Source: Moringa oleifera
Lineage: Eukaryota > Streptophyta > Magnoliopsida > Brassicales > Moringaceae
Length of the DNA: 64,000 nt
Reading direction: 5' to 3'
NCBI GenBank assembly: GCA_021397835.1
Contig: JAJFZO010000028.1
Location: 2,276,001 to 2,340,000, forward strand
Positions within the stretch are counted from its first letter, which is position 1, and each line of letters starts with the position of its first letter. The position numbers and the translations under genes were made by a program. This document shows positions 1 through 64,000 of the stretch, piece by piece. The notes below the pieces were generated by a model that was not told the origin of the DNA, searched no databases, and saw nothing but the letters and a program-made list of their open reading frames with translations.

Positions 1-1034
1 ATTAGTCTTGACTGGTTGTCCAAGATAGGAAGAGTCAGATGCCACATGGATATATTCCAGACCGTTAGTAAAAAAAAATGTAAAGAATCTGGTGTTACAG
101 GGATTAATTATTGAGGAAATTTCCAAAATGGGCATCCCGCCACCTCTTTTACTAAGTTAATTATTTTTGGAACTTAAATATATTGGAAAAACAAAAATAT
201 CCTTACAAAACAATGATACCTTCGAAATTAAATGAACTCAAAAACTCAAGGGATTTGTCTGAATACTCTCTATTTGATCTCTCTCTCTTCGATTTCTATC
301 TCTCTTGGACCTCTATCTCTCTTCGAGCTCTATTTTTCTCCGTTCTCTCTTTTGGTTCTTTCTTCCTACTTTTGTATTTAAGATCCATCAAATAAATATT
401 CAAAGAAGAAATCGAAGGTAGTCATTGATATTTTTGACTTGTTGTCTCACACAGAGAAAGAACCTCATGTTTTTCACAACATATTTCTCTTCAAAATTAA
501 AAAGTGCTCGAATGAGTCAAGAAGGTGACAAGTATATCTTTGAACAGTAATGTAACTTAAATTGTAAAGATTTCATTTGTTTCAGTTTAAATTATGATCT
601 CCGTTATATTTCGTAACTTAGGTTAAGAATCGTGACCTAATCTCAGATTCATATCATGTTTGAAAATCATATTATAATTGGTTTATCATAAGATCATAAT
701 GAAATTTGTAACTTCATTCATAAAATCGTTACAAGTTTATGAAGCATAACTTATTGAATGAAATCATTGTTTTTTCTAGGAAATCCCATATTCTTTTATG
801 TAATAGCCCATCTTTCTAGTTGTTATTTGAAATATTTTCATTGTCATTGCAGAATATGGATAATTGTAACATGGAATTGTGAGTGATCTGAGTTTAGAGG
901 AAGTTTTGAGTATATCGGTAGAACTATTAAAACTAAAAGGTATGTTGTTCGAAAGGGTAACATATGTATAATTGTTGAATTTGGTTAATCTTGTGTGGAG
1001 GCTGATTTCTCTAAGACTGATATTGTACTACATA
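1..1034. other. No gene recognised; CT-rich tract
   Basis: No coding sequence can be supported here. A pyrimidine-rich stretch at about 262-360 (repeated CTCTCT/TCTATCTCT) makes a small open frame at 183-395, but its translation is only low-complexity Leu/Ser/Phe. The stretch may be the upstream part of the transposon that follows, but I found no terminal repeat to show it. Confidence 0.5.
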
Positions 1035-2330
1035 CCATAATAAAATCTAAAAAAACTGCTATCAAAATTGAGTTAACGAATGATTATGATGATGAGTTTA
1101 TATTGTACAATGATAACATACTCTCTATGTTTTTTTAAATTTAGTGGAGAGAAATTTTGTTGAGAATAGACAACGTTTATGTGATGGTGGAATTTCAGGA
1201 TGAATCAATCCTTTTAATTCTTGTACTAGGAGTAATCCAGTTATTCAATTAGACATTCATGGCATTGAACCATTCTTTCATAGTGAGACTCCCTTTGATA
1301 CTCAGTATACTTATGAGATCAACTTCGATGAGCAGATGGACTATGATATTGGGTGTGAATACCCAATCATGAAAACTTAACCTACTCAGCCTATCAGTGA
1401 AGATCAATGTGAAACCTATTCTAGATGCAAAACTCGACATGAAGAATTTAATGAGAACTAGCGTTCGGTCCCATCTTATATCTTAGTTGCATGCTAAGAA
1501 ATACATAATAATTCAAATAATGATGCTGTCAAAAGGTATAATATGTCGGATGCTAAATTATATCATTTTACTCTAACTCCTACTATGGAATTAGTAACTT
1601 TGATTCACATCCTTGCTAGAGGTCAGTTTTTCCCAAACAAGAAAAAGTTGAAGCAATTTTTGCGTATTGACTGAGAACTTCAAATTTAAAGTCAATAAGT
1701 CTAACAAATTAGTATTTGAGATTGCTTGTAAAGAAAGAAATCATGCATGAAAGGTTTGTGCTATGAGAGTTGTATAAGGGTAATTTTTCCAAATTAGAAG
1801 GTGTGATTTGACACATACTTATACACTTGAAAAGTTGCATTGACAACATTAACAAGCAAGTTCTATCATTATTAGAGAAATTCTAGCTTAGAAGTGGTCT
1901 ATTAATATTAGAATCATTAAGCCGAAAGACATCATAGGTGATATGAAAGAACTACATGGTATGCAAATTATGTAGCAAAGTTTGAAAGGCTAAAGAGTAT
2001 GCATTATCTCTTACATATGATGATCCAATTGAGTCATACATATCAACAACTATTGTCATACTGCCACATGTTGCAAATAGTTAATCTGAGAACTAGAGCT
2101 CACATGTGCATTGTGATTTTGGCAAGAAAGTTGATCCTATTGAAAAGTCCATGATCTCAATTTAGTTTGGCAACCCATAGATGGAGAAATGATCTATGGT
2201 GTTACTAGAGGTTTTGCAATGTGATTTATGAGCACTCAAATTTTATCAATTGTGTTATTTCTCCAGATGGCAGCAAATTCATCAGTGTGAGCTGAGATAA
2301 AAAGGGTATAATATATGATTGAATGATTGC
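1035..2330 (+). pseudogene. Decayed MuDR-type (MULE) transposase
   Basis: The stretch reads as a broken Mutator-like transposase. From about 1,045 there is a PB1-like N-terminal piece (KIELTNDYDDEFILYND). Around 1,545-1,750 comes a MuDR plug domain (NMSDAKLYHFTLTP, then KVNKSNKLVFEIACKE). After that come a degraded zinc-knuckle-like region (CDLTHTYTLEKLH) and the conserved IKPKDIIGDMKELHGM segment near 1,915-1,960, which precedes the MULE catalytic core in this family. Several in-frame stops and at least three frame changes break it, and the DDE core and SWIM finger are not readable. In the intact family the protein cuts and reinserts the element in the nucleus. I could not find terminal inverted repeats, so the element limits are unknown. 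Confidence 0.7.
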
Positions 2331-3250
2331 AAAAAAAATTGAAAAGTTATCCCAAGAAGATGGTTATAAAGGCAGCATCTGTGCTGTTAGCTAGAGTCTT
2401 ATGGCAAGCATGTTGCGTAGTGCTTAGTTACAGTTTTGTCGTTTGCTATCCATTACATCTTGAAAGCTATATGCCTGAAACTAACTGAATTTTAGTCATC
2501 ACATTTTGCCTTGGTGCATGCATGCCTCATAGCATTTATGCAAAAACTTTTGTATGTTGTTATATAAGTACAACTGCTTAAAAGTTTCTTTTATGATTGG
2601 TTTTTTCTTTATTCCAAGGGCAACATCAAACTCTTATTTGTTATGGTACAAAAAGGGATAAGGTATTGAGAGATTTTTTCTCTTTGCTATCGTACATATT
2701 TTACTGCTTTCAAAGGTATGCTGTCTATTGTAGTGCTTAGAAGGCATAATTGTTCATAAGAAATGGTGTGCTTGTCGGAATGTCTTTGGCATAATGATCT
2801 TCTTGTTACTAACATGCAATTTAATATTGTTAGGTTAATTTCGTGCTGCGAGAATTTTTTAGGTTTAATTTTGTTAATTAATTATTTTTTCTCTTTAATT
2901 AACCACACCTGATTGTGACTCGTATTTACTCTTTCATGTCATTTGAGTGACTCTTTGTTATTATTGTTTTTATTTCTTTTTATTTTCATAAACACCAAAC
3001 AAGTCCACAAAAATATGGGTCTTAAAAATTTCTACTCAAACTATGTGAAGGGTTGCAACAAATTAAATTAAATGAGTAAAACTAGTCCTTGAATTCATGT
3101 TGGAAAGCAAAGATCATACATAAATTTTGTATAGTCAAGGCATTTATAACAACCAAGAGCTGTACATTAAGTAAATGTGAATAATTTATCCTGATAGTTT
3201 GCCATCCTTCTATGCAATAATACATTTTGCCTTCCCACCAAATTCTGTTT
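2331..3250. other. No gene recognised
   Basis: AT-rich sequence between the MULE remnant and the 3' end of the SMP pseudogene. Stops are dense in all frames and nothing recognisable was read. Confidence 0.5.
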
Positions 3251-3856
3251 TTAGGGTCCTCTCATCTTTTCCATAATATACCTACCCTTTCTTCAATATG
3301 ACGCCTTTTCTCATCAAGTTTCTCTCCCATTTTCTTCCCTAGATCAAGTATCCTTGCCTTTCTTCTTACTCAGCTTTTACTCTTCCAGTAAAATTGGAAT
3401 ATTCGACCTTTTGAGATGTGTCAGAGACCATATGGCGACTGACACCCCGTTATTTCTTCTCTGTCCTCTTGTGGTTCAGTACTAATTAGCAAAGAAGTTT
3501 TTAGTTCTTGTAAAGACCTCATCCCCTATAGGATGCAGTCGTAGAGCTTGATGCAGGTGCAGACAGATTTATTGATTCAACCATTATTGGTTGACTGCAT
3601 TCTACCTTTCTCAGGTTTTTTATGCCTACTTCCAGGATGATTACTTTCGTTTTCCTTACTGGCTTTAGTGTTGACTTTTGCTTCCCCAGATGGAGAGCTG
3701 ATAGCTTCATACATGTTGTAATTGCTATCTGCTTCTTGGTTAAAGCCATAAGAATGGAGTGGCTCCCTTGGGAACCTAGTAATCCTTTTCTGCTAACATC
3801 TAGGGAACACATATGCTTTCACAATTAGGTAGTACCATGGTTTCACGTATGGCTGC
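3251..3856 (-). pseudogene. Last exon of the SMP/TEX2-like pseudogene
   Basis: The exon starts after an intact-looking acceptor (TTATGCAG on the minus strand, ending at 3,857). It reads REtMVLPNCESICVP, an in-frame TAG in place of Trp, then MLAEKDY, another TAG and VPKGATPFLWL. The frame then changes to NQEADSNYNMYEAISSPSGE, and changes again before the terminal DLGKKMGEKLDEKRRHIEE and EKMRGP-stop at 3,251-3,253. Open frames at 3,519-3,812 (minus) and 3,622-3,828 (plus) are wrong-frame readings of this exon. Confidence 0.75.
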
Positions 3857-4599
3857 CTGCATAAGCAAAGCTAGTATCAATGAGACCAAATAGTACCATA
3901 GGTTCATCCAGTTAATGATATATTATTAGCGGAGAAAAAGCATTAACATTATCAATGCCTGATTTTGCATGACAACCTAACCTTTCACAACAATGAAGCA
4001 GTGTCTATGAATGATTAAATATGTCCTGGGTAACAAATGCTTCAGAGGAAGAGAGAGAAAGGCAAGAATGTACTTATAATAGGTAACAAGTTCTTGATTC
4101 TAATCTGAATAGATCATTTACAAGCATTTTTGGCCAATGTAAATCCATATAACTAACAGGTTACTGTGGTATCTCATAATCTATCAACACCAAGATGATT
4201 GAAAATGCCATCAGGTAGGTGGAAGCTGTTGCTGATGGTTTACAGACAGAAGAAGTACACTGTTCATATATGTATGCATGCATACTACTACAAAAATTAT
4301 ACTAAGTGACAATGATTTAATGACAGTTATTCAAATAACTGTCATTAAAAGTTTGATTAACACTTTTAATAGCAGTTCTTCCAAAACTACCATTAAAAAT
4401 AACGCTTTTAATGTTAGTTAAATAAGAACTAATGTTTAAAAAATAGATCATAAAGCCTTTAATGCCAGTTTCTCAAGAACTAACGTTAAAAGCCCTATTT
4501 TTAACACCAGTTCTTGAGGAACTAACGTTAAAGCTCTCATCACTACCAACGTTCACAAGAGAGTAGCTTACACTCTAATCTGGTTCCTCTATCAACTAC

Positions 4600-4755
4600 T
4601 AATCCGACTGCACCTATTGTAGCGGCAACCATCACAACAGCAACGGCTACTTACATTAGCTACTATAAGCAACAACAACTGTTGTAAGCAGCAACAACAA
4701 CTACTGTAAGCAACTGCTGCTGTAAGCAGCAACAGCTGCTGTTGCTGCTTCCACT
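4600..4755. repeat. GCA/CAA-rich low-complexity patch in CACTA element 1
   Basis: Alternating AGCAACAACAACTGTTGTAAGC units form a locally palindromic, trinucleotide-rich patch. A matching patch (GCAGCAGCA, GCTGCTGCTGTTGCTGC) sits at the same relative place in element 2 (48,083-48,150), so it is part of the original element. The minus-strand open frame at 4,592-4,813 (poly Leu/Cys) is a by-product. Confidence 0.7.
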
Positions 4756-5039
4756 TACACACACTTTCTTTATATATATGTTGTCGGTGTCTATTTATAA
4801 GAAAAAGAAACAAAGAAGAAGAAGGAGAAGAGAACTGACGTTAAAATTTGGCCTTTAACGTTAGTTTTGAAAGAACTTGCGTTAAAGTATGGCCTTCAAC
4901 ATCAGTTTTGGAAGAACTGACATTAAAGGCTGCCCATTTTTCTTTTAAGATAAGGATCCTAAATTTGTCTTTAGAACTCGCTAGAACCTTATGCGCAATT
5001 TTTACTCTCTAGGTCGTCCTTCTCCTTTTAACTCTCTGT

Positions 5040-5320
5040 CAAGAAACTAAACCAGTTGACAGCCGCACTGCTTTTTCCTTCTCCTGTTTACTCTCCATCT
5101 AGAAGCAGCTAAGCTAGCTATTGGTAGCACTACTTCTTTTCGGCCCTTTTTTCTTTGATCTTTGTCTAAAAGCAGCTAGACTAGCTGCTGGCAAGCAGTG
5201 GCACTGCCTCTTTTCAGGCCTTTTCCTCTTTGCTCTCCGTCGAGAAGTGGCTAGGCCAACTGCTGGAAGTGGCACTGCCTCTCTCCTTGCTTCTTTTTCT
5301 CTCATTTGTCTCAATCTTCA
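5040..5320. repeat. About 70-bp degenerate tandem repeat in CACTA element 1
   Basis: Roughly four imperfect units share CTGCTGG..AGTGGCACTGCCTCTTTT, a TTTTCCTCTTTG run, then CTCCGTCTAGAAGCAGCTAGGC. Unit starts are near 5,055, 5,118, 5,188 and 5,261. Open frames on both strands here (5,114-5,314 minus and 5,121-5,393 plus) follow from the repeat and do not look like a gene. Confidence 0.65.
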
Positions 5321-5878
5321 CGAAGGCAGCTGCACTCTCCCCATCCATTCGTTCATCTTTGGCATTCAAATATATGTAAATATTTTATTATAGATTCAAA
5401 ATATTTTTACAAAATTTAAGTTTCATAATTTTGATTCAACTCAGTTAATTTTGGTTTAGAAAATGTGTTAAAGATGTATATTATTTTGATAAGTTTTTTA
5501 TTAAATGTGTTTGGTGATTTGTTATTAATTGATGAATTTGAGTTTTTTTTTGTTAGTATATTTGGATGAACATATTTGGTATGAATAGGTCTATATTGAT
5601 GTATTTATTATTTTATAAATATTAAGATTTTTAGATTAATTGATAAATTAATTAGATATTACTTAGATGAATTTATATTTTGATAAATTAATATATATTA
5701 AGTGTAGATAAATTTATGTTTGAATTAATTTTTTTAAGTGAGATTAATTGGTATATTTTGTCAAATTTAATTATATTGATTTTGTAGTTAACATAAATTA
5801 GATGTTACTTAATATATTAGATGTTAAGTAAATATTAACTTTCTGTATTAATTAATTAAGTACTAAATTATATACAGA

Positions 5879-6735
5879 TTTAGCTGCACTTGGCTTAGAA
5901 AAGTGTTTTCTATTTGCTGATCCATCAACATTGTCATATGGAATGTCTGTAAGTATAGACACCCATGCTCGTCACCTAGCCAATAAAATGACAGATCCAT
6001 GTGACGGAAGAGTAGTGATACTTCCTTATAACTTGAGGTAAGTTATAATACTAGTTGAAATTATTAATAGTTTTGTTCACAATATTTTTAAATATTTATT
6101 TTTCATAATGTAGGCAGCACTAGCTGTTGGTGGTTATCGAGCCTCATAATTTTGTGTACAATATTTTTGATCCTTTGAACCTAGTTCTCGTCAAGAATTA
6201 GATAAACTTATGTCCACGTGAGTGAAAATATTTATGTTAATATGTATTTTTTTGTTTACTCTTATGAATATTGTTTATTTTCTATTAACAACTCTTTTAA
6301 ATTGTTCCAAGTTTTCAAAAAATGAAGTAATAGGCGCATTCCTAGGAGTATTCCTGTCAAGGTATGTATATTTAAACCTATATGTAATGTTAGTTTTATT
6401 TATTTTGCAAAATATAACAATTAAATTTTTTTAATGCAGTGTCCACGTCAGCCTTCAAATACTGAGTGTGGATATTATATTATAAATTTTTTAGAGATAT
6501 TATTGATAGACATGATAGAAATATCCTATATGCGAAAATGGTAAGTTTTTAAGCATTTCCTTGTGTAAATACTTAACTAATTAATTGATGTGCTTATTAA
6601 AGGTTTCAATTAGACTAACTATTTTTTTTTTTACAAATACAGTTAATGGACATAGATACTCACACCCAATTGGATATTGATGAAGTTAGAAAGGAGGTTG
6701 GACAATTTCTTTGGAGTGCGACATTAGAAAGTTGA
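5879..6735 (+). pseudogene. Ulp1-like (C48) protease remnant of CACTA element 1
   Basis: Five exons of the C48 cysteine-protease domain often carried by plant CACTA elements are readable. 5,879-6,037: FADPSTLSYGMSVSIDTHAR and VVILPYNLR. 6,114-6,219: HWLLVVIEPHNFVY, with the Trp after the catalytic His changed to TAG. Then an S..KFSKN exon. 6,441-6,540: CPRQPSNTECGYYI with the catalytic Cys. About 6,644-6,735: DIDTHTQLDIDEVRKEVGQF. Exon limits keep GT/AG signals, and the copy in element 2 has the same exon layout. The nonsense codon and a frame change in the Cys exon show it is dead. In the family the domain resembles SUMO proteases; its role in transposition is not settled. Confidence 0.75.
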
Positions 6736-7470
6736 ACCTTGAAGATTTTGTACACATGAACATCATTGGATTTATATAGTTGAATTTTTAGGATTGTGCA
6801 TGATAATGTATATTTAAACTCATATATTTTACATATAGAGTTCAATTATGATATCAATTTTTTTTATTTTATTCATCTTTTATTACTTTTTTGGATTGGA
6901 TCATTTTGAGTGTTTTCAAACATAAAAGAAGTAATGACGGTGTCAATGAGAATGGTATCAAAGTGTATAACAGGAAAATTTTGCTTACAAATTATAAAGA
7001 ATTGTATTGATGTATATGCTTGATGTGGAACAGATGAAAAGTTTTATATATCTAGGTTTTGAATAATCTGGATGTAGAAATTTTGTATTTATTTCAAAAG
7101 TAATAAAAAAAATGCTAAAAATGAACCTTTTTAATGATAGTTCTATTAGAACTGTCATTAAAGGCACCCCCTTTTAAAGACAGTTATATTAGAACTGTCA
7201 TGAAAGGCACCCCCTTTTTAATGACAGTTCTATTAGAACTGTTATGAAAGCCACCCCTTTTTTACGACAATTCTAATAGAACTGTCATGAAAGGCCTCGT
7301 TTTTAACGATAGTTCTATTAAAACTGTCATTAAAGGTACTCCCTTTAACAACAGTTCAAGAACTGTTATTAAAACCTCTTCCCTTTAATGACATGAACAA
7401 AGATGACAGTTTTACCACTATCATTAAAAGCTATTTTTAACTATCATTAAAGTTTTTATTTGTTGTAGTG

Positions 7471-7494
7471 ATATATATATATATATATATATAT
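7471..7494. repeat. (TA)n microsatellite
   Basis: A run of about 12 TA units sits immediately outside the right end of CACTA element 1, in the intron of the SMP pseudogene. Confidence 0.8.
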
Positions 7495-7676
7495 GTTTAG
7501 CTGAATGCTTTACAGCTTAAAAGAAGATAATCAGGGAATGCAAATTTAGTTGTAATTCACATGATAGAATATGGCTATTTCATACTTCATAGTTTTATGC
7601 AGGTAATGAGTAGAGTCAAGGAAATAATTTAATTAAAAGAAAGAAATTAAATGCTAATTTTGAAAGATTGGCTTAC

Positions 7677-7885
7677 TCTTTCATCTGACTGATTAAGAAT
7701 AAAGCTACATGTCTGCTGGTAACCTTGTGTTCCCCAATGGAAAACTCAAGAACAAACTCTATATCAGGCATGGAAGTGAAACCAAACCATAACTGGTCAG
7801 TACGAGGAGGCTTTGTATTGCAGCCGCACTGTTCCTCGAAGTGATGCAGCCCTTATAGACAAGGAGAGAGGAACCTTCAATTTGA
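7677..7885 (-). pseudogene. SMP-domain exon of the TEX2-like pseudogene
   Basis: This is the best preserved exon of the pseudogene. It encodes the conserved VPLSLSIRAASLRGTVRLQ, shifts frame by one base near 7,828, and continues as KPPRTDQLWFGFTSMPDIE and EFSIGEHKVTSRHVALFLIS. In the intact family this part belongs to the lipid-binding SMP fold. Confidence 0.75.
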
Positions 7886-9469
7886 AAAATCAACCAGTTA
7901 AGCAACTTGGTGTCTTTAGCGATAGATTATTTGTTTCAACTTACGCATCATAAACACTGATTTACATGTTAGATATTTGGCTGTAACAGCCAGGTTTTAG
8001 ACTTCGGCAAGTGTACCATTACAGTGCATTCTCATTTTCTCTTATCATTGCCTTTATTATTACCCAAAAAAAAGGAGAAAAAAATTTAATACAAGGAAAG
8101 CCTACCTTCAATTGCCAACAAGATAATTTATATCTATTATGAGAGAGGATGCTTCACAAACATTGCACAGTTGGAACATAAGTTGAGTAACCTTCAACAA
8201 TATTTTCCTTCATATCATTCAATAGGCCATTTCTACTCCTTCCCTTTATCCTTCCTCCCTTTCGCCACATTGAGCAAAACATGTTGTCGTTTAGTTTCTT
8301 AATCAAACATTTGTAACACAATTATAAGAAAATTTAAACATGATTTTATATATTTTCATAGTTTAATGATGTTAGCATGTATTCACAAACCTATGAAACC
8401 TGTTCAGTAATGGAATTTAGAATGGACTTCCATCTGGACATTGGTATAGTGCTTTTTAAGTCTTTTAATTCATCTGTAATGAAATAAAAAATAAATAATC
8501 ACTGTTGCAAGACGTAAAAGCAGGGAGTGGAAATCCCAACCTCAGAATAGTTAATTATACATGTATACGGTAATTGAAAGTGTGGGGTTAAGTTGGGTGG
8601 CATCTGTGTCAGTAGCTACGGAATGGAAAAAAGGGGATCATCTTCAAGCTCCAAAGAATAAGAAGGGGATTATGGCCATGGTCCCTCTATTTATCTTTTG
8701 GATATTGCAGGGGGAAAAGAATGTGGTGGGGTTCTGAGGTGGAGAACCCTCAAATTTAATTAGAGATAGATGGGATCAGGTTTTAAAACTTTGGATGTCA
8801 GGATTTTATTTTGTAAATAAGGTGATTTTGTAAAGTTTTTGGAAATCTTATGATTGTGATAGCTAACATAGTTATACATGCATATAGCAGTTAAGGATTA
8901 CGTGTAGCAAATGTTGAATTGACTCCATCCCCTTCTTCTAGTCATTTAACGAAGTGGGAAAAAAAAAAGGGCCAATGAGAGTTGTCCCACAACCTTGAGT
9001 GTGGAGTAAGATGAAGCTTTATGAAGTGCCTAAGGGTGCCCTATGCCCCTCTTTCCAAGTAGTGAACTGTGTTTCGCTGAAGTAATGGTGTATATATTTT
9101 GCAAATTCTTAACAATTTTCATGAAAAGAGAGGTGCAAACATAAAAAGTATCCCAGAGAACCAGTTCAAAAATAACTAAGAAATTCCCTCCCTTCAAGAA
9201 TTAACTGTTTTCACTACCTTGCCATGCCTTAATTAATGTACAATGGTAAAAATGACTATTCATTTGTCAGATCATAATTCAAAATTGATTCATAATGCTT
9301 CACTTTCTACCTGGATGCCAATGATGAATACGTCCTTGCTAAATTCCAAACTAGCATTGCCCGTCATTGCCACAATGATTCAAGACAAAACCATGTTGTA
9401 TACCTCAAGTAAAAAGTTTTGAACCCAATGCAAAGAAAAATTGGAAATAAAACAGGTTTTTGTGCCTAC
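7886..9469. other. Intronic region of the SMP pseudogene, nothing further recognised
   Basis: This interval separates two SMP exons. A short frame near 9,310-9,360 (minus; TGNASLEFSKDVFI) could be a degraded exon but cannot be assigned. The rest is AT-rich and without readable coding sequence. Confidence 0.45.
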
Positions 9470-9819
9470 CATTCTTGGCATCTCGTTCATCTTTCAAATC
9501 TTGTGCACTGCCACTTCCTTCAGAAAGATTCAACTGCTTCCTAAAATACTCAAAACCTTCAAGAAGGTCCCAAGAGACATCCCAGCAGAGCTCGATTATG
9601 TATTAGTATCATCTATGCCTTTTTGCAGATCTAACTCATGAACTTCAAGTCTTGTTTCAACATCTAATACAGCCCCACCTGAATATTCAACATCAACTTC
9701 AAAGGCCCATATCTCACATACCATGAAAATAAGGTGGGAGATTCCCTGTGTCTATGTCAGTGCAAATGATTTCACCTACGTAGCTGGGTGTCCTGGGTGT
9801 CCTCACATTGGACAATGTT
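9470..9819 (-). pseudogene. Upstream SMP exon of the TEX2-like pseudogene
   Basis: The exon encodes LSNVRTP followed by a 9-bp duplication (RTP repeated), then SYVGEIICTDIDTGNLPPY and FHGM. A deletion and frame change remove the usual Asp-Met-Asn-Glu-Val stretch before WAFEVDVEYSGGAVLDVET. A stop follows IDDTNT, and the frame changes again for DVSWDLLEGFEYFRKQLNLS. A donor-like AATG/GTAGGC ends it. The plus-strand open frame at 9,441-9,641 is its shadow. Confidence 0.75.
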
Positions 9820-11374
9820 CTTTATTACGCCAATCACAAGAATAATTCTTCCTTTTCACCAAAAGAATTATCAGGTGTATCCTACAATCTGCATCCATAA
9901 ATAGAAAACAAAGCATGCACATCTTTCTTCAGAACTGAATATATGAACTTCCAATATCCTGATTTGGCATACAAATTCATTCACATTTCATTAAAGTTTT
10001 TAATTAGGTCTTACTAATGTGGCTCCCTCTGGCAAAACTAGTTTAGTCCAACTTAAAAAGGATGATACAACAATAAATAAATAAATAAGTAATGTAAGGC
10101 AAGGCCACGAATATTGCAAAAAGTGATTGTGGCCAGTCTTAAAAGAGGATGAATTCTAAAACAATGTTACCCTCATGAACAACTTTTCTAGAAATCCAAG
10201 AAGTTAATATTACTCTTCTTTTTTTTCTGCCACTTACATTTCCTTATCCAATTTCTTTACTCCTCTCCTAAAAGTAGTTTCTTCTTTATTGCCATCTTAG
10301 ACGCAAATATTCCAGTATCTAATAATTTAACAATCAATCAACATGCAATTATTTTGAGATCCATGCAGCATCTCAAGAAAATCCAGCATACCAAAAACCG
10401 ACAAATTCAAGAACTCCCATGAAAGGAATTACTTTTTCATAAATAGATGGTTATTGTGTCCTTTGATGCTTCTATGGACATGTTCTCATTTTTATTATAG
10501 ATTTTCATTCTCTTTTCAGGGTTATACATTGTCTGCAAGTATGCAATCGAAAAATTATGACAATCACTTTCATGTTCCCATGGAGTATCATGAAAGCTGT
10601 GAAGTTTTTAGCGGTACTCTTGAAATGAATACACTCCTGACTCTTTCACCTCATGAGTATCATCTAAAAGTACTTTTCAAGTCCCCAACAACACATCACA
10701 AATTGTTGGCAATTCTTTAATGTCATTGCTACAACCTGTAGAAAGATTTCATAAGGACTTGACTTGGGAGCTCCAAAAACTGAGTGATATTATTAGCATT
10801 GACAAAAGGCAGCATGAAGTGTCATCAAAGAAGTAGAAACAAAAAAAAGAAGCAAGGTTAGATACATTCTATCAATTCTTTGATTTATGATTTTATTTTG
10901 TACTAAAATTTTACTTAACAAGTACTTGTAAGTAGCCATGAGGTTAGATGTGGACAGAATGACACTAGAAATGGTGATGAAAAAGATACAGGTGAAGAAA
11001 GTAGGACGCCACGCGGAAAAAGGCTTGGATATTCATTTGACAAGAAAAGTTCCATGTACCAAGGAGTTACTAGGTTTGAATCTACTTATTTCAACAATTA
11101 CTTGTACATATGTGTGAAGAAAAAAAAAGATTATTTATTATTGCAATCTTACTAAACTCAATGAACCAGAAACAAAAAGACAAAAAGTTATGAGGCATTT
11201 TTGTGGAATGGCACTGGTAAAAAGCCAAAGACAGGTTAGAGTTAAAGGAAAACACGTTTCTATTATTTACTTCTAATGTTCATTAATTAACTAATATTTT
11301 ATAATCATTTCTAATTCTTGTTTTTTTTTTCCCATCTCCCATTTTCTTCCCTTTGCTTCCTTGAATTCGATCAG

Positions 11375-11383
11375 TCTATGTTG
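11375..11383 (+). other. Conserved 9-nt AP2 micro-exon
   Basis: TCTATGTTG lies between an acceptor (TCAG, ending 11,374) and a donor (GTGAGTA, from 11,384) and encodes VYV. Double-AP2 genes of the AIL group are known to carry a 9-nt exon encoding VYL at exactly this point, so both its size and its splice sites survive in the pseudogene. Confidence 0.7.
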
Positions 11384-12623
11384 GTGAGTATACTTTTTCC
11401 ATCTACATTCATTAATTAATTTATTAATATCTTGAATCATGTTGAAATATTGATCCATAAAATTTATTATGAAATGAATTAATCACTAGCAGAATAAACT
11501 TTCTACCTTTTAAAATGTTCATGAAATTTGATTCTTGAGGCTTTAGCATGAAAATGTGAAGGAAAAGATTTATTAGTTGAGGTAGCTATTCTAAGTACTA
11601 TTTCATTTCCATTCGAAGGTTCTAGTTAGGAAATAAAAGTCTTTCACAAAGTTTATCTAGCAGTAGAGTTGCCTTGTTTATTAGAAAAGAGATTAATTTC
11701 TAATTTTTCACAGTTTCTCTTGGATTCACAGGTAGATATGATGACCAAGAGTCAACAACAGGGCTTATGACTTGGCTGCTCTTAAGTTATTGTGCACATC
11801 AACACCAACAAATTTTCTTGTATGTTGTTCTTGTAGTTAAGGGCTGGCCAATGATAAAAATTTCTTCCATTGACTACCATGTCTCTATTGATGATCTTCC
11901 AGTAATTCATTGGCTATACTAATTAAGTTCTCTTCATGTATATATTTTCACAGATTAGTGATTATGAGAAGGAATTGGAAGAAATACAGCATATGACCAA
12001 AAAGAATTACTTCTTAGCTATTAGAGAGTAGGTTTCTTACTAAAATTTGACCATTTAAAAGCCCATGTATGCTTGCACCAACTTGAATTAAGTGTACATC
12101 CAAACTTTTTCAATTTCATTGAAAATGAAAAGTCACATGTGCATTTTTCTTTCATAAGTTGTGACAGATAACTATGTGCTAACCATGTGGTTTTGAAATA
12201 TTAATTTGAACTAGAGATTTTTATAAGTAGTGACTTCTTCATGAAATTAATAATTACAACTTCAAACTTGAAAATTTTCAGAAAAAGTAGAGGCTTTGCC
12301 AAGGGATTGTCTAACTATCGTGGAGTATCCTGGTAACAATACTTCTCTTTATTTCTTTCTTTCTCTGTCTTTTTCCTCTCTCTCATGGCAAGATGAAGCA
12401 GGACCTCTGGTTGTCAGAAATGGCAAGCAAGGATTGCCAATAAGAAGAATATAGAAGGAATATATGTGGGAATCTTTGGTAAGTCTTAATTCAAACAAGT
12501 GATCTTTCTAATGTTGTTGAAATCGCATAATAGGATCAAAAGTAAATTATTGGAGCCATATTTTTTAGTATGTACTCTCACATTTTGGTAAGTCTTATAT
12601 TATAATTTTATCTTAATTATCAG

Positions 12624-13109
12624 ATACTCAATAGCAAGCAGCCAGAGCTTATGATATTGCATCCATAAAGATCAAAGGCTACGATGACCAACTTTGACAT
12701 AAGTGAGTATGATGTCCCAAGCATTCTTCAAAGCATAAAGTTTCCCGTTGGGAAAGGGATATTGAAGGTGTTAAAAGAAGCTTCAATTGAATATTTTATT
12801 ATCCAAAAAAGAACTGAAGAAGTCACAGTATCAAAGCCAATGGAGTCATGTGCAAACTTTGAGAACCAACCAACCTTGCAAGACCAAAATTCTGAGTTCT
12901 TTTGGAATGAAAGTGTTTGCAGCCAAACACATTATCAAGATCCTCTCACCTCTGCACTTTATGGGCTCCAAGACTCTTCGTCTAATGCAAACCCTTTCCT
13001 TCCTGACTTTATAAGCAATACTGAAATTAATGCACAGAAATCCACCAGGAACTCAAAGAGCACTTACAATAGTGGGACTATTGGGTTTATGGAAGGAAAG
13101 CCAATGTAA
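12624..13109 (+). pseudogene. Last AP2 exon of the AIL-like pseudogene
   Basis: After a CAG acceptor the exon reads TQ-stop-QAARAYDIASIKIKG. One frameshift leads into the open frame from 12,684, which carries TNFDISEYDVPSILQ, the end of the second AP2 repeat and the AIL-specific linker. The rest (NSEFFWNESVC, DPLTSALYGLQDSSS) resembles a low-complexity activation region. It closes with a TAA at 13,107, after which related sequence seems to go on to 13,311. Confidence 0.7.
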
Positions 13110-13311
13110 ATGGAAGTTGAAAAGGATTTTTTCTGTGTGAGTAATGAAAGTTTTGTAAATAAGGAACAAGCTATTTAGAGAAAGTCTGCACTAGAAAGTT
13201 TTGCATATGAAGGGTTTTCTGAGCTCTTTGAAGAAGAGCCTGTGCATATTAGTTCCCCTAGTTTGTTGGAGATATACTTTATGAACTCAAGAAGTAATTC
13301 TTTCGAGGTAT

Positions 13312-15600
13312 AAGAAATTTTCATAAAGAAAGTTTTTAATGTTAGGCTGTAAGTCTGATAAACTTGAAAAGATTATTGTGTTAATTTTCTTATTTAACTA
13401 TCTTATCATGAGAAGCATGTTATTACTTTGCAATCAATAGCTTGAAACCTGTTTGCAGTGGAAAAATATATATCTTCTTTCTCCTTTATTTACAAATAAT
13501 TGTGTAACAACCCTTGTAATTGTACTTTATTAATCTAAAGATAAAGATGTAGTCAATGAGCGTTCAATAAGAACAATGCTTTAAGAAAACAAAAAAAACA
13601 AAATTTCTCAATCTTATCTTTAGAAAGTTGATGTTGGTATCCTGTTCATAATGGAAAGGCCTTTCATAAATTAAAATGATTCAGTTCCTAAATATGCTTT
13701 AGCAAGTTACCCTAACAATGAGTAAGGTGCTGGGCAATTGCTTTCTTAGAAAAATGGGAGCAATAAAAATGGGAGCAAGTTACTCTTTCAACCTTTACTT
13801 CACGTTGAATATTAAAATGGTCAAGTCTGTACAGGAGTTAGTCTTGACTCTTGTCTTCATCTTTTAACCTGCCAATTGAGTTATTCTAAAGCATTAAATG
13901 CAGAGAAATTCAAATATGTTAAAGTATCTTTGCATTCATCACTTTATATATTATAACAAATTAATTCAACATATATAGACAACAAAAAAATTTCATTAGA
14001 AGTTATTAAATTAGGAGATCTGTATTTTATCCTTAGGAGTAATTGGATAAAATCATGCTCTTGATTTTCCTTCTTCATTGGTACTGCTATAAACATTTTT
14101 CCTTATTCTGTAGTTTATGATTATCTATGTTTGAATGGCTTCGCTTGTAGGTTTCATAATTTTTTAAAGGTATTTAAATATAATTAACTCAATAAGAATC
14201 ATCCATGATTTCCCCATTGATATCCAACTGTATTATTCTTGATGCATATATACAAGCAATTCTAGAAGTTAGCATTTGAGAAGTCTTTGTTGTGAATTTA
14301 TTGCTTTCCAATAGGCATCACGTTCTTTGATACATGCATTGGAAATATATACGAGTAATTCTTTTTTTTTTTATGAACTGTAATAATTTCAAATCATGAA
14401 ATTACATTGAATAGGCATTAAATCTTGAAACTACTAAAAAATGATTTTAAAAGAGTCCCTCAAGCTATACGTTGGCCTATTTGTTTCAATTTGCTTGTGA
14501 AACCTAATGCTTTATATATGTGCAAGTGCATGTGTATAGATATGAAATTACTTTAAATAGATTTGGCTGAACATGTGTCCAAGCAAAGTAAGTGCAAACA
14601 AGTAAAGTTGCACTACTTTTGCATTTTTTTGCTTTTCCAAATGCATGTTTTATAAAGAGCTATTTTTATATTTTTTCTAGTAAAATAAAAAAATATCAAT
14701 CACATTTTTGGTCAATTTTTATAAAGAACTATGAAGTAGTGTGGGAGAATATACAACATGTTGAGTTTGCTCTCTCGAAAGCAAGCAAGAATACTGAACC
14801 CTTAAACATGAAGGGGTGTAGGAGAAAGAAAGGACTTCTATTAGAATTTATGGAGGACTAGTAAAGTTGAGCTTAAGTTTAATCATAGATTGTAGAAGAT
14901 ATGAAAATAGGATGTCAAATTGTGATTAGCATCAAATATAAAACATACTCTCTAAGAAAAAAGAAAGAGATTTTGGAACTTGTTAGCAAAGGTAAAGAAT
15001 GTCTTGGTCAATCAACTTTAGGTTACGGACAAGGGAATTTCAAACCTTTTTAACTTTACCGCAATGTCATACTATTCTCAAGTGAACCAAAGGAACTCCC
15101 CAAAGCAAGCTTTTGACAAACATCAATACTAGTACATTTTTAGCCTTTTAAGCCAGCAACATCCATATAATTCATCTAATCTCTAAGCATTGAATGAGCC
15201 CTCAAAATCTTCATATTTTTAGTAAATATTATGCTCAAGAGCATTTGTTCTATTCCCTATTATATTTAGATGACAATTCCATTTATTTACCTTTGAAGAT
15301 ATTTATGCTTTCTCCTCAATCTTGGTTTGTTTTGATTTAAAAGTACAAGCATCTAAATTTTTAGATATTTTAGTTAGTGCAAGACATATTTGTTAATTTC
15401 AAAATGCTAAAATAAGATTATGGTTATATGGAATATTGAAATTATCCTGTATAAAATATGTTAAACTGCCGTTGAAATAATAAACTCTAACCATATTTTT
15501 AGTGAGACATATACTTAAATGTGTTGAAAACTTGTTTCTGCTGCTTACATTATTTAAAATGGGGAATGCATGTGTGTCTCTTTTTTTTTTTTTTCTTTTT
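13312..15600. other. No gene recognised
   Basis: AT-rich sequence with dense stops. The open frame at 14,592-14,861 shows no recognisable domain and is Phe/Ser/Lys-rich; I do not support it as a gene. Confidence 0.5.
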
Positions 15601-15800
15601 TAATGTTTCTTGTCTTATTATAATGATTATGTGTCTTAGTATACTTGAATTATATCTTATGATACAAATTTTTTGTCTTTCCATGTTGATATCATGTCTT
15701 AGTATATAGAATTTTTATGTTTATATTAATCTCGTGTCTCACTATACAGAGATAATACTTTATAATAATAATTTTGTATCTTATTATATTGATATCATAT
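15600..15800. repeat. Irregular AT-rich tandem repeat upstream of the LTR
   Basis: Recurring GTGTCTTAGTATA / ATGTCTTAGTATA / GTGTCTCACTATA motifs, alternating with TTGATATCAT, occur at about 15,631, 15,692 and 15,734. Spacing is irregular, so the unit is not defined. Confidence 0.45.
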
Positions 15801-15804
15801 CTAT

Positions 15805-16246
15805 TGAGATAAGTGACTCAAATGGCTATATTCAAATTAGAAAATGAAAGATTAACTCAACTAGTTATCTTCAAACTAGGCAATAAGATAAAAGATAAAA
15901 AGTTGTGTTTATCTTATAATGTATAGTTTCGTTTTTATCCTAATTTGTTTAAAGTAGTAGAATTACATTCAGTTTCTATCACTTAGTACTATAAATAAGG
16001 GGTAAGTACCATCGTTTTGTGGCATCTTAGGGAGTTTTTTTTAAAAAGTAAGTGTTTTTTTTTCTTTACAGTGTAGTGAGTTCTTCCCTTTTCTCATGAA
16101 TATAGGCTTATTGTTAAACCACATAAATGGGCTGTATTCTTGGTGTTTCTTTTCTGTCATTATTTTTTTCCTTTATTTTCTCTTTGTCTATTAGCATTTA
16201 TCATCTTTATTAATTTCTTTGAAGTTATTTGTTACAATTTTTCTCA
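15805..16246 (+). mobile_element. Probable Ty1/copia-type LTR (5' LTR or LTR end)
   Basis: The segment ends in CA at 16,246 and is followed at once by a primer-binding site. It contains a TATA-like promoter context (ACTATAAATAAGG near 15,990) followed by TTTTCTT-rich sequence, as in plant LTRs. A TG at 15,805 before AGATAAGTGACTC is the likeliest start, but this is not proven. No second LTR was found in the window, so the element is truncated or the other LTR is beyond recognition. Confidence 0.5.
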
Positions 16247-16251
16247 ATGAG

Positions 16252-16264
16252 TGGTATTAGAACC
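16252..16264 (+). other. Retrotransposon primer-binding site (initiator tRNA-Met type)
   Basis: TGGTATTAGAACC differs by few bases from TGGTATCAGAGC, the site complementary to the 3' end of initiator tRNA-Met used by most plant copia elements. It lies 5 bp after the CA end of the putative LTR. Confidence 0.6.
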
Positions 16265-16539
16265 TTCTTGTTCGATTTGTGAGGCCTATTTTGTTACTTA
16301 GAAGATCTTAGTGATCTTCAAAATTGGGGTATAGAACATCTTCATTAAGAATAATCAATTTTAAAGATTAAAGAAAGAGGAGAATCTTTGTTAAGGATAT
16401 TTGTAAAATTTAAACATGTGCTCTAGGATCACTTGCATTCATTATGGTCGAATCATGGCATGTAGAATATTTCATTGACAAGTTATGGACCTTTAGAACA
16501 AAAATTAAGTTATTGACGAAGAAACTCTTTATGCAAATC

Positions 16540-17225
16540 CTAACTCGTAGAAGATTGTTCTCAAAATGCTTCATGAGTCTTTGCTATATGGAAAACTGCT
16601 TTTTCGAGAACTTCACTTGTCTTTAAAAGAACAAAGAACCTTAAGTGTGTAAGATCATCTTTCTAAACATTAGACATACTTTTTAAAATGCTTGATGAGC
16701 CTTGAAAAGGCCATTTGTTTAGAATTTTAAAATCATATCTTCTTGAATATTGGAGGCCATTTTTAGAAAGCTTTATGACTTTAAGGTACAAGAGGCCACT
16801 TTTTTTATAATTTCACACATATTCAAATGAGCAAAGAACCTCATGTATTGAAGATTATTCCTTTTAAATATTAAATGTTGTTTTTAGAAAGCTTCATGAA
16901 CCTCAAGTATGGTAATACGCTATTTTAGAACTTTACTTGTCTACAAAAGAGCAAGAACGTTAAATACCAAAGGTCGTATTTTTCTAGATATTAAAGGCCA
17001 TTTTAAGAAAGCTTCATAAGGCTTAAGTATCGAAGACCTCTTTTTTCAGAACTTCACAAGTATTCAAAAGAGTAAAGAACCTTAAATTTGGAAGTTTGTC
17101 TCTTTGCAAATATTACAAGTCATTTTAGAAACCTTCATGAGCCTTAGACACAAAAAAATTAATTTTTTTTTAAGAACTTCACTCACCTTCAAAAGGGCAA
17201 GAACCTCATGTATGGAAGGTAGTTT
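16540..17225 (+). repeat. About 120-bp degenerate tandem repeat array
   Basis: A block containing AGAACTTCACTTGTCTTCAA, then AGAGCAAAGAACCTTAA, GAAGGC..ATTTTT and GCTTCATGAGCCTTAAG recurs. Copies of the AGAACTTCAC landmark lie near 16,607, 16,809, 16,927, 17,048 and 17,173. The last three intervals are 118-125 bp and the first is about 200 bp, with a partial unit in it. All units are imperfect and AT-rich with no long open frame. The array lies in the leader/internal region downstream of the LTR and primer-binding site. Confidence 0.7.
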
Positions 17226-18711
17226 TTTTCAAGATAATTTTTAAAATCTCACTATTCTCAAAAGCTTTAAAAGTCTTAGATATGGAAGGCTACTTTTCAT
17301 AATTATCAAAAATTTCTTAGGAAAAAGGTCAATGCTTTGCTCGAAATTGATGTCTTTCATCTTTACTTTATTTTTCATCCATAACAGTAAGCAAGGAAGA
17401 GCAGCTATAGACACCAATTTTACATGGGCTTGTTTTTGCGAATAATAAAATTTCTCAAGTGTCAAATGTGAGAGATCCAAAATCGATATCAATAAAGAAG
17501 TAAAAGATTAAAGGATTGAAAAGAAATGAAAAGGTGAATTTTCAAGGTTGTTACGGATATTTTGGTAATGTTGTACTCTAAAAGGTAAAATGGCAATTTT
17601 TTGTTTTCCATGAACATACTCGATAACAATACTATCTTGGAGGTTATTCTTTGATTTTGTAATAAGACAATATGTGTTTTTGGAACACTCTTTGGAGAAA
17701 TTTGGTAATTTTGGATAACTTAAACGGAGAAATTAGAAATTCTAAAAAATTTAAGGGTAAACAGAGTGTTTGAGTTTAAAATTAGGACTTTTTTTTTTTT
17801 TTCAATTTGGGGTTAAAGTGATAATTTTGGGTGAGAGCATCATGAAGATTTCACAAAAGGGATAAAAATAAAAAAAGTGACTTACATCAATAAGAATTGT
17901 AATTTACTTAGGATCTTAAATTTTAGATCTGCACAAAAAAAAAAATCAACTATTTGAGATTTATATTTTTGTTAGATTCTTAATTTGAGACTTTCACTTA
18001 TAATTTTTGCTAATAGTAATAATTTCGTATACATACATGATGTTCATTGTGATTTTTACTTATGTAATCACTCTAGCACCCTTTCAACACTGTCAAAATA
18101 AACAATTTTTTTGGCTCTCTTTAAATATTTATATTTAACATATCCTCACTAAGTTTTACATAAAGAAAGAATATTTTGTTTATTTTGATAATGTTTAAAG
18201 GAGATTCGGGTAATTATACAAGTAAAAGTCACATGCATATCACATGTGTATGCAAAATTATAATGTTGACAAATATAAGTGAAAGTCTCATATAGTGAAT
18301 TTAACAAAAACATAAGTCTTAAATAGAAACAATTTTTTTTTTTTTTTACAAACCCCAATTTGAGACTATAAGAAAAATATAGGTCTTTTTGATGTAATTA
18401 ATCAAAATAAATTATCAAAATAAGAGAAAAAATAATAAGTAAAAGTAAAAAAGAAGAAAAATAGTAGTATTAAAAGAAAACACTCTTTCTTAGCTTTCAC
18501 TAAAGCTTAGGGCCTATTCATATGAAGGCACCCTAGATAGCTGATTTTTCATTTGAAAAAGGCTCCACTTATTCTTTTTTTTTTTTTTTTGGCTTTACTT
18601 TGGTCTTAGTTCGTTTTTTATTGTTTCATCAGTGTTTGGATAAAGAGAAAGGTTTTTTGAAGTGAGGAAGGGGTGAAATAAAAAAAGTTATGACATTGGT
18701 GATCTCTTAAA
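17226..18711. other. No gene recognised
   Basis: AT-rich sequence with homopolymer runs. The minus-strand open frames at 17,241-17,492 and 18,149-18,358 have no recognisable domain. Confidence 0.45.
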
Positions 18712-19945
18712 GATGGACATGTGCATCTTTAGTTATACTTTTCATTTTGTTTGTCGATCCCATGGCCACTATATGTAACAATGAGATTTTTGGTTTTAGA
18801 AATGAAAAAGTAGAGCAATTGCAAAGCTTAAAATACTCAATAATGATAAAAAAGCAAAAAGAGATTATGTTGAACCAGCATGTTATGGCCAGCCAAGATA
18901 AAGTTACTGATGAGGTTACTACTATGGTAGAAATGAGCATAAGCAACTGCACCAAAAGCAAGAAGCTAGGTTATTTCTCCTATGGAACAGGGAACCTAAT
19001 TAATGATTATTACCATTATGACTTCAAATAGCACATGAATCATAAGCGTCTTACTGATTGTCGAATTAGCTTTGACTAAAATGTCATGGGTGGTTGTAAT
19101 AGGTGCTTTTATGTTGCCACTGACTAGGGTGATGATGACCTTGTTAACCTTAAACTTGTTACTTTACACCATGTTGTTATTGATGATAAGCCTATCAAGA
19201 TTATCTTCAAAAAGGATACGGTGATACAACTAAAACTAGAGTTTGTCATGAACAACTTTAAAACCATTGATGACCTTAATGTTGATGTGCACATTATCAA
19301 TGGACGGTGTGTCACGACTCAATATGTTATAAATGTGATGATTCATGGTCTCCACATTTATGATTACAAGCCTATTGGCAATACCATGGTGAGGAGTTTA
19401 CTAATTTATTTTGAGTGGAGGAATGGTTAATGGTGATGCCATCTCAATTTTTGAGTCAAGCTATATTTGAGTTGATCATAATTCACTCTGTAGTCATGCT
19501 AATGGCCTTATTGATGTTGTCATGAGTTTTACTATCATTACCATTTTGGTCAACCACTTTGTGCACCACAATGAGGTTATGATGTTGGATCATAGTGATT
19601 CTTACACCATGGATAACTAGATACAAGTGACCATTTCTTATAACCATTTTGGAGTGGGACTCATTCAGAGAATGCCTATATACACTTGGGTATTTTCATA
19701 CGATGAATGATGCTTATATTCAATAGGAAATGCATGCCAGGAAAAACAGATAGACTATTCTGACCAACCTCCTCACCAAAGAGGTTACTAACATGATAGA
19801 TATAATTGAAAGAAATTGGAGGTCAAATGGTACTTAATTCACTCCATCTAGTGCAGGACCTTCAGCTAGCCATGCCAAAGCCTCAAAGTTGGGAACCAAG
19901 TCCTTTTCCATGGTTGAAGCAAGTTATAATCTCACTTCATTAAAA
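18712..19945 (+). pseudogene. Pectate lyase (PL1) pseudogene, apparently intronless
   Basis: The whole length of a plant pectate lyase can be followed without an intron. Hydrophobic leader: SLVILFILFVDPMAT. N-terminal region: DEVTTMVEMSISN and KKLGYFSYGTGNLINDYY. Catalytic beta-helix: IIFKKDTVIQLKLEFVMNN, FKTIDDLNVDVHI, VMIHGLHIYDYKPIGN; after a frameshift near 19,425, [32 protein letters not shown], and VTISYNHFGVGLIQRMP with the conserved RMP. C-terminus: LTKEVTNMID, then FTPSSAGPSASHAKASKLG. The family cleaves de-esterified pectin in the cell wall by Ca2+-dependent beta-elimination. At least five stops (for example in DFK-stop, FD-stop, ATD-stop, YI-stop, DN-stop) and a frameshift disable it. 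Lack of introns over about 1.2 kb suggests a retrocopy, but no clear poly(A) or target duplication was seen. Confidence 0.82.
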
Positions 19946-20154
19946 TGGTCAAAACAAAATACCATCAAAGTTTTTATATGATATTACTTCTTGCTATTTA
20001 CATCCATAAAGTATCCATTATCAAGTCGTTCTTTCCCTACTGTTTACCACCAGTTTCCCACTTTTTGATTAGTACTTGTCCAACTTATTTCTCTATTATC
20101 TACCAATCATTGTCAAGTTAGCCCATTCATTACCAGATTCTAACTTGGTTTAGT

Positions 20155-20620
20155 GATGAAATCTTGCAAAAATAAGAGAGAGGTGAGCATGAGTGTGCCC
20201 AAAGGTCATTATTACACTCTTGCCAGAAACAAAGATGAGAGAAATTGAGAAAGTAAAAAGAGATGAAATCTAGATCTTAGCAATATGCATATACCCAAGA
20301 CTTATATACCAATGAATTTAAGAGGGAAAAGGGGAATTTTTACCCATTAAACGAATGTACTCAATTAGTTCATTGAAAGATGTAAAATATAACTAAGGTC
20401 CATTATTCTAGAAGATTTTTTTATGTTCGAAGGTTGAAGACAAGGATAGGTATATCTTTTGCTCATAAGATGAAGCTTCCTTAGAATGCTAGGCTAAGGC
20501 ATATAATTTGGATTTAATCCATAAGCATTTGAGTTGACTAAATAGGTTGCCATTTAGGTTCCAATTGGGCTTACTTTGGGTGTTTTGTTGGCTAAGCTTA
20601 AATAGCCTGTCTACCATATC
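20155..20620 (+). repeat. Direct repeat copy 1 (about 460 bp)
   Basis: It is closely similar to 23,020-23,512 through landmarks such as AGTCTAGATCTTAGCAA, ACTTATATACCAATGA, GGAAAAGG, GGTTGAAGA..AGG.TAGGTATATC and AAATAGGTTGCCA. Two similar blocks in direct orientation 2.9 kb apart could be LTRs of a decayed retroelement. I could not find terminal TG/CA, a primer-binding site or pol sequence between them. Confidence 0.65.
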
Positions 20621-23019
20621 ATAAGCCCTATTCGACTCTTACATTTAGAGAAATTTAAATCTAAATGGTGAAAATTTTTGAAATAAAAAAGGATAAGGAA
20701 AAGTAATCAAGTACCAGTTCTTGTTTTGTCCTTTAATTTCAGGGAGGTTCTTATTGAGGTGCCGAGGTACTTTTAATGCATAAGGAAGTTTTCAAAAGAT
20801 ACCTTCTAACAGAACGCTTTTGTAGGTTATTAGCTATTGTGCGTTTACCTTATTTTTGCACTTTTGACTTGGTGTACCTCATTTGCCATTTAATTTTGTC
20901 TTTTTGTAATCGAAAATGGTCTAGCTTTGAGTTGTAATATGACGTAGGATCCACTTTAAGTTTTACAAGTACTTGTTTACACAGATGAGCTACTAATTCC
21001 AAAAACCTATTTATATTTAAGGGTCATAAGTCTTTCTAGGTATCTACATAAGAGATTCCTATAATTGTATCCTTAGGTCCTTGATAATGTTATGGTCCTG
21101 TTTAGGGACATATTTACTGTTAACTCGCATATAAGTAATAATAGGTATAACATTGCCTTGTATGTTTTGGAAGCTATTATAATGGCATTTGAAGAAGATT
21201 TGTTGTAATGGTAACTATTTTTCATATAGTTGTTGTTGTGGCTGTGCAACTAAAGTTGTTTTTTATGTAGCTGGAGCTATTTCGTATAGCCAAAGTCTTT
21301 TTTGTTTTGTGCACGTAGAACTGCCTTTACTTGATGTAGTGTGATTTCCCTTTGGAAGAGCCTCTTTACTTGAAATGTGTATCTTTTTTTAGAGTTTTAA
21401 TATCCTATTTTTTATTATCCAAGTAGCATAGGTACTTATTTTTCTTGATTTCATTTAAGTCTTAAAGTACTTTTGACCATTAGATCTTTGTGATTTTGGG
21501 CCTTAGTGTGCCTTTTATTGACTGGTGCAATGGTAAGCTTATAAAGCTAGTCTTGTAAGCTACTTTTATGAAAGAGGTTCCTCCTAGTAAAAACCTGCTA
21601 GAGTGTTAGCTTTCATGGGCAGAGTTATATTATGCTATATTTTATGTAAAACATGCTCTTGTTGATATGGTGAGGAGGTTGTTAGAATAGTTACTCTAAT
21701 TACTGCTTAGAATAAAGGTTTTAGTCCTTTTAAGCCTATTAGAGGGTTTAGGAAGCTATTCCTATACTTTGAGATCTAATGATTACTAATGCTATTCTCA
21801 AGCTAGCATTGGAAGCGTCATTGTTTCTATTAGAGTGAGCGATGAGATGTTGAATGCTACTTTAGGGTCTTATTAGGGTGCTCCTTTTTGATATTTACTA
21901 CATATATTTTATGTGTGCCTCTAGGCATGTAGGCTTGTTAATGAAGACTTTTTTTCTTTCCATGTTCTTTTGGGGGTCAAATTGATTTTACCCCTTAAGG
22001 TTTTATTGATAATACCTTTGCTGAATGCTTGATGACGATATCTCCTTTTTATCTCTTTTATTGGAGTTTTATTCATTGTACACTCGTGGTTTTATTAACA
22101 ATGTCTCTAGGCATGTGTGCTTTTGGTGATGAATTACTCTTCATGTTTTCCTTCTTATCTTAATGTAGTTTATGGTACCTGCCTTAAGAGAAGAGTGCCA
22201 AGATCTAGCTTAGTGAAGAAATTAAGCTATAAAAAGAGTTGTCTAAATATCTCAATGTAGTTTATGGTACCTACCTTAAGAGAAGAGTGCCAAGATCGAA
22301 TTTACTAAAGATAGTCTTGATTTTGACATGTTACTTGTTCCACCATTTGCTTAAGTTGTACTAACTCTTTGTTCAAGATTTTGTAGTCTTTTTTCTTGGA
22401 TGCACATTGATCGAAATCTCACCTTCATATGGCTGCTTGATGGATTGGTCAAGAACAAATTTCTTGGTCTCTTCTTTCAGTTGATTGAGTGTACTCTTAA
22501 GCTTAATTTTGTATCCTCTTCTTAGATATCTTGATTTTCAGGACTTCGTGGTAGCAATAGTCCTTCATTATCTTTTGCTCATTCAAGCTTCTTTGCTTTT
22601 TAAGGCTCTACAATCTTCTACCTTATGGCGTGATTGGTATGAAAATAACACCACTATTTTATCTCTGCAATTTCGATATTCTGTGGCCTTCTAATCCTCA
22701 AATCATCCTTTACAATTGAATATATGTGCCTCCTAGAGATCGTGGGGTAGGAACAGTTTTTCTCCTCATTTGGATTCTTTTTTGTAGAATCTCTTCTTAA
22801 AGTTTGTAGGTTGCCATTATTGGCAAATCCTGGCCAACTCGAATTCTTAATCACCAAGAAATAGATTTTAGGTTGTAAAAAAAGAAAAAGTCGAGAATAT
22901 GTGGCTTTTCTTTTCTTTTCTGTAAGGATGTTTTTTTGTTGTGATTTTCCATAAAAAATTCCAATTGATGTTGGAAAAATATTGTAAAGGGAGGTTGGAC
23001 CTTTAATGTTTGGATTTTG
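20621..23019. other. Interval between direct repeats, no gene recognised
   Basis: No domain was recognised. The minus-strand open frame at 22,654-23,103 runs into repeat copy 2 and reads as Lys/Asn/Ile-rich sequence without a known motif, so I do not support it as a gene. A 92-bp tandem duplication lies at 22,162-22,303. Confidence 0.4.
22162..22303. repeat. 92-bp period partial tandem duplication
   Basis: AATGTAGTTTATGGTACCT plus the following CTTAAGAGAAGAGTGCCAAGATC occurs at 22,162 and again at 22,254 with one difference (GCC/ACC), separated by unique sequence. Confidence 0.85.
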
Positions 23020-23512
23020 GCATAGTTTGTGACATAGTCCTAAAAGAATGAAAGAAAGGTAAGCATAAATATGCCATAAGGTCACTTTAATGTTGTTAAC
23101 CATAAGAGAAATGAGAGAATTTAAGAGAGTAAATGGAGATTGAGTCTAGATCTTAGCAAGATGCGTAAACTTAAAACTTATATACCAATGAGCTTAGGTA
23201 GGAAAAGGTGAATCTTTACCAATTATCTACACATATTTGATTAATTCACTAAGAGATGTAAAAGGCAGCTGCAAGTTTGTTATTCTAAAAGACTTTCTAG
23301 TATGCTTGAAGGTTGAAGATAAGGGTAGGTATATCATTTCCTTATAAGATAAAGCTTCCTTGGGTAGGTAGATGAAAACATATAATTGAGTTAGATCCAT
23401 GGATATTCAGGTTAACAAAATAGGTTGCCACTTGGGTATTACCTTAGGTTTTTAATTGGTTTTAGTTTGAATGTTCTATGAGCTTAGGCTTTAAGTAGCC
23501 TATTTTACCTAT
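23020..23512 (+). repeat. Direct repeat copy 2 (about 490 bp)
   Basis: Partner of 20,155-20,620 in the same orientation. Similarity stops near 23,512, exactly where the CACTA element 3 subterminal repeats begin. Confidence 0.65.
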
Positions 23513-26500
23513 ACATTTATGATGGTTTCAAAGAGACTATCATAAATGTTTTACTTTTTTTTTCCTTTTTATGATGGTTTTAATAGGTCATGATAATTCT
23601 ATGATGGTCTTAAATGCCTGTTATAAAAATATATCATTGTTTCTCCTTTTTTTACTAATATGTGTTGATGGGCCTCTTTATGCATAACCTTGATATTAAT
23701 CATTTTTAGAGCCTCTTCATTTGGTTCTCCATTAAGCAACCTTAGATTTTTATTTGAACTACTAGAATCTAGTTTTTTGTCTGGATTAATTCAATTATTG
23801 CACCTTTTCAAGATGATGAGATAAATGTCTATTAGATTGAGATTGACACAAAAGAAGATCTTGTCTTTTTAAATGATTTAAATAATGCATTAATAAATAT
23901 TGATGATAATAAGGGAATATACGAGATAAGCTAAATTTTCACAATAAAACTTGTTTTTTATGACGGACATTTATGACCATTATAAAAATGGTTATAATAG
24001 GGTGGCTTCAAAGATCGTCATAAAAAACTACTATTTTTGTGAAAAAAAATTATGTTAAGGGAAAGAATCGACCCCACTCACTCTCGGAGAAACACATAAT
24101 ATGCTAACCATTTGATTAAATAAGAAACTTGCTTTTTATTTTGCTTTCGATTATTCCTAAAACCTTTAGATTAGATATTTTAAAAGAAAATGCAAGAGGC
24201 CAGATCACCTAGAGAAAGTTGTTACATAATTGTTTTGTTATTTTTATAAAAGGTTTAGTTAAATTATTTTGAATAAAACACCCCTCTTGATTAATCAAAT
24301 AACACATAAACCATTCAATCAACAAACATCTGAGTAGTAGTTTTGTCCTAGAAAAAATTATTAAGAGTGAGCACAGTCTGCTACTATTCTTACTTATCTC
24401 CAGTACTCACTCACTTAAATCTTTTACGTAGGTTTCCTCATTCTTTGACAAATACCACTACGAAAAGCAAAAATCCTTCTCCTTCAATGTCACATAATTG
24501 ATGAAAACTTTCAAGCTTTGAAAAATTTTGTGAAAAAGGATCATGAATTATTGAATTGTTGCATTGAAGCAAGGAAAATGGCAATTTTGTCCATCTTTAA
24601 AACCTAGTCTCACACTATGATTGTTGTTTTACCACTTTTACAATTCTAACAAATTTTATCAAAAAATTGGTTTACGATTGATTTGTTAGCAGGATATACA
24701 TATTTTGATATGTAATAAAACTTAGCTTATGATTGATTAAAGTATCCATCGCAAACTTAGTTTCCAGTATTAATTTTTTCTTCCATTCCTCTTTTTTGTT
24801 AGTAATTGACATTAATTTGATGATTGATTGACTCCTTCACTGCTTCGTTACTGGTTTTTGAGTTTGTTTTCCTTGGGTTTAGACTTGTCTTATTTTCGAT
24901 ACTTCAAACCGTTACCCTTAGCATGGTCTCCATTCTCCCTAGCTACATCCTTCAATCTAGCGAGCTATAGTATACTGTCTTTTTAGGTTGAAGATTATAC
25001 ATCAAATTTTTCTTAAAAATTTGCTAGATAGCTAGGTAGGACATGTTTAAAAGAATTATTGATTCATTAACACTTTTATTTTGTTTGAAGGGCCCAAGAA
25101 TTATTCTTATATGTTCATCAGGTTATGCAAATAGGGAATTTCCTAAGAGGTTTGATGGCAAAAATCAACATTAAGGAAATAAGGTCACGATGAAAGTATT
25201 TTGTTAACACAAGGTGCTATTATTTTCCATTATTTGTAGAAAAATTAAAGCACCTAACAATTGAAATTCTAAATTTAATGGTGAAATAACAATTTAATCT
25301 GCCACAGTAAGTTCTTATGAAAAATAACATTGCATGAAATGTCAAAAAAGTTAGAATTATTTTTGGTAATTACTTTGGACCTTATGAGTTAAGAACACTT
25401 TCATTATTTCGGACCATGGCATTTATATGACTAGCTAGAAAACAACAATTTTGATTAGTTCCATTAAGAGATTGCCCTTTTAGTTGAATAGTTTGATTAA
25501 TTTTGTCTCATTCTCTTTTTTAGAGACAGAAAAAGATGCAATAATCCAAAGTAAGATTTTTTACCCTAATTGCTTTTCCAAGACATATCTCATTTGGTTA
25601 TTTATCATCTTTTGCTTTTCTTGTTACAAATAGATTTCATTGGGAATTAATGGTTAATGATATGGCATCACAGATAGTATATCATTTGGATTCTTTGGGT
25701 CACGAAGTAGGACTTGATCTAAAAAAAAAAATTGTAACCATGTAAGTATAAGTTTTACTTTATGCCTTTTATTTATTGGTTGCGTTATTAATTCTAAATA
25801 CTACATGTTTTTAAAGGTTTATTGACTATTGATATAGGGGTTTTCAAATGTTTCATGTGAGATCAAATATTACATGGCAACAAATTGAAGTGAGTTCATT
25901 TTGTTTTTGCATTATTAATAAGATTGAAAATGATATGTATTAATGATTACATTTCTATATATATAGGAACCGATTCAAAAAGGTGGTATAGAGTGTGGAT
26001 ATTTTGTGCTTCGGTTTATGAAGGAAATAATTGAAGATCCAAAGATTCTTTGTAAGAAGGTTATATTGTTTATTTCATTTACATATTAAATGTTTCATAT
26101 TTACAATGATATCAAATTGATTATGTTTTCTTCTTTTCTGTTTTAATCTTAAAATTCAACGGTAAGGATATATATAGTAATGAAGAAATTGATGAAGTAT
26201 GTGATGAATGGGCTATGCATATACAACAGTTACTGTCATGGCTAGGTATGTAATCCTTGTTGGCTCATTAATGGTTGTGTTTTAATTATGTGTTGTTTGG
26301 TTGGTTAAATTCAAGTATGATGGAATAATTTTATTTATTAAGCCCTTTGCCAATTCTATCCATTTAGCAATTGCCAATTTTGTTCATTGAGCCCTTTGCC
26401 AAGGGAAGATGACAAAATTTTGTAAAGATCATATTAAAGAAGTTGGTAGAGCAAAGAACAAGTAGAATTACTAAAGCCTGCAAGCGAAATAATAAACACG

Positions 26501-27454
26501 TTCATGATTAGTTAATTTTCGCATTTAGTGTTGCATTACAAGAAGTTACACTTTTAACATCTAGATATATGTAAGGAACTAAAATAAAAAACTATAATAA
26601 TATTAATCAAATATACTTCATATATGAGTTGCAAGAAGTTACATTTTTGACATCTAGATGCATTCCTAACCTTTTATTATGTTTGATTTTCAAGCTTTAT
26701 TACAGTTATATATTTATTTAATTTGATATGTAAATTACTCATATATTTAATAGAGATGATCTAATAATATATCTTTTCTATAACTATTGCAGGAGTAACA
26801 CATCATTAATTCACTGGGCATCTTTTGATGTAACGGTAGAACATGGCAGTGTAGATGACATATTTGTGTAACTTAATTTGTAGATATTTTGTTTACTTTT
26901 TATGCTAAATATTATTATGCTTTATAAAATGACAATATTTTTACATATAACTATATTTAGCTTTTGTTGTTTGATATTATTTGTACTATTTGACTGTTAT
27001 AATTGCAAAAATAAAATATAAATATTAATTAATTAACTAAAATTATAAAAAAATAATTTTTTATGATTAATTAATAAAAAATATAATAAAAACACAATTA
27101 TGACGATCACAAAGACCATCATGAATAAGAGGAGATTTTTTGTGACGATCATAAAATCTTCATGGGTAAGTAAAGGCTTTTCATGATGGTCATGAAGACC
27201 ATCATTAATAAGTGAAGGCTTTTTATAATTGCCTATGATGAACCATCATAAGTTATTTATGACGATCCATTAAAACTGCCATTAATGCTACAATTTTTTT
27301 ATGATGGGCCAAAACCGTCAAGAATTTATGATAGTCTTTTAGATCATCATTAAGTTTTCTATGTCATCACTTATAATGATAGTTTCTTGATTGTCATAAA
27401 AAGATTTTTATGATGGGCATTGTCCATCATAAAAGGCTTGTGTTTCTTATAGTG
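23511..27454 (+). mobile_element. CACTA element 3 (decayed)
   Basis: Both ends are packed with the motif TTATGATGGTC / GACCATCATAA (about 23,515-23,650 plus 23,955-24,030, and 27,100-27,440). The right end is TTTCTTATAGTG, that is CACTATAAGAAA on the minus strand. The matching left CACTA terminus was not found: the repeat array starts straight after repeat copy 2, so that end may be deleted. A Ulp1-like protease remnant lies inside. The right flank does not continue repeat copy 2, so this was not a simple insertion into it. Confidence 0.65.
25631..26250 (+). pseudogene. Ulp1-like (C48) protease remnant of CACTA element 3
   Basis: Three pieces show the C48 catalytic order. 25,650-25,738: HWELMVNDMASQIVYHLDS, with His and then Asp in an LDSLG context. 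25,967-26,057: IQKGGIECGYFVLRFMKEII, with the catalytic Cys after the ECG signature. About 26,160-26,245: YSNEEIDEVCDEWAMHIQQ. Splice-like AG/GT signals separate them. It differs in sequence from the Ulp1 remnants of elements 1 and 2, so it belongs to another CACTA family. No complete open frame remains. Confidence 0.7.
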
Positions 27455-28545
27455 TTTGGAAGTGATTCAAAAGAGGATAAGGAAAACGAAGAGGATGACT
27501 TTAAAGATGATGATTAGTTAATTTTTATCTTTTGCATTAATTGTTTAAATTAATCTCTAGGTACATAATGAAGTATTTGATATGTAATGATTGAATTATT
27601 TATTCTATTATTAGATGTGCAAATTTTAAATATCATGTGTTGATGGATTATTATTTTTTTAAAATGTTCTTAGCATGTATTTTAAGTAGTTTTAGATCAA
27701 ATTTTAAGGAAGATCCTACCAAATTTTTCATAGGAATTTATCTTCAATTCTCAATTAGGCATTAACATATCAATACAATTAAATGAGAGGATAAGGAAAA
27801 CGTGGTGACTCGAGAGGAAAAGGTCATGACACTCATAGTTCTTGATTATATCAGGCTAATGTCGTAGCTACATGATAGGTTAGACTTACATCATAGGCAC
27901 CAGATGCTTTGCCGAGTTCTACAAGCTTTTTGGGATTGCTTGTACAAGCATGTCTACTTGTGAGAGTTTTAGAGCATGGATAGACAACAAATTTATATAA
28001 ACAATGACATGTAAGTGTTGACAATTATTTTCAATGCTTGTATCATTACTTTTGTAAGTTACACTAATGCATTTGATTTATTTGTTTCCTTTGATAGCAT
28101 TGAGCCATCTACTAAATGTTTAGTAAAGATATACAAGATTTCTTAAAAAAAGGTTGATTTATTTAAGCATATGTGGAAGGCAAATTCTTCGTAATTCAAG
28201 GACTTTTACCATGAGGAATTTAAGGTACATTAATTATTTGTGAAAAAATGAAATGTTACACTTTATTATATTGACTTATCATTTGTTATTATAGAAATAT
28301 TTTGTATGGGATGAGGCAATCAATGACAAAATGAGAGCCATTTGGAGGCTAAAGCCATTAAGCGATATACTACTTTAATGTATTCTTTGTTAACATGAGG
28401 CAAGAAGTAAGCCACAATTCATCCTAGAAAACATATGGGAGCAGTAGCAATTTCAATGGAATTACCTAGAGTATAAGGAGAACTGTGACACCTTCAGAAA
28501 TCAATGGAGCAAAACAAGTGGAACTTCATGCTTATGGTACGTATA
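27455..28545 (+). pseudogene. En/Spm-type transposase (Ptta/En/Spm plant transposase) remnant
   Basis: About 28,195-28,235 reads KDFYHEEFK. After an acceptor the next exon (from about 28,294) reads KYFVWDEAINDKMRAIWRLK. Around 28,418-28,540 it reads ENIWEQ-stop-QFQWNYLEYKENC and DTFRNQWSKTSGTS. This is the conserved region of the plant transposase (Ptta/En/Spm) family found next to tnp2 in CACTA elements. A frameshift follows WRLK and stops are present. It starts outside the right end of element 3, so it probably belongs to a second, older element into which element 3 was nested or against which it was rearranged. Confidence 0.6.
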
Positions 28546-29730
28546 ACATTTAATTTACACAAATTGGAATGAAAATGGTAAAAGAGTTATGTAGCATTAA
28601 CATATTTCTAATTATAAGTGCTTCTAATAAAAACATGAGGTTTAATTTTTATCATGACTTTTAGTACTTATTGCGCATTAAGGATGTTTATTAAATATAT
28701 AATGCCATGCCAGATTTGAATGTAAATAATGATGTGAAAAAATGTATTGTTCTACTTATTTGATGTATTGTTACGGATGAAGGATTTATGAAATACAAGT
28801 GTCAACAAACCTTTTATTGTGAAAAAAGAACATAAGTTTTTTCTTTATTTTCATAAATTTTTTGCTCAATTATGCATAAAAAAAAATCTTAGATCGAAAC
28901 TCTACTTCAATAATAAAATATTAATAATTTTTTTAAAAAAATTGTCACATAAATTCTTTTGCGCTCTCTTAGAACATGTGAAGAAGAAAGTCATAAACTA
29001 TGAAGCCAAAGAATTACCAATTAAAAAGACGAGCCAAAATATTTTAAGTTGTCATTTTTCATGAATTTTTCTTTTGGACAGGTTTTGTTCAATTTATAAT
29101 ATGTGTCATGAAAAATAGTATTTTGTTCTTAACTTTGGAGATTTTATCATAGATTCTTGATCATATTGTGTGAGGTTTCAAAATGAGATATTTTCTTACT
29201 TTTTCCTTCTTTATACCATCTTATATATAAAATAACAAAAAATTAGTTACAATTATTTGGTTCTTAACTACCAAAAACTTTAACAAGTGACCTTTAGCAT
29301 GCTATGTGATCCTTATCATGAGCATTACATGCTTCCATTGAAATTTTTTTCATTGTTTTTTTAATTTTGTTATTATTTTTGCCACATGTGATGCATATTA
29401 TTATTCTAGTGATCGCTAGAACATCTTTTTAACTCAATCATTTAGAATCATAAGTATGTGAAAAATGCAAATTTTCAAGGAATAGAAAAAAATGTGATAC
29501 ATTGGTCATGTACAATATCCAAGCAATGAGAGAAAATATCATTTGACAAGAGTAGGTAGAATGTAGGAAGAATATATAATAGAGGTAGTAAAGGGATAGT
29601 GGCTTACACAATCAGTTTGAAAACGCTGAATTCGTTACCTTAGGCAATACCTTTTTTTTTTAAAGCCAATTTTAGGTTGATTTTCATACAAGATTTTGTT
29701 GAAGTCTTCTAAGCAAAATATTTCTTCACA
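28546..29730. other. No gene recognised
   Basis: Very AT-rich. The Lys/Phe-rich frame at 28,819-29,064 carries no known motif. Confidence 0.45.
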
Positions 29731-29734
29731 ACTT

Positions 29735-31460
29735 ACAAGTTAATTTGATTAGGTAGTTCAAATCCATGCTGGACAAAATTAATATACCATCAAAGAATAT
29801 ATTGTTTACCATATAAGGGCTATTATTATTTGAAGTCCAATTCCCATTATGATATTTTAGGAACACAAGAATTTTCTTCAACACTGAATCTTCTTCCTAA
29901 TGACACTAGGGCAAAGTTTCTAATTGCATGCCCCTCATTAACTCTCTGTTTCCCCTTATAAAGTTACCTTTAGCAAAGTGTTGTCCATTGTTTTTTCTTT
30001 AGTAACTCATATAAAGGGTAGACCTATTTTTCTTCTTCTAATATTTTCCATTTAAATCTTGAGGAATGGTAACCTCAAAAGCCAACAGTGCTTCTATTAC
30101 ATATACTTAGAAAAAAAAGGAAGTTAGCCTTGTGTTAAGTTCATACTAGTGTGAGATAATAATGAATGAAGAATAAGAGGATCTCATGTCATCTTTGGAT
30201 GCTTTTTGTTTCTTTTTTTTTCAAAAATATTCTCATTGGAGGTAAGATTGGAAAATTAAGATGCTAGGTTTTCAATTGGACAAACAATTTTATCTTATTG
30301 TTATCCAAAATTTTTCAAGTGGTTATTCTTTTGATGAGAACATATTAGTGACTAGCTATGATGCCTTAAGTTACATACGACGTAACGTAGTTGGGAGAAC
30401 TACCAATGTGTTGCCATGACTTGCAATGGAGTTAAGGAAATATGACCTTGATCGACATAATTCTAGCACTTGTCACATATTCTTGCATAATCGATGTCGT
30501 CAAATTCCAATGTTAGCTAATATTACCAATTTGAGCCCTTGTCAATGTATATATGTGCCATAAATTCCTTTATAAATTTTTTCCCTACTATTATTTGTTG
30601 CTTCTATGAAATCAATATGCCTTCAAATCATAATCATAGTTTCTGTGACAAAGCATCTGAAAAAAAATAAAAAATCTAATGGTTAATTTCTAGATACTAT
30701 GTTTGTAACTTTCAGATCCTAGGAAAATATCTTTATTTTCCATATATTGCTTGATATCATAGTACCAAGATTTTTTGTTTGTTCACTTATACACATGCAA
30801 TAAGCTAGTAGGTCTCATTTTTCAACTTTGATTGGTTGAATCTATTTTTAGAAATCCATATAAACATCATAACTATTGTTGGTAACATATTAGTCAATTG
30901 ATAATTTTCTTTCAACACATAATGAAATAAGATTGCCTAAAAAAACTTTAATTGACTGTGTTAGGTATTAATTATAGGAGATAAATGTTAGGTCTCTTAT
31001 TTTCGATTCCCCATTTATTTGATGAATTATTGATAATGAGTTCTTAAATACTAGAAGCTTATTTGTACATGTCATTATTACTTGAATACCCATGACACAT
31101 GCTTCATATTGTAACTACCTTATTTGAGAAATCAAAAAAGAGCTCAATGATTAAAAAAAAAAAAAAGTAGACTTGTTTTAAACAAAAATCAATAACAGTC
31201 CTACTTCTATGCGCCAAATCATTATATGAATTAAAAAGTAGCATAATCAACATTCCTTCAACTGAAGATAGATCTTTCTTTAATGTGGAAAAGAAATCTA
31301 TATCTTCATCTAAAAGATTAATAAACATTTCATAGTTTCATAATCATGTAGTATTTTGATTGATTAAATATCAACAATTTAAATTCTCTATATTACCTTT
31401 CTAGTAATGTAGACATCATCACATAATAATAATTAAGTGATGACTTTACTTAAACATCTC
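29735..31460 (-). mobile_element. Ty3/gypsy retrotransposon pol remnant (RNase H and integrase)
   Basis: Reading down the minus strand, pol segments come in the expected order. RNase H: the open frame 31,328-31,104 (NLLDEDIDFFST, SYNDLAHRSRTVIDFCLK) followed by EACVMGIQV, KLLVFKNSLSIIHQINGESK near 31,100-30,970, and LFHYVLKENYQLTNMLPT. Integrase zinc region at about 30,510-30,420: YARICDKC..YVDQGHIS. Late integrase at about 30,110-30,060: VYVIEALLAFEVTIPQ, then GPYMVNNIFFDGILIL and SSMDLNY at about 29,820-29,750. The pattern of VYG-MEAVLP-EVEIP and GPY-GGALIL-MDG is that of plant gypsy elements with polypurine-rich late integrase. It is full of frameshifts and stops. LTRs were not found. Confidence 0.6.
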
Positions 31461-32327
31461 ATAAAGAGAAGTTTAGTGTATAATTACTCAAAATTAAAAT
31501 CAATGTCTCATGCACTTTGCTATTTTCTATGTCTTTTATCTCCCCTTGATCCTTTTTTAGGTTCATTTGATGAAATAAAATATATGAGACATGAGGAGCA
31601 GAGACAATCATACTAACACGAATGCAGGAGAAAAGTGGAATTTTTAGAGCCATCTTTAAGCTCCTTTATTAGTTTATAAACTGAGGATCTAGTCTACTAA
31701 GACTTAGACCTCATCATCATCCAAGGAAGCCATCTTAAACTTTCTTTTATTAGCTTGGGCTTGCCCATATTAGTTTTTTTCTTCCTCATTAGTGTTGACA
31801 TGCTCATGGACTCGATTTTTCTTATCATGAGAGGAGCAATAAAGATTGGCTATGCAACAATAGGATGGGAAAGATCCCTAGCTTGGGACTAAGACCTCCT
31901 AGTGCCATTTAAGGTCCATCCATGGTTGTGTCTTCCGTTAGCTTAGGTCAAGACATCAAACTATTCCTACAGAAGAATGACACCATTTACAAACCAAAAA
32001 AAGATAGAAGTTAGCACTAAAAGGAGAACAAGCATGCAAGGAAAAAGGTTAACCATGATCTACAATGTTAAACCCTTCATCCTTAAATTTAGGCTAATAA
32101 ATGTCTTTATCTTAAAATAACCCTAAGCATTGAAAAAAAAAAAAAGAGATCTTACCTTTATAAGACTAATGTGGATTGCCTAATGCATTAAGCAACATGA
32201 ACTCGCCACAGAACACTCTCATATAGGGCTCCAGGTGGGGAAGCTTTAAGAAGATAAAGTAATGAGGCCTTTGGTAGGTGAGTTTTGAGAAGATTGAGCA
32301 GTGAAACTCTTAATGGGAGAGCCTTAA
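31461..32327. other. No gene recognised
   Basis: Probably more decayed retrotransposon sequence, given the pol remnant next to it, but no motif could be assigned. A poly(A) run lies near 32,130. Confidence 0.35.
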
Positions 32328-32694
32328 GGGCCTATTTGATTGTGTTCTAGTTTCTTTGTTTTAGAAAATTATTTTTCAAAATAAATTTTACGAATTATTT
32401 TTTTAAAAAGAAAAAAACTTGTTTGATAATATTATTTTTAAAACAATGTTTTAAAGTTCTTTGAAATAATTAATAATTACAATAATGCCATTAATGAAAA
32501 CATTTCTTTTGCAAAATTTAAAAAAAAAAGGAGCAAAAACAACTTTAGGATTTTCTCTCTTTTTTGTTTTTAAAATTAAAAAACAAAATTATTTTAAGAA
32601 TTAACTTTTATAAAACAATTTTATCAAACAATTTTTTGATTTTTGGTTTTAAAAAAAATTATTTTTAGAATAGATATCAAACAAGCCATTAATT
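32328..32694. mobile_element. MITE-like element
   Basis: The left end GGGCCTATTTGATTGTGTTCTAG and the right end (minus strand GGCTTGTTTGATATCTATTCTA) are imperfect inverted repeats around about 330 bp of A/T-rich sequence. No coding capacity is present. TTAA or TAA occurs on both flanks. The GGGCTTGTTTGGTA-like end is common among plant hAT-type MITEs, but the flank does not show an 8-bp duplication, so the superfamily is open. Confidence 0.55.
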
Positions 32695-33539
32695 TTTGTG
32701 ATTAAAATCAGAGTAAAATCAACTTTTGACCAAGTGATTGAACAAGTATGGATGGATAACCATGAGGATCCTAGTCGTTGGAAGAAAAAGGACCCAAGAT
32801 CTTGAAGTTAGACATTAACTTCCTAGGATGGGTATAAATATCCAAACTTCTATCCTTTATAAGAAGAAAAGATCTCTCTAACCTTAAAACTAAAAAAGGA
32901 TTATGAGCTGATATATCATAAATTTATAACCTTAACCGTGCCCTTACGGTGCTTTTTTAAACAAAATGAAAGTTGGATTATACGTTTCATGACCTAGATT
33001 GCATAACATGATCATTAATACTATTATGAAACACTGATTGTTTGAGGTGAATTGGATGAGACTTATGTTTATATTCATGACAAAGGTAGTTCTGGGAAAT
33101 AACACTGCAACCTTAACCTAACTTTGAGAGATTCCTTGTCAACATATAACTACCGTTACTTTTATCCTATATTAGTAGGATTAAGTTTAGCCTCTATAAT
33201 GCTGTTAAGGGTAGTATTGTCTTTGTTTATACTAAAAATCCTAAAGCCTTAAAAGGAAAAGCAAGCTAGACAATATCCCAACCAAGAACAAGAAACAAGA
33301 ACGTAAAGAACATAAAAAAGAATGAGACTAGAGAAACTCAATTAAGAAGAAATCAAAATGAGTTGTCTACTTTGCCCAATGGGTTTAGTTGTAGATGTTG
33401 GCTATAGCAGTATGGTCAAGGCAACTTCAATATGAAAGCAAATTCTCTAGAATTCAGCATATGCTCTATAAGTATGGTAAAATCCTGTGGAAAAGAATTA
33501 TTATGCAATATATATTAAGTTATATTTGCCAAATGTGAC

Positions 33540-33860
33540 ACTTTACTAATAAAGGTTTTACAACCCCACCAGCCTTTATAAACTCTTTACTTATACACTT
33601 TCAAGGCACCTTAGAGATGCATTTTAGAAATTTTAACTTTAACCTCATTTTTCTTTTATATGTATAAGCTAAACATAGTAAAAACCTCTAGGTGATCCAA
33701 TCTTTGAGGCTTCTAACTCCATATCTCTTTTGGAGTTTTTAGGCCTATAACTTTAGGACGTAATCTTTTTGCAAGATATATGGTTATGATGATAGCTTTA
33801 CCTCAAAATGTGTTGCTTAGGTCAGTTTGGAAGAGCGTGCATTTAACTTATTTATTAATA
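33540..33860 (-). pseudogene. Ty1/copia integrase remnant
   Basis: Minus-strand frames read VKCTLFQTDLSNTF, then ILQKDYV, VIGLKTPKEIWS, KPQRLDHLEVFTMF and, after frame changes, VYKGWWGCKT. This parallels the copia integrase stretch running from the LPKSFWAEA region through the LKTPMEVWSGKP motif to GVKGYKLW. Multiple stops are present. It lies below a segment with copia-like pre-integrase sequence, in the order expected for a minus-strand element. Confidence 0.5.
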
Positions 33861-34351
33861 TCTAATTCTTCGTCTATTTAACCTAGTATGTTGTAGAGTC
33901 TCTTGATTGATTTGTGCCTTACAGTATCATTTTCATTATTGAATTTATCAACTATAGTATTATAGACTTTTAATTTATTACTTATTCTTAAAACTTTTAA
34001 CTTCTCTCCATTATTCTTCATTAAAGTTTTTCAATTCCACTCTTAAAACAAAAAAATTTGACATTTAATAGATAAATTCAAAATATTTAAATTAAGTAAT
34101 ACTATGAATAAGAAATACTATACACCTCTATATGTTAGAGTTTTTTTCCAAGCCTTAGAGATCAACATGGACATAATCCAAAACTCCCCTTTATTTGTTA
34201 ATTCCATGCTTATTTAGGCTTATTCTACTTACCTAAGATGCATTACTTATAAAGCTTAAGTGGTTTTTTTTTTTTTTTTTGTCCACCTACTAACCTTATT
34301 TACTCAATCCTTAGAGTATTTTTTCATTAACTTTCCCTAATCTTCTATGTC

Positions 34352-34685
34352 ATGATTCAAACTTGCATTTATTTCCTTCAACTGCACTTGTTGCCTTACC
34401 AATACTTTTTAGGCCTTATAGCACATGAGAGACATTATTTCTATACCCCTTTCCATTGGCTCTACAATTACAACCAAAGAGTGCAATGAATTGGGTTTTT
34501 CTAAATAAATTTTAACTAATGATTCAAACTTGCATTTATTTCCTTCAACTGCACTTGTTGCCTTACCAATACTTTTTAGGCCTTATAGCACATGAGAGAC
34601 ATTATTTCTATACCCCTTTCCATTGGCTCTACAATTACAACCAAAGAGTGCAATGAATTGGGTTTTTCTAAATAAATTTTAACTA
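34352..34685. repeat. Perfect 167-bp tandem duplication
   Basis: Bases 34,352-34,518 and 34,519-34,685 appear identical by eye, starting ATGATTCAAACTTGCATTTA and ending AAATTTTAACTA. In a region where other repeats are strongly diverged, identity implies a very recent duplication or an assembly artefact. Confidence 0.92.
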
Positions 34686-34956
34686 CTTAGCTCTAATATC
34701 TTACTTATCTTAACTAGATAGCAAGTAATTTAAAAAAAAAAATCATAGAATATAAAAAGTGAGAGGGCAAATATTTGAATTTTACATGGTTTGATGACTT
34801 TGTCAATGTACATGCCTCTAAGCAACCTACTTGCATATTTGACTTCTTTGTCGTTGAATAGTCTTTAGCTCTTAAGAGTCAAGCTTTACTCCTTAGATGA
34901 CTTTCTTCACCTTTTTACAAAGTTATTTCAATATAAGATTTGCAAACAATAGAATA

Positions 34957-36920
34957 AGCTCCCATTAAAGGTGGATGAATACAAATTGATTCTTTGTACT
35001 AACGAGTTTGCTTAATAGAATGAGTGAGTTAAAGTTAGAGAGCCATGAATAAGTTGAGAAATGGTTCTTAAAATGTTTGAGGAGTATTGTTCAAATCTTT
35101 GAAAATTTATTTCAACTTTGATTTGCAAAACTAGTCAACAAACATAAACGAACCTATTTTATGTGTAGTTTTAGTGTCATTATTGTTTTTTGACAGCATC
35201 AAAACAACAAGCTATTACTTCACATAAATTTGAAATAAGGGGTCTTTCAATAATATCAGTATGCAATCTCAGATAGTAAGCTTTTAGGTGACACTGCTTT
35301 GATGGATGGTGTTTCTAGCACATTGGATTAATGGCGTTACCAGATCAAGTGATATAAAGTCCCTTTAGGTGACACCACTTCTCTTGGTAGTGTTTCTGCT
35401 ACACTTGACATTTGACACTCCCATAATATGTAGTGACATTGATTACTTAGCTTATAGACTTTTTATTTTGATATAATTTTAGAAACTAAGTTTATCTTTT
35501 TGAAAATCTTTGTTCTCACAATCAAATAAACTCATGTTTTCAAAATAATTTTTGAAAGAAAGATTTTGATAAGAGATATCCCTTTACATGTTGTGTACAT
35601 GCAACCAATACTTAGGACTAGCTAAATTATGAATAAAGCCTATAGATCTTCTCTTAGGAGCTTGCCTTTTGCTTCTTCAATGTTTGCATAGTTTAATTCT
35701 ACCAGTGACTTTATCTTAATGCACTTGAGATCTTCTTATTGGTTTTTATGAGTACATAACTAAGCTTAGCTACATAAACAAACTTCAACCATTAGTTTTT
35801 ATGACTTGCTGCTGCCAATATATCTCATCAAATTATAAGATTATTGATTTCTTAAAGGTTTTTCAATCACATAAGGCAAGACTTTATGATAACTAAGGAG
35901 TTTCTCATCACTCTTAAGATCCTTCTTTCAATTTGTATGTATATCCCTGATTGTCTAAAATTTTTCAAAGAATTCAATTGTTCTTTCCATGTGGCACATT
36001 CCTAAGCTCTTTAGTACTTTAGTATTGTCATCATACATCTTGATTGGTGCTAAGCTAATCCTAACTATTAGATAAAAGTATTACCTCCCATAAAGACCTT
36101 ATTTTGCTTACAAGTTTGATACTCAACATAAAAAAGAGTGTTATTAATCTTCTTATGTTCTTCCTCAAGAGCAATCTTTTGTTATTCATATATTTTCTTT
36201 ATTCTTTGATCTTTATAACCAAAATTACTTGAGCATTAAGGTTTCCTTCACTTGAACTTAGTTGTGCCAATCTTCTACAAGAACTTCATAGTTGGTAGTC
36301 TAGCCCTTAGATATGTGAATAATGTTGTGATACAAATAAACTTAACTTATGGACTATATACCTGTAAAGAAAATACCATTGCCTAAGAAGATTTTGCCTT
36401 TCTAAAACTCATAAAATTATGAAGTTAAAACAAGAGTATCAAGTCTTTCTTTCATGTCATACTACTATTAAAGGCCATCTAGATATAAAATAAAATGAAA
36501 TGGCATGGTTATGGTTACCACAAACCTATTATGTGCAAAAGATTTTAAGAATACTTTGTTACAAATTTTATAGGGACTAGAAATTATGTCTTCATAATCA
36601 ATCCTCTCTCTTAAACTTTGGTTTAATGGAATCAAATGTAGAAGTGTCATATTCTATCCTAAACTTATTTATAACTAAGAAATAAAAGGGTGACTCACTC
36701 ACAAAATTGTTTCTTTCTCGGTTGCTAGCACATATACATCAAAATTACTTATAGATTTAGAGTTTTCTAGTTGTTATATAGGTTTTTTACGTCAATTCTT
36801 GTTAATGTGAATTCTTTAATTCTTAAATTCATATGGATGATCCAATTGGTCTTTAAAATGGTCGTTGATAAACGTTAAACAGGGTCATTCAGTTGGGATC
36901 ACTTCTTTCATTATGCAATA
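34957..36920 (-). repeat. Segment copy A (copia-like, about 1.96 kb)
   Basis: This segment is repeated, in the same orientation, at 46,534-47,833 plus 54,122-54,787. Minus-strand reading near 36,090-35,960 gives LGLA then IKMYDDNTKVLKSLGMCH, which resembles the stretch before the copia GAG-pre-integrase domain. The frame at 36,650-36,468 (GIDYEDTFSP-like RIDYEDIISSPYK) is only a weak match. It is non-coding now. It keeps an uninterrupted version (36,262-36,285) of the site where CACTA element 2 sits in copy B. Confidence 0.7.
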
Positions 36921-39091
36921 AATAATTGGATTAGAAAGAAGCATGTTGTAATGTGGCATGAAATTATTAAAATTCTAGATGTTGATTAGCTTAGGATGTA
37001 TAGTCATAATGTTTTGTAAAAATATCTTAATGAAAAACTTCATGTTTGTAAGTTCTATTTATTTGTTAACATTATTTAATCATTTGTGAAAGTTTAAATT
37101 ATAATAAACATTCTATTAATTGAAGTTGTACGATTTAAGACATAATGAAAAATGCAAATTTTGCATCCTTGTTGAATCATATGTTGTAATATAGAATTCT
37201 TTACTATAAAATTTATTTAGATGATATTTTGAATAAGGTGATAACCATTCTCCAAATAAGCAAATAAAATATTGAATAATTTAGATGATAATGTGCAATG
37301 TTTCAGAATATCATAAACTTTCATAACTTTCCAACAGTTTCAAAACCATATTGACCAACCATTTATACACAAGATAAGTGTAATTTATCTTCAAAAACAA
37401 ACAAATCTTCTATGTAAAAGCTAGCCCTCAGATACCTTATTACATATCATTGTAAGCTTTTCTCTTTGGTTTAAGTCCTAAGAAGTCATTTTTATCTTTT
37501 GGTATGAACATATGTGAACTTAAAGTCAAAAGCTTTTTATATGTCACTTAAAGAAAAAGAAACATGAAACAATAACCACATCATTTGATAATTATATAAA
37601 AAAATTTTGTATATTATTGAAATAGAAAACATAAAATAATAACCATATTAATTGATAATTATAAAAAGAATTATCAATTAATATCATGACAAATATAATG
37701 AATTGTCTTACTAGATTGTTTTTAAAAGAGAGCTATCAATTAATGTTTGTGTTAGCTTAATTTTTTTCAATAATTGCTAGAATAAACATTAAAAAATAAA
37801 AATTTCTAAAATTTTTATAGCTGGTTTCAACAAGATCTAAAGATATTTAAAACTTTAATCATTAATTTCTAAGAAAATCGAGGACTAAAGTTACCTAAAT
37901 ATCATGCTTAAAAGCTTTAGTGGGAAGTTTCAAAGGAACAGAAGATTAAAACATCATTAGTAAGCCTACATATACCCACTTTTTTTAAAATTCTCAACTA
38001 TAAATCCTAAAATTATCTCTTTTCTTTAAAATCTTTAAAATTTCACTGTTTTGCTTTATTTTCATCGTATTATCCCTTCCAATTGTGTCATATTAATTTG
38101 CTGTGGGTGAGTGATTTAAAAAAAAAAAGTTATCTGTTTAAATATCTGTCATTTTGCACTAAACATTCACCATGATTTTTCAATTATTTTACTTCATTTT
38201 AAGAATAAAAATTTATCGAAAAAGTTGATTTTTATCATATCAGGTTATTTTCTAATTTTTACATAATATTTATTTTTAATTTTATAATTATGAATATTTT
38301 TACAATTTAGTTGTGCTTTTAGGATAGAAGAAAACTTGTGAGATAAATTATAAGATCACCATTGAAGCACCTTAGTTTATTTTATTTTGCATTTATTAAT
38401 TTTAAAATTTTATTTTATATTTTTTAAAAATTTTAAATTTATAGTAGCTTTTAGTTTTAAAAATTAAGTTTAGTGATAAATCAATATAAAATTAAATTTA
38501 GAGTGAAGTGAAAAGTTATTCATATTGAATTTAAGTCAAAAGAAATTAAAGATAAAATGTTTTAGTTAATGTTAGAAATCATGAACAAATTATATTTTAT
38601 AACATTATGATATGTATAATTTTTTTAAAAAATTATAAATTATAAATTATAATGTAGTTGTAAATGTTGTTAATAGATAATTAAAAACTAAGAACTATAT
38701 AATTATGAATTCATAAGTTAATTAATAAATTTGACATTATGGTACTACTAACTTAATATGAGAATTAGAGTTATATGAATTTATTAATTAACTAATTAGT
38801 TAGATCTTACATGTTACTAATTTAACTATATTACAAATTCAAAATAAATTATAAGCCATAATATCATGAATTTAAAATTGAGTTAATAAATTTATTTTTT
38901 GTTATTTTAAATAAATAATTTTTTAATTAGTTAAAGAATTTTCTTATAAATCATATTTTCACATAAAATCTCATAAGTATTAACAAAATTTTTAACTAAA
39001 ATATTTTTTCAATATATAATGCATATATTATTTTTGACAATATAATATATATTAAAGGATGGTCATTATCAACACATTAAGGAGTGAACAT
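36921..39091. other. AT-rich, no gene recognised; small palindrome
   Basis: No coding sequence. At about 37,650-37,680 a near-perfect hairpin (AATTGATAATT ... AATTATCAATT) lies at the end of a roughly 60-bp imperfect duplication (AAACATGAAACAATAACCA / AAACATAAAATAATAACCA). Confidence 0.45.
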
Positions 39092-39735
39092 TAGTCGATT
39101 TTAACTGAATTAATTCTAGTTAATTTAATTTAGTTTTTCAATTTTCTAATAGTAATTTGATTATATAATTGATTTAATTGGTCGGTTCCAAAGAAGAGAA
39201 TTTTTTGACCAAACCATTTAAAAAATTGATTTTTTATATTAACTATTTATTATATATTTTTATTATTAATTAGCTATCAAATTAATTTGATTTGATTTTT
39301 ATCTTTATGGATACATAAATTATTTTATGATGAAAATAGTGAAAAATGAAGACAAAAAAATTCTAACATATAAAAAATCATTATATTTGTTTATGAATTT
39401 ATTATATAATTTATGTAATTGCTAACTTGATATATTATATGATTTTAATTTTGTGGAATTAATTTATTATAAAAGTTTTATTTAATAACATGCACATTAA
39501 TTTCAGCTTTGAAATGATAAAAAAGTGTTTATGTGAATTTACTGTCAACTAAATTTGTTTTATTTAAATTTTTTATGCAAAATTTTGGTTTTTTCGATTG
39601 CCAATCAAACCGACTAAAAAATTTTGATTCTCTTTAATTGGGTTTATTAATATTTGATTGATTTTTAGTTTTTTTTCTTGAATAAGGTTGGTTAATGTGG
39701 TTTTCGAAATTTTCAGACTAAATGCTCACCCTAAA
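39092..39735. mobile_element. MITE-like element with GAACATTAGTCGATT-type ends
   Basis: The left end GGAGTGAACATTAGTCGATTTT and the right end (minus strand AGGGTGAGCATTTAGTCTGAAAA) are imperfect inverted copies around AT-rich sequence containing several further (T)TGATT/GGTCGGTT half-repeats. It has no coding capacity. Ends with GAGCATTTGGTCGGTT are common in dicot non-autonomous transposons; the family assignment is inference. Confidence 0.45.
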
Positions 39736-41859
39736 CATGATGTACATATGTACATTTAGTGTTTTTATCCTTTGTAAAGCGGTGCTCGAAATGGTATGAA
39801 TGTCTCATTCCAAAATAACTTAACAAATTTTAACTTAAGGTATTAATTAAAAAAAATGTATCTATAATTATTTATGATATTTATATTTTAAAACTTTCAA
39901 GATGTTTTTGACACTTGATATTGCCATATGAAAGAAAAATTGTAAAGGTTTTATCAGTAAGGTGTTTGTAACTAATATTATATGTGTTATAATTTTCTAT
40001 TTTAAATGCTAACACTTAAATTATTTGATCCAATGTTCACATTAGCTTTTAAACTTTGAGTGAGGATACTACTTTATTGATACATATAACGATAATGTTC
40101 TTTTCTTCAAATTTAAAAGTTGCTCGATAATTGTTCTTATAGTTGGTATAATTATTTAAAGTTTGAATTTTATTTTTTATGTGTTTTTTTATAAAAAAAA
40201 CATATGCATGAAAATAACATAAAATCAAGTCTGAACTAAATGAAGTAAAAAAAAAAAAAGTTTGACTCTTTTTTATGATGAACATAAATCAAGGTAAATG
40301 TAAAAATTCTTCAAAATTTTAAATTGTTTGGTATCTGTTCTTATAATTGGTATATTTATTTGAAACTTGAATTTGATTTTTTTTTTTTTTGTGATTTTTC
40401 TTGTAAGCATACGATGCATAAAAAGAATCAAATAAACTTAAATCTCAACCAAAAGAAATTAAAGAAAAAATTGACTATTTTATTTAAGGTTTTATGATAA
40501 ACCTAGATTATGATAAATATGAGGTTCTTGCAATTGAAATTTTGCAATTTACACCATCGTTATTAGAATATAAGTACTTCCAACTTATTTGATAAATAGA
40601 TTATTTTACAATATAATCTTGTGAAGATTTTATTGTATGTATAAATTTATTTAAAATTAAAATCTTATTTTAAAAAATTATTCAAATAAGTAATTGTAAT
40701 ATCTAAAACCAAAAAATATTTATTTCAAAAAAATAAAAACATGAGTGTTGAAATAATGATAAATTTGATAGCAAAAGCAAAAGCTCTTTGACCGTACCAT
40801 TTCTTTTTAAATATGTTTTTTAAAAAATGTGTTATAATAATACAATAACAATATAATAGTTTATCTTTTTTATAAAATTGACAAATATACTTAATCAAAT
40901 GGAAAGAAATGTTTTTTAAAATTTGTAATGTTATTTAAAAAAATAAAATAATGATGTTGATCCATTAATAATAAAATCTTTGCTTGTACTGAAATATTGA
41001 TAAAGACTTAAAAATAATAGATAATTTATAACAAAAACTTAATTAATATTGATAGTATAATCTTCAATTTTACATTAAATTAAAGATAATAATAAAAGTA
41101 AAAATTATTTTATAATTATTAAAATATTTTTTAATAAAATTATTTATTTATATCTAGATTAAAGATAAATCTCAGGTAAAACTCTAGTATTTGTCCTCAT
41201 GTTGATAATCAAACTCTTATATCCAAAAAATAACAAATCAAACTTCGATTTTTGATTTTGTCCAATTGAATCTTGTGAAAAAATTTAAAAATTGAAGGTA
41301 TTTAAATTAGAAATCTTACAAAATAAACTTTGATTTGAAATTATTTTTACAAATATAAGAAAATATTTAAGCTACAATCAAAAAAAAATTTAGATGTTTC
41401 GGAAAGCTATATATGTATACACACACATATTACTAAAAAATTTAAAAAATAGATATATCTTAAATACAAAACATTTCAAATTTGAGGGATGGACCTAAAA
41501 TAAAGTTAAGAATTCATTTGAGTTGATTTTTAAGCATTTTGATAATAAAAATATCCTTAATTTTTCATAACCATTTAAGTTAAAATTTAATACACACCTC
41601 TTATTTTTTATTTTTAAAATATGAGAATTTGATTATAACATAGAATAGATATTAAAACTTTATACAACCTTACCTTAAAACCAACTATTATACTTCTTTA
41701 ATTTTAAAATTTTAGTTAGTGACTGATTTGAATCGGTCATCGGTTTAATATTAATTTACAAAAAAAATATAATTAATTTAAAATTATGTAAAATTCATGA
41801 AAAATAAATACAGCATGTTTTTGTTCTTCATAAAATAAATATTAAATAAACAAATCAAA
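39736..41859. other. AT-rich, no gene recognised
   Basis: Extremely A/T-rich with many homopolymer runs and a short CA/TA repeat near 41,415. No supported gene. The minus frame at 40,049-40,285 is low complexity. Confidence 0.45.
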
Positions 41860-41879
41860 TATTATGTTTACAAAAGAAG

Positions 41880-43020
41880 TGGCATCTAAGAATCAGGCAA
41901 TGATAGAGGTACGCTTCTCAAAAAGAAAGCCTCCATCCTATGGATGCATTCATTCATATCAAGCTCTCTCTGTAAGTGCTCCTACATTCGCTCTGGTAGC
42001 GTAAGCGATCATGCTTTTTTATCTTACTCTCCTCATCAAATCGCTCTTCCATAACCTTACACTCCAACTCCATGTGCTTTTTCGTAACCTTCGTCTAAGA
42101 TCGCATATCCTACATAGCTACATCATTGATCGAGCATCTGCTATTAGAGTTGCTGCCTAAATACCATCATTGAGCTTGACAACCAATCTTATACACCAGA
42201 TGATTTTGCTCTCCATGTACAACCTCATAGTAAAGCTTAGTGTTGTTTACCTCAAGTGTGTCGGAAGATCCCTCCTTTGGCTAAATAGCTAAAGCAACCA
42301 AATCCTCAAAGCATTTCTATAATAAAGAAGTTTGTTGACTTGCCCGCTAACTAAATCAAATAGTAAAGTAAAAAAGATAACATAATTTTAGTTATTTATT
42401 ACATGTTAAAGATAACTAAATTATATTCATTTGTCTGGCATGCTCATCTATGAACTCATTGAGGTTAGACTTTTTAGTATGAATCCATTTAAAAGCTCTA
42501 TTGCAGCAGACTCAAGTCGTGTTTAAAAAATAAATATTTAATAAATAACCATATTATTGTCATTTACATTTATGTAAGTAATTTAAATATCATATGCACC
42601 AAGTGTCGACAATAGTTTTATAGTGAACATAAAGCAGCACAATGTCGAGAAGGACTTGACCCAAGTCTGCCTGTCTCGCTTTATCAATTGTGAGACATGG
42701 TCTTGTACTTCTATAGTCGATTCCACTCAATTTACCAGTACTATAATATCTCAAAAAAATTAAGGCTTATTTTAAATTTTTTTCTTGTCCTACGTAAAAT
42801 GCTTCTTCTTAAAAAAGAAGGTTAGTATGTTAAAATATAAAATAATTTTGTTTGGTAAATTTTAGAGATACCTTGAATTCTTCAAAATAAAAATCTTTGA
42901 TTTCCTTATACATTACTTTCCATGTGTACCTAAATGGATCGACTCTCCCTTGAAAGATCTTATAAATCTTCGCTAAACATTTATGTAAAGGCTCGATCCT
43001 ATCAAATAAGATAATAAAAT
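41880..43020 (-). pseudogene. Plant transposase (Ptta/En/Spm) remnant of CACTA element 4
   Basis: Near 43,000-42,870 the minus strand reads EPLHKCLAKIYKIFQGRVDP and FRYTWKVMYKEIKDFYFEEF, the start of the En/Spm-type plant transposase domain. Short pieces follow (ESTIEVQDHVSQLIKRD near 42,730-42,680). Nearer 41,990-41,890 a hydrophilic helical stretch (QRELDMNECIHRMEAFF) fits the coiled-coil C-terminus of this family. Frames are broken by stops and introns and no full domain remains. Confidence 0.5.
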
Positions 43021-43544
43021 TACCAATAGTAAGTAATAATGATACAATTTATAACGATAATGATACAAAGTACTAAAAATATTAATTATGAATGCTTACA
43101 TGTCATTCTCTAAAAAAATCTGTTGTTTACCTATACATTACAAACTTGTTGAGCTAAACATCCTAGTAGTAGCAAAACTAGAAGAACCTAAAGCAATGTT
43201 GACAAACCCATCCGTGGGTATAGATATTCCATGTGGAGATGGCGTAGCTGTATCCTCCTCATCATCTTGAATATGCAGATCTCTCCCTTAAAAGTATTCA
43301 CCTCTCCCTACGAAGTCATCTCATCTCCCTTAACCTTTTATCTAAGCATGTTAATAAAAGTTAGTTTGATAGCCAAAGTTTTATAAACTATTCGATAGAG
43401 TTTCCCTAAATATTAAACTAAAACCCCTAAAATACATGATGAAAATACAATACAATGAATAACCAAATTAACCAACACATATTTGACAAAATAGATTATT
43501 TAAAACATAATATTTAATACTTCAAACACTAATATTTTTTTTTT

Positions 43545-44225
43545 ATAAATATAACTCATCATCATCTTCAGAATCTTCCTCTTCCTCATCCACTGCGTGT
43601 TCCTCTTTCTTAATAGAAAAGCTTTCAAAATGTGACTAATCTAGCATGTCTTCTTGCTTATCATCAGTATCTATAAATGTCTCACTTGAATCATTCAAGG
43701 ATATAGGATTATCATTCACACCATTATCAACTTGATGGACATCTCTTTCATCATCTTTAAAATGAGCATGTTAGGTTGATCCATCAGTGAAAGGAGAGTT
43801 TGGAAGTTCAACGATAGACCTAGCTTTTATTTTGGAAACAGCCCACCAATCACACTTATTGTGCCTTAAATTTAGACAAGGAATATAATAGACTTGAGTT
43901 GTTCGTGAAGCCAAAACAAATGCTCATACTTATTCAATCTTCTTATGTGATTAACATCCACTAAATTACATGATTTATGTATTTTGATGCCTATATTCAG
44001 TATAGGATTAAACCAATAATAGTTGAATAACATGGCTCTATTGATTGATAATGTAGGGTATTCTAATTGTAACGCCTTCATCAATATACCAAAATAATCG
44101 CTTTCATTTGCATTATAATTGTATCCTTTAATGCAGACCCCATTGTTCATTTTAAATCTATCTGAATTGTGTCTTTCAGTGTGAAATTTATACCCATTGA
44201 CATAGTATCCTAGGTATGACTTCAT
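43545..44225 (-). pseudogene. CACTA ORF with DUF4216 domain and acidic tail
   Basis: The open frame 44,225-43,872 carries DUF4216, a domain of unknown function found C-terminal to tnp2 in plant CACTA proteins. Readable blocks: YYVNGYKFHTERH, NNGVCIKGYNYNANESDYFG, ILMKALQLEYPTL, LFNYYWFNP, and KSCNLVDVNHIRRLNKYEHL. After a break the same strand continues as CDWWAVSKIKARSIVELPNS and an acidic segment (DEEEEDSEDDDE) near 43,600-43,565. A stop after FLV and another after DGST show decay. The first Met at 44,225 is not a true start, since the domain normally follows tnp2 and DUF4218 sequence. Confidence 0.78.
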
Positions 44226-44879
44226 AAATCATGATGACATCAATAATGTTATATCGACAATTTGATACCTTTTTTGGTTACATGGACACCTTATCTTATC
44301 TTCATCCACGAACGCCTATTGACTGCAAGTAAATTAAATAAACTATCTTATTCCATCCAAAAAATTTTGATTTAATAATCTATCTGCAAGCCTAAAGTGC
44401 ATCCACTAAAGATCAAATGTACTCATGTTTCTATTTCTTAATTAGTTCTAAATTAATTCCTAACAGCTTACTTCTTGAAATTTTCAATAACTTGACAACT
44501 TATTATCAAACAAACATCTAAAGGCATCAATATTTTTATAGGTATAAGCTAAATTACCAGATAAAATCATCATTAAACAAATTTCGAGGATACATCAAAA
44601 GTACAAGACTTACAATACAACTTATTTAACATTTTATGCATGCCACCTAAACTCCAAAGGCAAGTGTCCTACACCATTCAAAAATATACACTTATATGAA
44701 GCACAATATCGTAGTCATTATTTACTTCGTTTTGTAAAAATTTCGACAGCAAATCCCTATAATTATTCAAGTATATCACATGTATAAATATAAGTTGGTG
44801 TTTTTAATTAAAATAGATACTTATATCTATTAATACGTACGTGAAGAATAATGGAGATATTGCACAAAATAAACTCACT

Positions 44880-45910
44880 AACAATTAAAATTAACATCTA
44901 CAAAATCTCAAACAAATATTTTATTTCAAATTAATACCTATTAAATTTAGTTAACATCTTAGTTAATGAAATTCTCATAAAAAACTATTCAAATTATTTA
45001 TCCCTAATTACAATATAATTAAACCATTATGTAATTAATTGTAACAAAAACCAAATTTTTTAACAAATTAAATTAAGAACTAAAACTTTCGTTAACATCT
45101 AGTGAATTAAATAATACAAAAAAATCTCGTTACTTTATTTATCATAAATTAATTATAATTTAATTAAACAATTATATCTAACTAATATAACAAAACATAA
45201 ATTTATTAATAAATAAAATAAACAACTAGAAAATGTGATTAATTAACATCTAACTAATTTAATTTTTGTAAAAAAAAAAATCTAGTAAAATGATTTAATT
45301 ATTTTATGTTACTAAATACAAAATTTAATTAGTACTTTATTTAACCTCATTTTCATAGAAATCTATTTGAATTATTTATCTCCAATTATGATCTAATTAA
45401 ACTATTACATAATTAATTTAACAAAAACTAAATTTATTGACAAATGAAATTCACAACTTAAAATTTTAATTACATCTAACTAATTTATTTTTCTTAAAAA
45501 ATTTAATTAAAAATTTTATCAAAAATTAATTATGATGTAAATAAATAATTATATCTAACTAATATAACAAAAACTATATTTATTAACAAATAATTAACAA
45601 TTTTAAATTTTAATTAACATCTAACTAATTTAATTTTTGAAAAAATCTAATTAAATTATTTTCCACAAATTAATTACAATCTTGCTCAATAATTAAATCT
45701 AACTAATACGACAAAAGCAAAATTTATTAAAAAATAAAATTACAACAAAATGACTTAATTTTTTTCAATAAACTAACTAATAATTTTCAATCTAATCTAA
45801 TATAAATTATTTCAACTAATCTAAGCAAAAATTATTAAATTTAATCTAACCAAAACTTGTCTCTATTATCTAATCTAATAAAAAATTATCAAATTTAATC
45901 TAACCAAATT
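44880..45910. repeat. AT-rich array of TAACATCTAACTAAT-like units (CACTA element 4)
   Basis: Loose, irregular repetition of TTAACATCTAACTAATTTAATT, with AAATTTATTAACAAAT spacers, over about 1 kb. Orientation follows the element (minus). The same motif occurs, inverted, in element 1 (about 5,600-5,870) and in element 5 (55,380-56,070), so it appears to be an internal non-coding feature of this CACTA group. Confidence 0.6.
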
Positions 45911-46533
45911 TTTTATGCTTACCTCTAGTAGTTTAAACAGTAACTTCATCGAAGATGTTGTCATTCATCAAATCTTTAAATTCCTCGAAGATGTAAACAT
46001 AGAAACTTGTTGGAGTAAGGATATTGGCAAAAATAAAAAAGGGTTATATTGAGACTGAGAGGTATTGCCAAAAGGGAAATGGAGACTTCGAAAGAGAGAC
46101 AAAGAGAAAATGGGGAAGCGACATGCACAGAGAAAGAAAACTAAGGCAAAGTCCTTAGTTTGTAATTGTTCAATGATAGCCATAAGTGGCAGTCATTAGC
46201 TTCTTCAATTTAAAGACAACTCTAGGCGATCATTAACTTGATGGCCAAGCTTGCTACCAACTTGTTGGTAGCCAAGTGTCATATATCTGCAGCGGAAGTT
46301 TTAATAAGTTGCTATTATGCTTAAAATAGTAACATAAATTAATTAAAACTAAATTTAGGACAGGTACTTTATCAGTAGCTAAGTTTTGTTGCTAGTCTAT
46401 CACTAATTGGTAAGTAAGTTGAAATTTTGATTCTGTAGCAATTTGTACGTAATTTGTCATTATTTAATGATTGATTTTAACAGTTGCTAACTTTTGTTGT
46501 TATTTTTAGATGTTTTTTTTTTTTTTTGTAGTG

Positions 46534-47833
46534 AGCTCTCATTAAAGATGGATGAATACAAATTGATTTTTTAGACCAATGAATTTACTCAATAGAATAA
46601 GTGAGTTAAAGTTAGAAAGCCATGAATAAGTTCAGAAATGGTTCTTAAAATGTTCAAGTAGTATTGTTCAAATCTTTGAAAATTCATTTCAACTTTAATT
46701 TGAAAAATTAGTCAACAAACATAAAAGAACCTATTTTATGGGTAGTTTAAAACAATAAACTATGACTCCACATAAATTTGAAAAAAAATGGTCTTTCAGT
46801 GACGTCAATACGCAATCTTAAATAGTGAGCCTTTAGGTGACACTGCTTTGGTGGATGGTGTTTCTAGCACACCAAACAGTGATGCTACTAGATCAAGCGA
46901 TGTAGAGTCCTTTTAGGTGACACCACTTCTCTTGGGGGTGTTTCCGTTACACCTAACAGTTGACTCGACCATAATATGTAGTGACATTAACTCCTTAGCT
47001 TAATTATCAAAACTTTTATTTTTATACAATTTTAGAAATTAAGTTTAAGTTTTTGAAAATATTTTTTCCAATGATCAAATAAACTCATGATTTCAAAATA
47101 ATTTTTTTAAGAAAGATTTTGATAAGAGATATCCCTTTGAATGGTGTGTACATGCAGCTAATACTTTAGGATGAGGTTAAACTATAAATAAAGCCTATAG
47201 GTTTCTCCCTCTAAGAGCTTGTCTTTTGCTTCTTTAATGTTTGCATAATTTAGCTTTGCCAGTTGTCTTCATCTTGATCCATTTACCATCTTTTTATTGG
47301 CTTTTATAAGTATATAACTAAGCTTAGCTACATAACCACACTTCAATCAACAGTTTTTATGACCTGTTACCACCAGTGTATTCCATCATGTTATATGATT
47401 ATTGATTTCTTAAAGGTTTAACAATCTCATGAGGCTAATACTTTATGACAACCAAGGAGTTTATCATCACTTTTACGATCCTTCTTCCAATTTGCTTGTA
47501 TATCCTCAATTGTCTAAAATTATTAAAGAAGTTCAATTATTCCTTCAACGTGGCACATTCTTACATTCTTTAGCACCTTAATATTGTCACCAGACATCTT
47601 GATTGGTACTAAGCTAATCCTAATAACTATTAGATAAAAGTGCTTGCCTCCTATCAAGACTTTATTTTGCTCACAAGTTTAATATTCGACTTAGAAAAGA
47701 TTGTTGCCCATCTTCTAATGTTCTTCCTCATGAACAATCTCTCATTGTTCATAAATTTCCTTTATGCATTGATCTCCATAACCAAAATTAATTAGGCATT
47801 AAAGTTTTCCTAGATTGAACTTAGTTATGCTAA
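46534..47833 (-). repeat. Segment copy B, lower part (copia-like)
   Basis: Aligns along its length with 34,957-36,270. It starts right after the end of CACTA element 4 and stops at the left end of CACTA element 2. Minus-strand reading near 47,640-47,560 gives VPIKMSGDNIKVLKNVRMCH, closer than copy A to the copia pre-integrase consensus. Now non-coding. Confidence 0.75.
47831..47833. other. 3-bp target-site duplication, left (TAA)
   Basis: TAA precedes CACTACTAC and is repeated right after GTAGTG at 54,122-54,124. Three-base duplications are the rule for CACTA elements. Copy A (36,268-36,270, CAA) has a single unduplicated version. Confidence 0.85.
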
Positions 47834-47876
47834 CACTACTACAAAAATTATAATAATTGACACCAATTTAATGACA

Positions 47877-48073
47877 GTTATTCAAAGAACTGTCATTAAA
47901 AGATTTATCAATATTTTTTATGACAGTTATTTCAAAATTGTCATCAAAAGTAATACTTTTAACGTCAATTCCTTAAGAACTGACGTTAAAACATAACATT
48001 TAACGTCAGTTCTAATGGAACTGACGTTAAATGTTAAAACTTTGACTCCAATTCTTCAAGAACTGGTGTCAAA
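47877..48073. repeat. Left subterminal repeat array of CACTA element 2
   Basis: At least four alternating motif pairs: TTTAATGACAGTT, AACTGTCATTAAA, AACTGACGTTAAA and TTTAACGTCAGTT. Such arrays bind the element's own DNA-binding protein in En/Spm; that role here is by analogy. Confidence 0.8.
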
Positions 48074-48191
48074 GGCCAATATTGCAGCAGCATGGGTTGC
48101 TGCTACTTTCCTTGCTGCAGCAATGGCTGCTGCTGTTGCTGCAAGAGGCAGCACCAAGGTCCGGATTGGATGATCATCAACAAAGGAAAGA

Positions 48192-49061
48192 GAGATCAAG
48201 ACTAAACAATTGGATGATCATCAACAGATTAAAGTGATTAAGATAGTCGAGGAGGCTGTAGGGAAAGAATACAATCACCAAGGTTTTGGAGAACAACAAT
48301 TACTGAGAGAGATTGAATCACAAGTCAACACTGCAGCTGTTTTAGAGGAACATGGTTGCTTAGAGATTGAAGAAGTGCAGCAAGAGATTGAGATTGAGAA
48401 CGTGAAAGAGGCCGTAGGAAAAGAATACAATGACCAAGGTTTTCTAGAACAGACATCTAGAGAGGTTGAAGCACAAACCAACATAGAAGCTGTTTCGAAA
48501 GAACACTGGTTCTCAGAAATTGAAGAAGTGAGTGAATCCGATAATCCACTGTAAGAGCAAAACCCGGAGAGAGTTGATTCTGCTGCTTCTATTGACACTG
48601 CACAAGAAAGTGACATAGACCTTCAAGAATCTGATGCTTACACTTATAATGTGCAGCCAAGTATCATGGACCTTAAGGAGCAACCACGCCTACTTTCACA
48701 GGCTGCAAAACTTGAGCTAGAAGCATCCAAATATGGCGAAGCTGGAGAAGAAAATGAAATGAATATTAGTTTTGAAGACAAACCACTAGAAACCCCCAAA
48801 TTTGCTATTTCTCCTGAGAATTTACAGCTTTTGGAAATGGTGGAGTCTGTAAGGGAGGAGTCAGAAAACAAGTTGTTCATGAAGAATGTACTGGGGATTT
48901 CGTTGCTTGTGCTGAGTCTATTTGGGGCTATAGCTTTCATGTTTACAAGGAAAAGGAAATCCTCCTCTACACCAAATGCCATAGCTCCTGTTGAACAGCC
49001 AGTGCTGATGAAGAAACTTGATTACGGTCCAATGTCAATGAGTGCAGAGCACCTGATCTAG
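48192..49061 (+). pseudogene. Captured fragment of a plant one-pass membrane protein
   Basis: One reading frame runs from about 48,192 to a stop at 49,059-49,061, interrupted only by TAA at 48,552-48,554. It begins with two roughly 45-residue tandem repeats (EEAVGKEYNHQGF / KEAVGKEYNDQGF, each ending LEIEEV or SEIEEV). A charged, helical region follows, then a single hydrophobic segment (about 48,886-48,945; GISLLVLSLFGAIAF), then a basic anchor (TRKRKSS) and LDYGPMSMSAEHL. It resembles the C-terminal half of an uncharacterised plant membrane protein family; I cannot name it with certainty. It lies between the GCA-rich patch and the second subterminal array of the element, and these two are adjacent in element 1, so it is foreign to the transposon. 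Near-open frame and few mutations suggest recent capture. Confidence 0.7.
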
Positions 49062-49084
49062 GGGAGGCTCTCTTCAATGAATTG

Positions 49085-49175
49085 GCAGAACTGGCACTGA
49101 AGGCCAGTAACCTTCAACGCCAGTTCTACAGAACTAACGTTGAAGGCCAGGAACGGAACTGGCGTTGAAGGTTGC
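49085..49175. repeat. Internal subterminal-type repeat array of CACTA element 2
   Basis: CTTCAACGCCAGTTC / GAACTGGCGTTGAAGG pairs, the same architecture as the terminal arrays but with a diverged core. The counterpart in element 1 is at 4,835-4,935. Confidence 0.7.
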
Positions 49176-49249
49176 TGGCCTTCAGCTGCTGATAATCTCC
49201 ACGGATTCTTCTGAACTTATACACTTTCCTTGTCTCCAATTATTGCAGC

Positions 49250-49385
49250 TTTCTTCAAAAACCTGAGCATCAAAATGAACTTGAATTTGTCCAGTTGCTA
49301 GTGAAGATTAACTCATATGATCATATTTTGCGTGCAATTACCTGAGCCTACTTGTATGACCAAGAAGTCTTCCTCGAAGCTTCAC
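49250..49385 (+). pseudogene. Possible captured exon of unknown gene
   Basis: After a TTGCAG acceptor-like signal the frame FLQKPEHQNELEFVQLLVK, then INSYDHILRAIT, stop, AYLYDQEVFLEASLM, stop reads like genuine coding sequence with two nonsense codons. I do not recognise the family. It lies between the first captured gene and SWA2 and has no counterpart in element 1. Confidence 0.35.
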
Positions 49386-49521
49386 TGATGTAGGAATTTC
49401 ATGCAGAAGAGAAGAAAAGTATAAATGCTTCTAATGTTTGTGATTGCTATATGAGTTAGTTTTTCTGCTAGTAATTTATGTTCTAATGTTTGTGAAATGG
49501 TGCTATAAATGCTTCGAACAG

Positions 49522-51198
49522 GTTGTACTTCAGCAGCCACCTCAGTATGCCTGTGGTTGTTTATTCCTTCTCTTTGAAGTTCTTAAAGCAAGGCCACCTT
49601 TGTGGTAAGGCTGTTCCTTTTCATATCAACTATATATTCAAGCTGTGTACTATATGATGTCCATTACACTCTTCTTATGCTGGAACCTGGTGCTCCAGAA
49701 CGAGTCTATTGATGAGGATTTTGAACATTTTGAAGATGTCATAGAGGAAAATGATGGTGAACCTAGCGCAAGTGCAGAAAAAGAAGTAGACGATGCCAAA
49801 GTTGCTCATGGTGGTGAAGTTGCTGACTCAGACACTGATTCTTCAGAAGATAAAGAAAACTTGCCTGCCTCTGATTTTGATGATGAAGATGGTACTTCAG
49901 ATGATGGAGAGGAACTTCTTATGAAAGATAACTCAGAAGATCTTCAGCAACTTAAACAAGTATATGATCATAATGGGCACAATCCACAAGTGTCCTCTGC
50001 AAAGACTTTCCTGCCAAGTGGATACGACCCATGGCACAGGGAACCTTCTTACTGGTAATCATCCTCTCAGTAATGTTAGCTTTAGGCATCTCAAGTAGCT
50101 GGCTATAAGATTAATGAAAAGTATCATGATGATAAAACTGCACTACCTATTTTTTCTTAACATTTTCCTTAATTTAATGTGATAGTTATTTGTTGTCTTG
50201 TCCTTCTGTGTTTGAATGAATTAACAGCAATGCAGACCGTGCAAGCTGGTGGGAGCTGATGGTACTTGCTTCACATGTGCACCCATCAGTTGCCACTATG
50301 GCTTGAACTCTTCTTTCAGGGACCAATATCATTTACAATGGTAACCCATTAAATGATCTGTCACTCACTGCTTTCCTAGACAAGTTCATGGAAAAGAAAC
50401 CAAAGGCAAGCACATGGCATGGTGGCTCCCAAATCGAGCCTGCTAAAAAGGTTAGTTTTCCATTTTTGTTGCCCTTATTTCTCTCACACCTTCATTGTTA
50501 GCTGTTCTGGATTAACAAATTCCTCAAATGTCTTGCTAAATTGCTTTTCTATGTCCTTAGCTTGACATATCCAACCAATTGATTGGGCAAGAGATTCTCT
50601 CCTTGGCTGAAGCAGACGTGCCTCTAAAGGATCTTGTCTTCCATAAGTTCTATGTGAATAAAATGAATTCATCGAAGAAATCAAAAATGAAGAAAAAGAA
50701 GAAGTTAACAGAGGATGAGGCTGCTGAAGAGCTGTTTGGAGTGGATGGTGTTGATGATGTAGATGGTGGTGATGAGAGTGATAATGAAGAGATCGAGAAG
50801 ATATTGGATTCTACTGATCCTTCCCTGGAGGCAGAACGTGACTATGATTACGACGATCTGGACCAAGTTGCCAATGAAGAAGATGATGATTTGGTTGGTA
50901 ATGTCAGTGATGGAGAGATTGACATCGCCTCAGATTATGCTGAAGGAGAAGATTTTGATGCTGCCATCAATGATGACAACACTGACGACGATGACATGGA
51001 TCCTGTGGATGTGAATGATGTTAGTGATGATGAGGATGAGTCCAATAAGAGAAAAAGAAAACGGAAGAAGACATGAGCATCCCCCTTTGCAAGTCTTGAA
51101 GATTATGAGCAATTGATAAATGAAGACAGTTCAAGGAAAGAGTCAACAGGAAAGGGAAAGCCTGGGACTCTAAAGAAGAAGAAGAATCGATCATCCGA
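49522..51198 (+). pseudogene. Captured C-terminal half of SWA2 / CEBPZ (Noc1-Mak21 family)
   Basis: Four exons with introns match plant SLOW WALKER2, a nucleolar CBF/Mak21-family protein needed for 60S ribosome-subunit maturation and for gametophyte cell cycles in Arabidopsis. 49,522-49,604: LQQPPQYACGCLFLLFEVLK. 49,683-50,054: VLQNESIDEDFEHFEDV, an acidic stretch and FLPSGYDPWHREPSY. 50,228-50,450: NADRASWWELMVLASHVHPS, then NPLNDLSLTAFLDKFMEKKP. 50,561-51,198: LIGQEILSLAEADVPLKDLV, KMNSSKKSKMKKKKK, a long Asp/Glu-rich tail, KRKRKRKK, stop, ASPFASLEDYEQL. Premature stops lie at 50,304-50,306 (TGA for Arg) and 51,074-51,076, and the acceptor of the second exon reads TG instead of AG. Retained introns show DNA-level capture, not retroposition. 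The N-terminal CBF domain core was not captured. Confidence 0.87.
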
Positions 51199-51942
51199 GT
51201 GAGTATTAATGAGCTGGCTGTGTCCCTGAAACAGGGGAGATTTCTTATACCGCATTCCAGATTTAGTCAACTTCCAATTTTGTTTCATTCATCAATCAAA
51301 AGCTTGTAGATACATTTTGTTATGTTATATTACTAAATATCAACTATAGCATTCTTGTTTTAATGTCTGATGTTTGCAATGTGTTTCCTATTTGATGTCT
51401 ATGTATCAGATGCTCTCCCAAGCAGTCTGTCATTTTTCTAGTAACCAAATGATGTTGGGCTCACCTGTTAGAATTAATACCCATCTGTCAAGTTTCCCAC
51501 TTCCAAAGAAGTTCCTAGCACTTGTAGCACTTGCAGCCATATCTTTACAGTCTCAACAAGCTAGTTAAGTGGATACACATCAACCTGCAAATGAATCATT
51601 AGATGACATGCTTTTCTGGCTCTGGATTCTACCTGTCCACAGTTACTTAAATGGAAGATGATCTAAAAGGATTATGAAGCAGAAGGGAGTGAACTCATAA
51701 CATTCTAGGAATCTACATTACACCTGGGAACACAAGTTGAGATTCTGAGAATTTACACTACACTACACAACAGAATGACCAATGGGAGTACATTAATTTC
51801 TTCAATAATCCAAACATGAGTTATTAAAAGCTTAGTAGGCAAGAACTCTCCCTAATCTAATTGAACTACACAATTCAAGTCAAGTTCAAGTAACATATCT
51901 GAGCCAACTTGCTCTCTGCAAAATTTTTCCCATGGTTTTCCT
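51199..51942. other. Unassigned interval inside CACTA element 2
   Basis: It probably holds SWA2 intron sequence (from the GTGAGT donor at 51,199) and 3' flanking sequence of the small heat-shock gene. The frame at 51,374-51,568 has no recognised domain. Confidence 0.4.
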
Positions 51943-52168
51943 TCAAGAAACAGTAATTTCAACAGTCTTAGGCTTTGGTGGTGGAGGAAGCTTCTCCACA
52001 ACCACAGTTAAGACCCCATTCTCACATTTGGCCGTCACTGCAGAAGCATTAGCATTTTCAGGCAATCTGAACTTCCTCATCATCTTCTGGACTGCCCTCA
52101 TCTCCAGCCTGATGTACTTGCAACCTTCCTCCTCACCTTCCTCGCGCTTCCTCGATTGTAACTTGTAG
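51943..52168 (-). pseudogene. Captured C-terminal half of a cytosolic class II small heat-shock protein
   Basis: On the minus strand the frame reads [20 protein letters not shown], then [40 protein letters not shown] and TVEITVS-stop (stop at 51,943-51,945). This is the second half of the alpha-crystallin domain plus the C-terminal extension; the GVLTV motif and the PPP-PK tail are typical of cytosolic class II sHSPs, which hold unfolding proteins under heat stress. The N-terminal arm and first strands are missing, and the upstream part of the open frame (to 52,215) is unrelated sequence. No stop or frameshift is visible in the captured part. It points against the element's own genes, so transcription of the element would produce its antisense. 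Confidence 0.85.
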
Positions 52169-52380
52169 TACATTGAATAAATGGTAGAAACAGAGGTTAG
52201 CAACACCAGCTGCATCTAACAAGACAATATTAGGCCACATGCTCTCAAAAACATGTTTACTCTCACTGGTCCTAAACATGTATCTCCATGAGAACAGAAC
52301 AAGCAGCTTACACAGATCCAATTACCACTAACTTAAAACCACAACTAGGAAACCTTTTAACACTTCCTTATGTCCTTCAG

Positions 52381-53418
52381 CACTACTGATACAACAGCGT
52401 CTAGATCAGTGAAGTTTACTAAATTATCTACTCTAGTTAAATTGTACAATTTGAAGGCAAAATATGGTTGGTCCGATCAAAGCTTCAATGATCTTTTAAA
52501 TTTGATTGCCGAAATTTTGCCTGATAATAATAAAATGTCTACATCCATGTATGATGCCAAGAAAACATTGAATGCATTAGGGATGGAGTATCAAAAGATT
52601 CATGACAATGTTGACGTATTTGCTGATCCGTCAACATTATCATATGGAATGTCTATAAGTATAGACACTCAAGCTCGTCACTTAGCCAATAGAATGATGG
52701 ATCCATGTGACAAAGGAGTAGTGATATTTCCTTATAACTTGAGGTAAGTTATAATACTAATTAAAATTATTAATAGATTTGTTTAACATATTTTTTACAT
52801 TTATTTTTCATAATGTAGGTAGCACTGGTTGTTGGTGGTTGTCGAGCCTTGTAATTTTGTGTACAGTGTTTTTGATCCTTTGAACCATGGTTCTCGTCAA
52901 GAACTAGATCAACTTATGTCCACGTAAGTGAAAATATTTTCATTTATATTAGTATATATTTTTTCTTACTCTTAATAATATTAATTATTTTCTATTAGCA
53001 GTTCTTTTAAATTGTTTCAAGTTTTCAAAGAATCAAGCAATAGGTGCATTCCTAGGAGTATTCCTGCTAAGGTATATATATTTAAACCTATATATGATGT
53101 TAGTTTTATTTATTTTGGAAAATATAATAATGATAAATTTTTAATGCAGTGTCCACATCAGCCTTCAAATACTGAGTGTGGATATTATATTATGAAATGT
53201 TTAAGGGACATCATTGATAGACGTGATAGAAATATCTCATATGCAAAAATGGTAAGTTTTTAATCATTTGCTTTTGTAAATACTTAAGTAATTAATTGAT
53301 GTGTGTATTAAAAATTTTAATTGGACTAACCTTTTTTTTTTTTTTTGAAATATAGTTAATGGACATAGATACTTACACCCAATCGGATATTGATGAAGTT
53401 AGAAAGGAGGTTGGATAA
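52381..53418 (+). pseudogene. CACTA tnp2-N / Ulp1 protease fusion remnant
   Basis: The first exon (52,381-52,743) starts with a tnp2 N-terminal block (LVKLYNLKAKYGWSDQSFND, then LPDNNKMSTSMYDAKKTLNA and LGMEYQKIHD) and passes in frame into the Ulp1 region (FADPSTLSYGMSISIDTQAR, VVIFPYNLR). In intact elements these are separated by the tnp2 core and DUF4216/DUF4218, so an internal deletion has fused them. Further exons: 52,819-52,923 (HWLLVVVEPCNFVYSVFDPL, His and Asp of the triad, but preceded by TAG for Gln), 52,999-53,071 (FKLFQVFKESSNRCIPRSI), 53,150-53,251 (QPSNTECGYYIMKCLRDIID, catalytic Cys) and 53,356-53,418 (MDIDTYTQSDIDEVRKEVG, stop). GT/AG signals are preserved. Confidence 0.82.
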
Positions 53419-53820
53419 TTTCTTTGGAGTTCCATATTAGAAAGTTGAATCTTGAAGATTTTTGTACACATGACCATTATTGAATTTATATAGTTGAATT
53501 TTTAGGATTGTGTAATATTTTAACTTATGTATTGTACATATAGAGTTTACTTATAACATCAAATATTAGTGATCTTTTGTTTTGTTTGTCTCTTATTACT
53601 TTTTTGGATTAGATTATTTTGAATGTTTTCAGATATGAAAGAAGTAATGACGATCTCTGTTAGAATGGTATTGAAGTGTATAACATAAAAATTTTGGTTG
53701 CATATATATTGTGAAGAATTGTATTGATGTATATGGATGATGTGAAAATAGGTTTTGGATAATTTGAATTTTATTTATTTTGAAATAAATACAAAAAATA
53801 CCTTTAATGGGTATCCCCTT

Positions 53821-54100
53821 TTAACGACAGTTCCAACAGAATTGTCGTTAAAGGGTACCCTTTTTAATGAGAGTTTCGTTGGAACTGTCGTTGAAGAGTA
53901 TCCCCCTTTAACGACAGTTCTGTTTGGAATTGTCGTTGAAGGGTACCCCCCCTTTAATGACAGTTCTGTTTGAACTGTCATCAAAGGCACCCCCTTTAAT
54001 GACAGTTCAAGAAATGTCATTAAAAACTCTCCCTTTTAATGACATGAACAAAGATGACACTTTTACAAGTGTCATTAAAAACCATTTTTAACTGTCATTA
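53821..54100. repeat. Right subterminal repeat array of CACTA element 2
   Basis: Alternating TTTAACGACAGTTC and GAACTGTCGTTAAAGG motifs with CACCCCC spacers, ending TTTAACTGTCATTAAAGC before the terminus. The right array of element 1 (7,105-7,455) has the same plan, including the CCCC spacers. Open frames at 53,755-53,973 and 53,775-54,020 arise from the repeats. Confidence 0.85.
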
Positions 54101-54121
54101 AAGCTTTTATTTGTAGTAGTG

Positions 54122-54787
54122 TAATCTTCTACAAGAAGTTCATACCATGTAGCCTAGCCCACAGGTACATGAATAATTCTTTGATACTAAAACTTAACTT
54201 ATCGTCCTATATACTTGTCAAGAAAATAGTATTGCTTAAGAAATTTTTGCCTTACTAAAACTCATAAATTTGTGAAATTAAAATCAGAGTATCAAGTGTT
54301 TGTTTTATGTCACACTACTATTAAGCACAAATTATTTCAACAAGTCACTCAAATCTAGACTAAAATGAAATGGCATGGTAATGGTTACTATAAATCTATT
54401 ATGTGCTAAAGATTTTAAGAATACTTTGTTACAAATTTTATAAGGACTAGAAATTATGTCTTTATAATCAATCCTCTCTTTTTAATATTGGTTTGATGGA
54501 ATCAAATGTAGAAGTTTCATATTTTATCAAAAACCTATTTATAACCAGGAAACAAATGGATGACTCACTCATAAAATCTTTTCTTCCTTGGTGGCTAGCA
54601 CATGTACATCAAAGCTGGTTATTGATTTCAAGTTTTCTAATTGTTATACAGGTTTTTATGTCAATTTTTGTTGACATGAATTCTTTAATTCTTGAATCCA
54701 CATGGATGATCCAATTGGTTTTTAAAATGGCCTTTGACAATGCTTTAAACAGGTCATTCAATTGGGATTATTTCCTTTTACTATACA
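54122..54787 (-). repeat. Segment copy B, upper part (copia-like)
   Basis: Continues the alignment with copy A (36,268-36,920), starting with the duplicated TAA. Both parts of copy B together equal the length of copy A to within a few bases. Similarity to copy A ends near 54,787, where CACTA element 5 sequence begins. Confidence 0.75.
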
Positions 54788-57449
54788 TTTATGTGAAACA
54801 TATGTAGATCGGTGTTTATTTTATTTTGTAAAAATTTTGATAGAATATCTTATATTCTATAGTTTCTCCTAATACAATACTTATATAGGTATAAGTGAGT
54901 TTTTTTTATCAAAACATTCACTAATATTCATTAGTATGCACCCCGAAGAACAATGAAAAAACAATTAAGTGAAATTTTTACAAAATAAAATGAATAATGA
55001 TGCACTTGCTGCACATAAATATAACATTCTCAAACTATCCAATTTGACAATTCAAGAATTATTAGCAAACTATTTTTGTCAATACACGTGTGAAATACAT
55101 GAATAGTAATAGATATTTATTTATAATTCTCAAACAGTATCTAAAGATCAATGCCCTAAAACTTAATTAATAATAATTATCATGAGTAATAATTAATTAT
55201 TTTATAATTATTAATATAAAAGCATTTATCAAATCAAGTAATAAGTATGTGAAAACATTTTATCATTCTACAAGATTTACTTTTAAATAATTATATAAAA
55301 GTAATGTGGAGTGTATATATATTAATGAATTTTAGAAAACCTATAAAAAAAAAGATTAAAATGCATACTTGACATTAAACTTTAGTCAACAAGAATTTAT
55401 TAATTAATTATTTTGCATTTAATTAATTAAAAAATATTTATTTAATTAATTATCTAACTAACATCTAATTATAAATTAAAAATAATTGGTTAATTAACTA
55501 ATCTAATTTGTCAAAATCTAATTAATTGTTTAACATCTATTAATTAAACTTAACATGCACTTAATTAATTATTTATGTAGTTAACATTCACTTAATATCT
55601 AATTGACATCTAACTCCCTTCTAATTAACTAAGAAACATCTAATTAATTATCTAACTAATACCTCACTACAAATTCAAATTAATTTGTTACTAACTAATT
55701 ACTTAATTAATATATAATTAACTAAAAAATATCTAACTATATTTTATCTAAACATCTAACATATAATTAATTATTTAAAATCTAATTAATTATTTAACAT
55801 TTACTTAATTAATTAAGATCTACTTAATTAATTCATTACTAATTATCATGTAAATAACATCTATTTGACATCTATTAATTATTTATCTAATTAGCATTTA
55901 ATAAAAATCTAATTCACATATAATTAATTAAAAAATCTCTCATTAATTAATTATCAGACTAATATTAAATTAGAATCAAATTAATTAGTTATAAACTAAT
56001 TAATTAACATACAATTTGTTGATTATAACTAAATACCTAATTAATATCTAATTACTTAATTAGCTTCTAGTTAATATACCCATACATAATGAAACCTAAG
56101 AAACTCATACATACGTTGAATATTAACATATCCATGTAACTATATACACATTGAAAGTTTACATACCTATATACTAATATATCCATATACCCATTGAAAA
56201 TTAATATATCCATATAAATCTTAACATACCCATATACACCATACACATAACATACCTCGATTAAACATTAAAGTACCCATAAATTAAGTTACCCACGCAA
56301 GGATTAACATACCTATATACAAATCAAAGATTACTGTACCAAATACACCATAGATTAACCTTTCCATAGACAATATATATGCACATCTCTTTAAATGTCA
56401 TCTCTCCTTACTCTACTAAAACATTTGAGACGTCAAAAAAATAGGAGAAAGATTCATATATTTATCATGCATGGACGAAGAGATCTTCAAAAATGGGAGA
56501 GGATGTACCCAAAATAGGTGGCCAATGAATGGATTGATCGGGGAGGACAAAGCAAAGACTATCTCACTTCGTTGGAAGTTGTTCGGAGAAGAGAACTTGC
56601 CAACAATGAAGAAGCACATCGTCTGGACGACAATGGTGATGAAGAAGCACACCGATGGGAGGACAATGCTGCAACGTGATGAAGAGAAAATAATTCCCGA
56701 TACCCAAATTTTGATACGCAAAAATGGGCATCGAGGTCTTTAAATAGGAAACCTTTCTTGTTGGTTTGTTAGAGAACCGACGAGAAAAAGAAACATTCCT
56801 AAATATAACTTCTCTTTTGCTAAATGAATCGAAAATATGAACCTTGACAACTGATCAACCAAACCATATATTGACAATTGAAAACTCATTAATACAAGGA
56901 TCACATGACCATATATACCTAAATATATCATAATAAAAAATAATATTTGGAAGTTAACATAATTAATCTTTATATAAATTTTAATTTTGTTGACATTAAT
57001 AATGTTCACATGTTCTTTATTAATTAGCAAAAAACAAAAAAAAAACAAAAAGGAATTACGAAGTGGGTGTTCATAAATCTATTACTAGAATTAAAGGTAG
57101 GTTGGTTTAAAATTTCAAACAAAAGGCCTTGAAAATGCATGGAATGCATGCCTTTTAATGTCGATTCGTCGGAGAACCGACATTAAAAACTTTAATTTGA
57201 TGTAGGTTCAATAAACTGACGTGAAATACATGTTTTTTAATGTCGGTTCTCTTATGAAATCAACGTTATAAACTTCAATTTCACGTCGGTTCATTAAACT
57301 GGCCTAAAATGCATGTCTATTAACATCGGTTTTATTATAAACCGATATGAAACTAATTATTTTAACATCGGTTTATTATCAAATCATCGTCTAATCTTTT
57401 CGGTTCATTTTTAATGACATTTTTTGCTAAAATTATCATTTGTTAAGTG
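54788..57449 (-). mobile_element. CACTA-like element 5 (minus strand, truncated)
   Basis: The upper end reads CACTTAACAAATGATAATTT on the minus strand, followed by an array of AATGTCGGTTC / GAACCGACATT motifs (57,120-57,420). The body resembles element 4: 54,810-54,970 matches the type of sequence at 44,735-44,860 (TTTGTAAAAATTTCGACAG, a GTATAAGT run and GAAGAACAATG), followed by a TAACATCTAA-type AT array. No transposase domain is readable. The open frames at 56,416-56,743 lie where the element's first exon would be but match nothing I know. The lower end is not defined. Confidence 0.55.
55380..56070. repeat. AT-rich array of AACATCTAATTAATTA units (CACTA element 5)
   Basis: About 700 bp of near-continuous TTAATTAATTA, ATCTAATTAATTAT and AACATCTAACT permutations, among the lowest-complexity sequence in the window. 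Its position and motif match those of the array in element 4. Confidence 0.7.
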
Positions 57450-57973
57450 TTATTGAAAATCAAATTTGTTGCAATGACTATATTTTTTATTTTTTTTCTA
57501 TTTTTTAACAAATAAGACTTATCGATGCAACTAATGGTCCAATGAGAAATTGATCGATTATACTTAATTAATTTTTAAATATTAATTTATTAAAAATTTA
57601 TGAAATTTTAAAAATATTAAATTAATTTAAGAAGAATTTAACAGATAATTATAACTAATTAAATGTAAAAAATTAGTTTTATAACATCGTCAATATGATA
57701 TAAAAATAATAAAATTATATTATTGGAAATTTAAGAATACAATGGTCTACTCTATTCAATTAAATATAAAAAAACATTAAAAGCAATAAATAATTTAAAA
57801 TTAAAGACAAAGTAGTAGTAATATAGTTTAATATTAGAATAGGTAATTATACTAAAAAATTAAAATTTTTAAATAGTTAGTGAAAACTATTAATTTAATA
57901 TGATAATGTTATTATCGTTATTTTCGCATTAAAACAAACAATTATAACAAAACCTATAGTCATGAAACCATTA

Positions 57974-58007
<34 letters not shown>

Positions 58008-60344
58008 TTGCTACATTTTTAAAGTTACTAGTACAGATAATTGTTATTGAACCATCAATTAAGACATATTTATTGCAGTGTATGCTTGTTAAATCAATTG
58101 GCAATTTAAAGCATTTGCACAAATTGATATACATTTCAATAGTAAATTAACAACCAACTACCTAAGAAAAGTCTAGTCTCAAATTACTTTCGCTTTTAGA
58201 TTTTAATTTTTGGCTTGTTACCTTTCTTTTGTTTATTAGGAATGAATGTTTCATCAATGCATATACTTGAGCTATTTAGAATTTGCAAGGCTCTCACCAA
58301 CTATTTTCTCTTCTATTGAGCCTCCACCTCCTATCCAAAGACTATGTTTAAAGCAAAAAAGAGATTTAATCTTTAAAGTCATTTTCTTGCTAATGATTTT
58401 AGTTTCTCAATCCTATAATCTATAACTACTATCTTTAATTCCCTTTTAGAAATTGTTTCTTCACTAACTCATTTGTTACCCAGATCTACGCTTCTGGTTA
58501 ACTTATTTTTTGTTTGAAAACTAGCTAGAGGTGGCTAAGAGGGTGTAACTACCCTAATCTTAGGAAATAGACAAGAGTAAAAAGTGGCATACAAAGAATC
58601 AATTCTAATTTTGGTGTTATATAATTTGTTTTGTTAATATATATGTATATCAAGTTCAGGCTGTCCATTATTGGAACTAATATCATGGTTGTTGATTGTT
58701 TTGGTAACTTAAGAACATTTTATTGGGTCAATAGGATAATCTATTAATAGATTTATAGACTTGAGGTGATAAAATTAGTTGGTTGTTTTGAGAGAATGAA
58801 AAATAGATGTTATGCATAAAAGATAAAGAAATGGTAGTGGACTCTTTTCGGTGGCTTTAGCACTTTTTATTTGGATTAATAGGTTGAACATATCGAATTG
58901 GTCTTTGATTTCACTAAAATGAACATAAAATAATGCATTACAATCTGAAATGAAAAAAAAAAAAAAGAAAGAAAACTATAAGGGACTTTCTCTCATAGAT
59001 AATGATGATAGTGATGAAGAAGATAATCATCTATTACAACTAATATCACTATTTTGTTATGGAGATTCTAAAAAGGTCATGACTTATTATTTTTTAAATA
59101 TATTTTATGACTTTCTTTTTTTAAAAAAAAAGTTACAATGTGCTGCTGATCTCATTTATGAGGTTTCCAACATTATGTGTTTTTCACGTGGTGTCCTGTT
59201 ATGAGCTTTGAAGCTGATGTCATGGATGTTCTGCAATCGAACTAGCATAACTTCTCCTTTGTTGGGCTAGAGTTGTAGCTTTTGATAATATTGGAGTAAG
59301 TTGTGATCAAGAGTAAAATTTAACGATCTTCATGTAATTTATATTTTTCTCAGTGATTTGGAAGAAAATAGGTAATTGTTTAAGCTGCATAGAATAAATA
59401 TCCTTCTTATATTTTCTCATAATTTTCATAACAAAAACTTTTAGTAATACATTATCAATAAGCACAATCTCTTTCTCTTTTACTCCTTTTTTTTTTTTTA
59501 CCCTTTTAAGTTGGGACCCACAAGGAAATTATGGATAGGTTTAAATTATCGCGCAGGCTTGAAAGCACTGTTGGCAATTAAAATATTCTTGTACATTTTC
59601 TCAATATTTAAAAGCACTTAATTGTACATTGCAATAGTGTTCAAAAGCACTTCATGGTTTAGAGGTAAAAATCCAAATGCACTTGATGTAGGATTTGTAG
59701 AAGGGACGAAAGAATGGACTGGGATGGAAGAATTTAGGAAGAAAAATAGAGAAACAAGTAGAGGGAGAAGAAAAGAAAGGGGAAATCATAGTGAAGCTTT
59801 GTTGGTTACTATTCATTTTCACCTTTATTGTAGCTGAACTAGCCAATCAATAGGCTAGATAGAACATCAATCGTAATCAAATAAGAACACTAATATAGCC
59901 ATATCCTAATTAGGAAAGAAACTAATCTAGCCACTTTGCGGGTGAGTTACTAAACCAAATTTTGAGGACCAATTCATCAATTCTATATCTTAACCTAACA
60001 CAAGTTTTAAATGTGGAATGATGATGTACATCAGCAGTTCCATAAAATATTTTTTGGGTGCAGTGTCTCCAGGAAATAGAAAGTTTGAAAAAGTAGTTAT
60101 TTAATTTGTACGTGTCAAATGCATACTTATACATTCTCATGGTGCCAGCTAACGATTTTGACGATTTTCTTTTTTGACATTGGAATACCTTTTGTAAATT
60201 TTTTTTTAACAAGAATAAAAGTATCTTATTATTTATGTAGCACTAAAGAAGTGCAATCCGTTACACTTTTAGTTAGTTCCTATATGTTAGAATTTCTATC
60301 AAGTCTAGTATCTCTTCCTCATCTATAAAACAGTTACATGTAAC
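57450..60344. other. No gene recognised; TA microsatellite
   Basis: AT-rich. A (TA)n run lies at about 57,976-58,006 and creates Ile/Tyr-rich open frames on both strands. Frames at 58,950-59,204 and 59,622-59,837 are Lys/Arg-rich by composition and have no known motif. Confidence 0.45.
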
Positions 60345-60500
60345 CCAAAATTTTAATACATTGAGCCAAACCCCTCTAATTACATCCCTTATGGATAGAT
60401 TGTTTCCTCCTCTTACGTAAGTAGCACTTTCACTATAAATTGGCCCTTTTCCGCAAATCATCCAATGTAAAGATCTTGCCATTCATTGCCTCCTAAATAA
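60345..60500 (-). pseudogene. Possible LINE zinc-binding (zf-RVT) fragment
   Basis: The minus strand reads EAMNGKIFTLDDLRKRANL, two stops, KCYLRKRRKQSIHKGC and RGLAQCIKI. This resembles the GKVLTLDQLKRRG..LANRC.LC motif that follows reverse transcriptase in plant LINEs, but the second half is degraded. No reverse transcriptase sequence was seen nearby. Confidence 0.35.
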
Positions 60501-62298
60501 AAAAGGTAACCTTAATGTCTTTTACTGTATGCATTTTTTTGTGTAAATTTTTATTTTTATAACATACATTTAATTTTATTTTTAAACTATAATTATTGCA
60601 TTGTATACACCATATGCTTACTATTAAATTCACATTTTTAAAATTAATTGCAATCATTTTAATAATGTCAATTATATTGCATGAAAACATTAATACAACA
60701 TTCCACTTGTACAAGTGTTTAATTGTAATAACATAATAAAGTCACTAATATAGTCATGGCAAGTTGCACACAAAGTTACTTAGAAAATTACAAACATGAA
60801 AGTAAGCCCCTAATATTCTTCACCAAAACTCTTTTTAAATGGCCTTAATTTGTAGAAGCAATCCACTTATATCTTAACTACTCTTGCACTAGTTCTTTTC
60901 TTCATTGAATCCACTTTTGTCTTCTAAATACAAAAATAATTAACAACTTTGGTTTCATATCCAATGGATCATACAAACCCAAACAATTAATCACATCTAA
61001 CTGATAAGAGAAATAGTTGCGTCATGTAAAATGACACAATACAAAATAACCACAAAATTGCTAACTCTAATTAAGATTCACAACCGTTGAGTGACACTAC
61101 ATGAGAAAAAATAAACGCAAAACAAAAGCAATGAAAATATAATTCATAACATGAATAGAAACAACTAAGATTTAAATGTACTCTCTCCAACTTCAATTAC
61201 CTGAGAAAAAAGTTAATATCTACAAATGCGAAATACTAGTGTTAGGCTTGATATTAGTTATCAGTGTTAAACAATAATTAGAGAAAGCAAAAGAAAGACA
61301 TCTGAATATGAGGTGCTGTAGCAGGGAAATGGCTTTGAATCATTTCTTTAGATATTAACCCTTCCCATCCTTCAGTTGGTTACCCCACAAGATATTTGAA
61401 GAACATGGACATGCTTTAGAAATTGAAGGTCTAATAGTCCATGCTCTACTTCTGAGCAGCTCTGTACCCACACACATAGACATGGGTTCTACATGTGGGT
61501 GCACAGCTGCTGCAAAGTAGCATATAATCAACGCTTTTGATGATTATTGTTACAATAATAATCTAAATCGAATCATGAATGTTGTGAAACACTATAAAGT
61601 TAAGGACTTCAACCTCCCAAGTTTTGCCTATGATAAAATGTATAGCAATATGTCAAGCATGGTACATAATATAAACTCTAACAATTAGTGATTAAGAGTT
61701 TCATAGTGCAATATGCAAAGGCTTTGAGGTTGCTTTTTAAAACAATGAGAACAATTTACAATTTTTCAACAAATAGTTATAACTATTAACAAAACTAAAA
61801 TAAAGTTATTCCGTTTAAAGTTTGTAGGCTATCCTTTTTTTTACTTTCACATCTTTTCTATTTGCTTAATTTTAAAGATGATTTCATTTGTCTTTACAGT
61901 CAATTTGTTTTGAATTCATTAGATTTTCATTTGCCACTCTAAGTTCACTGTCTAGCTAGTTGCTGTAGGGAAAAATTGAAAACTTTTTGTGTGTGGTTGG
62001 CATGAAGGAAAATATGAAAAAGTAAAATGCATAAGAATAAGATTACTTACTGTTTACTAACAAGCAGTGAGACAGCACAATCTATTTTTTTTCAAAAAAA
62101 AATGAAAAAGCAATACAACCAGTGAGCCATTGAAAGCAAGGCATTGATAACTGCTATTTTTTCTTATGTGGAGTTGCATTTTTTATTATTAATTGGATAA
62201 CATATCAATTCATAATGGCGTCATCGATCGCCTATTTAGTTTGATAAGATGATTCTTTCTTTTTTGGGTTAATTACATCAAAGAAACCTACATTTTAG
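60501..62298. other. No gene recognised
   Basis: AT-rich overall. A less AT-rich patch at 61,320-61,530 has a minus-strand frame (HPHVEPMSMCVGTELLRSR, AWTIRPSISKACPCSSNIL) that could be an old coding exon, but I cannot assign it. Confidence 0.35.
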
Positions 62299-63220
62299 CT
62301 ACAGTATCAAATTGAGATCTACATAAAAAAATTGCATTAAATTAGGACTCACATGCATAACATGCAGTTTGCAATGGGAGACCCCCGTCAACAAAACCCA
62401 TTAGAATTAACTCCATAACTCGCTCATTACGTGTTTAAACATAGCCACGTGTACCTCATTTTTGCAAACCCCTTATTGTCCTTGGTCATTCACACTCCAC
62501 AGAGTTCATTCACGCTCACCATCACTTTGATAATTTTTTCTCAATTTTCTTTGTATTTCTCTTCAAACAATTAAAGATTCACACCAAGCACCAAGGTGTT
62601 TTCTTTATCCATAAGCTTCTGTCACCCTCAATGAATTCATAGATCGACATTGGAGATGAGCGTCGAAGTAATCTTAGATTTTTAGATAATAATTGATTTA
62701 AGAAGTTTTTGTTATTTTCTGTATGTTATGGTAGACTTCGAAAACCCTATCACCTAATTAATGAATATAATATGCATCGAGTTCAAAATGGCAGATTTCG
62801 AAAACCAAAATTTTCCAATTTCAAAACCTTAAGAAACAAAAATTTTTCTTTGTTGTTGTTTAATTGATATGAATTTGCAGCCATTTTACTCAATCGATGC
62901 GAAAGAAAAAAACAACAAAGTGAAGGAGTTAAAGGATGCGTACTTGAATCTCGGATTTCAGTAGCAATCGATGCTTGAATTTGATGGATGAAGAAAGAAA
63001 TTTCATAAATTTATTTATGAGCAATTCTGCTTCATTTTATAGGGATGAAAGGCTCTTTAATATAATTGCACACTTAACAAGTGTATACGTATCACGTGAC
63101 CGAGCCATGTAGTTGATTCTAATGGATTTTATTGATGGAGGTCCTGCGTTGCAAACTGTAAGTTATATGAATCCTAATTTGATGCAATTTTTTATGTAAG
63201 CCTCAATTTGATACTGCACT
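62299..63220. mobile_element. Non-autonomous MULE-like element with long terminal inverted repeats
   Basis: About 120 bp at the left (from CTACAGTATCAAATTGAGAT to CCCATTAGAATTAACT, 62,299-62,418) is repeated inverted at the right (63,220 back to about 63,105; GTGCAGTATCAAATTGAGGC ... CCATTAGAATCAACT) with scattered differences. The internal 690 bp has no transposase. Long inverted ends around a non-coding core fit Mutator-like elements; a 9-bp target duplication was not identified. Confidence 0.7.
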
Positions 63221-63332
63221 CATGTTGAAGATTTTTAGCTGTTTTGTTCATATTAATTGATAGAAAATACCCATTAAAGATAGATGCATAGATTTCAGGA
63301 CTCTTTTATTGTTTGCAGTAACATCAACATTT

Positions 63333-64000
63333 CACTACAACAAAATAACCTTTTATTCACAGACTTTTAATGACTTTTGTTCACAGTTATAAAATTATGG
63401 ACTATAATGATGTGAACCAAAGTCAGTTAGAATAGTTCACAGTTCTAAAACTGTAAATAAATTTGTAGTTAGTTCACATTCCATTAAAGTTTTGTTCACG
63501 ATTATATAACTGTGAATAAAACTACATTAGTTCATAGTTCATTAAAGATTTATTCACATTTATAGAATTTTCAATAAAACTTTGAATAACACACTTCAGT
63601 TCACAGTTCATTAAATTTTTGTTCACAGTTCTAAAACTATGAATAAAACTATATTAGTTCATAGTTCATTAATGTTTTATTCACAGTTCTAGAACTGTGA
63701 ATAAAACTTTGAATAACACCTTTTACTTCACAGTTCATTTAATTTTTATTCACATTTCTAAAACTATGAATAAAACAACATTAGTTCGTAGTTCATTAAT
63801 ATTTTATTCATAGTTCTAAAACTGTGAGCAAAACCTAATTAGTTCACAGTTCGAAAACTGTGAATGAAACAATTACTTTTAATTTAATTTAATTTATTTA
63901 TTTTTTAAAAATAAAAAATATCAAAAATCAAATTGATAAATAATTAAAAAAATTTATTACTGTTTAATTTTTGGTTTTAACATGTAATAATTTAAAATTG
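63333..64000 (+). mobile_element. CACTA element 6, left end (runs off the window)
   Basis: It begins CACTACAACAAAATAACC and is followed at once by a dense array of GTTCACAGTT..AAAACTGTGAATAAAA motifs up to about 63,870, then AT-rich sequence. The array motif differs from those of the other elements here. No coding sequence is reached. Confidence 0.75.

Follow-up and report, generated by a model that had tools for sequence, protein, structure and literature searches.

The window, i.e. the whole stretch of 64,000 nucleotides analysed here, contains a 6,288-bp CACTA element (positions 47834 to 54121) in which host DNA from three loci, comprising pieces of four genes, is enclosed between CACTA ends. 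We consider it, with a probability of about 0.85, to be a non-autonomous, internally deleted Pack-CACTA element (En/Spm) that arose in at least three capture steps, with source loci at C549, C565 and C522. An earlier sequence-only reading had described a Pack-type CACTA element carrying pieces of at least three unrelated genes. Its multi-gene character is borne out, now with four genes, whereas the SWA2 and small heat-shock protein (sHSP) pieces are not independent captures.

Element ends and insertion site

The terminal inverted repeat CACTACTACAAA, starting with CACTA, is present at both ends (47834–47845 on the plus strand, 54110–54121 on the minus strand), and the element is flanked by a 3-bp target-site duplication (TSD), TAA, at 47831–47833 and 54122–54124. 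Subterminal direct and inverted repeats are present as well, so that the element shows the traits of the CACTA superfamily. Re-reading the sequence confirmed the CACTAC...GTAGTG ends at 47834 and 54121 and the TAA duplication exactly as proposed earlier. A search of the genome with the joined flanks gave 24 matches, 17 of which lie elsewhere and span the insertion point without interruption at 79–87% identity; two of the other seven are the element's own flanks, and five, left out of the count, end 13 bases beyond the joint. The insertion site is inside a dispersed repeat.

Source loci of the captured gene pieces

The first piece (48181–49089, plus strand) comprises 909 bp of a gene for a transmembrane protein. 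Its parent, at C549:4271800-4272708, is 96.7% identical and the piece falls within an open frame of 810 amino acids there; the membrane-protein fragment of the sequence-only reading is thus real. The C549 protein is 37–44% identical to its five best-ranking relatives, which come from rosids. In the window copy the frame is interrupted by two in-frame stops. Changes private to copies of this piece (53 nonsynonymous to 11 synonymous, with six stops) look like neutral decay, as judged against a neutral expectation of 73% nonsynonymous (p = 0.09; three sites with mixed sharing patterns left out). Pairwise dN/dS between piece and parent is below 1 (0.20–0.62), which we attribute to changes on the parent branch, since the copy-private changes show no constraint. 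At the left edge, 18 bp (48165–48182, plus strand) are a local duplication of 48209–48226. This duplication is found in all ten copies examined, namely those that keep the edge; D, J, K, M, N, O and others do not keep it in the stretches read and are left out of this count. It suggests template switching.

The fourth gene piece had been overlooked. It lies at about 49186–49414 on the minus strand and is an antisense part of an NRT1/PTR (NPF/PTR2, PF00854) transporter gene, with a parent candidate at C565:2081030-2084254 that is about 96.5–97% identical. Between this piece and the SWA2 sequence there is a 28-bp filler (49415–49442, plus strand), copied from two spots in a SWA2 intron about 40–70 bp inside the junction (an exact match of 14 bp, not reached in any of 5000 shuffles). 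In sister copy B the filler recurs, differing at two bases. More of the NPF piece survives in sisters A, C, L and others, so the junction goes back to a later deletion, and the filler was rejected as a signature of a capture edge. The filler is the repair of this deletion, which was sealed with copied DNA in the lineage of the window copy.

The third piece, window 49443–52402, corresponds to a single contiguous stretch of C522 with four SWA2/MAK21 exons and part of an sHSP gene. At the parent locus both genes are convergent (tail-to-tail) neighbours, with further SWA2 (CBF/Mak21) exons before the captured stretch and the other sHSP exon after it. Hence, SWA2 and sHSP represent one capture and separate captures are ruled out. 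The captured 3' part of SWA2/MAK21 (CEBPZ; 49443–51202, plus strand) comprises exon a (49522–49604), exon b (49683–50054), where the acceptor AG of the parent is TG, exon c (50228–50450), which has an in-frame TGA, and exon d (50561–51202, to the end of the open frame), with an in-frame TGA at 51074. GT or AG is kept at six of the seven internal intron borders. The four SWA2/CEBPZ exons with introns reported from the letters alone are therefore genuine and derive from C522. Downstream, the rest of exon 2 of an sHSP gene lies on the minus strand (51943–52152; PF00011, E 1.5e-13), having lost its 5' part through a deletion of about 38 bp. The earlier assignment as an antisense sHSP half holds, but not its class: the named relatives that match best are 17.4 kDa class III proteins (HSP17.4-CIII type), and class II is named for one of 120 listed relatives, from Euphorbia peplus. 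A class II identity is ruled out. The right edge of the C522 piece, at 1213240, is common to copies A, B, C, D, J, K, L and M; its original left edge is preserved in none of the copies read.

Might the cargo have been retained because it is functional? Transcripts of it, antisense or chimeric, could regulate SWA2, HSP17.4-CIII or the NPF gene, or encode a new protein, and the preserved intron borders, the antisense orientation of the sHSP exon relative to the SWA2 exons and the splicing of Tgm-Express1 cargo into chimeric mRNAs in soybean, described in parts of PMC1947982, would agree with this. However, the C549 piece and SWA2 exons c and d contain stops, exon b has lost its acceptor, the copy-specific changes of the C549 piece are unconstrained and the insertion lies within a dispersed repeat, all of which argues against it. 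We therefore regard such retention as improbable, and a functional coding cargo as unsupported. The element is likely a passive passenger at present; antisense or small-RNA effects of the cargo on the parent genes are possible.

Sister copies and transposase-bearing relatives

Remnants of the element's own genes follow the cargo. The segment 52400–52604 (plus strand) derives from a part of a tnp2 transposase ORF other than the lost PF02992 domain; it matches sequence within the transposase ORFs of C80, C36 and C642 at 96.6–97.0%. For 52616–53430 (plus strand), a remnant of an Ulp1-type (Peptidase_C48) ORF that is common to sister copies, the domain match is weak (PF02902, E 0.015, below the Pfam cut-off). 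These are the tnp2/Ulp1 remnants noted earlier. With the PF02992 domain lost, the window copy is non-autonomous and was presumably mobilised in trans by the transposase of a relative. PF02992 lies between family ends in at least C80 (837-aa open frame), C642 and C36, which places a tnp2-type transposase within the family, and also in the cargo carriers C518, C612 and C519 (two), most of them with stops; this is a lower bound.

The same arrangement, flanked by a TSD of its own (gta), is found at C572:3029240-3036899 with 97.3% identity over 6,269 aligned positions, and partial sister copies, several with their own TSD, are located at unrelated loci. The other copies and the outside parents that the sequence-only reading had proposed to look for are therefore present in the same assembly, the parents at 96–97% identity, which excludes chance as the source of the gene pieces. 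As expected for a Pack-CACTA element, host gene pieces with parents elsewhere (C549, C565, C522) lie between CACTA ends, and the copies are dispersed. Sister elements with the same ends contain the transposase domain as well as differently cut versions of this cargo and pieces that match additional loci; across the family at least eight loci match cargo pieces. An exact TSD flanks seven of the nine family copies with both ends, the exceptions being C627 and C518. These nine were kept from a list of 17 end pairs; in the eight dropped, one partner was a chance or older match. The dropped pairs include an older element (4283–7470) flanked by gca and ata, i.e. with no TSD. Among candidates for family ends, scoring covered 40 of 719 and 40 of 730, and in further searches 150 of 1535 and 40 of 179; hence every copy number given is a minimum, and a locus missing from these lists carries little weight. 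A plasmid collection gave no match.

These copies also bear on whether an ordinary rearrangement or segmental duplication came to be flanked by CACTA ends by chance. Adjacent parents in the same order had been named in advance as a sign of such an event, and SWA2 and sHSP are indeed adjacent and collinear at C522. However, three unrelated loci contributed DNA, the TSD is exact, the site is uninterrupted at 17 loci, and the same ends and cargo edges recur in sister copies at unrelated positions, several with TSDs of their own. A segmental duplication is thus extremely improbable, and we consider it refuted by the TSDs, the empty sites and the three sources.

Subterminal hairpins and the route of capture

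Hairpin arrays occupy both subterminal regions (5', 47867–48075; 3', 53810–54103), and a further hairpin of subterminal type lies between the first and second cargo (49086–49186). Their DNA folds have z-scores of -13.5 (47957–48075), -10.9 (53815–53960) and -9.3 (internal unit). In family copies hairpin units flank the cargo on both sides. Of the eight mapped capture edges of the family's cargo, five are no more than 5 bp away from a hairpin unit (p = 0.003, in a test set up post hoc with n = 8, two of the five being positioned at the query start and not on the parent sequence). The other three are the left edges of the C549 (105 bp) and MIPS (178 bp) pieces and the right edge of the NPF piece. 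The latter was counted as failing because the scan placed it 18 bp from a unit; its inclusion by eye gave 6/8 (p = 0.0002). Hairpin docking as a rule was not upheld.

In the history we propose, the forebears of the element acquired host DNA at least three times, each time in the region from the 5' subterminal hairpins to the transposase gene. The acquisitions were a part of the C549 transmembrane gene, a part of the C565 NPF gene and the C522 stretch with convergent SWA2 and HSP17.4-CIII. Repair of an excision gap would stall at the subterminal hairpins, switch to an ectopic gene template and return at another hairpin unit; such a slip would leave an 18-bp duplication at one edge. Capture presumably took place in transposase-bearing forebears through this repair synthesis.

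Alternatively, two family members could have inserted on either side of a host segment, lost their inner ends and been mobilised as one, a model published in PMC8903248 and PMC13317346, as passages of both describe. The hairpin units on both sides of the cargo fit either model and could be what is left of the end of a second element, and at least four family 5' ends within about 155 kb on C572 demonstrate that neighbouring insertions occur. On the other hand, no family ends were detected at the parents in 3.9 kb of C549, 3.2 kb of C565 and 15.5 kb of C522; the last stretch contains six two-mismatch matches to the end pattern, none of which continues as a family end. Three source loci would require repeated rounds, and the 18-bp duplication suggests template switching. 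Moreover, a second element is not needed, since the transposase-bearing C80 and C36, from whose read stretches this cargo is absent, already have a second hairpin block. We consider tandem insertion a real possibility, though not the probable course. Extending the repair model, the hairpin blocks between 5' end and transposase gene may form a cargo bay, i.e. docking sites from which repair synthesis departs to ectopic genes and to which it comes back. Transposase-bearing elements would then shuffle gene pieces, and small Pack copies would be later deletion products. This extension is tentative and rather doubtful.

Gene-capturing CACTA elements are a known kind (Pack-CACTA, Tgm-Express-like), and En/Spm-related elements of the Tpn1 family in morning glory reportedly capture host genes, as Kawasaki and Nitasaka are said to have found in 2004. 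Multi-gene capture by CACTA elements, as mentioned in the sequence-only reading, is documented in passages of PMC8903248 and PMC1947982. The Pack-CACTA elements of the former (Pack-TYPE; PLoS Genet. 2022) share CACTA TIRs, TSDs, host gene pieces and several source loci per element, with the greatest number of loci in maize, and elements with a transposase match are classed as autonomous in the parts of that paper drawn on here. In contrast to these, we resolve here, for a single family, the parents, the carriers of a transposase, copies at graded stages of deletion and the empty sites, one cargo covers two neighbouring genes, and the window copy retains transposon ORF remnants. Soybean Tgm-Express1 (Zabala and Vodkin 2007, PMC1947982, in part) is alike in its exon and intron cargo from several genes: five unrelated genes contributed to this CACTA element of 5.7 kb. 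Its genes differ, and it lies in a gene intron with its cargo spliced, whereas the window copy lies in a dispersed repeat and is known from sequence alone. In Chenopodium CACTA elements, captured fragments are likewise found in the 5' region, ahead of the transposase ORF, and the authors propose that some regions are prone to capture, but the fragments are smaller and, in passages of PMC8978399, captures are not tied to subterminal hairpins.

The window element is a new, well-resolved example, for which source genes and sister copies can be traced within one genome along with empty insertion sites, and it bears on how DNA transposons take up gene pieces. One 280-Mb genome holds transposase-domain carriers, carriers at several deletion stages, sources at 96–98%, edges common to many copies and empty sites; consequently, much of the order of events is readable and hairpin docking is testable across relatives. 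Two neighbouring genes can move as a single piece, which fragment-by-fragment annotation would score as two captures. The adjacency of capture edges to hairpins is the most original lead. If the cargo bay holds true, transposase-bearing elements themselves would shuffle gene pieces from many loci, here at least eight matching ones.

Ends and insertion site of the element

The assembly searched comprises 279.5 Mb in 669 contigs (designated C plus number), and the window corresponds to C572:2276001-2340000. The CACTA ends and TAA duplication proposed by the sequence-only reading were confirmed. The element occupies window 47834-54121, starts with CACTACTACAAAAATT, finishes with ATTTGTAGTAGTG and is flanked by TAA on each side. 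Both subterminal arrays form strong hairpins, with z-scores of -13.5 (47957-48075) and -10.9 (53815-53960) in a DNA fold test that gave +0.45 for a control segment from the cargo. Between the 5' hairpins and the first captured piece lies a GCTGCT-rich segment (48080-48165), which is present in sister copies too.

Joining the two 150-bp flanks without the element yielded an empty-site query with 24 matching places. Two are the element's own flanks, five end 13 bases beyond the joint, and 17, which are confined to C572 and C75, cross the joint with 79-87% identity. The element therefore lies within a dispersed repeat, of which 17 other copies have no interruption at the site. Exact 3-bp target duplications were found in seven of the nine family copies (elements with the same ends) for which both ends are in hand, namely taa (window copy and sister A), gta, acg, aga, aag and tat; the duplication is absent at C627 and C518.

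One copy of the target repeat, unbroken at the insertion site, lies within the window (36123-36421, 79% identity), with 16 further places on C572 and C75. The window also harbors an older related CACTA element (4283-7470) with degenerate ends TACTACTACAAA and CACTACAACAAA, a 1.6-kb match of 80% identity to the main element's 3' part, and flanks (gca/ata) without target duplication. Among the 40 scored of 719 candidates, four family 5' ends, three of them co-oriented, fall within approximately 155 kb (C572:2270038-2424741), a pattern that local hopping would give.

Three captured pieces

The membrane-protein fragment of the earlier account was borne out: window 48181-49089 matches C549:4271800-4272708 with 96.7% identity, inside an unbroken 810-aa frame whose relatives are plant proteins named 'transmembrane' or uncharacterised. 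In the window copy this piece contains two in-frame stops. At the left edge, all ten examined copies that retain it have 18 bp duplicated from captured sequence close by, which suggests one founding capture. The right edge is mostly retained across sisters, with left or internal losses of differing extent; in copy M a small inverted remnant is left. In five copies, private changes amount to 53 nonsynonymous and 11 synonymous, six being stops (neutral expectation 73% nonsynonymous, p = 0.09). The nine differences common to all five comprise three nonsynonymous and six synonymous changes, and pairwise comparison with the parent gives dN/dS values of 0.20-0.62. Our interpretation is that the copies drifted and that the parent's branch was under constraint. 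A remnant of 71-80 bp (window 48788-48864) matches 13 further loci with 92-96% identity, where no other cargo match was seen; we guess that they arose from family members by deletion.

A second piece had escaped the sequence-only reading. Window ~49186-49414 matches C565:2082530-2082754 with 96.5-97% identity, and the opposite strand of this locus encodes a PTR2/POT-domain transporter (PF00854, E 1.5e-43 and 1.1e-36), of the kind known in plants as NRT1/PTR or NPF. No family ends were found in the 3.2 kb read at C565. The NPF piece extends about 405 bp further right in sisters, and on C532 at least 2.1 kb of unbroken C565 match lie between a family 5' end (3019444) and 3' end (3027846).

The third piece, window 49443-52402, matches C522:1210262-1213244 as one stretch (96.1% identity in BLAST, 98.0% gaps excluded). 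The four proposed SWA2/CEBPZ exons (49522-51202) hold up. SWA2 exons, once joined, hit MAK21 in the PDB at E 3.9e-24; SWA2 and CEBPZ are the plant and animal names. At C522 the matched stretch comes after exons encoding the CBF/Mak21 domain (PF03914, E 6.9e-9 and 8.3e-5) and before the other sHSP exon. The antisense sHSP piece, exon 2 (51943-52152), was likewise found, although not as class II: the best named relatives of the spliced sHSP are 17.4 kDa class III proteins. Because both genes are convergent neighbours at C522, the exons, the intergenic DNA and the antisense exon represent one capture. Hence multi-gene capture stands, with pieces matching C549, C565 and C522, but SWA2 and sHSP were taken together rather than separately. 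Judged from ORFs, both present limits of the piece lie in introns. The window copy has lost the acceptor of SWA2 exon b and about 38 bp of sHSP exon 2, and has stops in exons c and d.

Sister copies and order of events

Sisters were compared over the stretches read. The C522 piece ends at 1213240 in A (C572:2383998), B (C572:3036899), C (C532:946943), D (C519:1717478), J (C519:576857), K (C612:635966), L (C519:631284) and M (C518:4836438). Leftwards it extends to 1210262 in the window copy and likewise in B, as the two match over this junction; to 1210639 in copies D, J, K and M; and to 1211979 in A, C and L. C522 1211545-1212716 is missing as well from D, J and K. Copies E, G and P contain the first two pieces without the third, and in E a hairpin stands in its position, joined immediately to the downstream sequence. 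On the simplest reading, pieces were captured one after another and internal deletions then arose independently.

The search for other copies of the element found one, B, sharing the arrangement of the window copy, the sole one among the copies read. It contains ~1.15 kb of extra transposon sequence and a small SWA2 duplication, and is 97.3% identical to the window copy over 6,269 aligned positions. At a substitution rate of 7e-9 per site per year this would correspond to roughly 2 million years of divergence. Junction 49414/49443 of both copies is a later internal deletion. The 28-bp filler that seals it includes 14-bp and 12-bp parts copied from SWA2 intron sequence 40-70 bp farther in; none of 5000 shuffles and none of 5000 random 28-mers from the window reached this match length.

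Further cargo was found in sisters. A and C carry a myo-inositol-phosphate synthase (MIPS) piece (PF07994, E 9.4e-30) matching C32:1579095; that locus has more of the gene and showed no family end. D carries a GATase-domain gene (PF00117, E 2.3e-16; match C563:5805100), read as CTP synthase, H and I an IDM1-type piece (PF23209, E 4.2e-17; match C518:3660110), and P an IQ-motif gene (PF00612, E 3.9e-8); E shares 705 bp from the neighbourhood of this gene. The two halves of the first kilobase of E's extra cargo, also in F, match C49:1585127 and C12:2735144. From identities of 97-98%, the C563, C518, C49 and C12 loci are candidate parents. Upstream of the transposase ORF, E, G, P and others have a tandem array (unit offset ~179 bp) after the hairpin block; the MIPS cargo begins in this array, not at a hairpin.

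Capture edges and transposase

A fixed scan placed five of eight capture edges no more than 5 bp from a subterminal hairpin unit (C549 right, NPF left, C522 right, IDM1 left and the left edge of the C49-matching piece). The others are 105 bp (C549 left), 18 bp (NPF right) and ~178 bp (MIPS left) away. In three transposase-bearing relatives 14.9% of 5'-region positions are equally close, giving a binomial p of 0.003 for a comparison formulated after the junctions had been seen, with edges that are possibly non-independent and two of them placed at the query start. We hypothesize that capture edges are tied to subterminal hairpin units.

Multi-gene capture by CACTA elements is already established: Tgm-Express1 contains five gene fragments (PMC1947982), and maize Pack-CACTA elements hold the greatest number of loci (PMC8903248). 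Capture in the 5' region was noted for Chenopodium (PMC8978399), and in the published capture model elements insert in tandem and then lose their inner ends (PMC8903248, PMC13317346). In the literature searched, we found no paper tying CACTA gene capture to filler DNA, template switching and gap repair; we do not claim that hairpin-linked or two-gene capture is absent from the literature.

The transposase domain PF02992 is absent from the window copy. Between family ends it occurs, with stop-free domain matches, in C80 (837-aa open frame), C642 (682 aa) and C36 (551 aa); in C659 it was seen with a family 5' end alone. C80 and C36 have a second hairpin block ~0.8-1 kb ahead of the transposase ORF and show none of the window copy's cargo in the 4.9 and 3.9 kb read, respectively; C642 retains a remnant of the C549 piece. 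The domain is also present in the cargo carriers C518, C612, C519:626155 and C519:572067, stop-free there only in C612. Therefore, gene pieces also ride in elements with a transposase gene, whether this is intact or decayed, and the window copy can be read as the product of later deletion.
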